Positions 1-64,000 of a stretch of DNA of 64,000 nucleotides are shown piece after piece. The position numbers and the translations under genes were made by a program. Origin of the DNA: Branchiostoma floridae (taxonomy: Eukaryota; Chordata; Leptocardii; Amphioxiformes; Branchiostomatidae); contig NC_049981.1 in the NCBI RefSeq assembly GCF_000003815.2, forward strand, positions 19,226,072 to 19,290,071, read 5' to 3'. The notes below the pieces were generated by a model. The model saw only the letters and a list, made by a program, of their open reading frames with translations. It searched no databases and was not told the origin of the DNA. Numbering within the stretch: the stretch's first letter is position 1; each line of letters starts with the position of its first letter.

Positions 1-1189
1 GGGGGCGTTTATCAACTCAAGCTGCCGACACTCCTGCAGAAATATCTCGACTTGCTCCATGATTAGGCCATACTGATTTAATTATAAGGATGACATTCAG
101 TGGGACCCGAAAATTAATGCCAAAAACAAGTTAGGCAAAGAAACTTCATTGTGAAATTTAATTCTTCAGGAGGGTAAATGACCGAAAATATTTTGCAGCT
201 TCTTTGTATGATTTTTTTTTTTTTTGAGTGATCTTTATTTGCTCTCTGCCACCAATGGGCCACAGCAAAGTAACATAGACATAGACATACATTCAACAAA
301 ACAATGAAATCATGATACTGTCTATGGTCGCAATTCTTTCGGGGATGCCATCCACTTAATCAAGTCAGTTGGCCTAAATCTGAACGTAGAGGGAAAAAGT
401 GGAAAGTATAAATTCTTGTTTATCAACTGGATCTGTCAAAAGCCAATCGTGATTAGCCAATAAACAAACTGGGATGCTGATTTCCTTAACTATAACCAGT
501 TTTATACTGTACTTGAATGACTGGTATGCGTAGACTAGCCAAAAATACACCAAAGAAACATAACGCAGTGCTACCAGTTGTCGTGCGCTACTGATTATTG
601 TAGTACACGTACTTTCGGTCTGATCGTATCCTCATGTCATGGTGTAAGCAAAGCTAGTTCTAATACAGAGTGTACGATGTTGTTTTTGTTCAGACAGAGA
701 AACACTCACAGACCATGAACTGATATTTCTCGCCATGGGTTACAAATTTTGCTCTGTCCGAGCATTTTTAAGGTAAGTCACGTTTTCAATAAATTGGACG
801 ATAATTGTCCAATTTGCTTTGATTGTTGTGGAGTAAAACGCACAAACGCTTTGTCTTTCAAGCTTTTGTCACCGACTCAACCAAATTGTGCTAAAACGTA
901 TGAAACCAGAGGGTATAGCACTCTTCAGATCGAGCACTACTCTTAGTTTGGCTACTTGCGGAAAACGTGTCGCGTTGATGACGTCACGTGGAATTCATGT
1001 CAAAACGCGTGCCTAGCCCAGTTCTGTTCCCATACGCGTGTCTGTTAGGGATAGTTGCGCAGCATATTCCAAACATCATAACGTGTGTAAACGTTTCAAC
1101 GTTAGATAGAAGCTTCGTTAGTTTCAGTACGCGTGGCAGTTCTCATTACTTTCCGATATGTTTCAGCGCTATGGACACTGAACACGGTT
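1..1189. other. gene-free stretch
   Basis: I see no coding exon, RNA gene or clear repeat here. Open frames are short and lack recognisable motifs. An A/T homopolymer run occurs near 211-226. Confidence 0.5.
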
Positions 1190-1485
1190 TCTGACAGGCT
1201 TCTGTCCCCACACCAAAACTTCAGTACTATGGGCAACAAACTGTTGCTTCCTTTAACCACACTTTAGTACTATGGATAGGGCATTATCGTTTACTTGCCA
1301 ACGCTTCTGTCCTGTGGACAGCACTGTTTCTGACTGGCTAGTGTTTCCCTCACCAACACTTCAGTACCATGGGCAGCACACTGTTTCTGACTGGCTAGTG
1401 TTTCCCTCTCGAAGACTTCAGTACCATGGACAGCACACTGTTTCTGACTGGCTAGTGTTTCCCTCACCAACACTTCAACACAAGC
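1190..1485 (+). repeat. 57-bp tandem repeat, about 3 good plus decayed copies
   Basis: The word CTGTTTCTGACTGGCTAGTG starts at 1324, 1381 and 1438, which gives an exact 57-bp period. Each copy carries 'cttcagtaccatgg'-type text between these words. More diverged copies with 'cttcagtactatggg' lie upstream, from about 1190 to 1320. Because 57 is divisible by 3, the array is open in several frames, so the short ORFs over it are repeat products and not genes. Confidence 0.85.
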
Positions 1486-2379
1486 AGATGTACCTATATA
1501 AGAGCTAGAAATGGGGGCGACCGGCCACGAGGCGCAGTGAGGGAAGTACGTGGCCCGAGGTGCGTGTGAACAAAGTCCATTTGTACATCAGTCAAAGGCT
1601 TTTGCGTCTTACATCGTACTTGGCACCGTGACAACCTGGTAGTACACCTGGGGTGGACAACTGTGGAGTTGTGGACCTGTAAAGACTGGGAGAGGGAGTA
1701 GAAAAGCACAGCCCGGTGTTTTTCAACTTCTCTATATCAGTCTATGACGGGCTAGGTTAGGCTTAGTGGCACGTTTCAGGGTTGTGTTCTGTCTAAATGC
1801 CTCGCGTTCTTCGGTAGGCGGGTTGCAAAGTTCAAAGCCTGGACTTGGGCTAGCTCAAAATCACAAATCAGCGCTCCCCCTAACCCCTCCAAAAATAATG
1901 ACCTCGAAATGTGCGAGGAGGCTAGGGGTAGGTATACATTGGAGATAGCTTTCGTCTCATTAAGTCTAAGGTTGGAATATATGGTGTTGAGGGTGAGAAT
2001 ACCTAGTGACGTGTTATATGGTTGGGCCTTGTAGTAGCATCCGGTGAGAAAATCTATCGTCTTATCTTTGTGACCTTCACTGTCAATGTCAAGGTTAAGC
2101 ATATGACGGCTAGGACAACCGAATCTGACGAAGAAAAGGACAATTGTATGTTGATGATTAGTGGTATAGGTGAAAGTGCAAATTTAACATTTTTTGTGCT
2201 ATTAGATCGTGACAGAACCAACACCCAAAAAACGACAAAGAATACTGTAACTTCACGCACTTTGCATCACACGATGAAGGGCCAAGGAATATGCATGTGG
2301 GATAGAGATCAAGGTCGACCGTAGGCACTGGGAGGGATCTGTCAGCCAATAAGGCTTAGGAAAGACATTCCTGTGTTTT

Positions 2380-2745
2380 CGGTTAGTCGAGCGACCCTCA
2401 AAAACCTGCCGACCCTAGCCTTATTTGGACGACCGCTGTCGATCTGACATCTGATGAAATTCCTGTATTTTACACTGTGAACAAATTAAGGCTGTGGACA
2501 TTTGATGTAAGAGTGTATACCAAACATGGTACCTCTTTCTTCACTTCTGCTTGTCCAATGTATATCTGATGTAGAAAATACGTTTGTATGTTTGTGAAGA
2601 TTATATACAAAATATTATTATCCTGATGCAATTCAGTTTTACAATTTGTTTGATCACTTCGGCCGAAAGAAGAGAAAGAGAGAATCCTGGCCCTACCTAC
2701 TGAATCTGATATGCTCATCACCTTACTCGGAAACACAACATTACT
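2380..2745 (+). repeat. dispersed repeat, copy 1 (partner at 5775-6120)
   Basis: Two loci share the same ordered blocks: 'gcgaccct', 'gaccgctg', 'gatctgac', 'cctgatgcaatt/cctgatgcattt', and 'gatcacttcgg(c/g)cgaaa' followed by an A/G-rich stretch. The blocks diverge between the copies but keep their order and spacing, so this is an interspersed repeat and not chance. The superfamily is unknown. I see no terminal repeats. Confidence 0.5.
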
Positions 2746-3770
2746 AACTCCTGCCTGTCATAATGAGGTAGGCTCGGTAATGGGACTAGCGTTTGGCGCG
2801 ATTTTATTGGTGTCCATCTGCATCATTATGCAACGGCGTGGTTGAGTGAGCAAAGGCAAACCGGCCCAGAGGGACACCTGATTTTTCTAATGTTCGAGGA
2901 AAACAGCCATTCAGTAGACCCGGGAAAAAATCGATAGGTGATCGGAGGAATGCCGTTACGTCTGATCCCGGGACAGAGCCTTGCGGTTTGGGTTCCTGTA
3001 ATTGTGGCTTATAGATAGATGCCTTCAGTTACTCAGGAAAGGGACGAGAAGCCCAAATGGCAGGTGCTGAACTCACCGAAAGTCTCGCGATATTACGAGA
3101 GCGATAAGTCAGCACCACGCCGCCGTTACGATTTGCATGATGAACCAACACATTTCGGTAGGTACCGTGCTGCTGACATCACCGCCTGTGTGGAGGCCTG
3201 GCGCTCCATTGTTGGGAAAACGTCTAGGGAAATTAATGATGCGTTTCCGATTACGTCCCCCCAAAATAAGATTGGAAGATGGGGATTCTTAATTTCCCTT
3301 TTTTTTTTGTAGATTTTGATTGAAGTGACTCAACTCATTTTGAAGGACTCATCTGACGCCGCGGCCTTTGCGGATGGTCTGACGTTCTGGCATGACGTTA
3401 ACGCAGGGCGCTATAAGCTGCCGCCTTCCTAATGGCTACGCCGAGCATCCATCAGCGGTTAATGTTCAAATCTGAAACAGTGATCTACAGCGTATATCAA
3501 GTATCTTAGGCATAGCCTCTTGTGTAGTACTCCCTGCTGAATGTAGAATGAGCCTCTCCGAAGGTCGCTCCACTTCTCCGATGTTTGGCAAATGGCCAAG
3601 AGGCGAGCCGTGGGCGAGCGCAGTTTACCGTTCCTCATCATCTGCCCCGCACTTCGGTTGATGCCCTACCGCCCCAACGATTACTTTCAGCTTAGAGGAT
3701 TAGGTCTACACGAGGAAACGAAGGAAGTGAACTTTGAACAGTCACTCACACGTGCGGACACGTTTGCAAG

Positions 3771-3880
3771 CACGTCCTCTCTCTCTCTCTCTCTCTTACT
3801 CACTCTCTCACATTGACACACCCATACACACACGCGCGCGCGCGCGCGAAACACACACATACTCATGAGTAAAGTACATA
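3771..3880. repeat. compound microsatellite (CT)n-(CA)n-(CG)n
   Basis: A (CT)n run at 3777-3800 is followed by a CA-rich stretch and an alternating CG run at 3832-3848. The alternating purine-pyrimidine part could adopt Z-DNA. The run is followed by 'tactcatgagta', which also follows the CA-rich tract near 7250, so both probably belong to one dispersed repeat. Confidence 0.75.
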
Positions 3881-4486
3881 TACATATGGCTCAAAAGCAT
3901 GAATTCGGTAATCAATAGCTTTCATACCAACATCATATCATTCCAATAAAAAGGCTTTCTAATGGTTAAAGGCCGGCTCTGATTGGCCAATCACATAGCG
4001 TATACCGCACGTGTGGACAGGTGGCAATGATGACGTCTTGCGGACAGCTATTTTATTTAGATCATATCATTTCTTGATGCTGATGATTACTTTCGCAACG
4101 TTTACAATGTTATTTCTCTCTTTCGCAAGTGTTCACTTTTCTGCGATTCCCACTGTCCACAGTGCACCATTGTCATGCCGTGCTGCTGTCTTCATTTTAA
4201 GTTCGCCGTCTAGATCTACTGTTCCATGATGTTTCTCGATTGTGCTGTTTACGTACTCGTAATATAGCGCGAGATAGAAGTACGGAACACTTTCGCTCTT
4301 CCTCTCTGAAAGTGAAAACGATTTCCTCTGTGTCAACCACAGTAAGTGTCCCTGTGTTATTTGGGAAAGCCGGAAGGTACTTTCAATGCAATCATGTACT
4401 CTACCTAACATTTCCGCGCCTCCGACAAGGCTGAAAAGTTTGATATAGCATTAGAAGACATCACCCAGTGAAATTGACAAAAGGTG

Positions 4487-4757
4487 AGAGAGAGCTACAG
4501 TGGAAGAGGGATAACAGCTAGGGAGCGAGGAGAGGACTGAGACAGAGAGCTAGAGAGGGAGAGAGAGGTAAGCAGACAGGAAGAGAGCGCAGACAGAAAG
4601 TGAGAGCCGCTAGAGAGGGGAGACAGAGAGACAGATAAACGGAAAGGGGGCAGATAAGCAGAGCTAAGAAAGGGAGAGAGAGAAGACAGAGAGCGAGAAA
4701 GAGCTAGGGAGATATATGAATAAGGATGTACGTAGAGAAGAGACAGAGACGGAAAGA
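4487..4757 (+). repeat. polypurine (GA-rich) tract
   Basis: About 270 bases are almost all A and G on the + strand (gagaga, gacaga and agaaag words) with few pyrimidine interruptions. It directly abuts the Harbinger-like element that begins at 4764. The CT-rich ORF on the - strand (Ser/Leu-rich) is a product of this composition. Confidence 0.8.
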
Positions 4758-4763
4758 GATTTA

Positions 4764-5505
4764 GGCCCCGTTCATGATACAAAAAATGAAACGGTTCTAT
4801 CGGTTACTATCGGTTAGGCCAGCTGAAACGGATAAGTTTTGTCATCATGGACGGTCCGAAACGGATCTGAAGCGATAGGAAACGGTTTGTTCGGAACCAC
4901 CTCGCGAGGTAGTATTGAAACGGTTTCTTCCTTATCCGGAATTGCGAATTTGTATCATGAACGCAAAAGCGGCGCGATCCGTTTTACATCCGGGCATGTG
5001 CGTTCATATTTGAGGGCGCCACGGGGGAAAGTACAATTTTTAATCTGTCATTCGGGTGTTTCGGCCGTGTTTTCAATTGTAAAATTCGTTTTTATTATCG
5101 GGCCGCCACCTAGTCGAGTGAGGAGCCAGCAGTCCTGATATCGCAAGGGGAATGTGTCAGCAGATCCAGTGGAAATGTCATAGCATGGCATATATCGGGA
5201 CCACAATGTTTTCAGAGGCATTTTCAATGTCATAACAGAACCCAGCTTCGAATACAGTAAGACATTGGTTCAAGTTCGATCAAAGACCAACAATCTGACA
5301 CAGAAGTACAAGTTTGGGCAAGATCACAACAACCTCAGGGGTCAGAGGTCGCATTTCCGTGCATTACCATGCCTTTTCAAGGAACTGAAACGGTTTGCAA
5401 GTTTGCATTGTGAACGCAAAATGCAAACCGTTTCCTGTCGTTTGCTGTCGGATTTCCAGGCCTAACCGATAGAACCGTTTCATTTTTTGTATCATGAACG
5501 GGGCC
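4764..5505 (+). mobile_element. non-autonomous PIF/Harbinger-like transposon, 742 bp
   Basis: The ends are perfect inverted repeats of about 40 bp. The left end begins GGCCCCGTTCATGATACAAA and the right end is its reverse complement. TTA flanks both sides (4761-4763 and 5506-5508), which gives a 3-bp target duplication. This is the hallmark of PIF/Harbinger elements. Subterminal 'gaaacgg' words recur many times inside both arms. No transposase frame is present, so the element depends on an enzyme supplied elsewhere. The identical arms suggest fairly recent movement. Confidence 0.85.
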
Positions 5506-5774
5506 TTATAGATAGATACATGTATCGATATGTGTGTTTGCCTTGCCGAGGAGAGAAGCAGGAAAATACGTTTAAGGCAATGTAATCATCATCCTTGAAG
5601 TGTGACAACTGCACCTGAAAGTAGGAAACAAACAACTCCATGTATGGTGAACACCTCCTATGTCGTGACGTCAGGTCGATCACCCGTTGTCGTGCTCCGT
5701 AACAAAAACAAGGGCTAAGCTTTCAGCAGGCCCACATATGGAGAACAGTAAAAATGCCTGGAAAATAGAATTAC

Positions 5775-6120
5775 GTGTTTCCGGTTACCCGGCGACCCTA
5801 GCAGAAACTGCAGCCTTTTTTGGGTCGACCGCTGGCAAGGGTCATAAAGTTTTCGATCTGACGCTAGTAATCGAAATCTGACTTCCTAACTTTAACACAG
5901 TTGACATAAGAATGTGCAGTCAAAACTGCACTACTTCTTTGTTCAATTTACTAGTACAGCTGTCATATTACAATGTTGTAAATCTGTATAACTGAAAATT
6001 CCGGTGTCCTGATGCATTTCATCTTGACATTATTGAACTACATTAGCTGGATCACTTCGGGCGAAATTTGAAAAAAAATAAGAGAATTACTACTTATCGC
6101 AATGGGAAACACAGCATTAT
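5775..6120 (+). repeat. dispersed repeat, copy 2 (partner at 2380-2745)
   Basis: Shares ordered blocks with 2380-2745, including 'gcgaccct', 'cgaccgctg', 'cctgatgcat' and 'gatcacttcgggcgaaa'. The 'gg(t/g)accc(g)gaaacac' text at about 8600 and 32950 suggests further distant family members. Confidence 0.5.
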
Positions 6121-7119
6121 TTCTCAGCATTTCACAGCATTATTTCCTAAGAACAAAACGTACTTGAACAGTTGAACTGCTAACGCACAACGAGTTTGGC
6201 CTTCATCGGTAGTGACAACCTGGCACACATGCGTGCATAAGAGGTACATGGAACTAAAGTTGTACTCCCGTTTCGAAAATAGAAGAATTTTTGACCATAT
6301 TGAAAATCATACAAAGCGGCTGCAAATAGACAAATATATGCAGTTACTTGTAACAAAATATTGGAAAAACAGATACTGATGTCAAAGAATGCCAAAGTCG
6401 ATTTCCAAAGTATTAAAGGAAAGATGTGAAGAAGAAAAAATGATTTATTGTTCAGTACATCCTACTCTGTGTGTCAAGCCATTTCGAGAACTTTCCTGAC
6501 CACCTATATTCGATTTCATAACGAAGGCAACACTTTTTAGACGATGTCATCCCTGTGATCGGATCAAGACGGCCCTAACTTGATACAAGCGCAAAATCTG
6601 GTAAAAGCGTGTCGCAATAAACGAGGAATGCGAAAATACACCAGAACGTTGATAGATCGTCCTTAAAGAATTAATTGACCAAACGCGAGGCAAGAAAATT
6701 CAGTTGGCCAATTAATTTCGAGAGCGCATTTTTTCAGCGCACATTTCATGCTTTTTCTGCCAATTAAGCAACATCCGAGGAAGTGACTCGATTGTTATGA
6801 TCATTTCCTTGCTTCAACCCATGCAACAGAAACTTACGAAAGATCATGGTATGAAGTAGCCTGGGTACCATTCCACTGGCTCAATCTTTTTGCTTGCTGA
6901 CAACCACTCCGTGGTTAGAAAGCGAAATGATTCAGCCGGCGGATATAGGTTACCCCGCGGATAAAGGTGAATAAGCATCACTAGTAATATTATCAAATCA
7001 AACATAATAACAAGAACCGCATGTTCCGCTGCAGTACCGTGAAAAGCTGCCAGGTGGTGCCCAGAATCTAATTATTTCCAGCTTTTGTCACAACCTATCA
7101 ACACAGCAAATATATAAAA

Positions 7120-7330
7120 CTAATCCATCCAACCGATCTTGAGTTATCTTGGTGACCAACAGGCACAGTAACAGACACGTACACAAACACACACAGATTC
7201 ACACAGATTAAAACACAAAGAGATTTAAAACACACACACACGCACGTGCGCGCACTTGCTACTCATGAGTACATAAGGTACTATAAGGTACATGCCTTTC
7301 TTCAATAGCCGTCTTCTTGAATTCATTCAG
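7120..7330 (+). repeat. dispersed repeat tail, LINE-3'-end-like
   Basis: The phrase 'atccatccaaccgatcttgagttat' followed by a CA-rich tract resembles the 3' end of a dispersed family. The same type of phrase ('atccatccagaggttcttgagttat') occurs at about 20766. Assignment to a non-LTR family is an inference. Confidence 0.35.
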
Positions 7331-7605
7331 GAGCCACAATAATGACGTCAAAGTTATGTCACACACTTTTGCTGTATCAATAAAGATGTGGATGTGGAGA
7401 AATACAGGTATCTGATGTTGTATTGAGGAGATTTACCGTGTATTGATAAATACGGGTGCATCAACCCCTACAAAATTACTGTCCAACGAGCCTCCACCAA
7501 TCACAACCCAACAACAAATGCGCCGAATTATGTTCTACAGCTAGATCGGGTTGTAACAAGCGCTGTAATCGTTACAACTGGAGTGTTAGGCTGTTTTTTC
7601 ATATA

Positions 7606-8511
7606 CAGTCAAACCTGTCTATAGCGGCCACTCAAGGGACTGGTCAAAATTGGCCACTATAGAGAGGTGGCCCCTATAGAGAATATGCTGATTAATTGAC
7701 CACAAGCAATAAGTTACACATGGTTCTAGTACCCACTGATCTTTATTCACATAATACAGTACTGTACATGTACTGCAATGATTTTTACACTATATGTATT
7801 AAGAAAACAAAAGCTATAAAAAGTTTTAAATGTTCTACTGTTGATATTGTCTGAACAGACCGGTATCGTCATATTTCTTTGATCTTTCGTCTTGTATCCT
7901 TTGATACTTCGCCGTTCGTGTGTTCCCTCCCGCGTTCACACGTCAGATTCGCCCATTATGCTAATGTGGTACTCACAAGAAAAGTCTCGTCATTTTAGAC
8001 TTATCTCTTAATCAATGTGAGAATAAAATCCACCATAGTCTGAAGTTCATATCACTTTGTCTTTGTAACAATTTATTTAGAAAGTTTTTGTGACGTAAAT
8101 TAACCTAAGTGATAGTGTATTAGAACGTAACTTTAACACAATTAACCTCCGTAATATTGGTGTCGTCTATTGACCTTATATGACATCGTTTGTCAGCGGG
8201 TATGGGTAGCGCCAGTTTACGAAGTTTTGTTTTGAAAATAAGTCAAAGAGGTTTTAAATCCGGCGTAGGGTGACGATACGGCCGCTGTATATGGCCGAAC
8301 GCGTGCCGAAACATAGATCAGCGGTCCGCGTAGCCGTTATCGGCAGTGTTTTTGTACCTGCGGGACCGGAAATCGTGTGGCCGTGGCCGCGTTGGACAGG
8401 TGGCCGCTAAGCCTATTTCTTAATCATTACGAATCCAAGGGACCGACAAAAATTGGCCACTATAGGCAGGTGGCCGTTATGCAAAGGTGGCCGCTAATAC
8501 AGGTTTGACTG
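7606..8511 (+). mobile_element. mariner/pogo-like non-autonomous element, 906 bp
   Basis: The left end CAGTCAAACCTGTCTATAGC and the right end CAGGTTTGACTG are inverted repeats. The similarity continues, with substitutions, for about 80 bp through 'ggccacc' and 'aaattggccactata' blocks. TA flanks both ends (7604-7605 and 8512-8513), as in the Tc1/mariner superfamily. No transposase frame is visible, so this is a deletion derivative or MITE. Confidence 0.8.
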
Positions 8512-8513
8512 TA

Positions 8514-10200
8514 CACGTATATAATGTTATATATGGTACATGTATATTTCCAGCGGTCGACTACTCCCACCATCAGCCCCTCCCAAAAGTCTAGGGCCGG
8601 TCGGGTAACCGAAAACACAGCATTTTATCTAGACCTTACTGTTGCGACTTTGTGTTAGTCACTTTGAACAGCCAATTGAACACGGAGTAATACTAATACA
8701 CAAGCTGCCAACTGTATGTTACCCGCACCGAAAACACCTGCTGACAAATGTGTGTACATGTTCGGACCATAGAAGCCATTTAGGACGTGAACAGCGACAA
8801 TTATCCTCGGTGTGGTTTAGTTACTGTACCATGTGGCTGTGAAATTTCCCTTTGTTGCTTTTGTGAAGGGTGAAAGGACAATGAGTGCAAGGCCGGTGTG
8901 GCACAATAAGGTCAACTTCGTTAGCAAGGTTCGGAAGGTTACCGTCCGTAACATGGTAAAACCCTGCAATACAACTACGTTAATCTTGGCATGACCTTTG
9001 TTTGGATACTAGTAAATAATACTGAATGCTCGGAAACGAAGAGTCCCATTCAATATCTCAATATCTCAAGTCTTGTGATGTGAAAACTGACTAACTGGTA
9101 AAATGACGACCCGTTCACAGGTATGTGGGACAGAAGCACGGGTATTTTCGTTATTCGTTTCTATAATCGTCTTGTCACCCCGGTGGCAAAATTCTACGGA
9201 AGAATCACTTTCACCACTTGAAACAGGGCTGTCTCCAGCTTTCATTTTTTCCGGCCCACTCATTGTTTAGGCGCCAACTTTGTTAACGTGTTTTGTTAAG
9301 TCTTACGACGATATTAAAGTTATTTTCAATTTTTGGTCATAACGTTAAGATTTTTTTTGACGGAGGGGGTGAAATTTCCGAACCAAAATTTCTGTCCCGT
9401 GATAGAGGGACGGGTTTATTATTTTCTTATGGTTTCTGTAGCTGTAGATCCGATAACAAAGCGCTTTTCAAAACGCAAATAATGAACATGACGTCGTTCT
9501 ACACGTCAATACGGCTGTATGACACATGCTGTTTGAGACTCCCTAGCAACTTTACTTTCACCAAGGATGTATTATTTTCATCCTTGCTTTCACAAAATAA
9601 GAGATTTCGTCACTTTAAATGCCTTCGCCAAGAAGGTTATGTTTTAGGCCCCACTTGTGTATCTATACGTCTGTCTGTGGAAAGCAAAGCTGGAGAGCTG
9701 TGGGTGGAACCTTGATACATGTATTTGTTATGTAAATACAGGCCGGAAAAAGAAGAAGGTCAAGTTCGATAATGGGTCTCCTAGCGACTTTCCATGGCAC
9801 TGTAGCGTTTGATATGTCGTGTTCTGGACATGACATTTTAAGTAAAAGGTGACTTTTGTGCAGATAGTAAGTGACATTTTAGGCCTTCTATCAGCTTTCT
9901 TTGGAACTACAGAAGGCTTTGAAACAGAATAAGTCATGATGGGATGGATGTTTTTTATTTTATTTTTGACCTGTAGATAACTTTGACAAAGGCCAACGGA
10001 ATGTTTTCTCTGTAAGTTACAGGACGATCTTCTCTATCAGGTTCTCAAGCTGGTGGGTTTTCTGTTACCATGGCAACGACGAACAAGTGCAAAGAGAGAC
10101 AATTGTGGGCGCCATCAATCATTGCCATGTAGTCCGTACGTGACCAGGCGGAGATAGGCCCCTTCCCTGCTCCCGGCTTTACAGTCCTTACGTACCGACC
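8514..10200. other. gene-free stretch
   Basis: No supportable gene. About 9615-9790 contains text ('cgccaagaaggttatgtttt', 'gtctgtctgtgg', 'ggtcaagttcgataatggg') typical of an interspersed repeat end. The 140-codon open frame at 9293-9715 runs through that repeat and is rejected. Confidence 0.4.
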
Positions 10201-13200
10201 ACTGGAGGTCATCGGTCGACCAGTGGTCAGAGGCTGCCGACTTACCGTGGTGGCATTGGCCAGGGTGGCACGTGACGTCCCCCCAGGCGCGCGACATTCC
10301 CCCGGCATTGCGAGTTTCACTCGACAAGAAAAGATGCGTGACTTGGGCGAGCCAGGCTCCGCAGCAGCGAGACAAAAGGCAATGCGAATCAAATCCTGAC
10401 ATTAACTCGCGCGTCTGGCACACGTCTTGCCCTGGTGGTGAACATCCAAGGCAGAGACGGGGTTTTAAAAGCCGCCATATTGATTCATTCGCCAGTCTGC
10501 TCTCGTCTGCTCGCACAAGGCCGGCTCAAAGTGACTGATTAGCTACCTGTCTGAGTTCGTCCCGACCGACGGCCATTTTGTCAGTATCAGACGATAACAC
10601 ACCCTGCTAAACATGTAGAACCTCCCCGTGAGGTGTACTACCACTGAAAATATATTCACCGCCTCCATAGAATTTGCTGGCGGGAGCTCACCAGTAGAAT
10701 TGGGCACGGTAGCGACAGGTTGCCCGCTTCTTGGCGCAGGCGACGGGTCCCACCTGAACCGAGCAAACATGACGCCGTCCTTGCCTTCGCAAACACTCAG
10801 AGTTGGTTACCATGAAAGCAATTTTGGGGTACAATTTGTGGATGGCAGAGTGTATTATTTAGAGGGGTACAGGCCGACGAAGACCTCATGGCGCAGTCGT
10901 CCATGTTCTGTGGACAGCCCCGTCAGGGCCCCATGGTTGATGATAGACAGGAGGAGAGGTGCTGAAAAGGTGTCTCTTTATTCGGCAATTCAGACCTTTC
11001 GAACCGCCGCTTTTCTCCCGACGTATAATGAACACGGCGTTTGAAATGGCTGCTGTAGAGAACATGCATTGGCGACTCAGAGAGCGAAGTCGCGCATTTC
11101 AGTGGATCGTCCCCATCTGCTATGCCTATGTAAATTATCCCGGACCGTCCATGACGTAATTCGACTCGCCCCTCGCCATCCCTCGCCGCGCCTGGCCGCG
11201 GACAAGCAGACGGCGTTTTCGAGCGGACGCTGCTCGGGGGCACGCACGTTTTCGAACCGGAGATCCGCTGACGGAAAGCGACCCGCGACAGGGTGTACGT
11301 GAGGAAAATGCGCCCGTGTTTTGCCGCGAAAATGAACATTTAAATCCCCGCTGTCGTCTGATTTTAGCCGTCGATCAAGACCCCACAGCGCATCCATCAC
11401 TACAGACAGCCTCTCCCTTTAACATGCATAGATTGGCAACGAGTTCGATTTTATGAACATGCGAAGGCTACAGGCAGGAGCAATAGAGAAGCTTTACAGC
11501 GTTTCACCCGACTGGGTCTATGTGCGGACATAAGCGACCGCAAGCTCGCGTTAAGCGAATGGCCGACAGCCGCTTGCGAGCTGATTTGCATGTTATCAGA
11601 GCGTCAGGTCCAGGGGGCACACCTTGACAGGGCCTCTGCGTCGAGCTGGCCTTACGTCATACAGTAGCACGTCTTGGGCCGTCCTTTCACCGGAAAATGT
11701 GAAAATTAATGTTGTCAAAGGAAGCAAAGACTTATGATAATACAAACATTTAATAACGAAACGAACCCGTGAAATTCCTCCAAGATTTTATTACATTGAA
11801 AAGGGTATTCACGTCTTACTTGTAGTAAAGCCGACAGCTTAAACCATGTGTAGGCCCTGAGACGGTTTATGTCACTAATTGAAAGAATGATAAGATTTGT
11901 GTCAAACATATTTCATGTTTTTTCTATTTTCTTTAAATTCTTCGTCATATATCACACCTGGAACACCTGCCTCCACCGTCGGTTTGATTTAAAAGAACAT
12001 AGTTGATAAGATTTTTGTCTGCATTTAAGTCGCTTGAACATTAAGTTCAGCGACGAAAACCTCGTCTTATAAGAGAGCTGAATCTTCACACACTCTGTCC
12101 CATGTTTCCTGCTCCCCGTTAGGGGCTGAGTCTAGTCGTCTGCATATGAAGCACCCGGTGCGACAGAGATACATTTCTTGGTGTCGAGTAAAGCAGAATA
12201 CGTTTGAAGGGAGACCATACATCTGGGCCATTTTGTCTCACCCATACCCAGCAACGTCCGAGGTCTTTCCAGAATTTAGCCGTATCTTTAATTTTTAGGG
12301 AAAATTCTGAATTTGCATCGCATCCCATTTCCTGCCTCCTCCTCCTCCTTTGCGCATCCCGTCATCCAGTGCGAGACCTGGCCCCCTGTGCCGTCCTCCC
12401 CTTTGTTTGCGTCTGCGGCGGTGCCGACCGACCTGCGTCTTCGCACCGAGTTCTTCCCGATCTTTCTCCGAAATTTACGTTCAACGAGAGTAAGCCGATC
12501 CTCCAAAGGGTTGTGGAGCTCTCCACAAGCCTCTAATCCAGGTAGGGCGGTAAATCTGGACGGTGTTGTGTGTTTTTCGCGGCTGGTGCGCCGGCCTGTC
12601 GGGTCTGTGGTGCGCGGTGCTGGTGGTGTTTTTGGCAAGAATAGTCTCCATGATGACACGGGCGGCGGACATGCAGACGCAGTACGTACGCCCAGCTCGA
12701 TCCGCCGCTGAATTTCGATCGACTCGCTGTTACCACGCAGTTCCGGGGGGACGACGCTGCATTTATGCTGCAAGCTAAGGTTTGTAGGCCCTAGGATTTC
12801 GCTGCTGTGCCGGGGTCTGTGTGGGTGGTAGTCGGACGTTCGGGTCGGCGGTGTGGCTGTGGGTTTTGGGCAGGGAGAATCACGATGACATGGATGCAGA
12901 CACACTGTGAGCACTCGCTCCCATTGATCGACTCCCGCTCGGTTTCAATTTGTAAAATTTTCCACTGCAGATCGTCGACGTTTGTTGCCTATGTGTATAT
13001 GTCAAGAGCCCAGGGAGAGTTAGGTAGGTTTTATCGGTGTTAATCTGCTGGAATCGGGGAGGGGAGGCGTGTACCGTTGGTCGGGGGTGTCGGGCCCCAG
13101 AGTCGGGCGCAAGCCTGCACTGCCAGGCGGTGCGTCCGCTCGCCTCGTCCCTGGCGGAAAGGTAGGTCTCACTGACTGATTAAGGGACATAGTCTATCCT

Positions 13201-13900
13201 ACATTCTGGAATATGGATGTTCTTTGTGTTTTGTGTGACGTTTTTTGGCGGGCCTCGTCCGGTAGTCAGCTATCATGGCAGCACACACACATAGCGGATG
13301 TGTGACCGTGGCAAGATGGAGGACGTGCGCACGTCTGATAAATAAATTTGTCCTTCCTCGCGAGGCCCAGTCTGACATTTTCAACACTTCATTATCTGTC
13401 AGAAAGGTCTGACGCCTCGCACACTTATCCTACTGGGGGACTCTGAGGAGGCATTTTGAGTAGGTTTTGCTGCAAGAGGGCACGGTTGGGGTGACGGGCG
13501 GCCTCGTCCAAATTGTGGGTTTGGGGCGGGTCGGCTCGGGTCGACATTTCGAACGGCCCCACAGAGGCCGGGACGGGTTCGAAAATCCTGTCCAGACTAC
13601 CCGGCCACAGTCGAGCGCCCGGGCGCGTCAGATCGATGGACGTTATCACGTTCTTCCGGCGTCGAGTGTGGGAAAACTGCAGGTTGCAACTTCCTCGGCA
13701 GTTGAAACAAATTCCGCGGGCGCTCGGGACCTGGTCGCCACCGGGATTCGGTGGGCGCTCCGTGCCCCGCGCGTCGTGACCGACTGACCCCTAGATCCAG
13801 TCCGCCCTCCCCTCGCAGACCTGCGTCGCTGCGCTAGTCGCTTGCGTCCGCAGTGCTGACACAGGGCAGGCTTCACAGACATTACAACAGCACAAATATA
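10200..13900 (+). promoter_or_regulatory. CpG-rich zone, candidate promoter and 5' exon of the zinc-finger gene
   Basis: CpG dinucleotides are dense in blocks near 10.2-10.6, 10.7-11.3, 12.3-12.9 and 13.05-13.85 kb, in contrast to the AT-rich flanks. YY1-like 'gccgccatatt' (about 10472) and 'ggccattttg' (about 10571) occur here. Strong donor-like sites follow GC-rich text at 13163 (ggaaag|gtaggt) and about 12540 (atccag|gtaggg). The next + strand gene starts its coding exon right after an acceptor at 29940, so a non-coding first exon should lie upstream and this zone is the natural place. No transcription start can be read directly. The long GC-rich ORFs here are composition effects. Confidence 0.4.
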
Positions 13901-16900
13901 TCCCAAACACCTTGCTGTAAAGTGGCAATAACATTTCGTGCGTGTCAAGGGTTCTCTGTGGTGAATGATTGTCCCTGGCACGGCAAGGACTAAGCTACAC
14001 CAGCGCGACCTTCAGACTGCCATGTCTGTCGATCTGGCGCTGTGTCATCAAATAAAGACTGGGGCCTTCGGGGGCTTCAAAACAATCCCTCCCCTCAGCA
14101 ATTTGCTGAAACACTGTCCTGTTCTGTCATGATAACCCCCAATGGTGCATAATTTGATGATATTTGGATGATTTGGTAGACCCACTGCACCCCCACCTGC
14201 CACCCTGTTAGTCATTTAGCATGACAATATTCCACAGCCAGCCCCCCAGAGCACAGGTTGACCCTGTTTACTACACTGGACGGACTGCCAGGGTTGACTG
14301 TTTGAGGTTTGGGTGCTGTTTGTGTGTGGCTGTTCTGTTGCAGACTTTCTCTCCATGTCTGTGCCACAGATGTAAGCCGGGCTGTTCTTTCGTTTGCTGA
14401 ACTTGAGCCCTGGAAAGAAAACACCAGCTTGGAGCTCAATTGGACAAAAGAGAAATTCAGCTTGGAACAAAAGAAATGCACAGAATGACGATTGTATTAC
14501 CTTATTGTGTAAACAAGTTGTAACACAAACAAAACAACCAACTAGAACTATTTTTATGGAGGTTTGAAAAAAGCATGACACAGTTATAAGAAGAATAGAA
14601 ATAGGTTTAATGGCCATTATGTCAACACAGTACTAATGTTACATGTACTGGTATTTTTTTTAATTCAATGCAATATGTAATAAATGCATAATGTTAATTA
14701 TTGTTAGTTGTATACAGAATGCTCTGTGCACCTTGTTATCTCAAATTTATAAAGCCTAAGGCCAATTCTACATTCTTGGGAATATTATTTTAGATGTGGA
14801 AAATGGTTAATCTCCTAGACTGCACTGTTTAATTCCATATTTATATGATGATGAATATATTGCAAATCACAAGTGTGTTGATGCAAGTCTGTACCATCAA
14901 CCTCGTCAGGTGAATAAGTGTTTGCTTATTATCATTATATCATGTCACATGTTTACGTTGGTAGAGTATGCACAACAACCAGCCTACATGTACTCACAGA
15001 GCTCATATCCCAAAGCAGAGGGTCTTCCAGGGGGTTGCAGAAAGAATTGAAATGCAACCACATCCAAAAATGGGGACCTCTGTTGTAATCTCAGGGCTAT
15101 TTGTGCAACTACACAGAAGAGTTGCGTTTTTTAACCAAGCACACCGGGTCACCCAGGGACACCCTTACTCTTAATTAGTGAAAAAAAGTGTGTTGGGTTC
15201 TTTTACAATTACATGCAGAGTTTTGAGGCTTACGCTTATGGGTCCCTCAAACATGGGGCTTGCTTTACCCCCCTCCAAAGGGATAATGGGACCCTTCCAG
15301 TAGTGCAAAATTAATACTAATGTTGAAATTTTGTTGTGCCTTTTGATTAAAGCCTGATATACACGCTCATCAGTCTACTGACATTAAATAGCTTCCATAA
15401 CTTTGAAATAATGTTGGATTTTTCTTTTCATGTCATTCTTACAAACCAGCAGACTCATTCTTGAATAATAGTACCATCTTCAGGAAAGAAGTCAGTTTCG
15501 AGCCTGTAGAAACCTGGTCTTCGCTCTTGCCGTGTCTCATGTGATATTCTTTTTATTCCTCCGATGATTGTTCAATCTGGTCCTAAATTTACTAGTTTTA
15601 GCTTTAACCACAAGCTGTGGCAAAGAGTTTTACAGTTCTAACACTAGAACTGACCTCCTATTCCTACATCCCCCCCATTGTTTATATATATGTAACTTAT
15701 TGTAAGGAGGAGTGATATGACCACCCCCATGTTGAGCCAGGGAATGAGAATTATGAGACCATGTGGAAGTCAATGATGGACTCAGCATGGCAGTAGTTGT
15801 CGTAGGTCTATAGGCAGAACACTTTATGTTTGGCATGTATATTAGTACGAAGGGCTGTCTTCAGCTGTTTTGGAGACTAAGTTGTTAATTTTCTTTGTTA
15901 AATCTGCCTTTTTAAGCTTAGAAAAGTATAGAATTTCATGTCATATAAAGGTTCAGATTTTTTGGGGGGAATCAGGTGAAATTTTGTCTTCGGTTCCTGT
16001 TCTGGGATGGAGGGACATGTCCTGGAGATAACCCTGAACTGAAGGCAATACTACCTGTCAATAGACAACCTGTCGTAGAATGATTTTCTGCTTGAAGAAG
16101 ACCACTGTTTGACAATCAATGTATGTTTTTAAAAGACCAAGTCTTTCTGGACTCGGTTGAAGGGAAAAGCAAGCAGATGGAGAAAGGCAAATGGTAACAC
16201 ATTTCACACTCCTCTGAACAGAAAGGCCTGCTGCTTTGCAGAATGGGGAGCTTTATGCTTCCTGAATTGAAAGAATGTATTTCAGGTAGCCTTCACCAGG
16301 CCTTCCTATGGGGGTACTGACAGTAGAATTGTCAGAAATAGGGTGTACGATTGGCCATCACATTTCCCCCTCATACATATAACTGTTCCAGGCCAATGAG
16401 ATCCTATGGTGACTAAAGTCCCATGGCAAAATTATTCTACCTATAGTGAGACTAGTTAGCCTGGCAGAGACTATCTTTAGCTACCTCTTATAAAATGACA
16501 AGGCCCTCAGTGTGTTAAGCCTTGTCAATTTCATTGTTTAAGGATGGGTCGTTTTCTGTCTTTCCATCTTGTCTACCAGGCATGAAGAAAATGGACTCTC
16601 ATTTGCACCTGGATCGACATTCTGGCAGGTACTTGTCTGTCTCCCCCCTTACAGATATATTCTGGGTAAGCCCTGATAGGTGTATGTATGCATTCCTCCC
16701 AGGTGAGGGCTTGGTGGCATAATTGCTGCCATTTTTGGCCCAGAAGCTGAAAGTTCTTGGTATGAATATCCCAGCATGCCCCAGTGTTGTGGCCTTGGAA
16801 TACTAGTAGGCAATTTACATGTTCCTCACTTTATGTTGATTTGATTTCCTAGCTTCAGTTAATGATGTCCCTTAGATAGGATGTTGATGGAGGTCCCATG

Positions 16901-17132
16901 TTTGAGGAGAGCCACATCGAAAAGAGTATGGGTTTTTCCTGGTGTGATGGGATCAAATCTATTAGTATACAGTATATTGACTACAGAATCACAAATATGA
17001 ACTGGTGGTAGCCTCAACCGAAAGAAGTAGAAGGATCATGCTATAGTATTATATCCCTCTGTGTTCAGTCTGTTTCATGGGACGTTTTTAACTTTTTACA
17101 AATATCCTTTGGATATTTGACATCACTTGTAA
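13901..17132. other. gene-free stretch, probable intron of the zinc-finger gene
   Basis: No coding exon, RNA gene or clear terminal-repeat element was found. If the promoter lies in the CpG-rich zone upstream, this is the start of a first intron of about 16 kb. Confidence 0.35.
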
Positions 17133-18362
17133 GGCCATGTTGATTTGATTATATGGATGACATCCTCCGGGAACTCCAAAACTGATGCGAGCGAGCGAAT
17201 AAAAAAAAAGTTTGGCCAAAAAAAAAAGTCTCAGTATGAAATCAAAGTGGCCAGGAAGGTTGAACATAGGACTAAACACACATAGTATGGTATACCAACA
17301 GTTAGGTGTAGGGACCAGTACATCATATGGGTGCAAAACATTTTATTCTTCTTGGACCAATCCGAAAAAAACAGACCTGAAAAAAAAACAGAGGAACAGG
17401 TTTCGCCAATTACAAAATGGACACACTATGTCGGCAGGCATTTGGGGTCTAACCGGGGGGCCAAGAAGACAACAAGAGCGAAGTCAAGTAGAGTTTATAG
17501 TCAATTGCACCAAGTTTCTACAGTCAAAGGTACAGAGACAGTTAGCATTTATTACATGGAGATGGGATTTTAAAATGCAGTGGGAGTCCAATAATCCACC
17601 AAACAGATTCCTTTGTAGCAAAATTGACCAATTACCATTGTTTTGAGTATTGCCAGTTCTCAAGTTTCCACAGACAATCAGGTCCAGGTTCGTGTCCGGA
17701 CCTGGAAATGATCCTCTGGACCTGAATTTTCTGTACTGGTACCTCCCCCAACCAACAGTAGATTTTTTTTCTTTCTGTCCTTTCACATCTTATTCTTTGA
17801 CTTTAGGCCACACCAATTTAATTTCTTGGTTCACGAATTTTTTCATAAAAAATATGGAGTGAGAGGGCGAAATAAAAATAAAAATTGTAAAATGGTTGGG
17901 GTAAAGGTAACGGCTAATCCAAAACATAAAGAAAAAAGTTTTCAACTTGAAAAAAGTACAAAAACACTATTATTGTACAGTAACAGCACCTGTACCCATT
18001 CTTTAAGGAGCTTATAATATAAAGGCCGATTTGCTACACCAGAAAGTTCCTGAATGGTTTCATTAATGGTGAAAATTTGCTGAGTGCTAATTTTTATTTT
18101 TATTTTTTTTCCAAAAAATAGGAGCGAGCGAATCCGTGAACCAAGAAATTAAATTGGTGTGGCCTTAGATTCATTTTGGCATTCTATGGCATTAGTTATC
18201 TGTTTTCTGATACTTTTTTTTTCAATCTACGGAATATTTGTGCTCATTTTACAGCTGCTTTGCACAATTTATTGTGTGGTCGAAAACTTTTTTTTTTTTT
18301 TGGAAATGGCCGAAAATTGGTGCGAGCGCGGATGTCATCCATATAATCAAATCAACGTGGCC
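17133..18362 (+). mobile_element. outer PIF/Harbinger-like MITE carrying a nested insert
   Basis: The left end GGCCATGTTGATTTGATTAT and the right end are inverted repeats of 33 bp with one mismatch. TAA flanks both sides (17130-17132 and 18363-18365). No transposase is visible. A second element (17806-18164) sits inside, so the outer copy was about 868 bp before the insertion. Confidence 0.85.
17806..18164 (+). mobile_element. nested Harbinger-like MITE, 359 bp
   Basis: Perfect 30-bp inverted repeats begin GGCCACACCAATTTAATTTC. TTA is duplicated on both sides (17803-17805 and 18165-18167). It lies wholly within the 17133-18362 element, so it inserted later. A sister copy of nearly the same length lies at 27163-27523. 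Confidence 0.9.
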
Positions 18363-18879
18363 TAAGTTGGTTTAAATGGATGGAAGCAAAGGAATGTCTG
18401 ATTGGATCAGGAGGGACATTGAGAGGAAAAGCAAAAGTAACTGATGAACAGGTGGTAAGCTGGATATGTTTGCATACCACCTTCCTAAAACTTTAAGAAA
18501 AAGGCTACAACTATTGTAGTCACAATACTTATACTAAATAGGATGACAAAAATCTTCCTCCACAAGCCCAGCTGCCTCTAATTCCCTTTCAGAACTAAAA
18601 TTGCCTGGCTAAGGACAATTTACTTTTGTAACCTACAGGACCTTTTGCCATGATGATTGTTAACAAAACTGTATCCCTAATTTCACAGCTCATGGGAACA
18701 TCTGCACCTTTTGTACCTTCCAGCATCTCATTAGTATCATTATGGAGTTTTGCTCACCTGCCCTACTTTGTCTGATACACATCAATTGAGGAGAAATGTT
18801 ATTTAGATCTTGTAGTACAGCTGACTCTTCAGATTGGCTCTGGTGTGTGTTCAGGCTCAATGTGGACCATATTGGTTTT

Positions 18880-19260
18880 TACTTCCATGAAAAATGGAGG
18901 TATAGTTTCAGGTGTGTGTGTGTTAGTCTGTGTAACGCAAACTCCGCCATCCGCAGCTGGTAGCCTCCTCCCCGCGATCGGCGCGGCAATTACGACGGGC
19001 CTGAGAAGCGCGATTAAATCAGGCTATGTGTGTGTATGTCTGTGTGTGTGTGTGTGTCTGTGTTTCCATGTATTTATGGTCAGCATAACTTTAGAACCTC
19101 TGGATGGATTGTTACAATACATGTATTTGGTATGTGGCCATGTGCATAGGTACTGGGAAGACGAATGTCAAAGTCCCATGTTGTGTGTCTTTGGTAACGT
19201 TACTGCAGCAGAACATTTGGCCTGGACATTTGATGAGCTTGATTTTTGGTAGCAGATAGC
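18880..19260 (+). repeat. dispersed repeat family, copy 1
   Basis: The order is: 'ccatgaaaaatggaggtata' hairpin, GT-rich tract, 'aacctctggatgga', 'tggtatgtgg', 'gggaagacgaatgtcaa', 'gcagcagaac'. The same order recurs at 28500-28640 (+), 20580-20875 (-) and 46480-46660 (-), so at least four copies lie in this window. The superfamily is not determined. Confidence 0.6.
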
Positions 19261-19689
19261 ATTTGATGATCAGATTTTCAACATTTTCAGAGGGAGCATG
19301 CCCCCTAGCCCTCTAGAAAGCTTGCTCTGTTGGATCCCCTCTAACAAAATGCTGGCTACGGGCATGCAGGAGACATCTCAATGTTGTAATTTGTAACAAT
19401 CAGAGAAGTAAAACCCTTGTATTCAACAATACCTCCTTTTGCTTACTGCCCTTAAATCCATTGATGGTAGTTCCTGAATTTTTGTATGCCGTTCCTGAAA
19501 GGAAAAGAGCAATGATTAAATGAATAATATACAAGGCTGTACTACTTAGGAAGGATTAATCACTACAATCCCAGACACTTGCAACTGGTACAAAATGTCG
19601 CAGGTGTTACCTGTGGCTGGTCTAAAACCTTTATCAAAATTGCATAATCATGCCCATGGAAGTTGAGGTATAGTTTTGCCATGGACCTA

Positions 19690-19890
19690 TTTATATGCTA
19701 ACCTCTGACTGTAAAAGCACAGCAGACATCAGGACCTGCATCGGCCGTGCCACTGCAGCCATGGCAACCCTCTTTACCATCTGGACCAACAGGTGTCTCT
19801 CCCTCCACACTAAGATCAGACTTTACAACAGCCTGGTATTGTCCATCCTTATGTATGGCGCAGAAGCCTGGACCCTGATAGCCACCGAAG
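19690..19890 (+). pseudogene. non-LTR reverse-transcriptase C-terminal fragment
   Basis: The translated frame contains 'IGRATAAMATLFTIW', 'LHTKIRLYNSLVLSILMYGAEAWTL'-type text. This pattern (TKIRLYNSLV, ILMYGAEAWTL) is well known from the end of the reverse-transcriptase/thumb region of non-LTR retrotransposons. The frame ends soon after into unrelated sequence, and the fingers-palm catalytic core is absent. It is a dead 5'- and 3'-truncated remnant. Confidence 0.7.
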
Positions 19891-20089
19891 ACACTGGCGG
19901 CGGCACAGTGGGGACGGTCGCCCCCACAAAGAACATATGATGGGGGCAATAAGCGGAACGGGGCTGTTTTTTTATTGGGGGGGGTCCGCGATTTTCAACG
20001 TTGGCTATGTTCTCTTGTGTCAGGAAAGGGAGTTTGCCTAGGAAGGGAGTTTGCTGTGGAAGGGAGTTTGCCGTGATAGGGAGTCTTTG

Positions 20090-20530
20090 CCTGTTTGGAC
20101 TGGGCAAAATTGCCCCTGAAATTGCAGGAAATGACGTTTCAGCGGGTCCAGATTTCAAAATTTCATAGGACCTCTCTTGCAAGGATTCGCACCTTCTGCA
20201 CTGGACAAGGTGGGAAAATGGTGCCGGAGCGTCGTCCCCCACGACCCTTTCTACTAATAGAAATTTCATTATCAAACTTAACCTACCTTGCAACGGCTGG
20301 TGCCTTCGGCGCTCAAAATGGTGCAAAAATATGTTGGGGGCGTCTCCCTCAATAATGAAAGCTAAAACCATGGGTATCTTTAATAGAAATGACATTGAAG
20401 TTAGCTTAGTCTGGCAGCAAAATTTGCCCCTCAAAATGCAGGAAATACAGTTTCAGAGGGTTTAGATTTGAAAACCTTCAGCCTGATGCTTTGCGCCTTC
20501 GGCGCTTGATTTGGTGATATACAAAATTTT
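20090..20530 (+). repeat. diverged internal duplication, about 310-bp offset
   Basis: Blocks near 20100-20230 ('aaaattgcccctgaaattgc', 'aggaaatgacgtttcag') recur near 20415-20530 ('aaatttgcccctcaaaatgc', 'aggaaatacagtttcag'), and 'gccttcggcgct' occurs at about 20308 and 20488. Origin unknown. Confidence 0.5.
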
Positions 20531-20579
20531 CGCCACCAGAACTAAAAAATGGTGCCACTACCTATGGAAGAACAGCTCC

Positions 20580-20875
20580 TGGACGCCTTGACAGTTAGAA
20601 TCTACAGACAGACGACTTAAACAAACCACACCAAAGACATAACCTCCTTCATGAAGTTTATACATGTAATAGAAAACGAAACAAGACATCCAGGGCAAGT
20701 TCTGTTGCAATATCGCAATATTGACCATGAGCTCAGGCTTCTCAAAATATACCAACAAATATCATCATAATCCATCCAGAGGTTCTTGAGTTATACTGCC
20801 CACAAATATCACACACACATACATGTAGACATGCCAAAAGCTATACCTCCATTTTTCATGGAGGTATACAAAACA
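20580..20875 (-). repeat. dispersed repeat family, copy 2
   Basis: Reverse-strand relative of the 18880 repeat. It ends with the hairpin 'tacctccatttttcatgg' and contains 'atccagaggttcttgagtt'. See 18880-19260 for the shared order. Confidence 0.5.
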
Positions 20876-21183
20876 GGTTACTGGTATATCTGAGTACATG
20901 TAGGCAATGTGATGCATGCTGACACGTGTTCCTGATCCCTAACCCTACATTATGGAGGCCTCTCCTCTGATGTCTCAGAATCACACACTGGCAGCCATAG
21001 CTTCTGACACAGTGCTATACATCAGAGTTATGGTGCCATCCGTAATGGTCCAGGCAGCTGAGTGCTCTCCACCACCCAAGGCAAATGTGTTCTATTCATA
21101 CTGGCATGGCCTCTTGTGATTGGTCCAGGTGTGGTCACATGACCTGTTTGAAGGCCCAGCACCCATGGTGACATGTACCCTCA

Positions 21184-21303
21184 TGTTGGACGCCCGTTTG
21201 AGGCACTTGACATGGTCGCGTAAAAAAAAGATTAAAAAATCGCGGTGGCCCAAATCAGGCTATCAAAGGTGTCCTCGTAATCCCCACGAGTTGTTCTATC
21301 GCC
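21184..21303 (+). repeat. left terminal inverted repeat of the 5.4-kb element
   Basis: Pairs with 26474-26594. Shared blocks in order: 'ggacgcccgtttgaggcact', 'tgacatggtc(g/a)cgtaaaaaa', 'aatcaggct(a/g)tcaaaggtg', 'tcctcgtaatccc(c/a)acgag' and 'ttgttctat'. Weaker similarity continues inward, e.g. 'gtcaaagtt' and 'gcatggggttt'. Confidence 0.9.
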
Positions 21304-21723
21304 TACAGTACTCGTGTTGATTCAAATATTATTTCGGGATGAGATTTGAAGAGTCAAAGTTAGCCTTCAAACTGGCTCTTTATGCCTGTTTTTGGCCTCG
21401 ATTTCGCACTGCATGGGGTTTTCCGTGCAACCGATTACGATCATATACTTCCGGGTCGTACGAGTGAGGTCATTGAACGCGGGTCACCAGGTATCTTGAC
21501 GGTCTCAGTCTGCGCTAGGTTCGGTAGAGGAGGATTCAAGTCAGGCTTATGCATATTGTTAAATTAGGTTTGTTAAGGGACTCTTGGCGAAAGTATGTTT
21601 GAACTTGCAGAACGTTTTTTAAGTTTGTGTTTGTTCGTATCGTCTCGGCCCACGTTGCGAATCTGCAACGGTTGTAAGATCCCTTCCGAACGAACTAACT
21701 GGCATTCTCGTAGACATCAGGAG

Positions 21724-23960
21724 ACAAACTGTGTTAATTTGAATAACACACTTATAGAACAGTGCTGTAAGAAGTGTATACAGGGAACTAATAGCGGAAA
21801 ACGTGTTCGGGAGACCTCCTTGGGGAGACAAACTGTGTCAATTTGAATGACACACTTACATAATAGCGCCGTAAGAACTGTATGTAGCTTAACTAATAGC
21901 GATAAACGTGTTTAGGAGACAAACTATGTCAATTTGAATGGCGCACTTACATAATAGCGCCGTAAGAACTGTATGTAGCTAACAAATAGCGAGAAACGTG
22001 TTCAGGAGACAAAATGTGTCACTTTGAATGACACATTTATAGAACAGCGATGTTAGACCTGTATATAGCTATTAAGTAATCGCGTATTCAGGTGTCAAAC
22101 TGTGCCAATTTAAATGACACGCTTATAGAACAAAGCTAAAAGAACTGTATATAGCTAACTAATAGCGGAAAACGTGTTCAGGAGTCAAACTGTGTCAATT
22201 TGAATGACACACTTACATGATAGTGCCGTAAGAACAGTATATAGCTAACTAGGAGCGAAAAACATGTTCAGGAGACAAACTGTGCCAATTTGAATGACAC
22301 AATGCATTATAGAATAGCGCTGTAAGAACTGTATATAGTTAACTTGAAGCGGATGCGTGTTCAAATGTCAATCTATGTCAATTTGAATGACACACTTGTA
22401 GACAGCGCCCAAAGAACTGTATATAGCAAACTAATAGCGAAAACGTATTCAGGAGACAAACTGTGTCCATTTGAATGACACACTTATGGAACAAAGCTGA
22501 ATGAACTGTATACAGCTAACTAATAGCGAAAAACGTGTTCAGGAGACAAACTGTGTCAATTTGAATGATGCATTCATAGGACAGCGCTGTAAAAAAAACT
22601 GTATATAGGTAACTTAAAGTGTAATGCATATGCGTGTTCAGGAGTCCAACTGTGTCACTTTGAATGACACACTTATAGAACAAAGCTGAATGAACTGTAT
22701 ATAGCTAACTAATAGCGAAAAACGTGTTCAGGGGACAAATTTATTGTGTCAATTTGAATGATGCAATCATAGAACAGCGCTGTAAGAACTGTATATAGCT
22801 AACTTAAAGCGCAATGCGTATTCAAATGTCAAACTGTGTCAATTTGAATGACACACTTATAGAACAAAGCTAAAAGAACTGTATATAGCTAACTAATAGC
22901 GTAAACGTGTTCAGGAGACAAACTATGTCAATTTGAATGACACACTGACATAATAGCGCCATAAGAACTGTGTATAGCTCACTAATAGCGAGAAACGTGT
23001 TCAGGAGACAAAATGTGTCACTTTGAATGACACATTTATAGAACAGCAATGTAAGACCTGTATATAGCTAAGAAATCGCGGAAAACGTATTCAGGTGTCA
23101 AACTGTGCTAATTTGAATGACACACTTGCAGAACAAAGCTGAATGAACTGTATATAGCTAACTAATAGCGAAAAACGTGTTCAGGAGACAAATTAATTGT
23201 GTCAATTTGAATGATGCATTCATAGAACAGCGCTGTAAGAACTGTATATAGCTAACTTAAAGCGCAATGCGTGTTCAAATGTCAAACTGTGTCAATTTGA
23301 ATGACACACTTGTAGAATAAAGCTAAAAGAACTGTATATAACTAACTAATAGCGGAAAACGTGTTCAGGAGTCAAACTGTGTCAATTTGAATGACACACT
23401 TACATAATAGTGCCGTAAGAACTGTATATAGCTAACTAATAGCGAAAAACGTGTTCAGGATTCAAACTGTGTCAATTTGAATGACACACTTACATGATAG
23501 TGCCGTAAGAACTGTATAGAGCTAACTAGGAGCGAAAAACATGTTCAGGAGACAAACTGTGTCAATTTGAATGACACAATGCATTATAGATAGCGCTGTA
23601 GAACTGTATATAGTTAACTTAAAGCGGAATGCGTGTTCAAATGTCAAACTGTGTCAATTTGAATGACACACTTGTAGACAGCGCCCAAATAACTGTATAT
23701 AACAAACTAATACCGAAAACGTATTCAGGAGACAAACTGTGTCAATTTGAATGACACACTTACATAATAGCGCCGTAAGAACTGTATATAGCTAACTAAT
23801 AGCAAAATACGTGTTCAGGAGACAAACTGTGTCAATTTGAATGACACACTTATATAATGGCGCCGTAAGAACTGTATATTGCTAACTTAAAGCGGAATAT
23901 TAATGCGTGTTCAGAAGTCAAACTGTGTCAATATGAATGACACACTTACATAATAGCGCG
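21724..23960 (+). repeat. ~91-bp minisatellite array, direct arm (about 25 units)
   Basis: The word 'aaactgtgtcaatttgaatg' or a close variant recurs about every 91 bp (e.g. near 21724, 21828, 22184, 22830, 23281, 23645, 23732, 23821, 23917). Each unit carries, in order, GTGTCA-n7-TGACAC, 'cttacataatagcgccgtaa', 'gaactgtatatagctaacta' and 'atagcgaaaaacgtgttcag'. GTGTCA/TGACAC is a dyad inside every unit. A 'cccttcc/tt-acgaactaa-tggc' phrase brackets the array at about 21680 and 24008. Confidence 0.95.
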
Positions 23961-24169
23961 GTTTAGGCAGCGCTTTTCTGCAAGTGTGTCAGACAAGTTC
24001 TAAGGTCCCTTCTTACGAACTAAATGGCGTTCCTTCGTATATATATGACTTTAGGTGTGGTTATTTCATATCAATTAACAACTGATTACTGGAGTTTGGA
24101 CCATGGTAGGGTTTAAAGTAACTGAAATACTAACTTGTTCAAGTAAACTGTCAAATCTAGTAACTGCGC

Positions 24170-25040
24170 TGTCTGAGCTGAAAACTGTGTCAATCATATG
24201 ACACACTTTTGAAACGCATAATAACTATCTTATGACGGAAAACTCGCTCTGCCAAAAACTTTTTCAATCGAATGATTATACGATTTAGGCATATCTATTC
24301 AGTTTGCTAGTTTGTCACATTAATTGACACAATAGTTTATAACAGAAAACTTTGTCAGGAGGACGGCTTTGCAATTAATAACCGAGTGTTAAACAGTATA
24401 AAACTGCCTCATGACGGAAACTTTGGTGGACAACTGATCATTAAACAGTATTAAACTGATGGAAGACTTGGTCGGGACGACAACTGTGTCAATTAACAAG
24501 TTTTTTTAAAACTTATTAAAATTTCACAAAACGGAAAACCCTCACGGTCAGGACGACAACTGTATCAAATGACAGAAAACCTTGTCAGGAGGACAACTGT
24601 TATTTCATATGACACACTATGAAACACGATGTGAAATCAGTGTAAAATTGTCTTGATGGCGGGCGACTTTTTCAGGAGGGAAATTGTGTGAATGTGTCTG
24701 ACACCTTTGTAAGCGATGTTTGAACCGTGTCTTAAAAATGGAAAACGTTTTTCCGGGGGACAACTGTGTCAATCTATATCACCCACAATTAGAAAAGCGC
24801 TGTTTAACGTGTGCAAAATTGATCACGGAAAAAGTTGGACAGTAAAGAATTTGTGTCAATTTATATGACACTGGTAAAAAGTGTACTTTTGGCTGTACCT
24901 AACAACTTTATTGCTGAAAACGTAGTCAAAAGCACAGCTGTGTCGATTTGTTTCGACACATTTGTAGAATAGCGCCGAACGTATAGTATACAAATGTATG
25001 ACTAAATCTTAACGGCTAATGTGTTCAGGACACAAAACTG
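24170..25040 (+). repeat. decayed units of the same minisatellite
   Basis: The dyad persists in altered form, e.g. near 24190, 24325, 24600, 24680, 24855 and 24940 ('tgtgtcaatcatatgacaca', 'gtgtcgatttgtttcgacac'), with spacing still roughly 80-130 bp. The spacer text is largely lost. These look like older copies of the direct arm. Confidence 0.65.
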
Positions 25041-26070
25041 TGTCAATTATATACAGTTCTTAGAGCTTTGTTCTATAATGTGTCATATTGACACAGGTAG
25101 TCTTCTGAACACGTTTTTTGCTTTACGTTTGATATATACAGTTCTTACATACATCGCTGTTCTATAAATGTGTCATTCAATTGACACAGTTTGTCTCCTG
25201 AACACTTTTTCCGCTATTAGTTTGCTATATACAGTTCTTATTGCGCAATCTGCAAGTGTGTCATTCAAATTGACACAGTTTGTCTCCTGAACACTTTTTC
25301 CGCTATGAGTTAGCTATGTACAGTTCTTATTGCGCTATCTGCAAGTGTGCCATTCAAATTGACACATTTTGTCATCTGAACACTTTTTCCACTATTAGTT
25401 TGCTATATACATTTCTTATTGCGCTATCTGCACGTGTGTCATTCAAATTGACACAGTTTGTCTTCTGAACACGTTACACTTCGCTATGAGTTAGCTATGT
25501 ACATTTCTTATTGCGCTATCTGCAAGTGTGTCATTCAAATTGACACAGTTTGTCTTCTGATCACGTTACACTTCGCTATGAGTTAGCTATATACATTTCT
25601 TATTGCGCTACCTGTAAGTGTGTCATTCAAATTGACACGTACAGTTTGTCTCCTGAACGCTTTTCCGCTATGAGTTAGCTATGTACAGTTCTTATTGCGC
25701 TATCTGCAAGTGTGTCATTCAAATTGACACATTTTGTCTTCTCACGTGACACGTTTTGCGCTATTACATGTAGCTAAATAACGTTATAGTTCTTACTGTT
25801 CTGTAAGTCTGTCATTCAAATTGACACAGTTTCTCTTCTGAACACGTTTTTCGCTATTAGTTAGCTATGTACACTTAATGCAGCGCACAACGGTCCTTTA
25901 GATGTGTCATTCAAATTGACACAGTTTGTCTTCTGAACACGTTTTCCGCTACAAGTTAGCTATATAACGTTACAATTCTTACGGCGCTATTTTTTGTGTC
26001 ATTCAAATTGGCACAGTTTCTCTTCTGAACACGTTTTTCGCTATTAATTAGCTATATACTGTTCTGATCT
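25040..26070 (-). repeat. ~91-bp minisatellite array, inverted arm (about 11 units)
   Basis: Reverse complements of the same unit: 'gtgtcattcaaattgacaca', 'gtttgtctcctgaacac', 'tttccgctattagtttgcta' and 'tatacagttcttattgcgc', repeated about every 91-92 bp (near 25168, 25258, 25346, 25436, 25527, 25619, 25712, 25900, 25997). The orientation switch lies between about 25033 and 25090. Confidence 0.95.
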
Positions 26071-26473
26071 TAGTTAATCCCTCAGTCAGGCGCGACTGTC
26101 GGGTAACGTTACCTACAGTTCACTTTACCCACGACGCAACCTATTGGAATAACACCTTACAGATCATAGTGCTGTCTTATACTTCAAAGACATTTCAATA
26201 TTACTTCGTAACATGATAAAACGCTGACAGCACCATCAAAAGTACTTGTGTACTACACTACCGAGTGAGGTCCCGAGTGACTGCCGCAACGGTATAGCGT
26301 GACCCGGAAACAGTTGAACCTCGCCCACTAAGCGGACACCCCGAAACCCCCATGCGGTGCGTATTTCGGCTTGGAAACAATGGCGAAACCATAGGAAAAA
26401 GCTGTCGAAAATCGGTCAACTTTGACATTAGATATATACTTTCTCGTAAAAGTCCATCGCTTGAGATTCACAA

Positions 26474-26594
26474 GGCAGATAGAACAACTCGTTGGGATTA
26501 CGAGGACACCTTTGACAGCCTGATTTAGCCCACCGCAATTTTTAATCTTTTTTTTTACGTGACCATGTCAAGTGCCTCAAACGGGCGTCCAACA
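26474..26594 (-). repeat. right terminal inverted repeat of the 5.4-kb element
   Basis: Reverse-complement partner of 21184-21303. It ends ...GGGCGTCCAACA at 26594, followed by the CTCA duplication. Confidence 0.9.
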
Positions 26595-27003
26595 CTCAGC
26601 CCAGCATTACCAGCTATCTTTTGGCATCGCAACACAGAGTTTGCATTTTTTTAGTCAATACTGCTGCCAAAAAAGCCTCGGCCTTTACTCAAATATTCAG
26701 GCCATATGATTGTTTCTTGTGCTGATAGCCTTATAACATCAACGTGGGGATTGACTTGCGTTTATCTGGTTTATAAGGCTGCTGTTATTTTATGATGAAA
26801 GTGTCAAGTTTGTAGCATACTGCATTACTGGCACATGTACTGTATTCTGGAGAAGTTTTCAAGATAAAACAGTCTTAAGTCTACTCTCCAAGCAGAGGTT
26901 ATTAGGCTCTTGCTTTTGTGGGGATTTTTATTTTTGCCAGGTTTTCTTTTTGGACCAAAAGATATCACAAACGAGCCAGAGCCTAACATCTGTTTGGTGA
27001 GTA

Positions 27004-27057
27004 GTCTACAGTCAAGTGTAGTGCAGATTAGTCTACAGTCAAGTGTAGTGCTGATGC
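27004..27057 (+). repeat. 27-bp tandem duplication
   Basis: 'gtctacagtcaagtgtagtg' starts at 27004 and again at 27031, a 27-bp period. Confidence 0.85.
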
Positions 27058-27162
27058 AGTGCAAGAAGTGATGGGACGTGTTGAAAGTCAGGCCACTAGG
27101 GCCCATTTTAAACATCAAATTTCGTGACATTGGGATAAGGGAGAACGTTTTACACCTTGTAA

Positions 27163-27523
27163 GACCACACCAATTTTATTTGTTGTTTGTCAGATTTCCT
27201 GACCCAATTTTTTCCGATTTGAAAAAAAAATTTTTTTCCAAATTGATGGCCACACCTTGTGTTGACAAAATTTCACTGCCTCTCCTTTAAAAGAATTAAC
27301 TATGGGCCTCAATTCCAGTACCTTTACATGCCTATTTTGGACGGTCCGTTTATAATTTTTCTTCAAACTTTGGACTTTGCTCCCAGGGACCCCATAAATT
27401 AACTCTTACTTCAGAAAGCCCTCTCTCCTACCCGCACTTTTTGCAAGAGTTTTTTTTTTCGACCGACTGACCCAATTTTTTTCTGAAAAAATACAAGAAA
27501 CAAGAAATAAAATTGGTGTGGCC
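27163..27523 (+). mobile_element. Harbinger-like MITE, 361 bp, sister of the nested copy at 17806
   Basis: The ends GACCACACCAATTTTATTTG and (right end, reversed) GGCCACACCAATTTTATTTC are inverted repeats. TAA is duplicated at 27160-27162 and 27524-27526. Length and ends match the family of 17806-18164, but internal 'ctgacccaattttttt' blocks differ. No coding capacity. Confidence 0.85.
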
Positions 27524-28499
27524 TAACAAGCAAATCTATGGTCATATGAAGACTTCAGGTCAGACACCTCAGATGAGTAGCGCAGTGGAGGGCTCTAAAT
27601 AGGCAAAAGATTTTAGTGCGACCTAAAATCCTTGGAAATCCTTCTTTTAAATTTCCTTGAAAACTTTGGCCTAATCTGGTGACCTTTTGGGTTAGGAGGA
27701 ATAGGTAGGGACTAGGGACTCAAATCTTGTTCAGTTCAGCAGGTTAGTAGTCATTATGAGGGTTTTAAGGTATATTGGGTCCTGTGGATGGATGATTTCA
27801 TTGAAAGGTTACAGAGAAGACCCTTGTTACTTTCTGGTGGAGAAGAATTTTTAACATTAAAATTTCGGTAAGTACTTGGCAAGAATTTTAGGTGGCACTA
27901 AGCTTTGTTTGGGTCATATCCTTGTATTTCAACATGCTTGGCAATGGCCAGCCCTAGCTGTGTTGTCTGCCCATGAGCATCCCAAACCACATGTACTACT
28001 ACATGTACAAGGACCATTATCATTCACCACTTTGGCAAGTCTTTAGAAAAACAAATCATCTAGAGGACAATCTTAAAGTGGTTTGAAAATAAATAAAAGA
28101 AATGACTTAACAGATATGTTGTTTTGTAAAAGCTAATGTGTAGATTTTGTCCCTACACAGAAATGTAGTAGCCCGAGGGTGATTTCTATGGATAGTTGAA
28201 ATTCTCTTGAGTTGACATAATACACCAGACACTTATCTCCTAGGGAGGCTGTGTTCAAACTGCCACAATGCTTTCTATAGGGCAATGAAAAATATGAACG
28301 AGGCCCACGATAGCAGTATCTGCAGTGGTGTCAATTCCTCTAACTTGACCTGCTGTCTGTAATAAGATAAGGAAATGATTGAGCCAGCAGTTTTGCCATT
28401 GATTTGCTATTGGCCCATGCTTGCCTGTACTGCATTGCAAGAATGAATGATGAAAACTGTCTTTCACAATACTTGATTTGGTGATCTATTCTTCTGTAT

Positions 28500-28640
28500 T
28501 TTTAGATGGGTCATTTTCCACACGAAATTGTAATGATATGTGGTATGTGGATAGCGGTGGGGAAGATGAAGGTCAAGGTCGATTTTGGCCCCCCTGGTGT
28601 GTGGCATAATAATTGCAGCAGAACTTCTGTCCTTGACATG
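28500..28640 (+). repeat. dispersed repeat family, copy 3
   Basis: Contains 'atatgtggtatgtggatag', 'ggggaagatgaaggtcaagg', 'ttggcccccctggt' and 'gcagcagaac', in the order of the 18880 repeat. Confidence 0.6.
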
Positions 28641-29079
28641 CTAGTCTTGTTGTTCACGAAAACCGATTTCTTTGTGTACCTGTACCTGTACATGCACGTC
28701 CTGTGATTATGATCCGAAGTTAAGGATTAGAACACTGATCGATGATCCCCAAGTTGATCCCTTAAGAGCCAGGAGATCCGTGTCTGTAAAGATATACCAG
28801 ATGAATCCCATTGTTGGATTCCATCAAGCAGTCATAATGGCCTCCAGTTGTCAGACATTTTGGGAGACCTGTAACTTTAAATGAAAGTTGCTGAAATATC
28901 ATATGGAAGACAAAACAGTATTAGAAAGACAGGATGGGTAATCTGCATGTTTGTATATCAGACAACAGAGATATGGCAAGTACCATGTAAATATGTACTT
29001 GTGCACTTTGTATTACTGTCTTGTCCCTCTAATTTTACTTTTACATGAATGACCTTTACTCTAGCTGCGTGAATAGTGT

Positions 29080-29135
29080 CAGTATTTAAGTGGTTAGGTT
29101 AGTGGGCACAGAATTGAGAGGTTCGATTCCTAGAT
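29080..29135 (+). repeat. tRNA-like SINE head or tRNA relic
   Basis: A box-B match GTTCGATTCC (29121-29130) lies about 35 bp after an A-box-like 'ttaagtggttagg'. No paired acceptor stem or full cloverleaf is evident, so I read it as a SINE or decayed tRNA and not a functional tRNA gene. Confidence 0.4.
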
Positions 29136-29989
29136 GCTAGACATTAGGTGATATTGTGAAAGCTTCCTGATGATACTGAGGTGAAGACTGCAATTAAAAG
29201 ATACCACAAAAGTTCAAGATTACAAAAATTCTTAATTGTAACATATGCAAGAGTAGATGTACAGAAAGTATTTGATATTGTATGGGGCTATGTCAGGCAT
29301 CTACACTGTGACCTAATCTCCAAGCAGATCATACAGTAGCATAAAATAGTATCAAAAGCTGGCATAGGAGTGAAGCTGTCCTAGGAGTGTGTTTTGCTAC
29401 CGGGTAACTGTGACCTACTTTTTGCTATCAAAAAATCCATAGTAATTTCACCTGGTCAATGCCAGGTACTCTTGGCTGAGGGAAAATGTCCATGCCAATT
29501 AGGCTGCAAACAAGCTGATGTTTGTCATGTTCTCGAGCATCTGCAAGTTTACAAGACCAGGTTGATTACACAAAGTTTCAATGACCCCAAACCTCACACT
29601 GTCACAGTATTATTTGTACCTTATTTGCATAATTGTGACTTAACAACTTATATGTCAGAAATATGAACTCATTTATCAATGAGTTTGTGCAACATTGGCT
29701 CCTCATAGACATGCAAAGCATAATTTGTATGAATTTATTTCCTGTATCTCCTCCATATCACACATGTTGCAATGGCCTCAATAATTATGTAAATGACGTC
29801 ATAATCTACACAATGTACATTGTATGTCTGATGATACTCCCTTTATCTAACTTGCATGAGTTGCTAGTATGTATATTCTATTATTTTGCTTGAGAGTTGG
29901 AGCTGAACAGGGAAGTGATATTCATCTTCCTGTGTTTCAGGTAGCTTTGACTCCTGAGGAGACTGACGCAGGTTGCCTGCTGGATCACC

Positions 29990-32518
29990 ATGGCCGAGGC
30001 TGCTGACTACGCCCTTCTGCAGCGGCCTGTGCCATCCAACCAGACAGGGGTGCGCCAGATCATTGAATGCTTCACTGCTGGCACAGAAGACATCAAGCGG
30101 CTGCTGCTTCACGAGGCAGACGTGATCCTGGAGTGCCGAGTTTGCCGCAGTCTGTACCGAGGTCTGCTCAACTTCGTGTCCCACAAACAGGAATACTGTG
30201 CCATGCCCTTCAGCGAATATGAACAGCAGCGACTTGGTATGTCTGGGACTGGGTCGTACTTCATGGACACACCCATGGCTCCAAAAGCAGACACATCTGC
30301 AGAGACGTCAATCACAGACAGTCTCTTACAGGGGGAAAGTCTTGTCGTGGTGTTACCTGAGCCGCCACCTGATGACCCGCAGCCTATTGTTGGCTCTGCA
30401 GCTGAGAACTACAGTATAGAATTCCAGTCCATCCCAGGGACATCCCAGGCTGTCTACCAGAGGGTGACCAGGCCAAAATTTGTCGCGGGATCAACCCCAA
30501 ACAGTCGTAGCCCTGAAAACAGTAGCAGATCAGGCAAGTTCGCAAAGATTAGTCCACCGGAATGCACCACATCTGACTACGATCCCATCCGGGCATACTG
30601 TCGCCTGTGCGACAAGACCTTCTCCTCTCGCCGCAACGTGCGCCGCCACATGGTGGAAGTTCACAAGAAGACCCTCCCCGGCAGAACAATCATTCCAAGT
30701 AAGAGTGGGGACTTTGATCTGGAAAAACTGATTTGTCGCCTCTGTAAGAAAACCTTCATCTCAAAACAGAGCATCAGACGACACATGGTGGAGCATCACG
30801 GCAAGTCACTGGAGATAGAGCCATCCACAGGAACTGAAGAGAAGACCACCTCCCCATCATCCTCTACATCCTCAAAGTCTGAAGAAGAGCATGACAGAGA
30901 CACAAAGAAAGGCGAAAAGAAAGATGATGATGATGGAAGGGAAGAGGAGGAAAAAGACAATGAAAATCATGCTGCAAATGACAAGGACAATGACTCTTCT
31001 TCTGACAGTGATGAAGAAGATGATGAAGAAAGTGACAAGGACAATGATGAGGAGAATGATGCAGAAAGTGTATCAAAAGACTTAAAGGTTAAACAAAACA
31101 TGTGCCAGCATTGTGACAAAGGTTTCAGTAGTAAAGACACCTGGAAGAAGCACATGGTAGATGTTCATGGTCTGGACCCCGATGGTGATGATCCCGACAA
31201 AGATTCAGAGGAGGAAGATGATGATGATGATGATGATGATGACGATGACGATGATGATGACGATGATGAGGATAAAGATCAGACAACACCATCTCGTCCG
31301 CCCAGCACGAGCTCAAGTGGCACACCTAAACTCCGCAGCAGCTATGACATGGATCGGAAGTGCTGCATTGTGTGTGATCGCTATTTCACCACGAAGAGGA
31401 ACCTTATCCGCCATATGGTAGACGTCCACAAGAGACCTATGTCACAGTTTAAGATTGGTGCTGAATATGACAAGCTGCTGTCTCACTGTGATCTGAAGCG
31501 AAAAATGTGTCTCATCTGCAAAAAAGTGTTTGCATCCAAGAGGAACACCAAAAGGCACATGGTAGATGTTCACAAACAGCAGCCCAGTGTGAAGCTGCAG
31601 AAAGACAACGGTCCTGAATCCTCCAGCTCGGAACCATCGACTCCTACTGAAGAGAAGCCAGCGGGTAAAACAACAAAGCTGCAGGCAAGCTATGATTTGG
31701 AGAAGAAGGAATGTCTCATCTGCAAGCGCAAGTTCAGCAGACAGCTCAACCTCCTCCAGCACATGAATGCCCATGGTCGCCCAGTCAAGTTCTTCCGCTG
31801 CCCGTTCTGTGCATACGAGACGAGGGAGAAGCGCCACGTGCTGCGCCATGCTGGTAGCGTCCACAAAAAAGGCCCAAAAGACCTGCAAAAGATTCACACC
31901 AGTTTGAAAACACGGGCAGTCATGCGCATGATTGGTCCTGATGGCAAGGTAAAGCCCATGGTGCAGCCAAGCTCAAAATCAGAGACTGAGAATGGGAATG
32001 GGAATGAGGAAAACGCCCCTGCTACAGGAAACGAGGTAAAGATATCAGAGGCTTTGACCCTACACAAGTGCAATGTGTGTAAGCGGGCATTTGCCAACAA
32101 GGGGACATACTGCAAGCATATGAAGTGGATGCATGGCAGAAACATCAAGCAAGAAGAAAACTCTGCAAAGAAAGAAGAACAGACAAATTCTTCTACCAAA
32201 AAAGAAAAGGAAGGCCATGAAAAACAGAGCATCACCAGCCAGTCTGCAGGGTCAAAGAAGTCTGGAACAGGTGTGACCAACAAACAAGAGGAGAACTCTG
32301 CCAAGAAAGAGGAACAGACAAATTCGTCTACCAAAAAAGAAAAAGATGCACATGAAAAACCGAGTATCACAAACCAATCTGCAGTGTCAAAGAAGTACGG
32401 GACAGGTGTGACCAAAATCATGGATGTACCGAACTTGAAATGCCTGAAGTGCAACAAGAAGTTTAGTGGACCACAGGTGCTACAAAGACATGTGCGACTC
32501 CACATGTCTCAGGACTAA
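29990..32518 (+). CDS. ZNF800: zinc finger protein 800 (ZNF800) orthologue, 842 aa
   Basis: Probable nuclear DNA-binding transcriptional regulator. The N-terminus (residues 20-70) carries 'GVRQIIECF...CRVCRSLYRGL', which I recognise from vertebrate ZNF800. Ten zinc-binding units are visible: a C2HC-type unit at 49-70, then C2H2 units near 204-225, 249-270, 372-393, 459-480, 507-528, 575-595, 604-625 ('FYKCPLC..YETR'-like in the family), 694-715 and 818-838. Between them lie acidic, disordered stretches, including a 17-Asp run (410-426) and a 45-residue direct duplication (720-764/765-809). The ATG sits in 'tcaccATGG', 49 nt after an acceptor (AG at 29939-29940). An in-frame TGA at 29948-29950 rules out a start further upstream in this exon. 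The coding part is a single exon, and a 5' non-coding exon is implied. At 842 residues it is longer than I recall for the human protein (about 660), mostly from linker expansion. An AATAAA at 34070 is a candidate poly(A) signal. Confidence 0.92.
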   Translation: MAEAADYALLQRPVPSNQTGVRQIIECFTAGTEDIKRLLLHEADVILECRVCRSLYRGLLNFVSHKQEYCAMPFSEYEQQRLGMSGTGSYFMDTPMAPKADTSAETSITDSLLQGESLVVVLPEPPPDDPQPIVGSAAENYSIEFQSIPGTSQAVYQRVTRPKFVAGSTPNSRSPENSSRSGKFAKISPPECTTSDYDPIRAYCRLCDKTFSSRRNVRRHMVEVHKKTLPGRTIIPSKSGDFDLEKLICRLCKKTFISKQSIRRHMVEHHGKSLEIEPSTGTEEKTTSPSSSTSSKSEEEHDRDTKKGEKKDDDDGREEEEKDNENHAANDKDNDSSSDSDEEDDEESDKDNDEENDAESVSKDLKVKQNMCQHCDKGFSSKDTWKKHMVDVHGLDPDGDDPDKDSEEEDDDDDDDDDDDDDDDDDEDKDQTTPSRPPSTSSSGTPKLRSSYDMDRKCCIVCDRYFTTKRNLIRHMVDVHKRPMSQFKIGAEYDKLLSHCDLKRKMCLICKKVFASKRNTKRHMVDVHKQQPSVKLQKDNGPESSSSEPSTPTEEKPAGKTTKLQASYDLEKKECLICKRKFSRQLNLLQHMNAHGRPVKFFRCPFCAYETREKRHVLRHAGSVHKKGPKDLQKIHTSLKTRAVMRMIGPDGKVKPMVQPSSKSETENGNGNEENAPATGNEVKISEALTLHKCNVCKRAFANKGTYCKHMKWMHGRNIKQEENSAKKEEQTNSSTKKEKEGHEKQSITSQSAGSKKSGTGVTNKQEENSAKKEEQTNSSTKKEKDAHEKPSITNQSAVSKKYGTGVTKIMDVPNLKCLKCNKKFSGPQVLQRHVRLHMSQD
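31217..31267 (+). repeat. GAT/GAC codon run encoding 17 aspartates
   Basis: A trinucleotide run inside the ZNF800 exon. It mixes GAT and GAC codons, so it is a stabilised and not a pure repeat. It is likely to vary in length between alleles. Confidence 0.9.
32147..32416 (+). repeat. 135-bp in-frame tandem duplication in ZNF800
   Basis: Codons 720-764 and 765-809 translate to near-identical 45-residue blocks (starting KQEENSAKKEEQTNSSTKK), with several synonymous differences (gaa/gag, tct/tcg). It sits between fingers 9 and 10 and keeps the frame. Confidence 0.92.
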
Positions 32519-33138
32519 GTTTTGGTCAATCGTCAGCACAGATTAGACTTTGACATTCTCCTTGCTGCCTGAATTGATTAGGCCTAGGAAATGTTGTATT
32601 TCTGGTCACAGTCCTGAAAAAGTTAGAGTTGGAAACTAGGATTCTTGTTTTTTTGTGTGTTTTTGTTTAGATTTTGGCAGAAGTGATCGAACAAATGCAG
32701 TTAAGCAATGTAAAGCTGTACAACTATGTTATACAAGCACAAGTATATTTATAACCTAAACAATGGAGTACAATGTTCATTACAGTTACTTTAATACATC
32801 AATTTTTCGAAGCCTAAGTCTGTTAACAGAGTGAAAAATACATATTAAGTCTGTTTTGTATTTCATCACTTAAATGTCTGATCAAAAAGTCTATGTCCCA
32901 TGTCACCTTCGGTTGACCAAAAAAGAGGTCCAGGTTTCGTCTGGTACCCGGAAACACAACATTTTTTTTCTAGGTTGTACCAATACAATATGTGGTGCCA
33001 AAGGCTACTTCAGCAGGGAGAAGGTTGAATGGTCTAAAAATTCCCAACCGTTGAGAATGTCATATTGCCTGCCCACTGTTGGTAAAAGGAATGAAACAAA
33101 ACTCTGAAATAAGAGAGAAGCTGTAGGAGTCAAACATA

Positions 33139-33362
33139 AACTGTAATCTCCAACGCAAAAATTCGACTTTCTACAAATTTTGGACTTTTCAAGTCCAGTC
33201 CATGTCAACGAAGGAGAAGTCCACTGCTTCTGTGATGTCATGTTATACAGATAGAACATTTGACTCTGTCACACAAGCAGTGGATTGCTCATTCCTAGAC
33301 AAAGAGGAGTTGGAAAGTAAAAAATTTGGGTAAATCCATTTTTTGTGTTGGAAATTACAGTT
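33139..33362 (+). mobile_element. MITE-like inverted repeat, about 224 bp
   Basis: The left end ACTGTAATCTCCAACGCAAA and the right end 'tttttgtgttggaaattacagt' pair as inverted repeats of about 22 bp, with looser pairing further in. I could not define a target duplication. Confidence 0.6.
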
Positions 33363-36120
33363 CAACTTTGGTCCAGAATCACTTCTACCAACACAGATGA
33401 ACTTTCAAGTTAAATTGTAGGCTTGTCTCCATCAAACTACCTTCATTTTAAACATGATGATGAAAACAGATGGTAGCCTATGTTTGGGGCTAGATCACAG
33501 ATGAAATGGTGAAGACGGAAATGTTGCTGCATATTATGACTTGTACACGTCCAGTACAATGTCGACGGATTAGATGACTATCAAATATGACCCAAACAAT
33601 GCCAACTCCTTTAAAAATATAATAAGATGATAAGAGTCAATGGAATTTCATGAACTGTTCTTAAACTGATGGGTTTGCTGAATACATGTATTTGAAGATG
33701 TGAAATCCATGTAGACAATAGAAGGGAATAGTAAATGTAAAGTAAAGGTAGAAAGATCTTCATGAATATAATGAAGTTATGCTGCATTTATGATGGAATA
33801 TGTTAATGTTTTTATGCACTCGGAGGTTGGATGTTTGCATTACCGACATTATTCTAACAGAAGATTTTTTTTTTAATGTAGTGCAAATCTCTCTTGAATG
33901 TACTGTATACTTTCCTCTGAACTTGGTGATTCTGTGAACACCACAGGGCTGTCGTCAGGATCTGTCCCTCCGTCCTGGGATGGAAATTTGCTTCTTGGGA
34001 TACACAAAAAGTTCACACCATCTGTCCCCAAACTGCTGACATGAATTGACTGGTAATGCCAGATTTCAGAATAAAATTAACAACATGGATTCCCTTACAA
34101 TAAGTGCAATGGCCAAAAAATTAAAGCTGGAGACAGCTCTGGAATACCATCTCTGTTTGTTACCAGTGCCAAGTAAGGGCAGTCCCCATCTGCAAAGTTC
34201 CTGTGGTTTGTTAACCTTAAACATATGGTTGCAGATCTGAATGTTTGGAACTTCCTCATTGTTGTTCACCATTGTTTAGGAGTTGTCCTTGAGTCAGTGT
34301 GTTCTGTCTGTTGGTACGAATAGGACATAGGGACATAAGCATTACTTTTGGTGTATAACGTATAGTTGTATATACAATGGAAAAATATTATCATATTCCC
34401 TGGTTGCAGATGCTTCTAGATGCCCTTTCCTTACGAAATGCTCCAATGTTCTCAGCTGTCCGAATCGTAAGCAAACACCATTTATTACTCCAAATGGACA
34501 TACAAAATGCAAGAGTGTGCTGTAGGAAGCCCTGGTATATCCCCCTCTCAATACTATAGCCACCAGTCTCTAAACGCAAGACGTATTATGGAATGGTTTT
34601 ATAATTCGTTCCCAGAATGGCCCTCAGTCAGTAGTTTCTTAGCGAACAGGCCGATGTGCCATAAGAGACTTGCTTCTTTCATAAGTATGCTGTATATCAT
34701 TGTGTGCAGGGAGAGAAGCACAGTTCAGGATGGGCTTGCCTATGGTGCTACTAGAAAACTAGTTATCAAAATAGCTGCTTGGAGTACAGCTTCACAAAGA
34801 CAGTTTGCACCAACCTATGGTCAATCTTAATGCTGTATTTCAGTATTAGCAGAATGATTCCACATATCAAATGGTAGTGTTATGTTGATTGTTTGCCATT
34901 AGAACAGAAATACATGTAGCAATGTCTTGCAAAGCTGCCTTCCCTTAAAATGGAAAGAAATGCATTTTGAATGTCAAGTTATTTGCACAATCCCATCAGT
35001 TGTTGGGTTCCCAGAGGATGTGCATATCATCAAATCACATGGCCGAAGACAAGAAAACATAAAGTAGAAAGTCAATCTGTTTAGTCATTGACATTACCTG
35101 ATTACAGGGTGTGTTTCATCTTTATGCAAAACATGGGGAAATAGAACAGAAACTTTACTACTGAGTAGTTGCCATTGGTGTTCTCTGACTTCCTCTCATT
35201 CATTCATCTGTCTTATGAATCTCCATCTTCCACCATCAATTGATATTTGCAACTGTTTTCCTATATGTAGCCCTACTTTTTTTAAACCTTGTAACATTAC
35301 ATGATTGTGTATATTTATTTTTTCGTCAGCTTTGTTTAAATCAGATGATGTGCAATATGTAATGTTTAGTATTTAAGTGATTGTTTTGCTGTTTTGGATG
35401 ATATAGCAGCTTCAATGTCAGGTGAAACAGACCAGTACTAATTTTTCCACTTTTCACAAACATAGCCATGTCAAAGTCTCACAACATGTTCCCAAGTTAC
35501 TCTATGATAGGTGTCCATGGTTTTTTCAATGTGCCACAACCTCACAGATATTTCTACATTGACATGTTATCACACGTTCCTATTTTCTGCTGTGTGGAAA
35601 GAAAGTCTTATCGTAAATTGCCATGTACCTCAAGAATGGCCATACTGTAGTCTTATTTGTTGGCAGTAGATGGAATGCACTGTCAATGATATCCCAAAGA
35701 AACCTCAAAACCCCATTCCACTAGGGCGAACAGGGATTTCATAAAATGATAGTAAAACTATTTTTTTTTACGCTTTATGTGTTTTGTAATCCTTTCAGTC
35801 ATACTTTTGGATGGTGTCGAGGGGTTACAGAAATCCATTTAACATGTAGGTTGCAGCGAGACCGCTGGGCAATCACTATCTAGTGGAATGGGGACTTCAT
35901 TCTATAGCTGGACTGTATTCACATATGTTTGGAATCTGAACTCCAGTGTGAATTTGTCGCCGTGTCAATACGTCAATAACGTATGTCAGGACAGTCCACT
36001 ACTTGATATGAAAAAGCTCATTCAACTGATGTTTTAAACTGAATGCGTATTAGCAAGAATGTTACACATCAATCAAACACGAGTTACAGGAGGATTGGTA
36101 CCATTTTTTTTTTAATGCTA

Positions 36121-36326
36121 GGTCACCTTCAGCCGCAGGTAACTCATATCTATTGTTTTTAAAAGTGGAATTCAGGGAAATCAATTCGAAGGAAGGTGGT
36201 TTTAAATTGCAGTACTTGTATTTTCAAAATATTGCAGTTTGAAACCACGGTCCATTGCCATTTATATCCGTGAATGCTGTTTTTAGAAATAACAGATATA
36301 GGTTGCCCCTCTGGATAAATGTGAAC
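36121..36326 (+). mobile_element. TA-flanked MITE, copy 1, 206 bp
   Basis: The ends 'ggtcaccttcagccgcaggtaac' and (right, reversed) 'gttcacatttatccagagg' are imperfect inverted repeats flanked by TA (36119-36120 and 36327-36328). Same family as 36832-37013. A right-end fragment lies at 6936-6972. Confidence 0.65.
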
Positions 36327-36831
36327 TAACATGATGTTGCTGCACATTTTACCAGTATTGTTATTGGCAACTCATATATCCTCTGTGATATCACAAAACA
36401 TTATTACATTATATTCAACTCATGTATTTTTACTGTCCAAGCTGAGGTTGGTAGGGAAGATTGTGACTTGGTGGAAAGAAAATGGGACATATGAAGAAAA
36501 GGTCACAATCGTCCTCCACCCACCTCTGCTTGGAGAGTCACTGTGTTATTTTTTCCCAAGTATGAAGAGTATAGTTATAACGTAGAGGTGAAATATGTAC
36601 TAAGCACATATTCAGGATATTGTAGATTTATGTTCAAGTTCTAAATGTTGATGTTGAAAAGAAAGTAGCCAGTGAAGGTTTTGCACAACCCTCGTAGAAA
36701 GACAGTGTTTGAGCTCTTCTTTAAAGTCAACAAGTGTTATTATTAATTATATATATTGTCTATAAAGGATAGATCAAAATGGAAAGTTGCTAAGATTTAG
36801 CTGTCAATGACTTGCAGCTCCTAAAATGCTA

Positions 36832-37013
36832 GTTTACCTTTATCTGAGGGGTAACCTTTACCCATAAAAACGGATATCAAGTTGAAAAATGGTTTCAAAG
36901 TACAATGTACAATGTACTGCAGTTTGAAACCACTGAACACTTGATCTTGATATCCCCAAGTACCCTTTTTTTAGAAACAACATATATAGGTTACCTCTTG
37001 GATAAAGGTGAAC
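36832..37013 (+). mobile_element. TA-flanked MITE, copy 2, 182 bp
   Basis: The ends 'gtttacctttatctgagggg' and (right, reversed) 'gttcacctttatccaagagg' are inverted repeats. TA flanks both sides (36830-36831 and 37014-37015). Internal text 'cagtttgaaaccac' is shared with copy 1. Confidence 0.75.
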
Positions 37014-40000
37014 TAACATTTCATTTTCCAAAAATATGTTTTGGTCAAAAGAACTGTTGTGTACCTTGATCTTCAGTTAGAGGTGTAATATTGTACATAG
37101 AATATACTGAAGGGATGTATTTCACCAGTGTCAAAGCCATTTGCAGTTTTCTGAACTAAGCCATTGTGGACATGTTTTGAGGATGTTTTACTCAATGTGA
37201 GAGACTTTTACTGTACCTGTCAAGCCAGTTGGAAAATGGATGTAACTCAAGATGTAATAATGTTGATACATGAATGAAAAGATAGGTTTCCAGTAGTGTA
37301 TGTACTTAAAAGAATGTCATTATACCTGCCAAATTGTCACATTCCACAGCTGTAGTACAACATCACTCACCAGAGTTGTTATGGATGCTTTGTGGAGCAT
37401 TGTACATTACATTGGTATTAGATGTAAACCGGAAAGTTCGTGTGGTTGTTGTCTATTGTCACTTGTTCTTGTTACTCACACACTCATTCACTCTCTCATT
37501 CATTCACTCACACTGGCTCACTCACTCTGGTTTTATATTTGTTGTTCCCTGCCTTGCAATAATTAGGCATATGGACCATTTAGGTCATCAGAGACTGCAG
37601 AAGTCACCCCAAGCCCTTTACCTACACTGGTTTGCAACCCTTCCAGTCCCCCAGAAAAAGGAGGGAATAATGTATTGTGCATTGCAGAATTGGGAATTGC
37701 AGAAACACACAACTGCCATAAAGGCACAAGCAAACAAAAAACACAAACATATCGACATACATACAAGCCAAAAACAGCGCATTGGCCAAAAACATTTCAA
37801 ATGTGAAAATGGACAAAAAGCAGTCCAAAGCCTGGGACAGAAAAGAAATGGGAAAAGGTCTTCCGTCATACACTCTTCTAATTTACTTACCAGTCATGTT
37901 TACCTCCATGAAGATGGAGGTATTGTTGAAGTTTGTTGCCAGATACCCGCCCTTGCTCGGCGGCATGTCATATTGAATTTTACATTGGTGTGTAAAAAGC
38001 GCCACATGACGCCTGCAGGATGAACGACAAGTAGATGCTACTGCAGATGTTACTGACCTAATAAAAAAAGAAAAGAACCAAATAGAAAGATAATTACGAG
38101 GATATGCTCTAATGCGGTGTACATACAGTCGTCAAAACTCCAAAGCAAAGTTGGGAAAACGTTTAGTGTAAATGAACACACACGGTTTCCAATTCCCGTT
38201 ACGCACATGTTACGTCCGTAAGTGCAATTTGTATTTTCATGTTTTAGTTGCTTTGAAAATAATTGAAATCGCCTAGAGAACAAATATTTTTTGGAGGTAG
38301 CAAATGTAAGATAACTTTTGCAAACAACTATATATTGTTTACCTACACGTAGTCTGTCCTAGAAAACTACTGCTGTTTATTCTTCTTGAAACACATTCAT
38401 ATGTATGGCGACCAGGCCCTCCATTTCTGTCCTGTAGACTCTTGACTTTCCAATTAATCATAACGTTATAGCCGAGGTAACGTTATAAATCTGTGAAGGG
38501 TGACTCTCTCTCGGAGGCGCAACTCTGAACAAGGGGCCTGAACACTAAACGTTATACTATGAAGATTGTATAGTCCCAATGATCCAATAGAAAACATGAA
38601 TCACGTTTTTCCAACCAACTAACGTTACACAAAAACGGGGTGGTTTTTTTTTCGAACGGTACTAGTTTGTGTAAAACACGCGTCTTTTGTGTCAGAACGT
38701 TACAACTAAAACCGTCGCTGATATTTTGATAAAGTTAGATGAGTCGATTACGATAGCCATATCACGTTTTTAGCAGGACAATACGGACAAATGCCGCGGT
38801 CTGTGACGATAGCGATATTAGCGTTACGTTTTTAGCAGGACAATACGGACAAAAAAGACACAGAAGCGAAGAAGTGGCAAAGGTAAGCTGTAACAGCAAC
38901 ATGTAACTGTGGGAAATAATACGTTGATCATTTGTCAAATTAGTATCGCTTGAGAAATCCCAGTAAACCTGGTGATATTATGGTAACGTTTATGGATGTT
39001 ACATTTTTTTATTCCGATTTGACCTATTGTGACTGTACTATGCCTTTCATTAACATTTTACGATGTCAACCAAATTAGCTGCCGACTATTGGTTAGTTTT
39101 GTCCAATGATACTAACGTTAACGTTAACGATAGATTTTACATTAGCCAATCAACTGTAACGTAACGTAACGTTGTCTTATTTGTTACCTGGATCGACGAA
39201 TCAACTGCAAATTTTTTGTTATCAATTTCGACGAAAAAAATCTGCATTTTGCTTTTTGATCACTAGGTGTCACTGTGAGACCGTGAGCAGTTAACTAAAA
39301 GCGTGTGGTGAAATGGCTTCTATGATCTGAGACATTTTGTGGTTCACCCTTCCCGAAGATTTCGTTGAAGTTGGTGAATACCATGGTGTCGATTCTATTC
39401 TAGCTCTGGTTTGCTCCTCTGGTCGCTTCTGTCGAATTCGAATTCATCAATACTTACGCTAGTTAGGAGGGGGGGGGGGCATGAAATCTTGCGAACCATG
39501 GTAAATAGCCGTGTTGACTGCAGGCGTTGTTTGCCTGCAGTCGCCGCAACTTGGTGTATGAAGTGATTCCTGTATTCATTCATCGTCTACATTACGTTTT
39601 GTGCTGAACACCTGTCCTTGGTGCTGAAAACCCTCCACACCTTTCCGCGCTGAAGACCACACACCCATAAGCTAGCATACCTGTCTTTGGTACTGAACAC
39701 TCACACAAGTAAACACAACTGTCATGACAAAGCACATACACATGGACTCTTTTTCCCAACTGTATAATTAGCACAAAATAAAACAACCCCTTTCCAATCA
39801 TAATATTTTTGTTATGATCACATATTCGTGGATTTAACACCAGGTGAGTAGGCTGCAAAACGGGTGTCAAAATTTCCCTTGATTATATTTCCGTTAATTT
39901 TCATAATTACCAGCATTATTGAATACTAGTAACGTGATTAGTTTTCTTAAGAATGATTTGTTATAATCACGCCTTTGCACAATGAGCACAGTGACTGATC

Positions 40001-40279
40001 TTGTGGTGAGTGCCGAATAAGTGCCGAAATCTGTCTGCCAATGTCAGACACTGTGTAGGTTGGAGAATTTTTGCACTTTTGTTTTGCAACTCACTCACCT
40101 ATACATCAATGAACGTTAAGTCACTGTTTAAGAGGAAAAAGCTTTCAACTGATCCAATTAATTTATAACACAATGCAATTGACAAAGAAGCATTGGATAT
40201 ATGATTGACTCAAATCAAGTTTCTCTATCTAGGATATAATACGACGGCATGTTTATATGAAGATACCTGCAATGATACT

Positions 40280-40306
40280 TTTATTTCTTTTATTTCTTAT
40301 TTTATT
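40280..40306 (-). terminator. cluster of three AATAAA hexamers, candidate FMO poly(A) site
   Basis: TTTATT occurs at 40280, 40289 and 40301 on the + strand, which reads AATAAA three times on the - strand about 650 nt beyond the FMO stop codon. The region is AT-rich, so chance is possible. Confidence 0.3.
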
Positions 40307-40951
40307 TCACTTGCTCAATTACATGTACTCTAAACCAAGGATACACATATTATGAAAACTATTTTGTCATCCAGTTATAGATGAACAACCGTATAACAAG
40401 CCATACAATACATATGTAGAAAAAAACATGCACCTTGGCCTAAAAAATCACCTGTTACATACGAGTATATTACTAAAGCTAAATTAGTAGAAATGTCATG
40501 AGTGACAGGGTAATAAGAATTTTTAAAATATGCCTGGGGTAAAGATAACAGCTTACATAACATAAAGAACCACAGGTTTCTTGAAAACAAGCTACCAAAG
40601 ACTTGCACCTGCACCTGTTTGTTGAAAATCATCAAAAGTAAAGTTACAGTTTTTATGTATGTCTTTTATGAATGAAAACTTTTACTGCAATGATAATTGT
40701 ACTCACATTGTAATGAGCTTATAAAAGAACTTTTACTACACTATAAATATTGCAAATGGCTTCATAGTAATTTAGTGCATGGTGAAAAATTTCTAAATTG
40801 GTGGTGTGATGAATTCTTTTTCATTTTGGAAGAAATAGTGGCAGAAATAGTGGCATTCCAAGCGAGAACCAATTAATCAAATTGGTGGGCCATAAGGTGT
40901 TTAAACTCTGCCCTGACAAACTTTGCCATGTAAGAGTTGTCACCAGACGCA

Positions 40952-43900
40952 TCACAGCCGTGTAATGATGACTAAGGCACAGATCACGCCGATGATCACG
41001 CAGGTGAACATCATCTTGGTGTGGAGCCAGACTGAGCCGCTGTCCTTGGGGGTGAAGCTGGTCGCCACGCCGCTCAACGTGTTGTAGTAGGCGTGCTTGG
41101 AGGCAGCGGCTGCGCCCTTCCAGGGATTTGGGCCCACCAAACGGTGATGAAACTGCAGTGTGGAGGAAGCAGAGGCAAAAACTTGACAACCATAACGTGT
41201 CCAGAACGCAAGATATCATAATTGGAAGTTCCACTGCCGTACCGTAGAAAGTGGCCTCTTGCTACATTATGTAATTGAACACCACAGAGTACCAGTAACT
41301 ATGATGACAGCCATGTGGCCCAAGTCATTTCCTAATTTGTTTAGAGAAGGAAAGGAAGGAGACGATAAGAAATGTAGCAAAAACATTAATGCCAACATAT
41401 ATTTCCCTTCCCTGATGGTAAACTTAAATTCACTTACCGGGTAGGCTGGGCCAAAGTAGTACATGTAAGCCAGCAGGGGGTCCTTGATAATCAGCCACAG
41501 AAGGTTGGGTTTTGCGCCGATCTCTGCTGCAATGTCATCGCGGTACACAACGTTGTTTGTCTGGTTATAGATAGATCGCTCAAATTATTTCTAGTAATGT
41601 CTATGGCAAACTTGGAAAAAAATCATCAAAGCTAAAGGTGCGCTCCCACCGCACCTGTGTCAAGCTTGCGTCACTGCGGGGTTCGAAATATACTCAACAA
41701 ATTTCAGAGATAAAGAACGAATTTTCTTTCTTTTACAGTGTGTATATTGTCGTATTCTAAGTTATACTTTTACGTATCACGCAATATTTAGATTATAAAA
41801 ATCGGAGAAAATTATTGTGTGACGCAGTGAACGAACCCCGCAGTGACGCAAGCTGGACACAACTGCGGTGGGAGCGCACCTTAACAGACTTCTCTCCTCA
41901 GAAGATATTGCATAAACACACATAGACAATCAATGTGAGGCTTTTGTTTGATTCTATGGCAACGAAGCAGTATATATATATTTCCCCTGTACTTACAACA
42001 GGTTTAAGGCGTCCAAATGTTGCAAGTACCATATCCTTGTAGACCTCAGTGTTTGCCTTCATGGTGTCGCTATTGGGTAGTTTGTGGACACCCTTGAAAA
42101 CCCTTCAAAAGTGGAAGGCAGATATAGTTGACACGTTTTGAAAATGAAAAAGAAGCAATTCTATAGTAACAATTTCTGAATTTTGCTGAGTTAAATAACG
42201 TTGTAAAGGATCATCCATATTAATCTTCTACTGTTCAAAATTATAACATACAGTTTATTTGCTCCAACTATCTAGAGTTTCTGGATCTCACACCTTAGCC
42301 AAATGATAGTACACCACAGAGATGCAGGACACTACAGTAGTGAAACTGCTGGACTGTTTCAATTGCCCACATCTTTTCACCTAAGGTCCCAAGCCAGGAA
42401 CCCTGATATCCAACACTTTGTGTCCTTGAATATCATCTACACACGCCTTTCTTTACGACATTGGGGTGTTGTAATGAGTTACCTGGCAGCCCAACGTGCC
42501 TGTAGTTCCATAAGGGGGAAGAGTGGCCCGTTACTCTGTCCGGCCCCGACCAGCGCCAGGGTGGGATGTGCCAGTCTCGTGGGAAACACCAGCTTGTAGA
42601 GGTCCAGCTTCTTGATATCAGCTACATCAGGAATAACAAAACATAACAAGAAGTCGGCAAAATCAAGGAAGGCAAGACATTGAAGATTTCATATATCCAT
42701 GAAATAGTTAGATTTTGTGAATTTCTGGACAAAATATGATACAATTGCGGACACAGTACAATTTGCTGTGCTCTGGGGCACATGTCCTTCTAGGGTTCAT
42801 GACTATTGGCCACGCGTCAATGTTCATTTTCTGCTAGCCAGTCAAAGAAAATTCAACAGCAGAGACCACCCATCAAGCTGAGAGTCCTGGTTTACAAGTC
42901 AGATGGGGAACAAACTTGGACCCGGGCCAGTAGGAACAAACTTACAAATGGACTCACCATAAGACGTAACTGACAAGAGGCTCATGATGAATTATGTTCA
43001 ATTACAATAGGTGAGCTCTTGTTAAACATGGGGAAAATACCATTGATCATGGCAATACGTTTTGTCCACAGACAAATCACCTTCAAGCTCATGATCAAGG
43101 AAACTGCAGCTGTTTACATAACCGGTTGCGAAGATCACCGCATCTACATCCCCAACTGTTGTACCGTCAGCAAAACGTGCAGAGGTGCCAAACAGTTTCA
43201 CGAGCTGGGGCTGAATAACAACATAGAACGTCAACGACAATAATGCTAACAACCACAACGACAGATACAACTCATGATTAACGTTATATTCCAAAGGATA
43301 ACATTCTAAAAGAAATGGCTGAAGGCAAAACTGGTACTAGCACTCACTTTACTTTAATGTTTAATAGTGTATTTTGTCCATGTACATTCAAACACAACGT
43401 TTCAAGTTTAGATTTAACATGCATTCTCTTAATTCCGCCAGGTGCCATTATACCGCCACCCAAAAAAAACGTTGTTATAGAGGCCTTCTCAAGATTGTCT
43501 TCAACACCTAAATATCTGAATTGTATCATCTTTAAGATATTTAACATTCAATGATCAAGACAATCTAGGGAAGACCTTTTTTACTAACGTTTTTTGAGGT
43601 GGCGGTATTATGGCACCTGGTGGAATTATGATAGTCGATGTTAGACCATACCTTGATGGAGACCTTACGAGACGCCAGACACAGCCCTATGTCATCATTG
43701 ATCGTGGGTGTTGACTGTGTAATGGGCTGTTGCCTCCCAGCAACTCCATACTTGTCATGGTCAAATCGGTTGTTTGAAAAATCTGACGGTACAGAGTGCA
43801 GTGTAAGTAGATGATCCGCTGTCCTATCGCTAATGCTATTGACAAATGACGCTTTATAGTCAGATTAAAAAGTTAGACACCTTAAAACAGAACATATTTT

Positions 43901-46900
43901 TCTATCAAAATTATTGAAAAATATGACATGACATTAAGCCAGTTGACAGGAATTCAATCATGTTGACATTTGTCACAATCCAAAAATACGTACTGTTAAC
44001 GTCAAACAAAGAAGAGAGCATGGTTACCTTTAAATATCCCATTTAGCCATGATACTGGGATGTCCGAGTACACACGTCGGAAGGCGTGCAAATCGATGGG
44101 TGTTCCCTTCTTGTGCAGACGTGGTACGACCCATGTTCCCTTCAGGAGTGCCAGATCAACCTATTACATATCAATTCTTAGTGTTTGGTTATTGAAAACT
44201 TTGACACATTCTTCAATATCTGGCAGAATGTAGTGGATGCTACCTGAAATGTCAGACTGTTTCCTGAATATACCCAGTTGCTTGAGTGACTGTTAAATCT
44301 CTTAGTATCTGATGAGTACCTGGATGTCTAACTGTCATCGACGAATGTCATTCATTGACAGGTCATTAGATCTTAAAAGTTTATGTTTCTTTAGATATGT
44401 TAACAGCTATCTTATGGGATCATAGGGTTTCCTTTTGCACGAACCTGGTGAAATTATTTTCGGTTATCTCATGGGAAAATCAAATTAGTATGCAAGACAA
44501 AAAATTTATTTGCAGCATTTTGGACTGGTCCTCTGGTCAATCTTACTTATTTTCACGTGCTTATTCATGGTAACCTAAGATTGCAAAGCCCACCTGAGTC
44601 GCCACGCGGCACACATCAACGGCCAGGTCAAAGGCAGTGTTGCCGGACCCTATAAAATCGAAATGACAAGAAAATATAACGCAGTCAGTAAACATTTAGT
44701 GCGTTAGTCCCTGGTGTCGTTTTTATAATTCCACATTGATTTGATTAAATAACAACCCGTTTATATAATTGAATGTGTATCATTGAAGAGGTTCATCGGT
44801 TATATATTTAGCAAGTCAATAGAATAGTTCTTCAAGAGTCACTGATTGAAGAATTATTCTGTTGAATTAATTGTGTATGTTTTTGAATATAAATCCCTTT
44901 AACAGACTCATACAAGATCATTTTGGCTTTGAATGGCCAAGTGGCTAGGACAGCCACACAGACATGAGGACAAGAGGTCACGAGTTCGATTCCTCACTTT
45001 TCTAGTTAGAAGTTCTGTCCTTGGGAAAGGGACACGACTTTCCTCCCTCCACCCAGATGTAAAAATGGGTGCCTGACTTGGAGGAGGTTGGTTAAAGGTG
45101 ATGGAGGGAGAGAGATGGGATCCACCTCCCATTACCGTGCCATAGACACAGTGGATAACAAGCCACTAGCCCTTCGGCCTCAAAGGCTATGGGACTACCT
45201 TTAACCTGACCTTAACCTTTGCATGCACCATACAACAGCTGTCATACAACGATATGCTTGTTATGTAACAGCTACGTTCCAGTCTTGTGACAACAGCGGA
45301 CTGTGATTGATGGGGCACGCAGAGAATGCAAAGGATGTGACTGTTCAGGTCAGCGAGTCCCTGAACTCAGGAATCAAGATTGAAGGAAGAAGCGATAAGC
45401 TGGAAGGAACAATAGAGTGAAAATCTTCAAGTAGATCTATAAGAGGCAAGTCATTGCCAATGTATACTGTTTTGTCCCCTGAATACTGTCTTGCCACCGG
45501 TATTTGGAGATTGACAGAACAAGACCAGGTTGCAAGGATAGTTCGTTTGTGGATGAGAGTAGGCAAAATGGGACAAAACACAATGGAAAGCATCGATGGC
45601 CCGTCTCAGTCAACACGCAGGCAAGCGACGAACAACATGATGATGATACAACAACTGTATAACAGCGACAATTGTGACGTTGAGATAAGGACTTAGAAAT
45701 ATCATCAGTACCTTGGTCAGTTTACGAGCTTAACCATAGTTTCGAACTCAGTTCCGCGATTCCTTCGCCAAATGATTTTGACCACTGCAACTGAGAAGTT
45801 TTTTTCCCATTAGTTATGCAAATGAGGTCCTCATCTCCACTCAAAGTCATATAGGAGAATACAATCTTTTTCTTTAGAAATAAGGCCATGCTGGTATTTT
45901 TTTCTCACTTGTAATTCAACAATGCTATCCCTCTATTATTTATGCTATCCATCCACAAACATGCACACACATACACACAAATGCTACCGAAAACATAACC
46001 TTCTAGCAAAGTTAATGATAACAGTTCAGGTACCGAACACTGCAAAAGGTTACCTATCGGCCACAGATCCCCTCAAGGTAATTGGTGTAGCAAAGCATTC
46101 TGGCAGACCGTGAGTCATTAGGTATAATAAGCTTTTGCATGCACAGAAACATTACTTCTGTTTCACCTCACGCCCTTCTATGAAGGTGAAGGTGTGTTGA
46201 CTGCACACTAGTCTAGTCTGAACATTGGGCAGAAGTAAAAATATATACAGTTCGCTATGCAGTTAACATAAGGAAAACAATTATGCCAGTTAATCTCAGA
46301 TATTGCATTTGTTAGATTAGTAACCCAAACTGTATCCAAAGTAACCAGTTACGTTTTATAATCTCCCTAAAAACGAGTACCTAACGTTAAGTATGAATTG
46401 TACTCTGTAAATACATTTCTCTTTGCCTTGTAACTAACTTGCTTCATAAATACTGTAATTGTTCAGTTATCAGAGTGAGCACCTTGTTCTGCTGCAGTAC
46501 CAAGGTCACGTACCAGGGGGCCAAAAAGTGGCCTTGATCTTGTCTTTCCAACCCCTATCCACATACCAAATATCAAAATTACAATCCTTCCAGAGGTTCT
46601 AAAGTTGACAAAATTATCCAGAAACACGGACAGACAGACAGACGCACAGACACACACCTAACACAATACCCCAATACCCCTATAGACAAAAAACATACCA
46701 ACTATCAGCACCCGCTTGCCCTCGAATGGCTTGTTGGTCCGGTATTGGTAGCTATGAAGCTTCACACCTTTGAAAGTCTCGTACCCAGGCACATCTGGGC
46801 TCACCGGACGTCCAAACGCCGAGCCATTCGATAATATCACAGCATCAAAGGTCTCGTGCTGAAAATGGAACAAGGGCTGTTACACTTTCTTGCTATGAAT

Positions 46901-49900
46901 CTAAGTAAAAAGGGAACAGCATCAGACGTAAAAAGATCTGAATTAAGTTATTTACTTTCCCTCCATTGCCAGATGTGTGCACCATCCATTGGCCAGAGGT
47001 CACGTGGTCCTTTGCCTCCTCAACCTTGATTACTTGTGTTCCAAACCTTGTTAAGATACCAAATAAAGATGATTTAGACAAAGTATGGGATACAAAAAAC
47101 AAAAGTTAAATCAAGGTACAGAAAAATCAACATAACTATGTTCTTATAACGTTATCTTAAATGTTATTGTCACAGTACCCAGGCTACTACATGTAATTCA
47201 TTGGATACCTGAGGGAAAACGCTGACCACTTTAACGACATTGGTTAAAAGAGACGCTGGTCTCGTGGATTCTGCCTTGGTCCACACTCAAGACCAAAGGT
47301 GCTGGAAGGCCTTTATCTCTACATGATGATGATTAAGATGATGCCAACCTACCTGATGTGAGGCAGCAGGTTGAAGTGGTCTGCATACTCGCGCAGATAC
47401 TGATGCACCCTTTCATGACTTGGGTACATGGGCGCGTCCTCTGGGAAGGGGAAGTCGCTGTAGCTGAGCATGCTCTTACTGATGTTGGAGACCACTGACT
47501 TGAACATGGCGGCACCTTGGTTTGGTCGAGGGTCCTCGGTGTAGTACCAGATCCCACCTTTAGGGAAAGCATATGTCACTTGCTCAGATATTATAATGAC
47601 AACCAAACAGCTGCATTACCGTTATGTTGTGTGGCACGTTTTTGTCTGACCGACCAAAACGCTATGAAAGAAAATCATCAACGGTTTGTTGGTGCAGTGT
47701 ATTCTTTTTCTAAATCGTAATCTGAATATACCGTATTACGTTGCTCAGCAATGATGAATGTGACTTTGTCGTGTCATGAGAACGTCTTGAAAGATTTTGA
47801 AATATGCGCGCTTCCCACCGCCGCTTGAAGTTTCGCTTTACTCCTGAAAACGAGGGGATTTCGAGCGGCGTCGTTAACAACTAACGTGGAATGATTTTAA
47901 AAATAACCATGGGCATTGCTTTGCATTTGTTTGCATTTATTGTTAAGGAAAGGATATTGTTAAGGAAAGAAAATTATCATGCTAACGTTACTAGATAAAT
48001 TTGGGGTAAGATCGGCAATGTACAAACATAGAATCAGCGCCCACCCCCTTGAAATTGAGAAAGGGCGGTACAAAAAGCTACATCTGGGCGAAAGAACCTG
48101 TAACTATTGTATTGTAAAACCGGTGGAAGACGAAATGCATTTTCTTTCTAACTGCCTCTCGAAGACGCCTGCAAAACCCACAAAAAATCCAAACGTTTAC
48201 TGACGAAAACAAAACTATAATCCTGTTAACGCCACCTTACCCACTCACTATAGAAGTGGGTCACTTCGTCTTCCACTGCTTCCAGAAAAGAAGTCAAACC
48301 CCAAACGCTTAAGCAGTCCATAATGTTGCTAGAATAGTCACTTGTTTCCACTTGTCATCATTGTTACCTATACCAAAGTTTTGTATTTTATGTATGTTTA
48401 ATTAAAGTTATGTTCCGTGTCGCAATTAGCCCGCGGGCAAGAACTTAGGTACTTTGAAATAAACATTTATTGTGAAGCTATTGGCAACAAGCCAGTTTGA
48501 GGGCCCGCGGGCAAGAACTTAGGTACTTGCAAATAAACATTTATTGTGAAGCTATTGGCAACAAACCAGTTCGAGAGTCTAAGTCAGATTACAATGCCAG
48601 TTGAATACTTTCTAGGTCGGGATAGCTGACGTATAGTCATTCATTATAGATTATATCATCAGCATAGAATTCAATCTGGCATGTAAGGACCCCGTTAGGC
48701 ATATCATTCACATAAATTATAAAGAACAAAGGGCCCAGTATGGAGCCCTGGGGGACTCCATAATTCACTGTACAAAAATCTGACGTATGATCATTGACTG
48801 AAGAAGTACAGTGGGATCGTCCAGACATGTAGGGCATGAACCACTTTGTGGACTATACCAATCTTTGCAGAAGGATACTGTGATCGATGGTATCAATAGC
48901 CTTGGACAAGTCAATAAATATTGCACCTGTGATGTTTACATTGTCAATTGTCTTGTACAACTCCTCAGTAACAAGGTGTAGAGCAGATATAGATGAATGT
49001 TTCCGATGGAAACCAGATTGTCGGTTAGACAGCAGGTTGTTTTCCGTCAGAAACTGATAAACTTGTGTGTGAACTGCCCGTTCAAGGATCTTAGAGACAG
49101 CCGATAGGACACTGCCGGTCTATCATTACCTGGGCCTTACCTGCCACCGCCCTGTCTCCGGCCTTGGCACAATCATTATGAACAAACTTCCTTGAATTCC
49201 CAAGCGATAAAGCGTCCTTGTTTCATATGTGCGATTTCATCATCATAACTTGAACAAGACACAGTGGTTGCCACAATGGAGAACAGATAACATACGTTTT
49301 GTAATGTGTGGCGCACGACACCAGCATGTGCTGTCTGGCACACCACCATGTGGCACCCGACTACTACTAGTACATGTATCTCCCGGCCCAAAACGGCCTG
49401 GTGCTATACGCTACATTGCTCGGTTGCAATTTAAATAACGCCAAACTTATGGAATGGAAAATACTATAGCCTGGGTAACATCGTCCGTAGGTTGCTCTTC
49501 TTTTCACGTTGCTCACCTCGATCAGTGGCGTGCCAGGTGAAAAGAACGAGACCATCGTAACTACGAAGGATGGTACCAGGGCTACAAAGGCTCAGGGCTT
49601 CACTGAAAAGCGATCCTGACGCGCACGCATCCTCTATTGATAGCGCCGGAACATTGCGGCATACCAATAGTCAAGGTGACTCGATAGGATCAATGGGAAC
49701 ACAGGTCACGACAAAACACAAAATAAACGCTTTTTCCCACCTAGATCGTCGTGCTGCTCATAGCAGGTTGGTTGAAAACCTTCCTCCAGACATGATTTGA
49801 TCGCAGACAATCCGCTCACTCCGGCCCCAATAACACAAACCTTCTTCACATTGGCCATTAATGCAGGACAGTAGGGATCGAGTTAAGTCGTCTTTAGTCA

Positions 49901-51803
49901 CCTTAAATATCAATGTTGAGGTGTGCAGGTCACACAAGTATCGGACACCTGCGGGTCATCCCACGCCTATCTGTTGGGGTCACGTTGGTTTAATGTCTCT
50001 TCTGGAGACCATTTTGTCCACATTTCTTTTCAATGCCGAAACAACTTAAACGAAGTCTCGACGATGCCGAAACAGCATGAACATGGGCCAAAGCCGTGTA
50101 GTGGCATCTGAACGGTTTCTCGTCATGACGTTATTTGGTTGCCCCCCTTGAGCAATCACTGATAACTCAGCCGAGATTTCATGCCCTGAGCGCCCTGACA
50201 TCGGCACTGTGACTGTGACCTATCCCTATTGTATTTGCCAGATTCCTTTGTACCCTCCTGGCTATGATTATAGAAATGGAAAGGTACAGCCATGCAAAAG
50301 TTCCGAGGGATCTCGACGCGTCCCCTCTTGACATATCGGTACCCCTGTCGCACATTTGCGACATATGATGAGTCAAGGTGACTCGATGGGAAAACAGATC
50401 GCGTTGTTTTCTTGCCCCTTGTGCATTCAATTAATCAGTCAAGATATTTTGCCCTAGAGCGTCCGTCAATCATGTCCACACATCATGTCCATGATTCACT
50501 GTGACAGTTCAATTAAGGACATAGATTCATTGTAACCTAGTGTCTATCCTTATTGTAGCTGCCGTTCACACCAGACTACAAACGCTCGACATTTCACATA
50601 ACGTTACTAGTATTTTCACAAACATGTTCAACTGCATATTTCACACACCAGTCTTCCATCATCAAAGAAAAAAGAAACTTGAAATTCAAGTTTCTTGGAG
50701 GAAACCATTGCAGCTTGCAGATGGACCGTCCCTTGGCCACGCATGTCATATACCTCCCGACTCAATATCAAAGTTTAAACAAGGATTAAAATGGACGCCA
50801 GGCTAGAGGCCTTACAAAATTGAACCAGACAGGGCCAGAGTGAGATCATCCTTCCTGACGCCTCAAAGACCATTGGACTCAGAAGGGTATTGGGCGAGTG
50901 AATGATGAAGCACCTAATGATAATGTTATCCCAATACTGCTCAACATATACATGTAGATCTAGAAAGCATAATGGCGGACGCCCTAGATAATCATGACGA
51001 CATCGACGGGCTTGCTGAGAACAAGAACTTTTCAACTTAGTGGAATGCCGTAACAAAACATCGATAGTATACGAAATGGAAATAAGTGCAGAAAAAGAAC
51101 AGTTATGACCAAAAGCACCAGTAATTTCATCATGAATACTGCGGTGCGCCAACTGTCAAATAGACTAGGGGATATACTAGTAGATGGGATGAGACCAGAG
51201 ATGAGACAAAATCTTCTTACACTGTATATACCATTATGAAATCTTTTTTTCCGAATGTCGCAATAAAAGAAAAGCGTTCTTCTTTCGTATGCCAAGGTAT
51301 ATCTGGTTCCATCATCATTACTCCGGACAGAAACACTGTGGTTGCAAAGGAGAACAGATAAAATGTGTGGCGCTGCCTTCAGTGTTCCACGCTGTATTGC
51401 GTGGTTGCAGTTCAAGTCAATTCAAATTTAGGGAATGGCTGTAGCCTGGGTACTTTTCAAGTTTCTCACCTCAGTGGCATGAAAGTGAAAAGAATGATCA
51501 TGCGCCCTTTGTAACAGCAGAGGATTTTACCAGGGCTAGAAGGGTTCAGCTACCACTGAAAAGTTTCGAGCGATCCCGACGCATCCGCTCTTGACAGCGC
51601 CGCCTGAATAGTACGACATAGTCAAAAAGGTGATTCGATAGGAAAAGAGGTCACGACAAAACACAAAAGAAAAGTTCCTCCCCACCTAGATCGTCGTGCT
51701 GCTCATAGCAGGTTGGTTGAAAACCTTCCTCCAGACATGATTTGATCGCAGACAAGCCGCTCACTCCGGCCCCAATAACACAAACCTTCTTCACATAAGC
51801 CAT
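40952..51803 (-). CDS. FMO: flavin-containing monooxygenase, complete 12-exon gene, 530 aa
   Basis: FAD- and NADPH-dependent enzyme that oxygenates nucleophilic N and S atoms. It is usually anchored in the endoplasmic reticulum membrane. Exons read from sequence, all with GT/AG ends: 51803-51686, 47557-47353, 47046-46956, 46858-46699, 44649-44594, 44160-44028, 43782-43652, 43210-43081, 42621-42483, 42102-41997, 41560-41438, 41152-40952. Phases match throughout and sum to 1593 nt (530 codons plus stop), the usual FMO length. Motifs: FAD-binding GAGVSG (11-16), FMO signature FxGxxxHxxxY (167-177), NADPH-binding GSGNTA (192-197), FATGY (325-329), and a C-terminal hydrophobic anchor (about 511-530). 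The start MAYVKK fits the family. An upstream in-frame ATG would add 13 residues. An equivalent first exon lies at 49858-49741. FMO1-5 subtype cannot be assigned by eye. Confidence 0.93.
41636..41881 (+). mobile_element. MITE with 3-bp target duplication in FMO intron 10, 246 bp
   Basis: The ends AGGTGCGCTCCCACCGCA and its near-complement at the right pair over about 45 bp, including 'gcaagct' and 'cggggttcg'. TAA is duplicated at 41633-41635 and 41882-41884. It belongs with the larger element at 52972-53896. TAA fits PIF/Harbinger-like insertion. Confidence 0.8.
43432..43626 (+). mobile_element. MITE flanked by TA, 195 bp, next to FMO exon 7
   Basis: The left end ATTCCGCCAGGTGCCATTAT pairs with the right end '...ggcaccaggtggaat' type text. 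The pairing runs about 40 bp to 'aaaaaacgtt'. TA flanks both sides (43430-43431 and 43627-43628). It lies only about 25 nt from the donor of FMO exon 7 (exon ends at 43652). Confidence 0.75.
44921..45225 (+). mobile_element. tRNA-derived SINE in FMO intron 4
   Basis: The RNA polymerase III A box TGGCCAAGTGGC (44934-44945) and B box GTTCGATTC (44984-44992) are spaced as in tRNA genes. A conserved-looking body follows: 'gggaaagggacacgactttc', 'ccagatgtaaaaatggg', then a 3' part ending 'cctttaacctgacctt'. The 'tgtaaaaatggg' segment resembles a core shared by several animal SINE families, from memory and not checked. Inserted antisense to FMO. Exact ends and target duplication were not resolved. 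Confidence 0.75.
46480..46660 (-). repeat. dispersed repeat family, copy 4
   Basis: The reverse complement carries 'tggtatgtggat', 'ggaagacaagatcaagg', 'ggccccctggt' and 'gcagcagaac' as in 18880-19260. It ends about 40 nt from FMO exon 4 (46699-46858). Confidence 0.6.
47979..48203 (+). pseudogene. retroelement C-terminal fragment with CxxC...HxxxxC motif
   Basis: The frame reads '...[25 protein letters not shown]...[11 protein letters not shown]'. This Cys-Cys-His-Cys pattern with 'VEDE.HFL..C' recurs at the C-terminal end of many animal non-LTR retrotransposon proteins. It lies antisense within FMO intron 1 and has no adjoining reverse transcriptase in the same frame, so it is a fragment. 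Confidence 0.55.
48429..48576 (+). repeat. 74-bp tandem duplication in FMO intron 1
   Basis: 'ccgcgggcaagaacttaggt' starts at 48431 and 48505. The two copies ('...aaataaacatttattgtgaa', '...gctattggcaacaa') differ at only a few bases, so the duplication is recent. Confidence 0.9.
48605..49125 (-). pseudogene. broken non-LTR reverse transcriptase in FMO intron 1
   Basis: Reading the - strand gives reverse-transcriptase motifs in the right order: '[25 protein letters not shown]', palm motif '[13 protein letters not shown]', then '[18 protein letters not shown]' and 'FYADD'. Palm and YADD motifs identify a CR1/L2/jockey-type element. A stop and a length loss lie between the palm motif and 'VPQGS', where about 30 family residues seem missing. 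No endonuclease domain is present. It is in the same orientation as FMO. Confidence 0.85.
49240..49860 (-). repeat. segmental tandem duplication, downstream copy
   Basis: This block matches about 51300-51810 in order: 'cacagtggttgc', 'ggagaacagata', 'tgtggcgc', 'tagcctgggta', 'ccagggcta', 'ggtcacgacaaaacacaaaa', then the FMO first exon. The offset at the exon is 1945 bp. Non-coding parts have many substitutions and indels, unlike the exon. Confidence 0.85.
49741..49858 (-). CDS. FMO: second copy of FMO coding exon 1
   Basis: 118 nt encoding [20 protein letters not shown]... and ending in the same phase-1 donor (CTAG|GTGGGA) as the copy at 51686-51803. The two differ at 3 of 118 bases: two are silent (GCT/GCC, GGC/GGA) and one changes Tyr3 to Asn. 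It would splice in frame to exon 2 at 47557. No acceptor precedes its ATG closely, so it would act as an alternative first exon with its own promoter and not as an internal exon. Whether it is transcribed cannot be read from sequence. Confidence 0.8.
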
Positions 51804-52971
51804 TGCTGCTGGGTGTGAGGGACCTAGGTGGTCTGAGGACACGGCAGTTTACCTATAGTTACCAGAGGTATTCAAGGTCACACATGATGTCAAGGACATC
51901 AGGACCTCTCCTTGACCGCGATCACAACCCGTACAAGGTGGGTTGGGCCAAATTTTAGCCACGCCCATCTTTCGCGACTACCATGTCACAACCATGACCT
52001 ACTCCCAGACCCAAATGCTACTCCTATCAAACCGATCCCAACCATCCCGATTTCAATCCACAGACTCCAAGCAGATGCTGATTTGGAAGGTCGTGGCCTG
52101 TTTCTCATGTGCACCGTTTTCTGCCAAAACTGAACAGATAGGCTTCTTTCGATGGAGTTTCTGAGTTTAAAAAAAAAACGATGTACATGAAATCCACCTA
52201 GATGTAACCAAAGACTCAAGAGCCAGTAACCCAATCATTCCACGAAAGTATGTCCTTTCTTAAACAGGTCATGTTGGCAATTGGCGGACATTACCGAGTC
52301 AGTTCGTTTGAAGTTTGAATATGAGATGTACATCGCGCTGTCATGAAAGATCCCAGGGCTCCTTGCTGACTGAAATCCCGGTTGGAGAAAATTTGATGTG
52401 ATAATACCTCTAAAACTTGTCAGGTGGAATCATATCTGAAAATTCATTTATGTATATAAACAAAATTGTTGACAATGACAGGGAGGAATCACTAGTCGGG
52501 CGTTACTAGTCGCCCATTCCAATTCCACATGTTATCGACATCCGTGACAATTCGTTTGAAATTTGCATATAAGATGCACATCACGCTGTCAGGAAAGATC
52601 CAGGGCTCATTCATGTAAAGGTATGCATTGTATGAACTGCTACGTTGAATGAATATGTTATGTTTGCTTTCACCAAGCTTACTGAGGACAAAGGATGCTG
52701 ACGTGCCTGTGATGGTAACATTACATGTACTCAGAGTCAGACCAAGTCTGTGCAAAGTCACGCTTGGCGCACCTAGCATCTGACAGGAAACACAATTTGC
52801 ATGTATGTCAAGCAAACAAGTTTGACAAGCATTTCAAAAGCACTGTGCATGTGTGATAATGGTATATTTTGATACTCTGTCTACTGCTTTTCCAAAACTT
52901 GCCCCGTAAGTACCTTTCGTATACGACTGCAGTACAAGTTCTCAAGGTTTCAAAATCAAGTTACCCTGTAA
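51804..52971. other. FMO upstream region
   Basis: Should hold the FMO promoter. No TATA box was confidently placed. A pyrimidine-rich 'ctaggtccctcacacccagcag' on the - strand ends two nt before the ATG at 51803, so a 5' UTR intron is possible. Two diverged copies of an ~80-bp block lie near 52287-52360 and 52528-52605 ('aattcgtttgaa', 'atgcacatcacgctgtca', 'gaaagatcc'). Confidence 0.4.
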
Positions 52972-53896
52972 AGGTCGGCTCCCACTGCACTTGCGTCACG
53001 CTTGCGTCGCTTCGGGGTTCGACAACGCAGACGTAACCCCGCGGCACCTAGAGGTGACGCGAGCGCACCTAGAGGTGACACAAGCTAACCTAGAGGTGAC
53101 ACAAGCAAGCGCGACGTTTTTTGGGAAGTTTAAAAAAAACGCAAGTGGCAAGATGCCCCAACAGTGACCCAAGAGTGACACAACAGTGACCTAAGAGTAA
53201 CACAACAGTGACACAATAGTGACGCCAACATGTCTTCAACAGTATCAAGGTTATATTTTGTCTATTTTTCACCAAGTATCAAAAGTAAACATCATTTTAT
53301 TATTGAAAAGCTATTTTGGATACATTTTGGATATCATTTTACAGCGGTTTTTCAGTTACAACAGTGACCCAAGAGTAACACAAGAGTAACACAACAGTGA
53401 CACAACAGTGACGCCAACATGCCTTCAACAGTATCACGGTTATATTTTGTCTATTTCCTATTAAATCGTAGGAAATATCAAGATTTTTCATTTGTGAAAT
53501 ATGAAAATTAACACACACCATTACACATACTTGTTGCAAAACACAAAAGCGATGGAGTCAAATCTGGTGTATGGTTCGTGTCCATTCATTTGGGTTACTT
53601 CTTTTACTGTAAAAGTCTTTCAAGGTTATCATATAACATAAGTAACATTCATAAGCATAAGCATCATCACAAGGGAAGTTGTTTCATTATAAATCTCATT
53701 TTTAGGGATTTTCATCATTTTACAGTGATTTTTCATACATTGACAACGCTGCGACTTCCGATAACCTGTCCATTTAGTCTAGAAACGCAACAGTGACCCC
53801 TGTCAGTGGGAGCGCAACAGAAAATCGGCGAAAATGACACAATGAACGAACCCCGAAGCGACGCAAGCGTGACGCGAGTGCAGTGGGAGCCGACCT
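52972..53896 (+). mobile_element. 925-bp transposon with TAA duplications, related to 41636-41881
   Basis: The ends AGGTCGGCTCCCACTGCACT and (right) 'agtgcagtgggagccgacct' are inverted repeats of about 50 bp running into 'ttcggggttcg'. TAA is duplicated at 52969-52971 and 53897-53899. Inside are a three-fold ~21-bp repeat ('cctagaggtgac', 53046-53100) and two ~100-bp copies of a 'caacagtgaccc..gagtaacac' block (about 53160-53265 and 53358-53455). No transposase frame. Confidence 0.85.
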
Positions 53897-54136
53897 TAAG
53901 CATACACAATCATCCCCATTTACACTGACTTCCTCTGGCGGTGATGCGTACGTACGGGCAATTCCGCACCTGGCACTTGTTAGCCCAGGTGAAGCCATGC
54001 ACTCATACATAACTAGGACCAAAGTTCAGTTGGTGTCATGCATTGCATTTTACTTTATTTATAAGAAATAAAGACGATATTGCCCCTTGTTAAATTCAGA
54101 GCTGCTCGTCCAATATCATAAACGTAACAGAATAAG

Positions 54137-54360
54137 ACAAATCCCAGGCAAGCCGGTCACTCCGGCTCAAATAACAAAAGACCTACAGACATTAACCGAT
54201 ACAGCTGGATGTGGGGAAGCTAGGTCATCTAAGGACGCGATAGAGGGCAATAGTTCACATCAGGACCTCGCCGAGATTGTCCCGACAAAGTGGGTTGGTC
54301 CAGTTTTAGGCCACGCCTATCTTTCGCGACACAGGCCACGATACAACCACGGCCTATTTT
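54137..54360 (-). pseudogene. decayed third copy of FMO exon 1 and its upstream flank
   Basis: The block 'gcaagccggtcactccggct', 'caaataacaaaagacct', 'gctggatgtggggaagctag' and 'gtgggttggtccagttttag' aligns in order with 51770-51990 ('acaagccgctcactccggcc', 'ccaataacacaaacctt' ...). The start-codon region and glycine motif are damaged, and the reading frame hits a stop after about 11 codons. Only the 5' part of the exon is left. Confidence 0.75.
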
Positions 54361-54704
54361 CAAGATGTACGCTATTTGGAAAAACATGAAGGATATAAAA
54401 TGTTATTTTGGGAGGGAGAGTCACTGCATAAATTTGTTGGTGGGCATGGATTCGCATGTGAAGCAGTGTAACGTTATGTATAATCAAGATACAAATAGCG
54501 GACTTTCTTTCTAACATAATAACTCAGACGTCTAAACCCAGTGGATGTAGAAGGCAGTGTATTTTCTTCGGCCCGCTTGACTGAAGATGAAGGGCCATAA
54601 AGTTAACTGAGTAGTCGGTATACATATCAGCTAGCGGGGCAGCCAGTTCTGTCCTGCTAGCGCTGTTTATTTTGACAGAGGTATTCGAAATAGAACCGGG
54701 GGGG

Positions 54705-55060
54705 GGGGGGTGATGGGCTTTGGGCGTCGGTCCATTCCGTGGACCCGTGCCTGGGTCTGAGTTCGATTCCTGGCTGTATTACAGGTTAAAAAGGTAGTCT
54801 CTACCAGACTTCGAATAGCTGGCAAGTCGTTGAACTGGAACAAATAGACGAGGAATATGGCCGGCCAGGGACCAGCTCACGATCCGTTATATGTATCTGG
54901 CCGGCTTACTCCTGTATTTGTTCCATTTCTTCGATTTTTCCAGCGATCCGGAGTCTGGTAGAGACTATTAAAAAGGATTGCATTCGTCTTTCGGAAGTAA
55001 AGTAAGTCAAGTCAAGCATTCGTCTTTCAGAAGGGGCGTAAAATAAAAGAGTTCCAGATT
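54705..55060 (+). mobile_element. SINE interrupted by a MITE
   Basis: B-box-like GTTCGATTCC lies at 54761-54770 in a tRNA-like head. The body continues beyond the inserted element at 54795-54967 with 'gcattcgtctttcggaag', which is repeated at 55017 ('gcattcgtctttcagaag'). The head-to-body join across the insertion supports one original SINE. A 14-G run precedes it (about 54695-54710). Confidence 0.55.
54795..54967 (+). mobile_element. 173-bp palindromic MITE with 9-bp target duplication
   Basis: The ends TAGTCTCTACCAGACT and AGTCTGGTAGAGACTA are perfect inverted repeats, and similarity continues through 'gctgg', 'gaacaaat' and 'ggccggcc'. TTAAAAAGG is duplicated exactly at 54786-54794 and 54968-54976. 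Nine-base duplications are typical of Mutator-like elements, so a MULE-type MITE is likely. Confidence 0.85.
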
Positions 55061-55161
55061 CGAGGAAGTTCCTCAAGCATTTAAACAGCATCGCTATTCA
55101 GATTAGGTACATACTGGCTGCAATAATACACCAATGTGAATTATTATACAGTACTATTATA

Positions 55162-56422
55162 CACTCAGCACAAAAAGTTTGGAATATCAACTTCGGTTGA
55201 TCATATTTCTGTTGTTTCTGCATCAATTTCAATATATTATATATCAACAGAAAGCTTGCATGATTTTCGTTCCAATGGTATGAAACTCATTATCATTGTT
55301 AACTCATGGAACATACACTAGGCCTGCTAACGTGAGTGGGTCACGAAAAAAAAGTGCCCAAATTCCCCCGTTTTTGTTCAAAACTGTATCGTCCGGTTGC
55401 TATGACCGCGGGTGACAATGATTCAATCAATCCCTTTTTCACCTAACGTTTGGTATACAGAACATCCAAGTTTCTTTTTGGCATATCTGAGTAGAGTATT
55501 TTATGAGTGTAAATTCATGGAACGAGCACCAGACCTGCTTACGTAAAGGGGGTCCTAAAGATAAAGTGCCAAAATGACCCTACTAAAGTCAATCACTCCA
55601 TTCTGCTCATTTTCTTCCGTCGGTATTGACTTGTGAATGAAGGCAATTTGAATAAACAGGACATGTCAATCAAAGCTACTGTTCCTCTTTATTCAAGCAA
55701 AACATCTGAACCATGGCAAAAGGTGATCAATCGAGTGCTAGCCATAAGCCGTAGGAAGGCTATTCCACCCTAAGACTGCTCCAGCATCCAATGGTCCTTT
55801 CTCTGTGTGGACTGCAGCTGGTGTTGTCATCTTGCAGAATGGCATTTGGTCCAATATTGAAGAGGTAGGATATTGCTACTGGATGGAGGATGGTGTCCCT
55901 ATATCTCACCACATTGAAGTTGCCTGGAATGATGACGAGTCTTGTTTTTCCTATGGCGGTTATACCGCCCTACACCATGACGCTGCCTCCACCACCAAAT
56001 GCCAAAAGTTACTCTTGCCTTGTCAGCGTGCGGTTCTCCTTGCCGCATCCGCGCTTTGATTTGTACATCCGACTATCGAAGGGGCAGATATACTCTACTC
56101 TAAGCGTGCTAAAACCTTGTATGTTCCGTATACCAAGTGTGAGGTGAAAAAAGGATTGATTGAACCAGTGACACGCACCAATATCAACAGTACGGTACAA
56201 TGTTGAACAGAAGCAGGGGAATTTGGGCACTTTTTTTTCGTGACCTACTTATGTAAGCAGGCCTTGTGCTCGTTTCATGTGTTTACAATCATGATAATTT
56301 TGATACCATAGGAAAGAAAATCACACAAGCTTTCTATTGATATATAATACATTGAAATTGATCCATAAATAACGGAAATATGATATACCAAAGTTGATAT
56401 TCCAAACTTTTTGTGCCGAGTG
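55162..56422. mobile_element. Tc1-like transposon with long inverted repeats, 1261 bp
   Basis: The left end CACTCAGCACAAAAAGTTTG and the right end 'caaactttttgtgccgagtg' are inverted repeats that extend, with drift, for about 300 bp (for example 'caatcccttttt' near 55427 against 'aaaaaaggattg' near 56147). TA flanks both sides (55160-55161 and 56423-56424). It contains a decayed transposase on the - strand. Confidence 0.9.
55727..56100 (-). pseudogene. decayed Tc1-like transposase
   Basis: The - strand frame reads 'FGGGGSVMV-stop-GGI', 'GKTRLVIIPGNFNVVRYRDT', 'ILQDDNTSCSPHR' and '...SIDHL'. These correspond to the Tc1 family blocks VMVWGGI, YRD(E/N)IL, QQDNARPH and NPIEHLW. The stop falls exactly on the conserved tryptophan (TGG to TAG). 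The N-terminal DNA-binding part is missing, so the element is not autonomous. Confidence 0.85.
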
Positions 56423-56424
56423 TA

Positions 56425-58162
56425 TTTCCTGAAGTATAATAAAGACTCCGCCCTTGTGGCGTCCCCAAAAAACACGAACCATACGCACTTGTTCTCGTGA
56501 CCAGATTTGCAAGATCCTTCACTCACTATTGGTCAACCATTGAACTACCCTGAGAACGAGAGCAACAGTGCATTAGTGAGCCGCCATATTTGAATTTAAA
56601 CGTCTTTGTGTCCGCAGTTTAGTCGATGTTTTCTTACGTTTTAGAGTACCAGGGAAAGCAATAAGTATTTATTACAGACTCGCTGAAACTCGTGAGTATA
56701 TACTGTCTCTCTGTCGTACGGACTTTCATTGAAAAATTGGTCTAGAATGTATGTTTTTCGGTGTTTTCCGGTCACACGAAAATTTAATGCAGAGGCGAGG
56801 TGTTTGATAATTTTTGCTTTGGGACTCCATATCCTCAAAGAATCCTCAAGCATGGTGGGCGTATTGGGGTTATATATATGAAGGCCTTAGTTGTGACAAG
56901 TCATTTTTTCTTCTAATTTCTATATTAACGTTACACGTATAACTATAATAATGACCACTACAACCGACGCCACCCCCCCCCCCCCCTCCCTCCCTCTTTT
57001 ACCGCGCACTTGCCTCGGAAACTCTGCTAGCTACGTGACGGTGGAGTCATATTTGGATTGATAAAAAAGAAGCTGATCTCGTTGATTTTACTTTAAACCG
57101 CAATGATATGCTGACCTAAGGCCGTGTTTTTATACCTTAGCCTATAAAAGGAAAGAGCATGTTTGGTTCCCAAACTTTGACCGGACCGGCCCGGCCGTCG
57201 ACTCAAGAAAAAAAAACAAGAAATGGCGGGGTGTGATTAACATCTTTTCACGGCGTACCTAGAGAAGAGCAGAGAGTTCCTTGGCTCATAGGATACTAGC
57301 ATCTCTTACTGCCAAGTTCCATTCTGTTTCTGTGGTTGACTTAATTGTCCTTTGTCCAACTGTGCTAAATGTTACGTCAACCTGGTTAGCTTGCATTATA
57401 ATTATTTGCCAGACAGTCTGCTTCTGGGGCCAACACAGGCCTCTTCCTCGGCTCTAGTCTAGCCTCTAGGGACAAGGAAATTTTACCAGACACCTCTCAG
57501 TTGAAAACTAAGGATACAGTGGCAAAGATGTCTCTCCCACAGTGAACAGTATAGTGGAGGGTAGCTGAGGCAACTACTACTACTTGAACTAGGCTCCTCT
57601 GAAAAATGTATTTACTTGTAGTGTTTTCCTGTCTAGTTGAGGAGAGCTCCATTAGCAATAACGTTTTTTGCGTATCCACCGCATGAAGAGCCCTTTTTCC
57701 TCCAGTTTTCTGCACGTCCCTGGCTTCCCTGAAGTCTTTCCGACTGCGTAAAAGTGTTGCAACAGCAATGTTCCAATGTCCGAATCAGTTATACGAATTG
57801 CCAACCGTGCCACACTCGGCCCACTCGAAATGTTTCAATTTACTCGAAGAAATCCTGTGTGATACGCCTTTCGAATCTGTGCAATACGTAAGTTATGGCC
57901 CGGTCCGCAACACCCGTATCAAACGTTTTCGCGTCACAGGTATGACATAAAACTTATAATCAAAAGTAAATACGTTTTTTAATTTCAGAGCCTAGTTGCC
58001 TCAGCTAAGTGGAAGGGATTGGCATAGTCTTGCACAGGGGTCTGCCATCCACCAGGTTAAACCTGGTCAACAGGTACCGGTAGTAGGAACTTTAAACATA
58101 ACCATTTTGCAATATGTTTGCAGTTTTGTACAGGTATAGAGGCCAGGTATCTAGCTGCCAGG
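56425..58162. other. CENP-E upstream region
   Basis: No coding exon is clear before 58163. A C run (about 56973-56987) and the YY1-like 'gccgccatatttgaattt' (56580-56597) occur. The latter contains TTTGAA, the core of the CHR element of late-cell-cycle promoters. Acceptor-like 'tttgtacag' at 58125-58133 may end a 5' UTR intron. Confidence 0.35.
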
Positions 58163-61100
58163 ATGCCTCCACGCTCCCGATCGTCAGCAGACAGCAGCGA
58201 TGCCTTCAAAGTGGCCATACGTGTGCGGCCACTCATTGCAAGGTGTGTTGGGGCTCCACAGCTATGTTGCCACCTTTATTAATAATCTAAGGGGGCACAG
58301 CCAAATTCCAAGTCAATGCCACTTACAATCTAAAACTGATACGCGGTATGTAACTGAGTAAGATCACTGCCACCCAAAATCAATTTTCTGAAAGAATTAT
58401 ATCAGCACCGTGGTTCGCATTTCGCAGCAGATATTAAATGAATGATGAAAACTCTAGCCACTACCACTTGTACCAGACTAACTACACTGGCTATAGTAGT
58501 ATAGGGGGAATAATGAACACAACATGAGAGTTAAGTTACCATGGGTGTCATTTGTGCATGGCCTTACGTAGACCTGAATGTTATGATTACAGTGGGCTCA
58601 CTCTTCATTATTCACTCTATTTTTGGTCAATTTTCTGGTAATATTCATTATCCCTTATACCCCTATACCCATATTTGGTGAAAATTGATTGGACGATGAT
58701 TTTGCTGCAATCGCCCGAGCCTCGCTTATAATAGTAACTTATTGCACAACAATTGTACAAGGTACAAAGTATGGCTTATAATATATATGTGATGGACGGT
58801 TTTCAGGTGAAAAATATGCGCAACCCTCTGTCGATCTTTCATCGATACGCCCGAAGATCGACTTTCGTGGATAATGTGACAGGGGTATTACTATTAGGAA
58901 GGCCTGTGGAGGCTACACGTAGTCTTTATGCACTACCATGGATCTTTTCACAGAAGAATTGTGTTTGTATCATGTATGACTATTAATAATAATAGTATTA
59001 TCATTGTCAAGAGTCCCTGGAGTCACTGCTACTATTTCCTGAGCTTGCCGTGCATTGCCACTACAATATAAGCCTTGATGAAACACAAACGGTGATAAGT
59101 AGAAACTTCTGGCTCCCGGGAATCTTTTACTTTCAGAGTGGTCAGATTGCTTGAACCTCACTGTTTACAATACTAGTACGTGTACAATTGGTGCTTGTAA
59201 GCACAAAAGACAGAACATTGAGGACTCCAAAACAGTAATGTACTTGTACCACCAAATGTGTATGTCATGTTACACAGGGAAAGGAAGACTGGAGCGCAGA
59301 TGTTTTGGTCTTGTGACACAAAGCAAATCTTCCAGCTTGGGGCAGATGGTAAACAGCTTGGGCTTGGACACTTCTTTGGTAAGTCCCATTTGTTTGCTTT
59401 TATTGCATACCTCATGGTATACCGCACCAGGTTTGTACTGGAGAAAACAAACTACATATCTGGTCAGATTTATTTGATCTACTCACACCAGGATGGACCA
59501 TATTCTTTTCGATTAAGACAGTGAATATGCAGTGAAACAATAAATCTTAGTTGGACCAATGGTTATGTTTTTTTCCACCCTTGCAGATCGCGTTTTTGAC
59601 CACGAAGAAACAACACAGGACGTGTATGATGAGATAGCCCAGCCAATCATAGAAAGTGTCATGGAAGGATACAACGGTAAGATAAGTTTCTTCACCTCAC
59701 CTCACCTCACCTCACCAGTCAGGTAGATCTTCTTTTGTAGGGGCAGTATGATGTTCAACGTAAAATTATTATAATTAGTGTTTATCAAATCTATGACCAA
59801 AATCATGGGGGTGAATTGGTGTATCTACTGAGTGTCTTCAACATGCTGGCATGACCATTGCACACTCCTTGAGCTATTGTACATTGTAGTAAGTTATCTC
59901 CAAGTAGATCTACTGGTGGCAAGACGTTATCCAGCTGGCCCGGTGGCCGGTTGAATATTGTTTGGGCCCATGCACATCATGCACATCATGCACATGCTTG
60001 CTGGCCACAGGTATATCAGCTTGGAGGTTTTATCATGGTACCCTGTTATTATTTTACACCAAGGGAGTAAATCATGTTTGGCTTCTCTGGGTGTGCGTGA
60101 CTGTGTGTGTATGCCTGTGTATTTTTGAGATTCCCAACATACATGTACACATTATACCTGTAGCCCTGTCATATGCATGTACATCTCAGTGCTGCTGTTT
60201 CTGTATACAGTATGGCTAAGAGGTGAATATTGCTATCATCTCTTTAATGTGTCCTCTTTAATGTGATTTTTTCCCTGTATATGTCCTGTCTCTCTAGGCA
60301 CAATCTTTGCCTATGGCCAGACCAGCTCAGGTAAAACTTACACCATGATGGGCGATGGCAAAACTGAAGGAATCATCCCATATGCCATTGATGACATGTT
60401 CCATTACATTGACCAGGTATTTTATCAGTGAAGGTAGTGAGTGCTCAGTTTTTATCAATGCATTTACTGTAGAAGTTTTGGAGAAAACAACACCTAGAAT
60501 TTCTTCTTTCGATAACCCATCTGCAAGGTTGCATAAAAAAAAAAATATTGTTCTTTGTACTACTGATTTACGTTGGTATTGTGTTTGACACAGCATCCTG
60601 ACCGAGAGTATCTGTTCCGTGTGAGTTTTATNNNNNNNNNNNNNNNNNNNNNNNNNNNNNNNNNNNNNNNNNNNNNNNNNNNNNNNNNNNNNNNNNNNNN
60701 NNNNNNNNNNNNNNNNNNNNNNNNNNNNNNNTGCATGTATTACAGCAATAGACTTAAAGTTTGGCACAATTTGGTCTTTTGAGGAATTGGTTCTTACAAG
60801 TCATTGTTGAACCCTTTTCTTAGATTATAGAGAGCCGAGAACAAGGAGCCAAGGATGATGCGGTGAACGTGTCTCAGTTGGTGAGCATGATTCTGTCTTT
60901 TAGTTTTACCTTGAAAATATGAATTGGTACATAAACACACAAGATAGTTGAGAGTGGTAGACTTTAAAGTAATTGATACATATATTTCCTTCCTGTAGAA
61001 CTTGGTGGACCTTGCTGGTTCGGAGCGAGCCAGTCAGACTGGAGCTGAGGGTAAGAAGTGACCCTTGTCTTATCTATCTCTGGTTAGAAGTCTTCTTTTT

Positions 61101-63776
61101 TGTAGAGTATTACTCTACTTCACCACAAGGGAATGAGGCATTGTTTTTAGTGTGTGCATAATATTATTGTCTTTTTTTCTTGTCATTTATATTTATCAAG
61201 ATGGGTGTGAATTTGATTCCTATGTGATTCCTGCGATAGGACAAAGACTGAAAGAAAGTGGTGCCATCAACCAATCCCTGCTAACACTTAGCAACGTGAT
61301 CCGTAAACTCAGTGAGTGTCCACCAGAAGGGTGAGTATCAAACAACTCTGTATAGTTGTCAGGCTCTTCCTACCACCTTCTGAGCTTCTAATGCTTGTTA
61401 AAAATGGATTAGTAAACACTATAGTGTTACATCTCTGCATGTTTAAGAATCCTAGCATACTTGTGAACACTTATGGTGACCTTTTGTGCTTGGCTTAAAT
61501 TGCAAGCTGCTTGAAAAAGAAACATGCTTCACCTAGATGGATGGTGACTGCCAAATCAATGTTTAAAAATGTACTTCAAAAAGTTCAAAGTATTTTGTTT
61601 CTGGGTTATTCATCAGCAAAATAAATCAATGTTCCATCTCACCTGCAGGGCTTACATTGCCTACCGAGACTCCAAGCTGACCAGAATCTTACAGATGAGT
61701 CTAGGAGGAAACTCTAAAACAGCTGTCATATGTGCTGTGACACCAGCGGAAGAAGAACAAACTAAGAGCACGCTCCAAGTCAGTCCATTATTTATCTCAT
61801 TTTTTTCTGATCTATAAAAAAAACTACCTTTCTCATGATTTATTATATACAGTTTACACTCTTTGTTCCATGTTTTCATGGACTTGTTGTCATTGACCCT
61901 TCTATATGAATCACAGATGTTTAGAGTCAGTTTGTAAACTTAGGAGTACTTTATCTCTAGTTGCATTAAAATGAAATATTTGAGACACATCACAATTTTC
62001 TTGCAAATTCTAATGATATCCTATTATGATAAATGGTGGTGCTCAAGGAAAGATGTTGAAAAAAAAGCTTTCTGGTATACATGGATATGTATTAGGAATA
62101 GGATTTTTGACCCAAGTAGTTTTATTTATTAAGCTTCACCATAACAAAATGGAAATAGTATATAAAGCTGATTTTTGCTTTAAAAGGTAAAGAATGTATG
62201 AATTTGCTAGTAACTGGTCTGTTCCTTCATCATTGTTGTTTTCTTTTCTGTTCCATCTACAGTTTGCAACAACATCAAAGTCGATCAAAAACAAGCCTGT
62301 AGTTAACGAGGTTCTGTCAGAGATGGCCATGCTGAACAGAGCCAAGAAGGAAATTGCAAACTTGCAAAAGAAGATCAAAGAGGTAGGATGAAGTTGGAAA
62401 TCAGCAGGTATACTGTACTGCATTTCACTAGTTTTCATAAGGTTACCTGGTACCAGTAAAATAACATTCCCCTCATAAATGCGTCAAGTTGAACATGAAC
62501 TGCTGTGATATGCTTGAATTAAGACAAAGTATAAGTAACTGTATCAGTCACTCTAATGAATATGGAAATGGTAAAGGCTTTTGCAAAGTTCTGCAACAGA
62601 TCATACAGTCTAAGAAGAATATCTTGTTTGACTCGGGCAGGAATGGACATGATCAGCTGGTGTGAAGTCGTACCTATTGAAGGCATGCTGTAAATGTGTA
62701 ACTACTAGTACATTTAAGTTTGCAGTAAACTAATTTTGCCGTAAGGAGAAAATGGAATGTTCGCAGTGGTTTTGAATTTGCGATAGCACTATAATGCCAT
62801 GTTGCTTCAGTAATTGAAACATAGGTGCCTATGTGGACATCCAGTCAAAATGTATTGATGACTTGTCATGGGTGCTACAGATGGAGAGAACAGTTGACTC
62901 CAACACATCATGATACTGTGCAATGTATGTTACATACTTGTAGTACTTGGAAAGGGTGTAGGTGGGCAGAGGACAGAACAAAATGTTTTTTTAGTGGTTT
63001 GAATTTGCGGCATAGAGGTAACTGTGAACATTAAACCACCGCAAACTTTGTATTTACAGTAAATAAGGGAATGCTTTACTTTTTCTTCATCAACATAGAT
63101 GAATAGCCAGACTGGCTTTCTGACCTTAGAGCAAGATAATGAGGAGCTTCGGCAGAAACTACAGGAAAAGGAGCTGCTACAACAGGAGCAGGAGAAGAAG
63201 CTGAAAAACATGGAGGTTTTCATGTGTCGATCCAGCATAGATACTAAAGCACTCACCGAAAAGGCAAAGGTATGGCCACTTTTATGTGTGTGTGTGTGTG
63301 TGTATGCATGTGTGTGTGAGTGCGCGTGTGCATGTGTGTTTGTGTGTGCCTTTGTTTATATGTGTGGAACTGTGGATATATGTATGCATGCCTGTTTTTG
63401 TGTGTTGATGTGTGTGCCTCTCTTGTGAGTGCTTGTGCCTCTGTTTATGTGTGCTTTTCTGGTACATATTGTTGGTAGGGAGCCTCAGTCTATGGAAACA
63501 TTTATCATGTCTAACATATAAAAAATCTTGACCTTTTGGGGCAAGTTAGAATAGGATATCAGTCCATATTGACCAAGAAAATGAATACTCTTTTGCAGAA
63601 AAACCCCAGAAGAGCCACCTGGTGTCCAAGAGTGGGACAACAGAATCGCCTGTCCTTTGACCCCTCTTCTTTCAAACCGCCAAGCCAAGACGTTAACCTG
63701 TCCCTGTGCGATGTTCCGGAGTTCTCCATACCCCGCAAGAGGAGGAAACATTTCTCTGGAGAACCTATCTTTGGTG
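58163..63776 (+). CDS. CENPE: CENP-E (kinesin-7) 5' portion, motor domain to neck/coiled coil, runs off the window
   Basis: Plus-end-directed kinetochore kinesin for chromosome congression. Exons read from sequence: 58163-58242, 59278-59378, 59587-59676, 60298-60416, 60594-60631 (continues into the N gap), 60824-60880, 60999-61050, 61240-61330, 61649-61778, 62263-62382, 63099-63269, 63599 to about 63776. All visible junctions keep phase. Motifs: strand 1 'VAIRVRPL', '[10 protein letters not shown]', P-loop GQTSSGKT, '[10 protein letters not shown]', switch II DLAGSE, '[15 protein letters not shown]', '[16 protein letters not shown]', then a Leu/Glu/Lys-rich coiled coil and 'RRATWCP', which resembles a post-motor segment of vertebrate CENP-E. 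Switch I (NxxSSRSH) falls in the gap. The last donor is uncertain (63773 or 63776). The long coiled-coil tail lies beyond the right edge. Confidence 0.9.
59694..59718 (+). repeat. (CACCT)n microsatellite in CENP-E intron 3
   Basis: About five repeats of 'cctca' directly follow the exon ending at 59676. Confidence 0.8.
60632..60731. other. assembly gap of exactly 100 N
   Basis: All bases are N. A round 100 is the usual placeholder for unknown length. It starts inside a CENP-E coding exon, just after the codons for RVSF. Confidence 0.98.
63285..63350 (+). repeat. GT-rich microsatellite in CENP-E intron
   Basis: A (GT)n-type run with interruptions. The Cys/Val-rich and His/Thr-rich ORFs over it are composition products. 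Confidence 0.85.
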
Positions 63777-64000
63777 GTCAGTGTTGGACTATGCCTTAAA
63801 GGTCATAAACATAACGTTTGCTGTCAAACTACTCTGACGTAGTCTGGAGAAATATAAAATCCCTTTTGACTTCTCACGTGCATAAAAAGTGCTATTGTTT
63901 TAATGTGTGAAAGAGCGGCTGCATCTGAAGTATTTGTTTTGTCTGTGTCACCATGATTTTTGAATAGTAAAGCAGAGACTTAGGGTTTTGTCTTAAGTCA

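Follow-up and report, generated by a model that had tools for sequence, protein, structure and literature searches.

A dispersed foldback-like element of Branchiostoma floridae that appears to insert at a fixed distance from YY1-like sequences

A stretch of 64,000 nucleotides of Branchiostoma floridae DNA (contig NC_049981.1; hereafter the window) contains, at 21184-26594, two opposed minisatellite arrays between inverted repeats. The question raised by this locus is whether the structure is a mobile unit, and how its insertion sites would then be chosen, or whether it is a satellite that was inverted in place.

Organisation of the element in the window

A first-pass annotation, made from the letters alone, had described a symmetrical element with terminal inverted repeats (TIRs), a CTCA duplication, opposed arrays of about 25 forward and about 11 reversed units and a decayed block, and all of these parts were recovered as one unit:

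21180..21183, no strand: target site duplication CTCA, left copy
21184..21304, plus strand: left TIR, beginning TGTTGGACGCCCGTTTGAGG..., from alignment and also found genome-wide
21184..21719, plus strand: left arm, 536 bp, from locus comparison
about 21671..21712, plus strand: 42-bp direct repeat, outer copy
21720..23963, plus strand: forward array, 24 units and a partial one, ~90 bp each, from a hidden Markov model (HMM) built from the units
23964..25042, plus strand: decayed block between the arrays, containing degenerate forward units
about 23996..24039, plus strand: 42-bp direct repeat, inner copy
25029..25058, no strand: internal junction at which the orientation switches from forward to reverse
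25043..26066, minus strand: reverse array, 10 units and two partial ones, from the same HMM
26067..26594, minus strand: right arm, 528 bp
26473..26594, minus strand: right TIR, finishing ...CGTCCAACA, from alignment
26595..26598, no strand: target site duplication CTCA, right copy

Alignment of the two TIRs revealed 92.7% identity over 123 columns, corresponding to a TIR length of ~122 bp. Inward of the TIR, the left and right arms (~530 bp apiece) resemble each other weakly; the identity of the left arm was 94.5-99.6% across 20 compared loci. The forward array, whose unit has GTGTCA-N7-TGACAC as its core dyad, is flanked on both sides by the 42-bp direct repeat. The unit numbers from the HMM conformed with those initially proposed, and Tandem Repeats Finder put the copy number at 23.5 for a 90-bp period and at 10.7 for a 92-bp period. 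Within the decayed block, weak forward-orientation units were detected with the unit HMM at 24676-25026, and degenerate forward units were present at the equivalent place in four further loci (L038, L043, L046 and L049). Derivation of the unit from the terminal domain was considered and rejected, as no clear match between them was found; the sole weak unit match lay in the right arm, in opposite orientation, and 2 of 200 shuffles matched equally well. Scans with Rfam and for tRNA genes gave no hits.

A dispersed family with target duplications

In the 513-Mb genome, 66 element ends were found, 58 of which form 29 inward-facing pairs, 3.9-17.2 kb apart; the search for the terminal repeats together elsewhere thus returned 28 pairs besides that of the window. 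The 31-bp end pattern yielded 65 ends (32 forward, 33 reverse; reversed control, 0), including 56 ends in 28 inward pairs, and a 20-bp end pattern added one end and one pair. Another 16 unpaired matches at 2-3 mismatches, for which the reversed control gave 30, were left out of the counts. No match was obtained with exact patterns in collections of viruses and bacteria, nor with the left end in plasmids.

All 18 copies that were read across carried forward units followed by reverse units; three of the 20 fetched loci (L034, L035 and L050) are left out of the copy tables. A spacing of 120-127 bp was seen in 12 of the 18 copies. The internal junction of the window element was identical in one copy on C139 (L032) and absent from the other 16 copies compared, yet the C139 copy occupies a different site and has a different target duplication. 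The widest pair (17.2 kb), of which 5 kb were sampled, contained six forward units, right-arm-like sequence adjoining other sequence and 3326 N, and no transposase was found within the sampled 5 kb.

An exact duplication of 4 bp was present in 19 of 28 tested copies (13/16 in a first set, 6/12 in a second), one of 5 bp in two copies, both from the second set, and neither in the remaining seven, with a cross-pairing control of 2/240. Two loci were left out of this count, L045 with its truncated right end and L048, which lies at a contig edge with Ns. Sites free of the element were found for one copy (C158), at paralogous places and not in other haplotypes; 38 of 40 scored places of its joined flanks matched straight across the junction. 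The 23-bp unit core had 806 exact matches in the genome. Among the 100 of these that were listed (contigs C1 and C2), 98 lay inside paired ends and two beside an unpaired end, which contradicts arrays independent of the ends and conforms with the proposal that movement of the element spreads the satellite.

Apart from the symmetry of the window element, nothing speaks for a satellite inverted in place whose ends only resemble those of a transposon. This reading is refuted, to the point of being vanishingly improbable, by the 28 further pairs, the matching duplications, the element-free sites and the location of the listed unit cores inside elements. The window element is one copy of a dispersed mobile DNA family with shared ends.

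A transposase was sought between the ends with the rve integrase model and by open-frame length, nine of the 29 pairs being read inside only over the left 1.6 kb or at their ends. None of the 135 rve matches lay inside the 29 pairs, and the longest open frame across 21 element interiors was 178 aa. One rve match with an open frame of 1232 aa (C1:5565900) was located 8.6 kb inward of an unpaired left end (C1:5574549). An rve family of ~417 aa was considered as a candidate partner and set aside; one of its open frames, in L068, has a chromodomain-like tail, resembles a Polinton-type integrase and is not linked to the element ends.

A motif at a fixed distance from the insertion site

Outside the left end of the window element, a short motif was noted:

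21165..21169, minus strand: target motif ACCAT (ATGGT on the plus strand), starting 15 bases outside the left end; weak YY1-type site (ACCATGGG)

Across the family, 22 of 32 insertions (22 of 60 flanks) had an [A/G]CCAT whose first letter is the 15th base outside one end; up to position 56 it otherwise occurred only once each at positions 10, 16 and 56. Random sites gave a mean of 0.11/32 and a maximum of 2/32 over 2000 draws. The motif was first spotted by eye in 12 flank pairs, the window flanks were then looked at, and all 32 insertions were tested; it was found in 8/12 insertions inside this discovery set and in 14/20 outside it, the window included. The unpaired ends C5:4.26, C11:10.9, C13:16.49 and C341:9971 and the C341 pair are left out of the count; with a stricter motif pattern, C11:10.9 has the motif and the other left-out items do not appear.

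The commonest letters at flank positions 12-23 are GCCGCCATnTTG, which contains the YY1 consensus, its CCAT part being fixed by the selection. The published YY1 consensus is CGCCATnTT (PMC3680475), and the complete CCATnTT was present in 11 of the 21 motif flanks with a length of at least 22 bases; the motif of the window copy, ACCATGGG, is a poor YY1 match. CCAT at position 16 was missing from 8/32 insertions. It was lacking in C8:23.6, C6 and C2:27.2, and also in C12:20.36 and C7, for which the left flank only was tested. The insertion C12:4.55 had GCCAT at 16 instead of 15, C8:3.37 had GCCAC at 15, and C16:19.07 had GCCAT at 10. Inheritance of the motif from related flanks was rejected, the 21 longer motif flanks averaging 25% identity outside the motif, as was a role as start codon, given that CCATG open frames in the five left flanks tested spanned 1-26 codons.

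YY1-type motifs are common near promoters, and a preference for open promoter chromatin could enrich them around insertions indirectly. GCCATnTT was somewhat commoner in the farther flanks (0.00021 per base) than in the window (0.00008). An effect of open chromatin gives no reason to expect a single exact spacing in one orientation, whereas position 15 stands out (22/60) among neighbours with 0 or 1, and we regard this explanation as very improbable. With exactly 14 bases between the insertion and a YY1-like sequence in most of the cases examined, the mobile element seems to be aimed to the exact base.

The motif might be read by a DNA-binding domain of the transposase itself that recognises GCCATnTT, its likeness to YY1 then being coincidental or convergent. 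An outward-reading ACCATGTC lies within the terminal repeat, 26-33 bp inside the end, so that end and target could be recognised by a single protein, and an exact distance is what a rigid transposase complex would be expected to produce. Against this stand the full CCATnTT in about half of the longer motif flanks and its absence from the terminal repeat; we take recognition by the transposase to be a real possibility, at rather less than an even chance.

Relation to known elements and proposed mechanism

The family resembles foldback elements in its mobility with target duplications and in its long TIRs with internal tandem repeats, one unit making up both arrays in 18/18 copies, with the reservation that good matching between the unique parts of the arms is confined to the outer 123 columns. 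Duplications of 8-10 bp, as in Mutator-type foldback elements, differ from those of 4 bp (19/28) or 5 bp (2/28) found here. Tetris, a foldback element of Drosophila virilis, is described as having long TIRs with an outer unique domain followed by tandem repeats, a middle without coding capacity, an apparently non-autonomous nature and a repeat number that varies among copies (PMC4079207), all as in amphioxus. Its duplications measure 8-10 bp, from which its authors suggest Mutator, whereas those of the amphioxus element measure 4-5 bp; its units of ~220 bp, which also occur in separate satellite arrays, share 37 bp with the terminal domain, whereas the amphioxus units of ~90 bp have no clear similarity to theirs (PMC4079207). 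The parts of the Tetris account available to us make no mention of motif targeting, unlike the situation in amphioxus (PMC4079207). Galileo, of the P superfamily, likewise has long, internally repetitive terminal repeats, whose tandem repeats are reported to contain secondary transposase-binding sites; its classification rests on its transposase (PMC3688188), of which the searches between the amphioxus ends found no counterpart.

Compatibility with Ginger-like elements had been noted at first from the ends and the duplication, the family being left unproven. Both fit: the TGTTG ends agree with the TGTNR termini of Ginger1 and Ginger2, the duplications are of 4 bp and occasionally 5 bp as for Ginger, and the TIR length falls inside the reported ranges (PMC2836005). 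Both groups are reported from B. floridae, where Ginger1 has non-autonomous relatives with identical ends (PMC2836005). However, neither the CCGG or CCGT/ACGG duplications of Ginger1 nor TATA, the core of the AT-rich RTATAY target of Ginger2, occurred among the 19 exact 4-bp duplications; the published TIRs of B. floridae Ginger elements are 77 and 161 bp vs ~122 bp here (PMC2836005), and no rve match was found inside the 29 pairs. Judged from the published descriptions of Ginger1 and Ginger2, membership is not supported, because the Ginger target sequences are not used, and a non-autonomous Ginger transposon is unlikely. Of the initial interpretation, the mobile unit, the 4-bp duplication and the spread of the satellite stand, and a Ginger affiliation is not supported.

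Very probably, the element belongs to a non-autonomous foldback-type DNA transposon family that is moved in trans and targeted to YY1-type sites at a fixed distance. Direct observation covers the pairing of the ends, the constant order in which arms and arrays follow each other, the duplications of 4 bp (sometimes 5 bp), the dispersed copies, the element-free paralogous sites and the constant spacing between insertion and motif. A DDE-type transposase supplied in trans would bind the terminal repeats and integrate the element at positions staggered by 4 bp, with strand transfer 10 and 14 bp from the YY1-type motif (C)GCCATnTT because the occupant of the motif, either the YY1 protein or the transposase itself, would hold the inserting complex. 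The opposed arrays would be carried as passengers between conserved arms, and their changes in length would probably stem from replication slippage or unequal exchange.

A YY1-type consensus at a fixed distance, as YY1-guided insertion would leave in the flanks, was found here. It is tentatively proposed, at close to an even chance, that this chordate cut-and-paste transposon is tethered to YY1 and inserts 14 bp from the bound motif, which would place its opposed arrays, several kilobases in all, beside YY1-controlled regulatory sites. Such tethering, to which the same tentativeness applies, would be the DNA-transposon counterpart of the targeting of Tf1 by Sap1 in fission yeast, where insertions are described at exact single-base distances (-9, +19) from the motif of a host protein (PMC5741268). 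Tf1 is a fungal LTR retrotransposon, whereas the amphioxus element is an animal TIR element that prefers a single spacing, from a motif of YY1 type (PMC5741268). Dada elements, present in animals among others, are also target-specific DNA transposons, but the targets into which they are reported to insert are conserved multicopy small-RNA genes, and their duplications measure 6-7 bp (PMC3706591); the amphioxus insertions have in common only a short motif, outside the duplicated site.

Eukaryotic cut-and-paste transposons are usually described by their duplicated target letters, not by an outside site at a fixed distance. The main new feature of this family, the constant spacing between insertion and a YY1-type motif, could not have been visible to the first-pass annotation. 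The spacing is exact to one base (22/32 insertions) and the motif agrees with that of a regulatory factor highly conserved among animals, making site choice by a DNA transposon directly testable; insertion at an exact distance may suggest how DNA insertion could be aimed. The family further illustrates how a mobile unit can disperse a minisatellite in the form of two arrays of opposite orientation. If transcribed, such arrays could give rise to long hairpins close to regulatory sites. RNA folding of a 592-nt forward piece with an 867-nt reverse piece resulted in 498 paired bases and -754 kcal/mol, compared with -352 kcal/mol for pieces of the same orientation.

Architecture and dispersal of the element

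The first-pass annotation had described a symmetrical structure at window positions 21184-26594, which was borne out: inverted terminal repeats (92.7% over 123 aligned columns), CTCA adjoining both ends, and opposed arrays of a ~90-bp unit. An HMM of the unit also recovered a decayed forward-oriented block, and it placed the arrays as follows.

21720-23963, forward array (HMM of the unit)
25043-26066, reverse array (HMM of the unit)

A 42-bp direct repeat lies on either side of the forward array, and strong pairing between the two arrays was found in a folding test. Each arm measures ~530 bp; past the terminal repeat their mutual likeness is weak, the arm-to-arm global alignment scores -15, where 300 shuffles averaged -48.7 and reached -27 at best.

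The genome was searched as one assembly with gaps (513,431,437 bases, 431 contigs). A left-end query gave 133 candidates, and all 40 of those scored matched. With a 31-bp end pattern at up to 3 mismatches, 65 ends were detected genome-wide (reversed control, 0), of which 56 form 28 inward-facing pairs, with no outward pairs. A 20-bp pattern at the same tolerance gave 82 matches versus 30 in the reversed control, comprising the 65 known ends, one end at C16:19087175 (1 mismatch) and 16 unpaired matches at 2-3 mismatches that were counted as noise. The partner of the new end is C16:19073222, bringing the total to 58 of 66 ends in 29 pairs spanning 3.9-17.2 kb. This 14-kb pair (G000:C16:19073222-19087194, in the window's own genome) has altered outermost bases. 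Another pair is on C341, a short contig, where it borders the contig edge and Ns; within G000:C341:1-10001 the contig start is exactly the terminal repeat, and a second end facing the same way, 1.6 kb past the left end of the first element, may reflect either a nested element or an assembly artefact.

Around left ends, 20 loci were fetched, of which 17 were readable across, giving 18 copies with the window; one (L045) lacks part of its right end, and stretches of N interrupt several others. Forward units are followed by reverse units in 18/18 copies (14-47 forward, 5-42 reverse), while left arm identity is 94.5-99.6% in all 20 fetched loci, so array length is far more variable than arm sequence. 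Compared pairwise over 30 left-end loci plus the window, left arms diverge by a median of 2.05%. The gap from the last forward to the first reverse unit is 120-127 bp in 12 of the 18 copies, 17 bp in the window and in L032 (the C139 copy), 144 bp in L039, 207 bp in L031, 849 bp in L047 and 889 bp in L033. Degenerate forward units precede the array junction in the four copies listed fully (L038, L043, L046, L049). The window and C139 copies share an internal junction absent in the other 16, and they occupy different sites, with duplications CTCA and ATAG, respectively.

Target duplications and element-free sites

An exact 4-bp duplication was present in 13 of 16 copies of a first set and 6 of 12 of a further set, where two more carry exact 5-bp duplications (TACTG, TGTCC); cross-paired flanks as control matched in 2 of 240 cases. 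Among the seven copies without an exact duplication, L031, L033 and C8:3.37 each differ at one of 4 bp, L037 differs at one of 5 bp, and C13:1.93, C2:27.2 and C16:19.07 have neither a 4-bp nor a 5-bp duplication.

A check for empty sites in other haplotypes or related species had been proposed earlier; for the C158 copy, sites lacking the element were recovered as paralogous places, not as alleles. Its joined flanks gave 143 candidate genomic places; of the 40 scored, 2 were the flanks themselves and 38 were continuous across the junction without the element at 74-81% identity, 35 of them on the same contig. We conclude from the paired ends, duplications, element-free sites and dispersal that the element belongs to a mobile family. 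The sequence hosting the C158 insertion recurs along that contig, with dozens of copies related to one another.

A target motif at fixed distance

Read outward from the element end, the first base of [A/G]CCAT falls on position 15 in 22 of the 60 flanks, never on both sides of an insertion, and hence in 22 of 32 insertions. Elsewhere up to position 56 it was found in one flank each at positions 10, 16 and 56 (44 flanks being long enough past position 16), and the opposite orientation gave no comparable peak. CCAT stands at position 16 in 24/60 flanks. Against a background of 0.0019 per base the binomial tail is near 1e-44, and random sites in the same flanks gave a mean of 0.11 and a maximum of 2 of 32 in 2000 draws. 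The motif was first spotted in 12 flank pairs; of the remaining 20 insertions, 14 have it. Beside the window element itself it is weak. In the 22 insertions the spacing between element and motif is exact to a single base.

In the 24 flanks with CCAT at position 16, the most frequent bases at positions 12-23 are G C C G C C A T n T T G, of which CCAT was fixed by the selection; the longer CCATnTT occurs in 11 of the 21 of sufficient length. The YY1 consensus, as stated in PMC3680475, is CGCCATnTT / AAnATGGCG. Beside the 14-kb C16 pair stands a YY1-type motif, GCCGCCATCTTGG, whose GCCAT begins at position 10, not 15. Genome-wide, CCAACA-N14-GCCATnTT gave 80 matches versus 13 in the reversed control; 13 of the 80 are family ends, one of them (C11:10917537) outside the 32 insertions. 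Among the 45 matches whose sequence was listed, 19 belong to one dispersed repeat that includes CCAACATTCACCCATTATGTGCCATTTT; it fits the same spacing pattern but seems unrelated to the family ends.

The spacing and orientation of the motif point to a rigid complex anchored there. A DDE-type transposase supplied in trans would perform strand transfer at distances of 10 and 14 bp from the edge of the motif. The motif reader may be YY1, by analogy with yeast, where Sap1 directs Tf1 to positions -9 and +19 relative to the Sap1 motif (PMC5741268). Alternatively, the transposase itself may read the motif, since the terminal repeat carries outward-reading ACCATGTC. For YY1-guided insertion, no matching title or abstract opening was found among the papers listed from the open-access literature searched.

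Array evolution, transposase search and known systems

Over 754 clean units from 18 copies, conservation was 96% in the dyad arms (GTGTCA/TGACAC), 98% in the spacer and 86% in the remainder. The nearest unit lay exclusively in other copies, on the same side, for 490 of the 754, and diagnostic positions distinguish forward from reverse arrays; from this we infer that the arrays moved as parts of whole elements, with rare exchange between the two sides. A 23-bp unit core has 806 exact genomic matches; among the 100 listed, 98 lie inside end pairs and two beside an unpaired end at C1:5.57. Window units 14 and 5 steps apart differ by a mere 2-6%, which, together with the variation in array length, suggests array growth via unequal exchange or slippage.

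The interiors of 21 copies (3 incomplete) have a longest open frame of 178 aa. Of 135 genomic matches to the integrase core profile rve, none lies inside the 29 pairs. In nine pairs the interior was read at the ends or over the left 1.6 kb; two of the nine (C1:19.15 and C2:27.2) contain arrays, as shown by unit cores among the matches listed. One rve match, in an open frame of 1232 aa, lies 8.6 kb inward from C1:5574549, a left end with no partner (G000:C1:5565900-5574549), and is possibly a retrotransposon. Seventeen of the rve matches have open frames of 387-417 aa. An integrase open frame with a chromodomain-like tail at C15:3691000-3692400 (L068 1-1401) is presumably of Polinton/Maverick type.

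Tetris (PMC4079207) and Galileo (PMC3688188) share the foldback architecture, but their duplications differ. The Ginger-like membership suggested earlier fits in ends and duplication length but not in target sequence (PMC2836005). IS481EU, reported from parabasalids, ends in TNT..AYA or TGT..ACA and has duplications of mixed length (PMC10045372). Titles and abstract openings of the papers listed from the open-access literature searched contained no described amphioxus family matching the element.

The window element lies ~3.4 kb upstream of the first of these neighbouring features.

29990-32515 (+), C2H2 zinc-finger open frame (Pfam zf-C2H2), which we take to resemble ZNF800
41270-41584 (-), flavin-containing monooxygenase exon (Pfam FMO-like)
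43025-43336 (-), flavin-containing monooxygenase exon (Pfam FMO-like)
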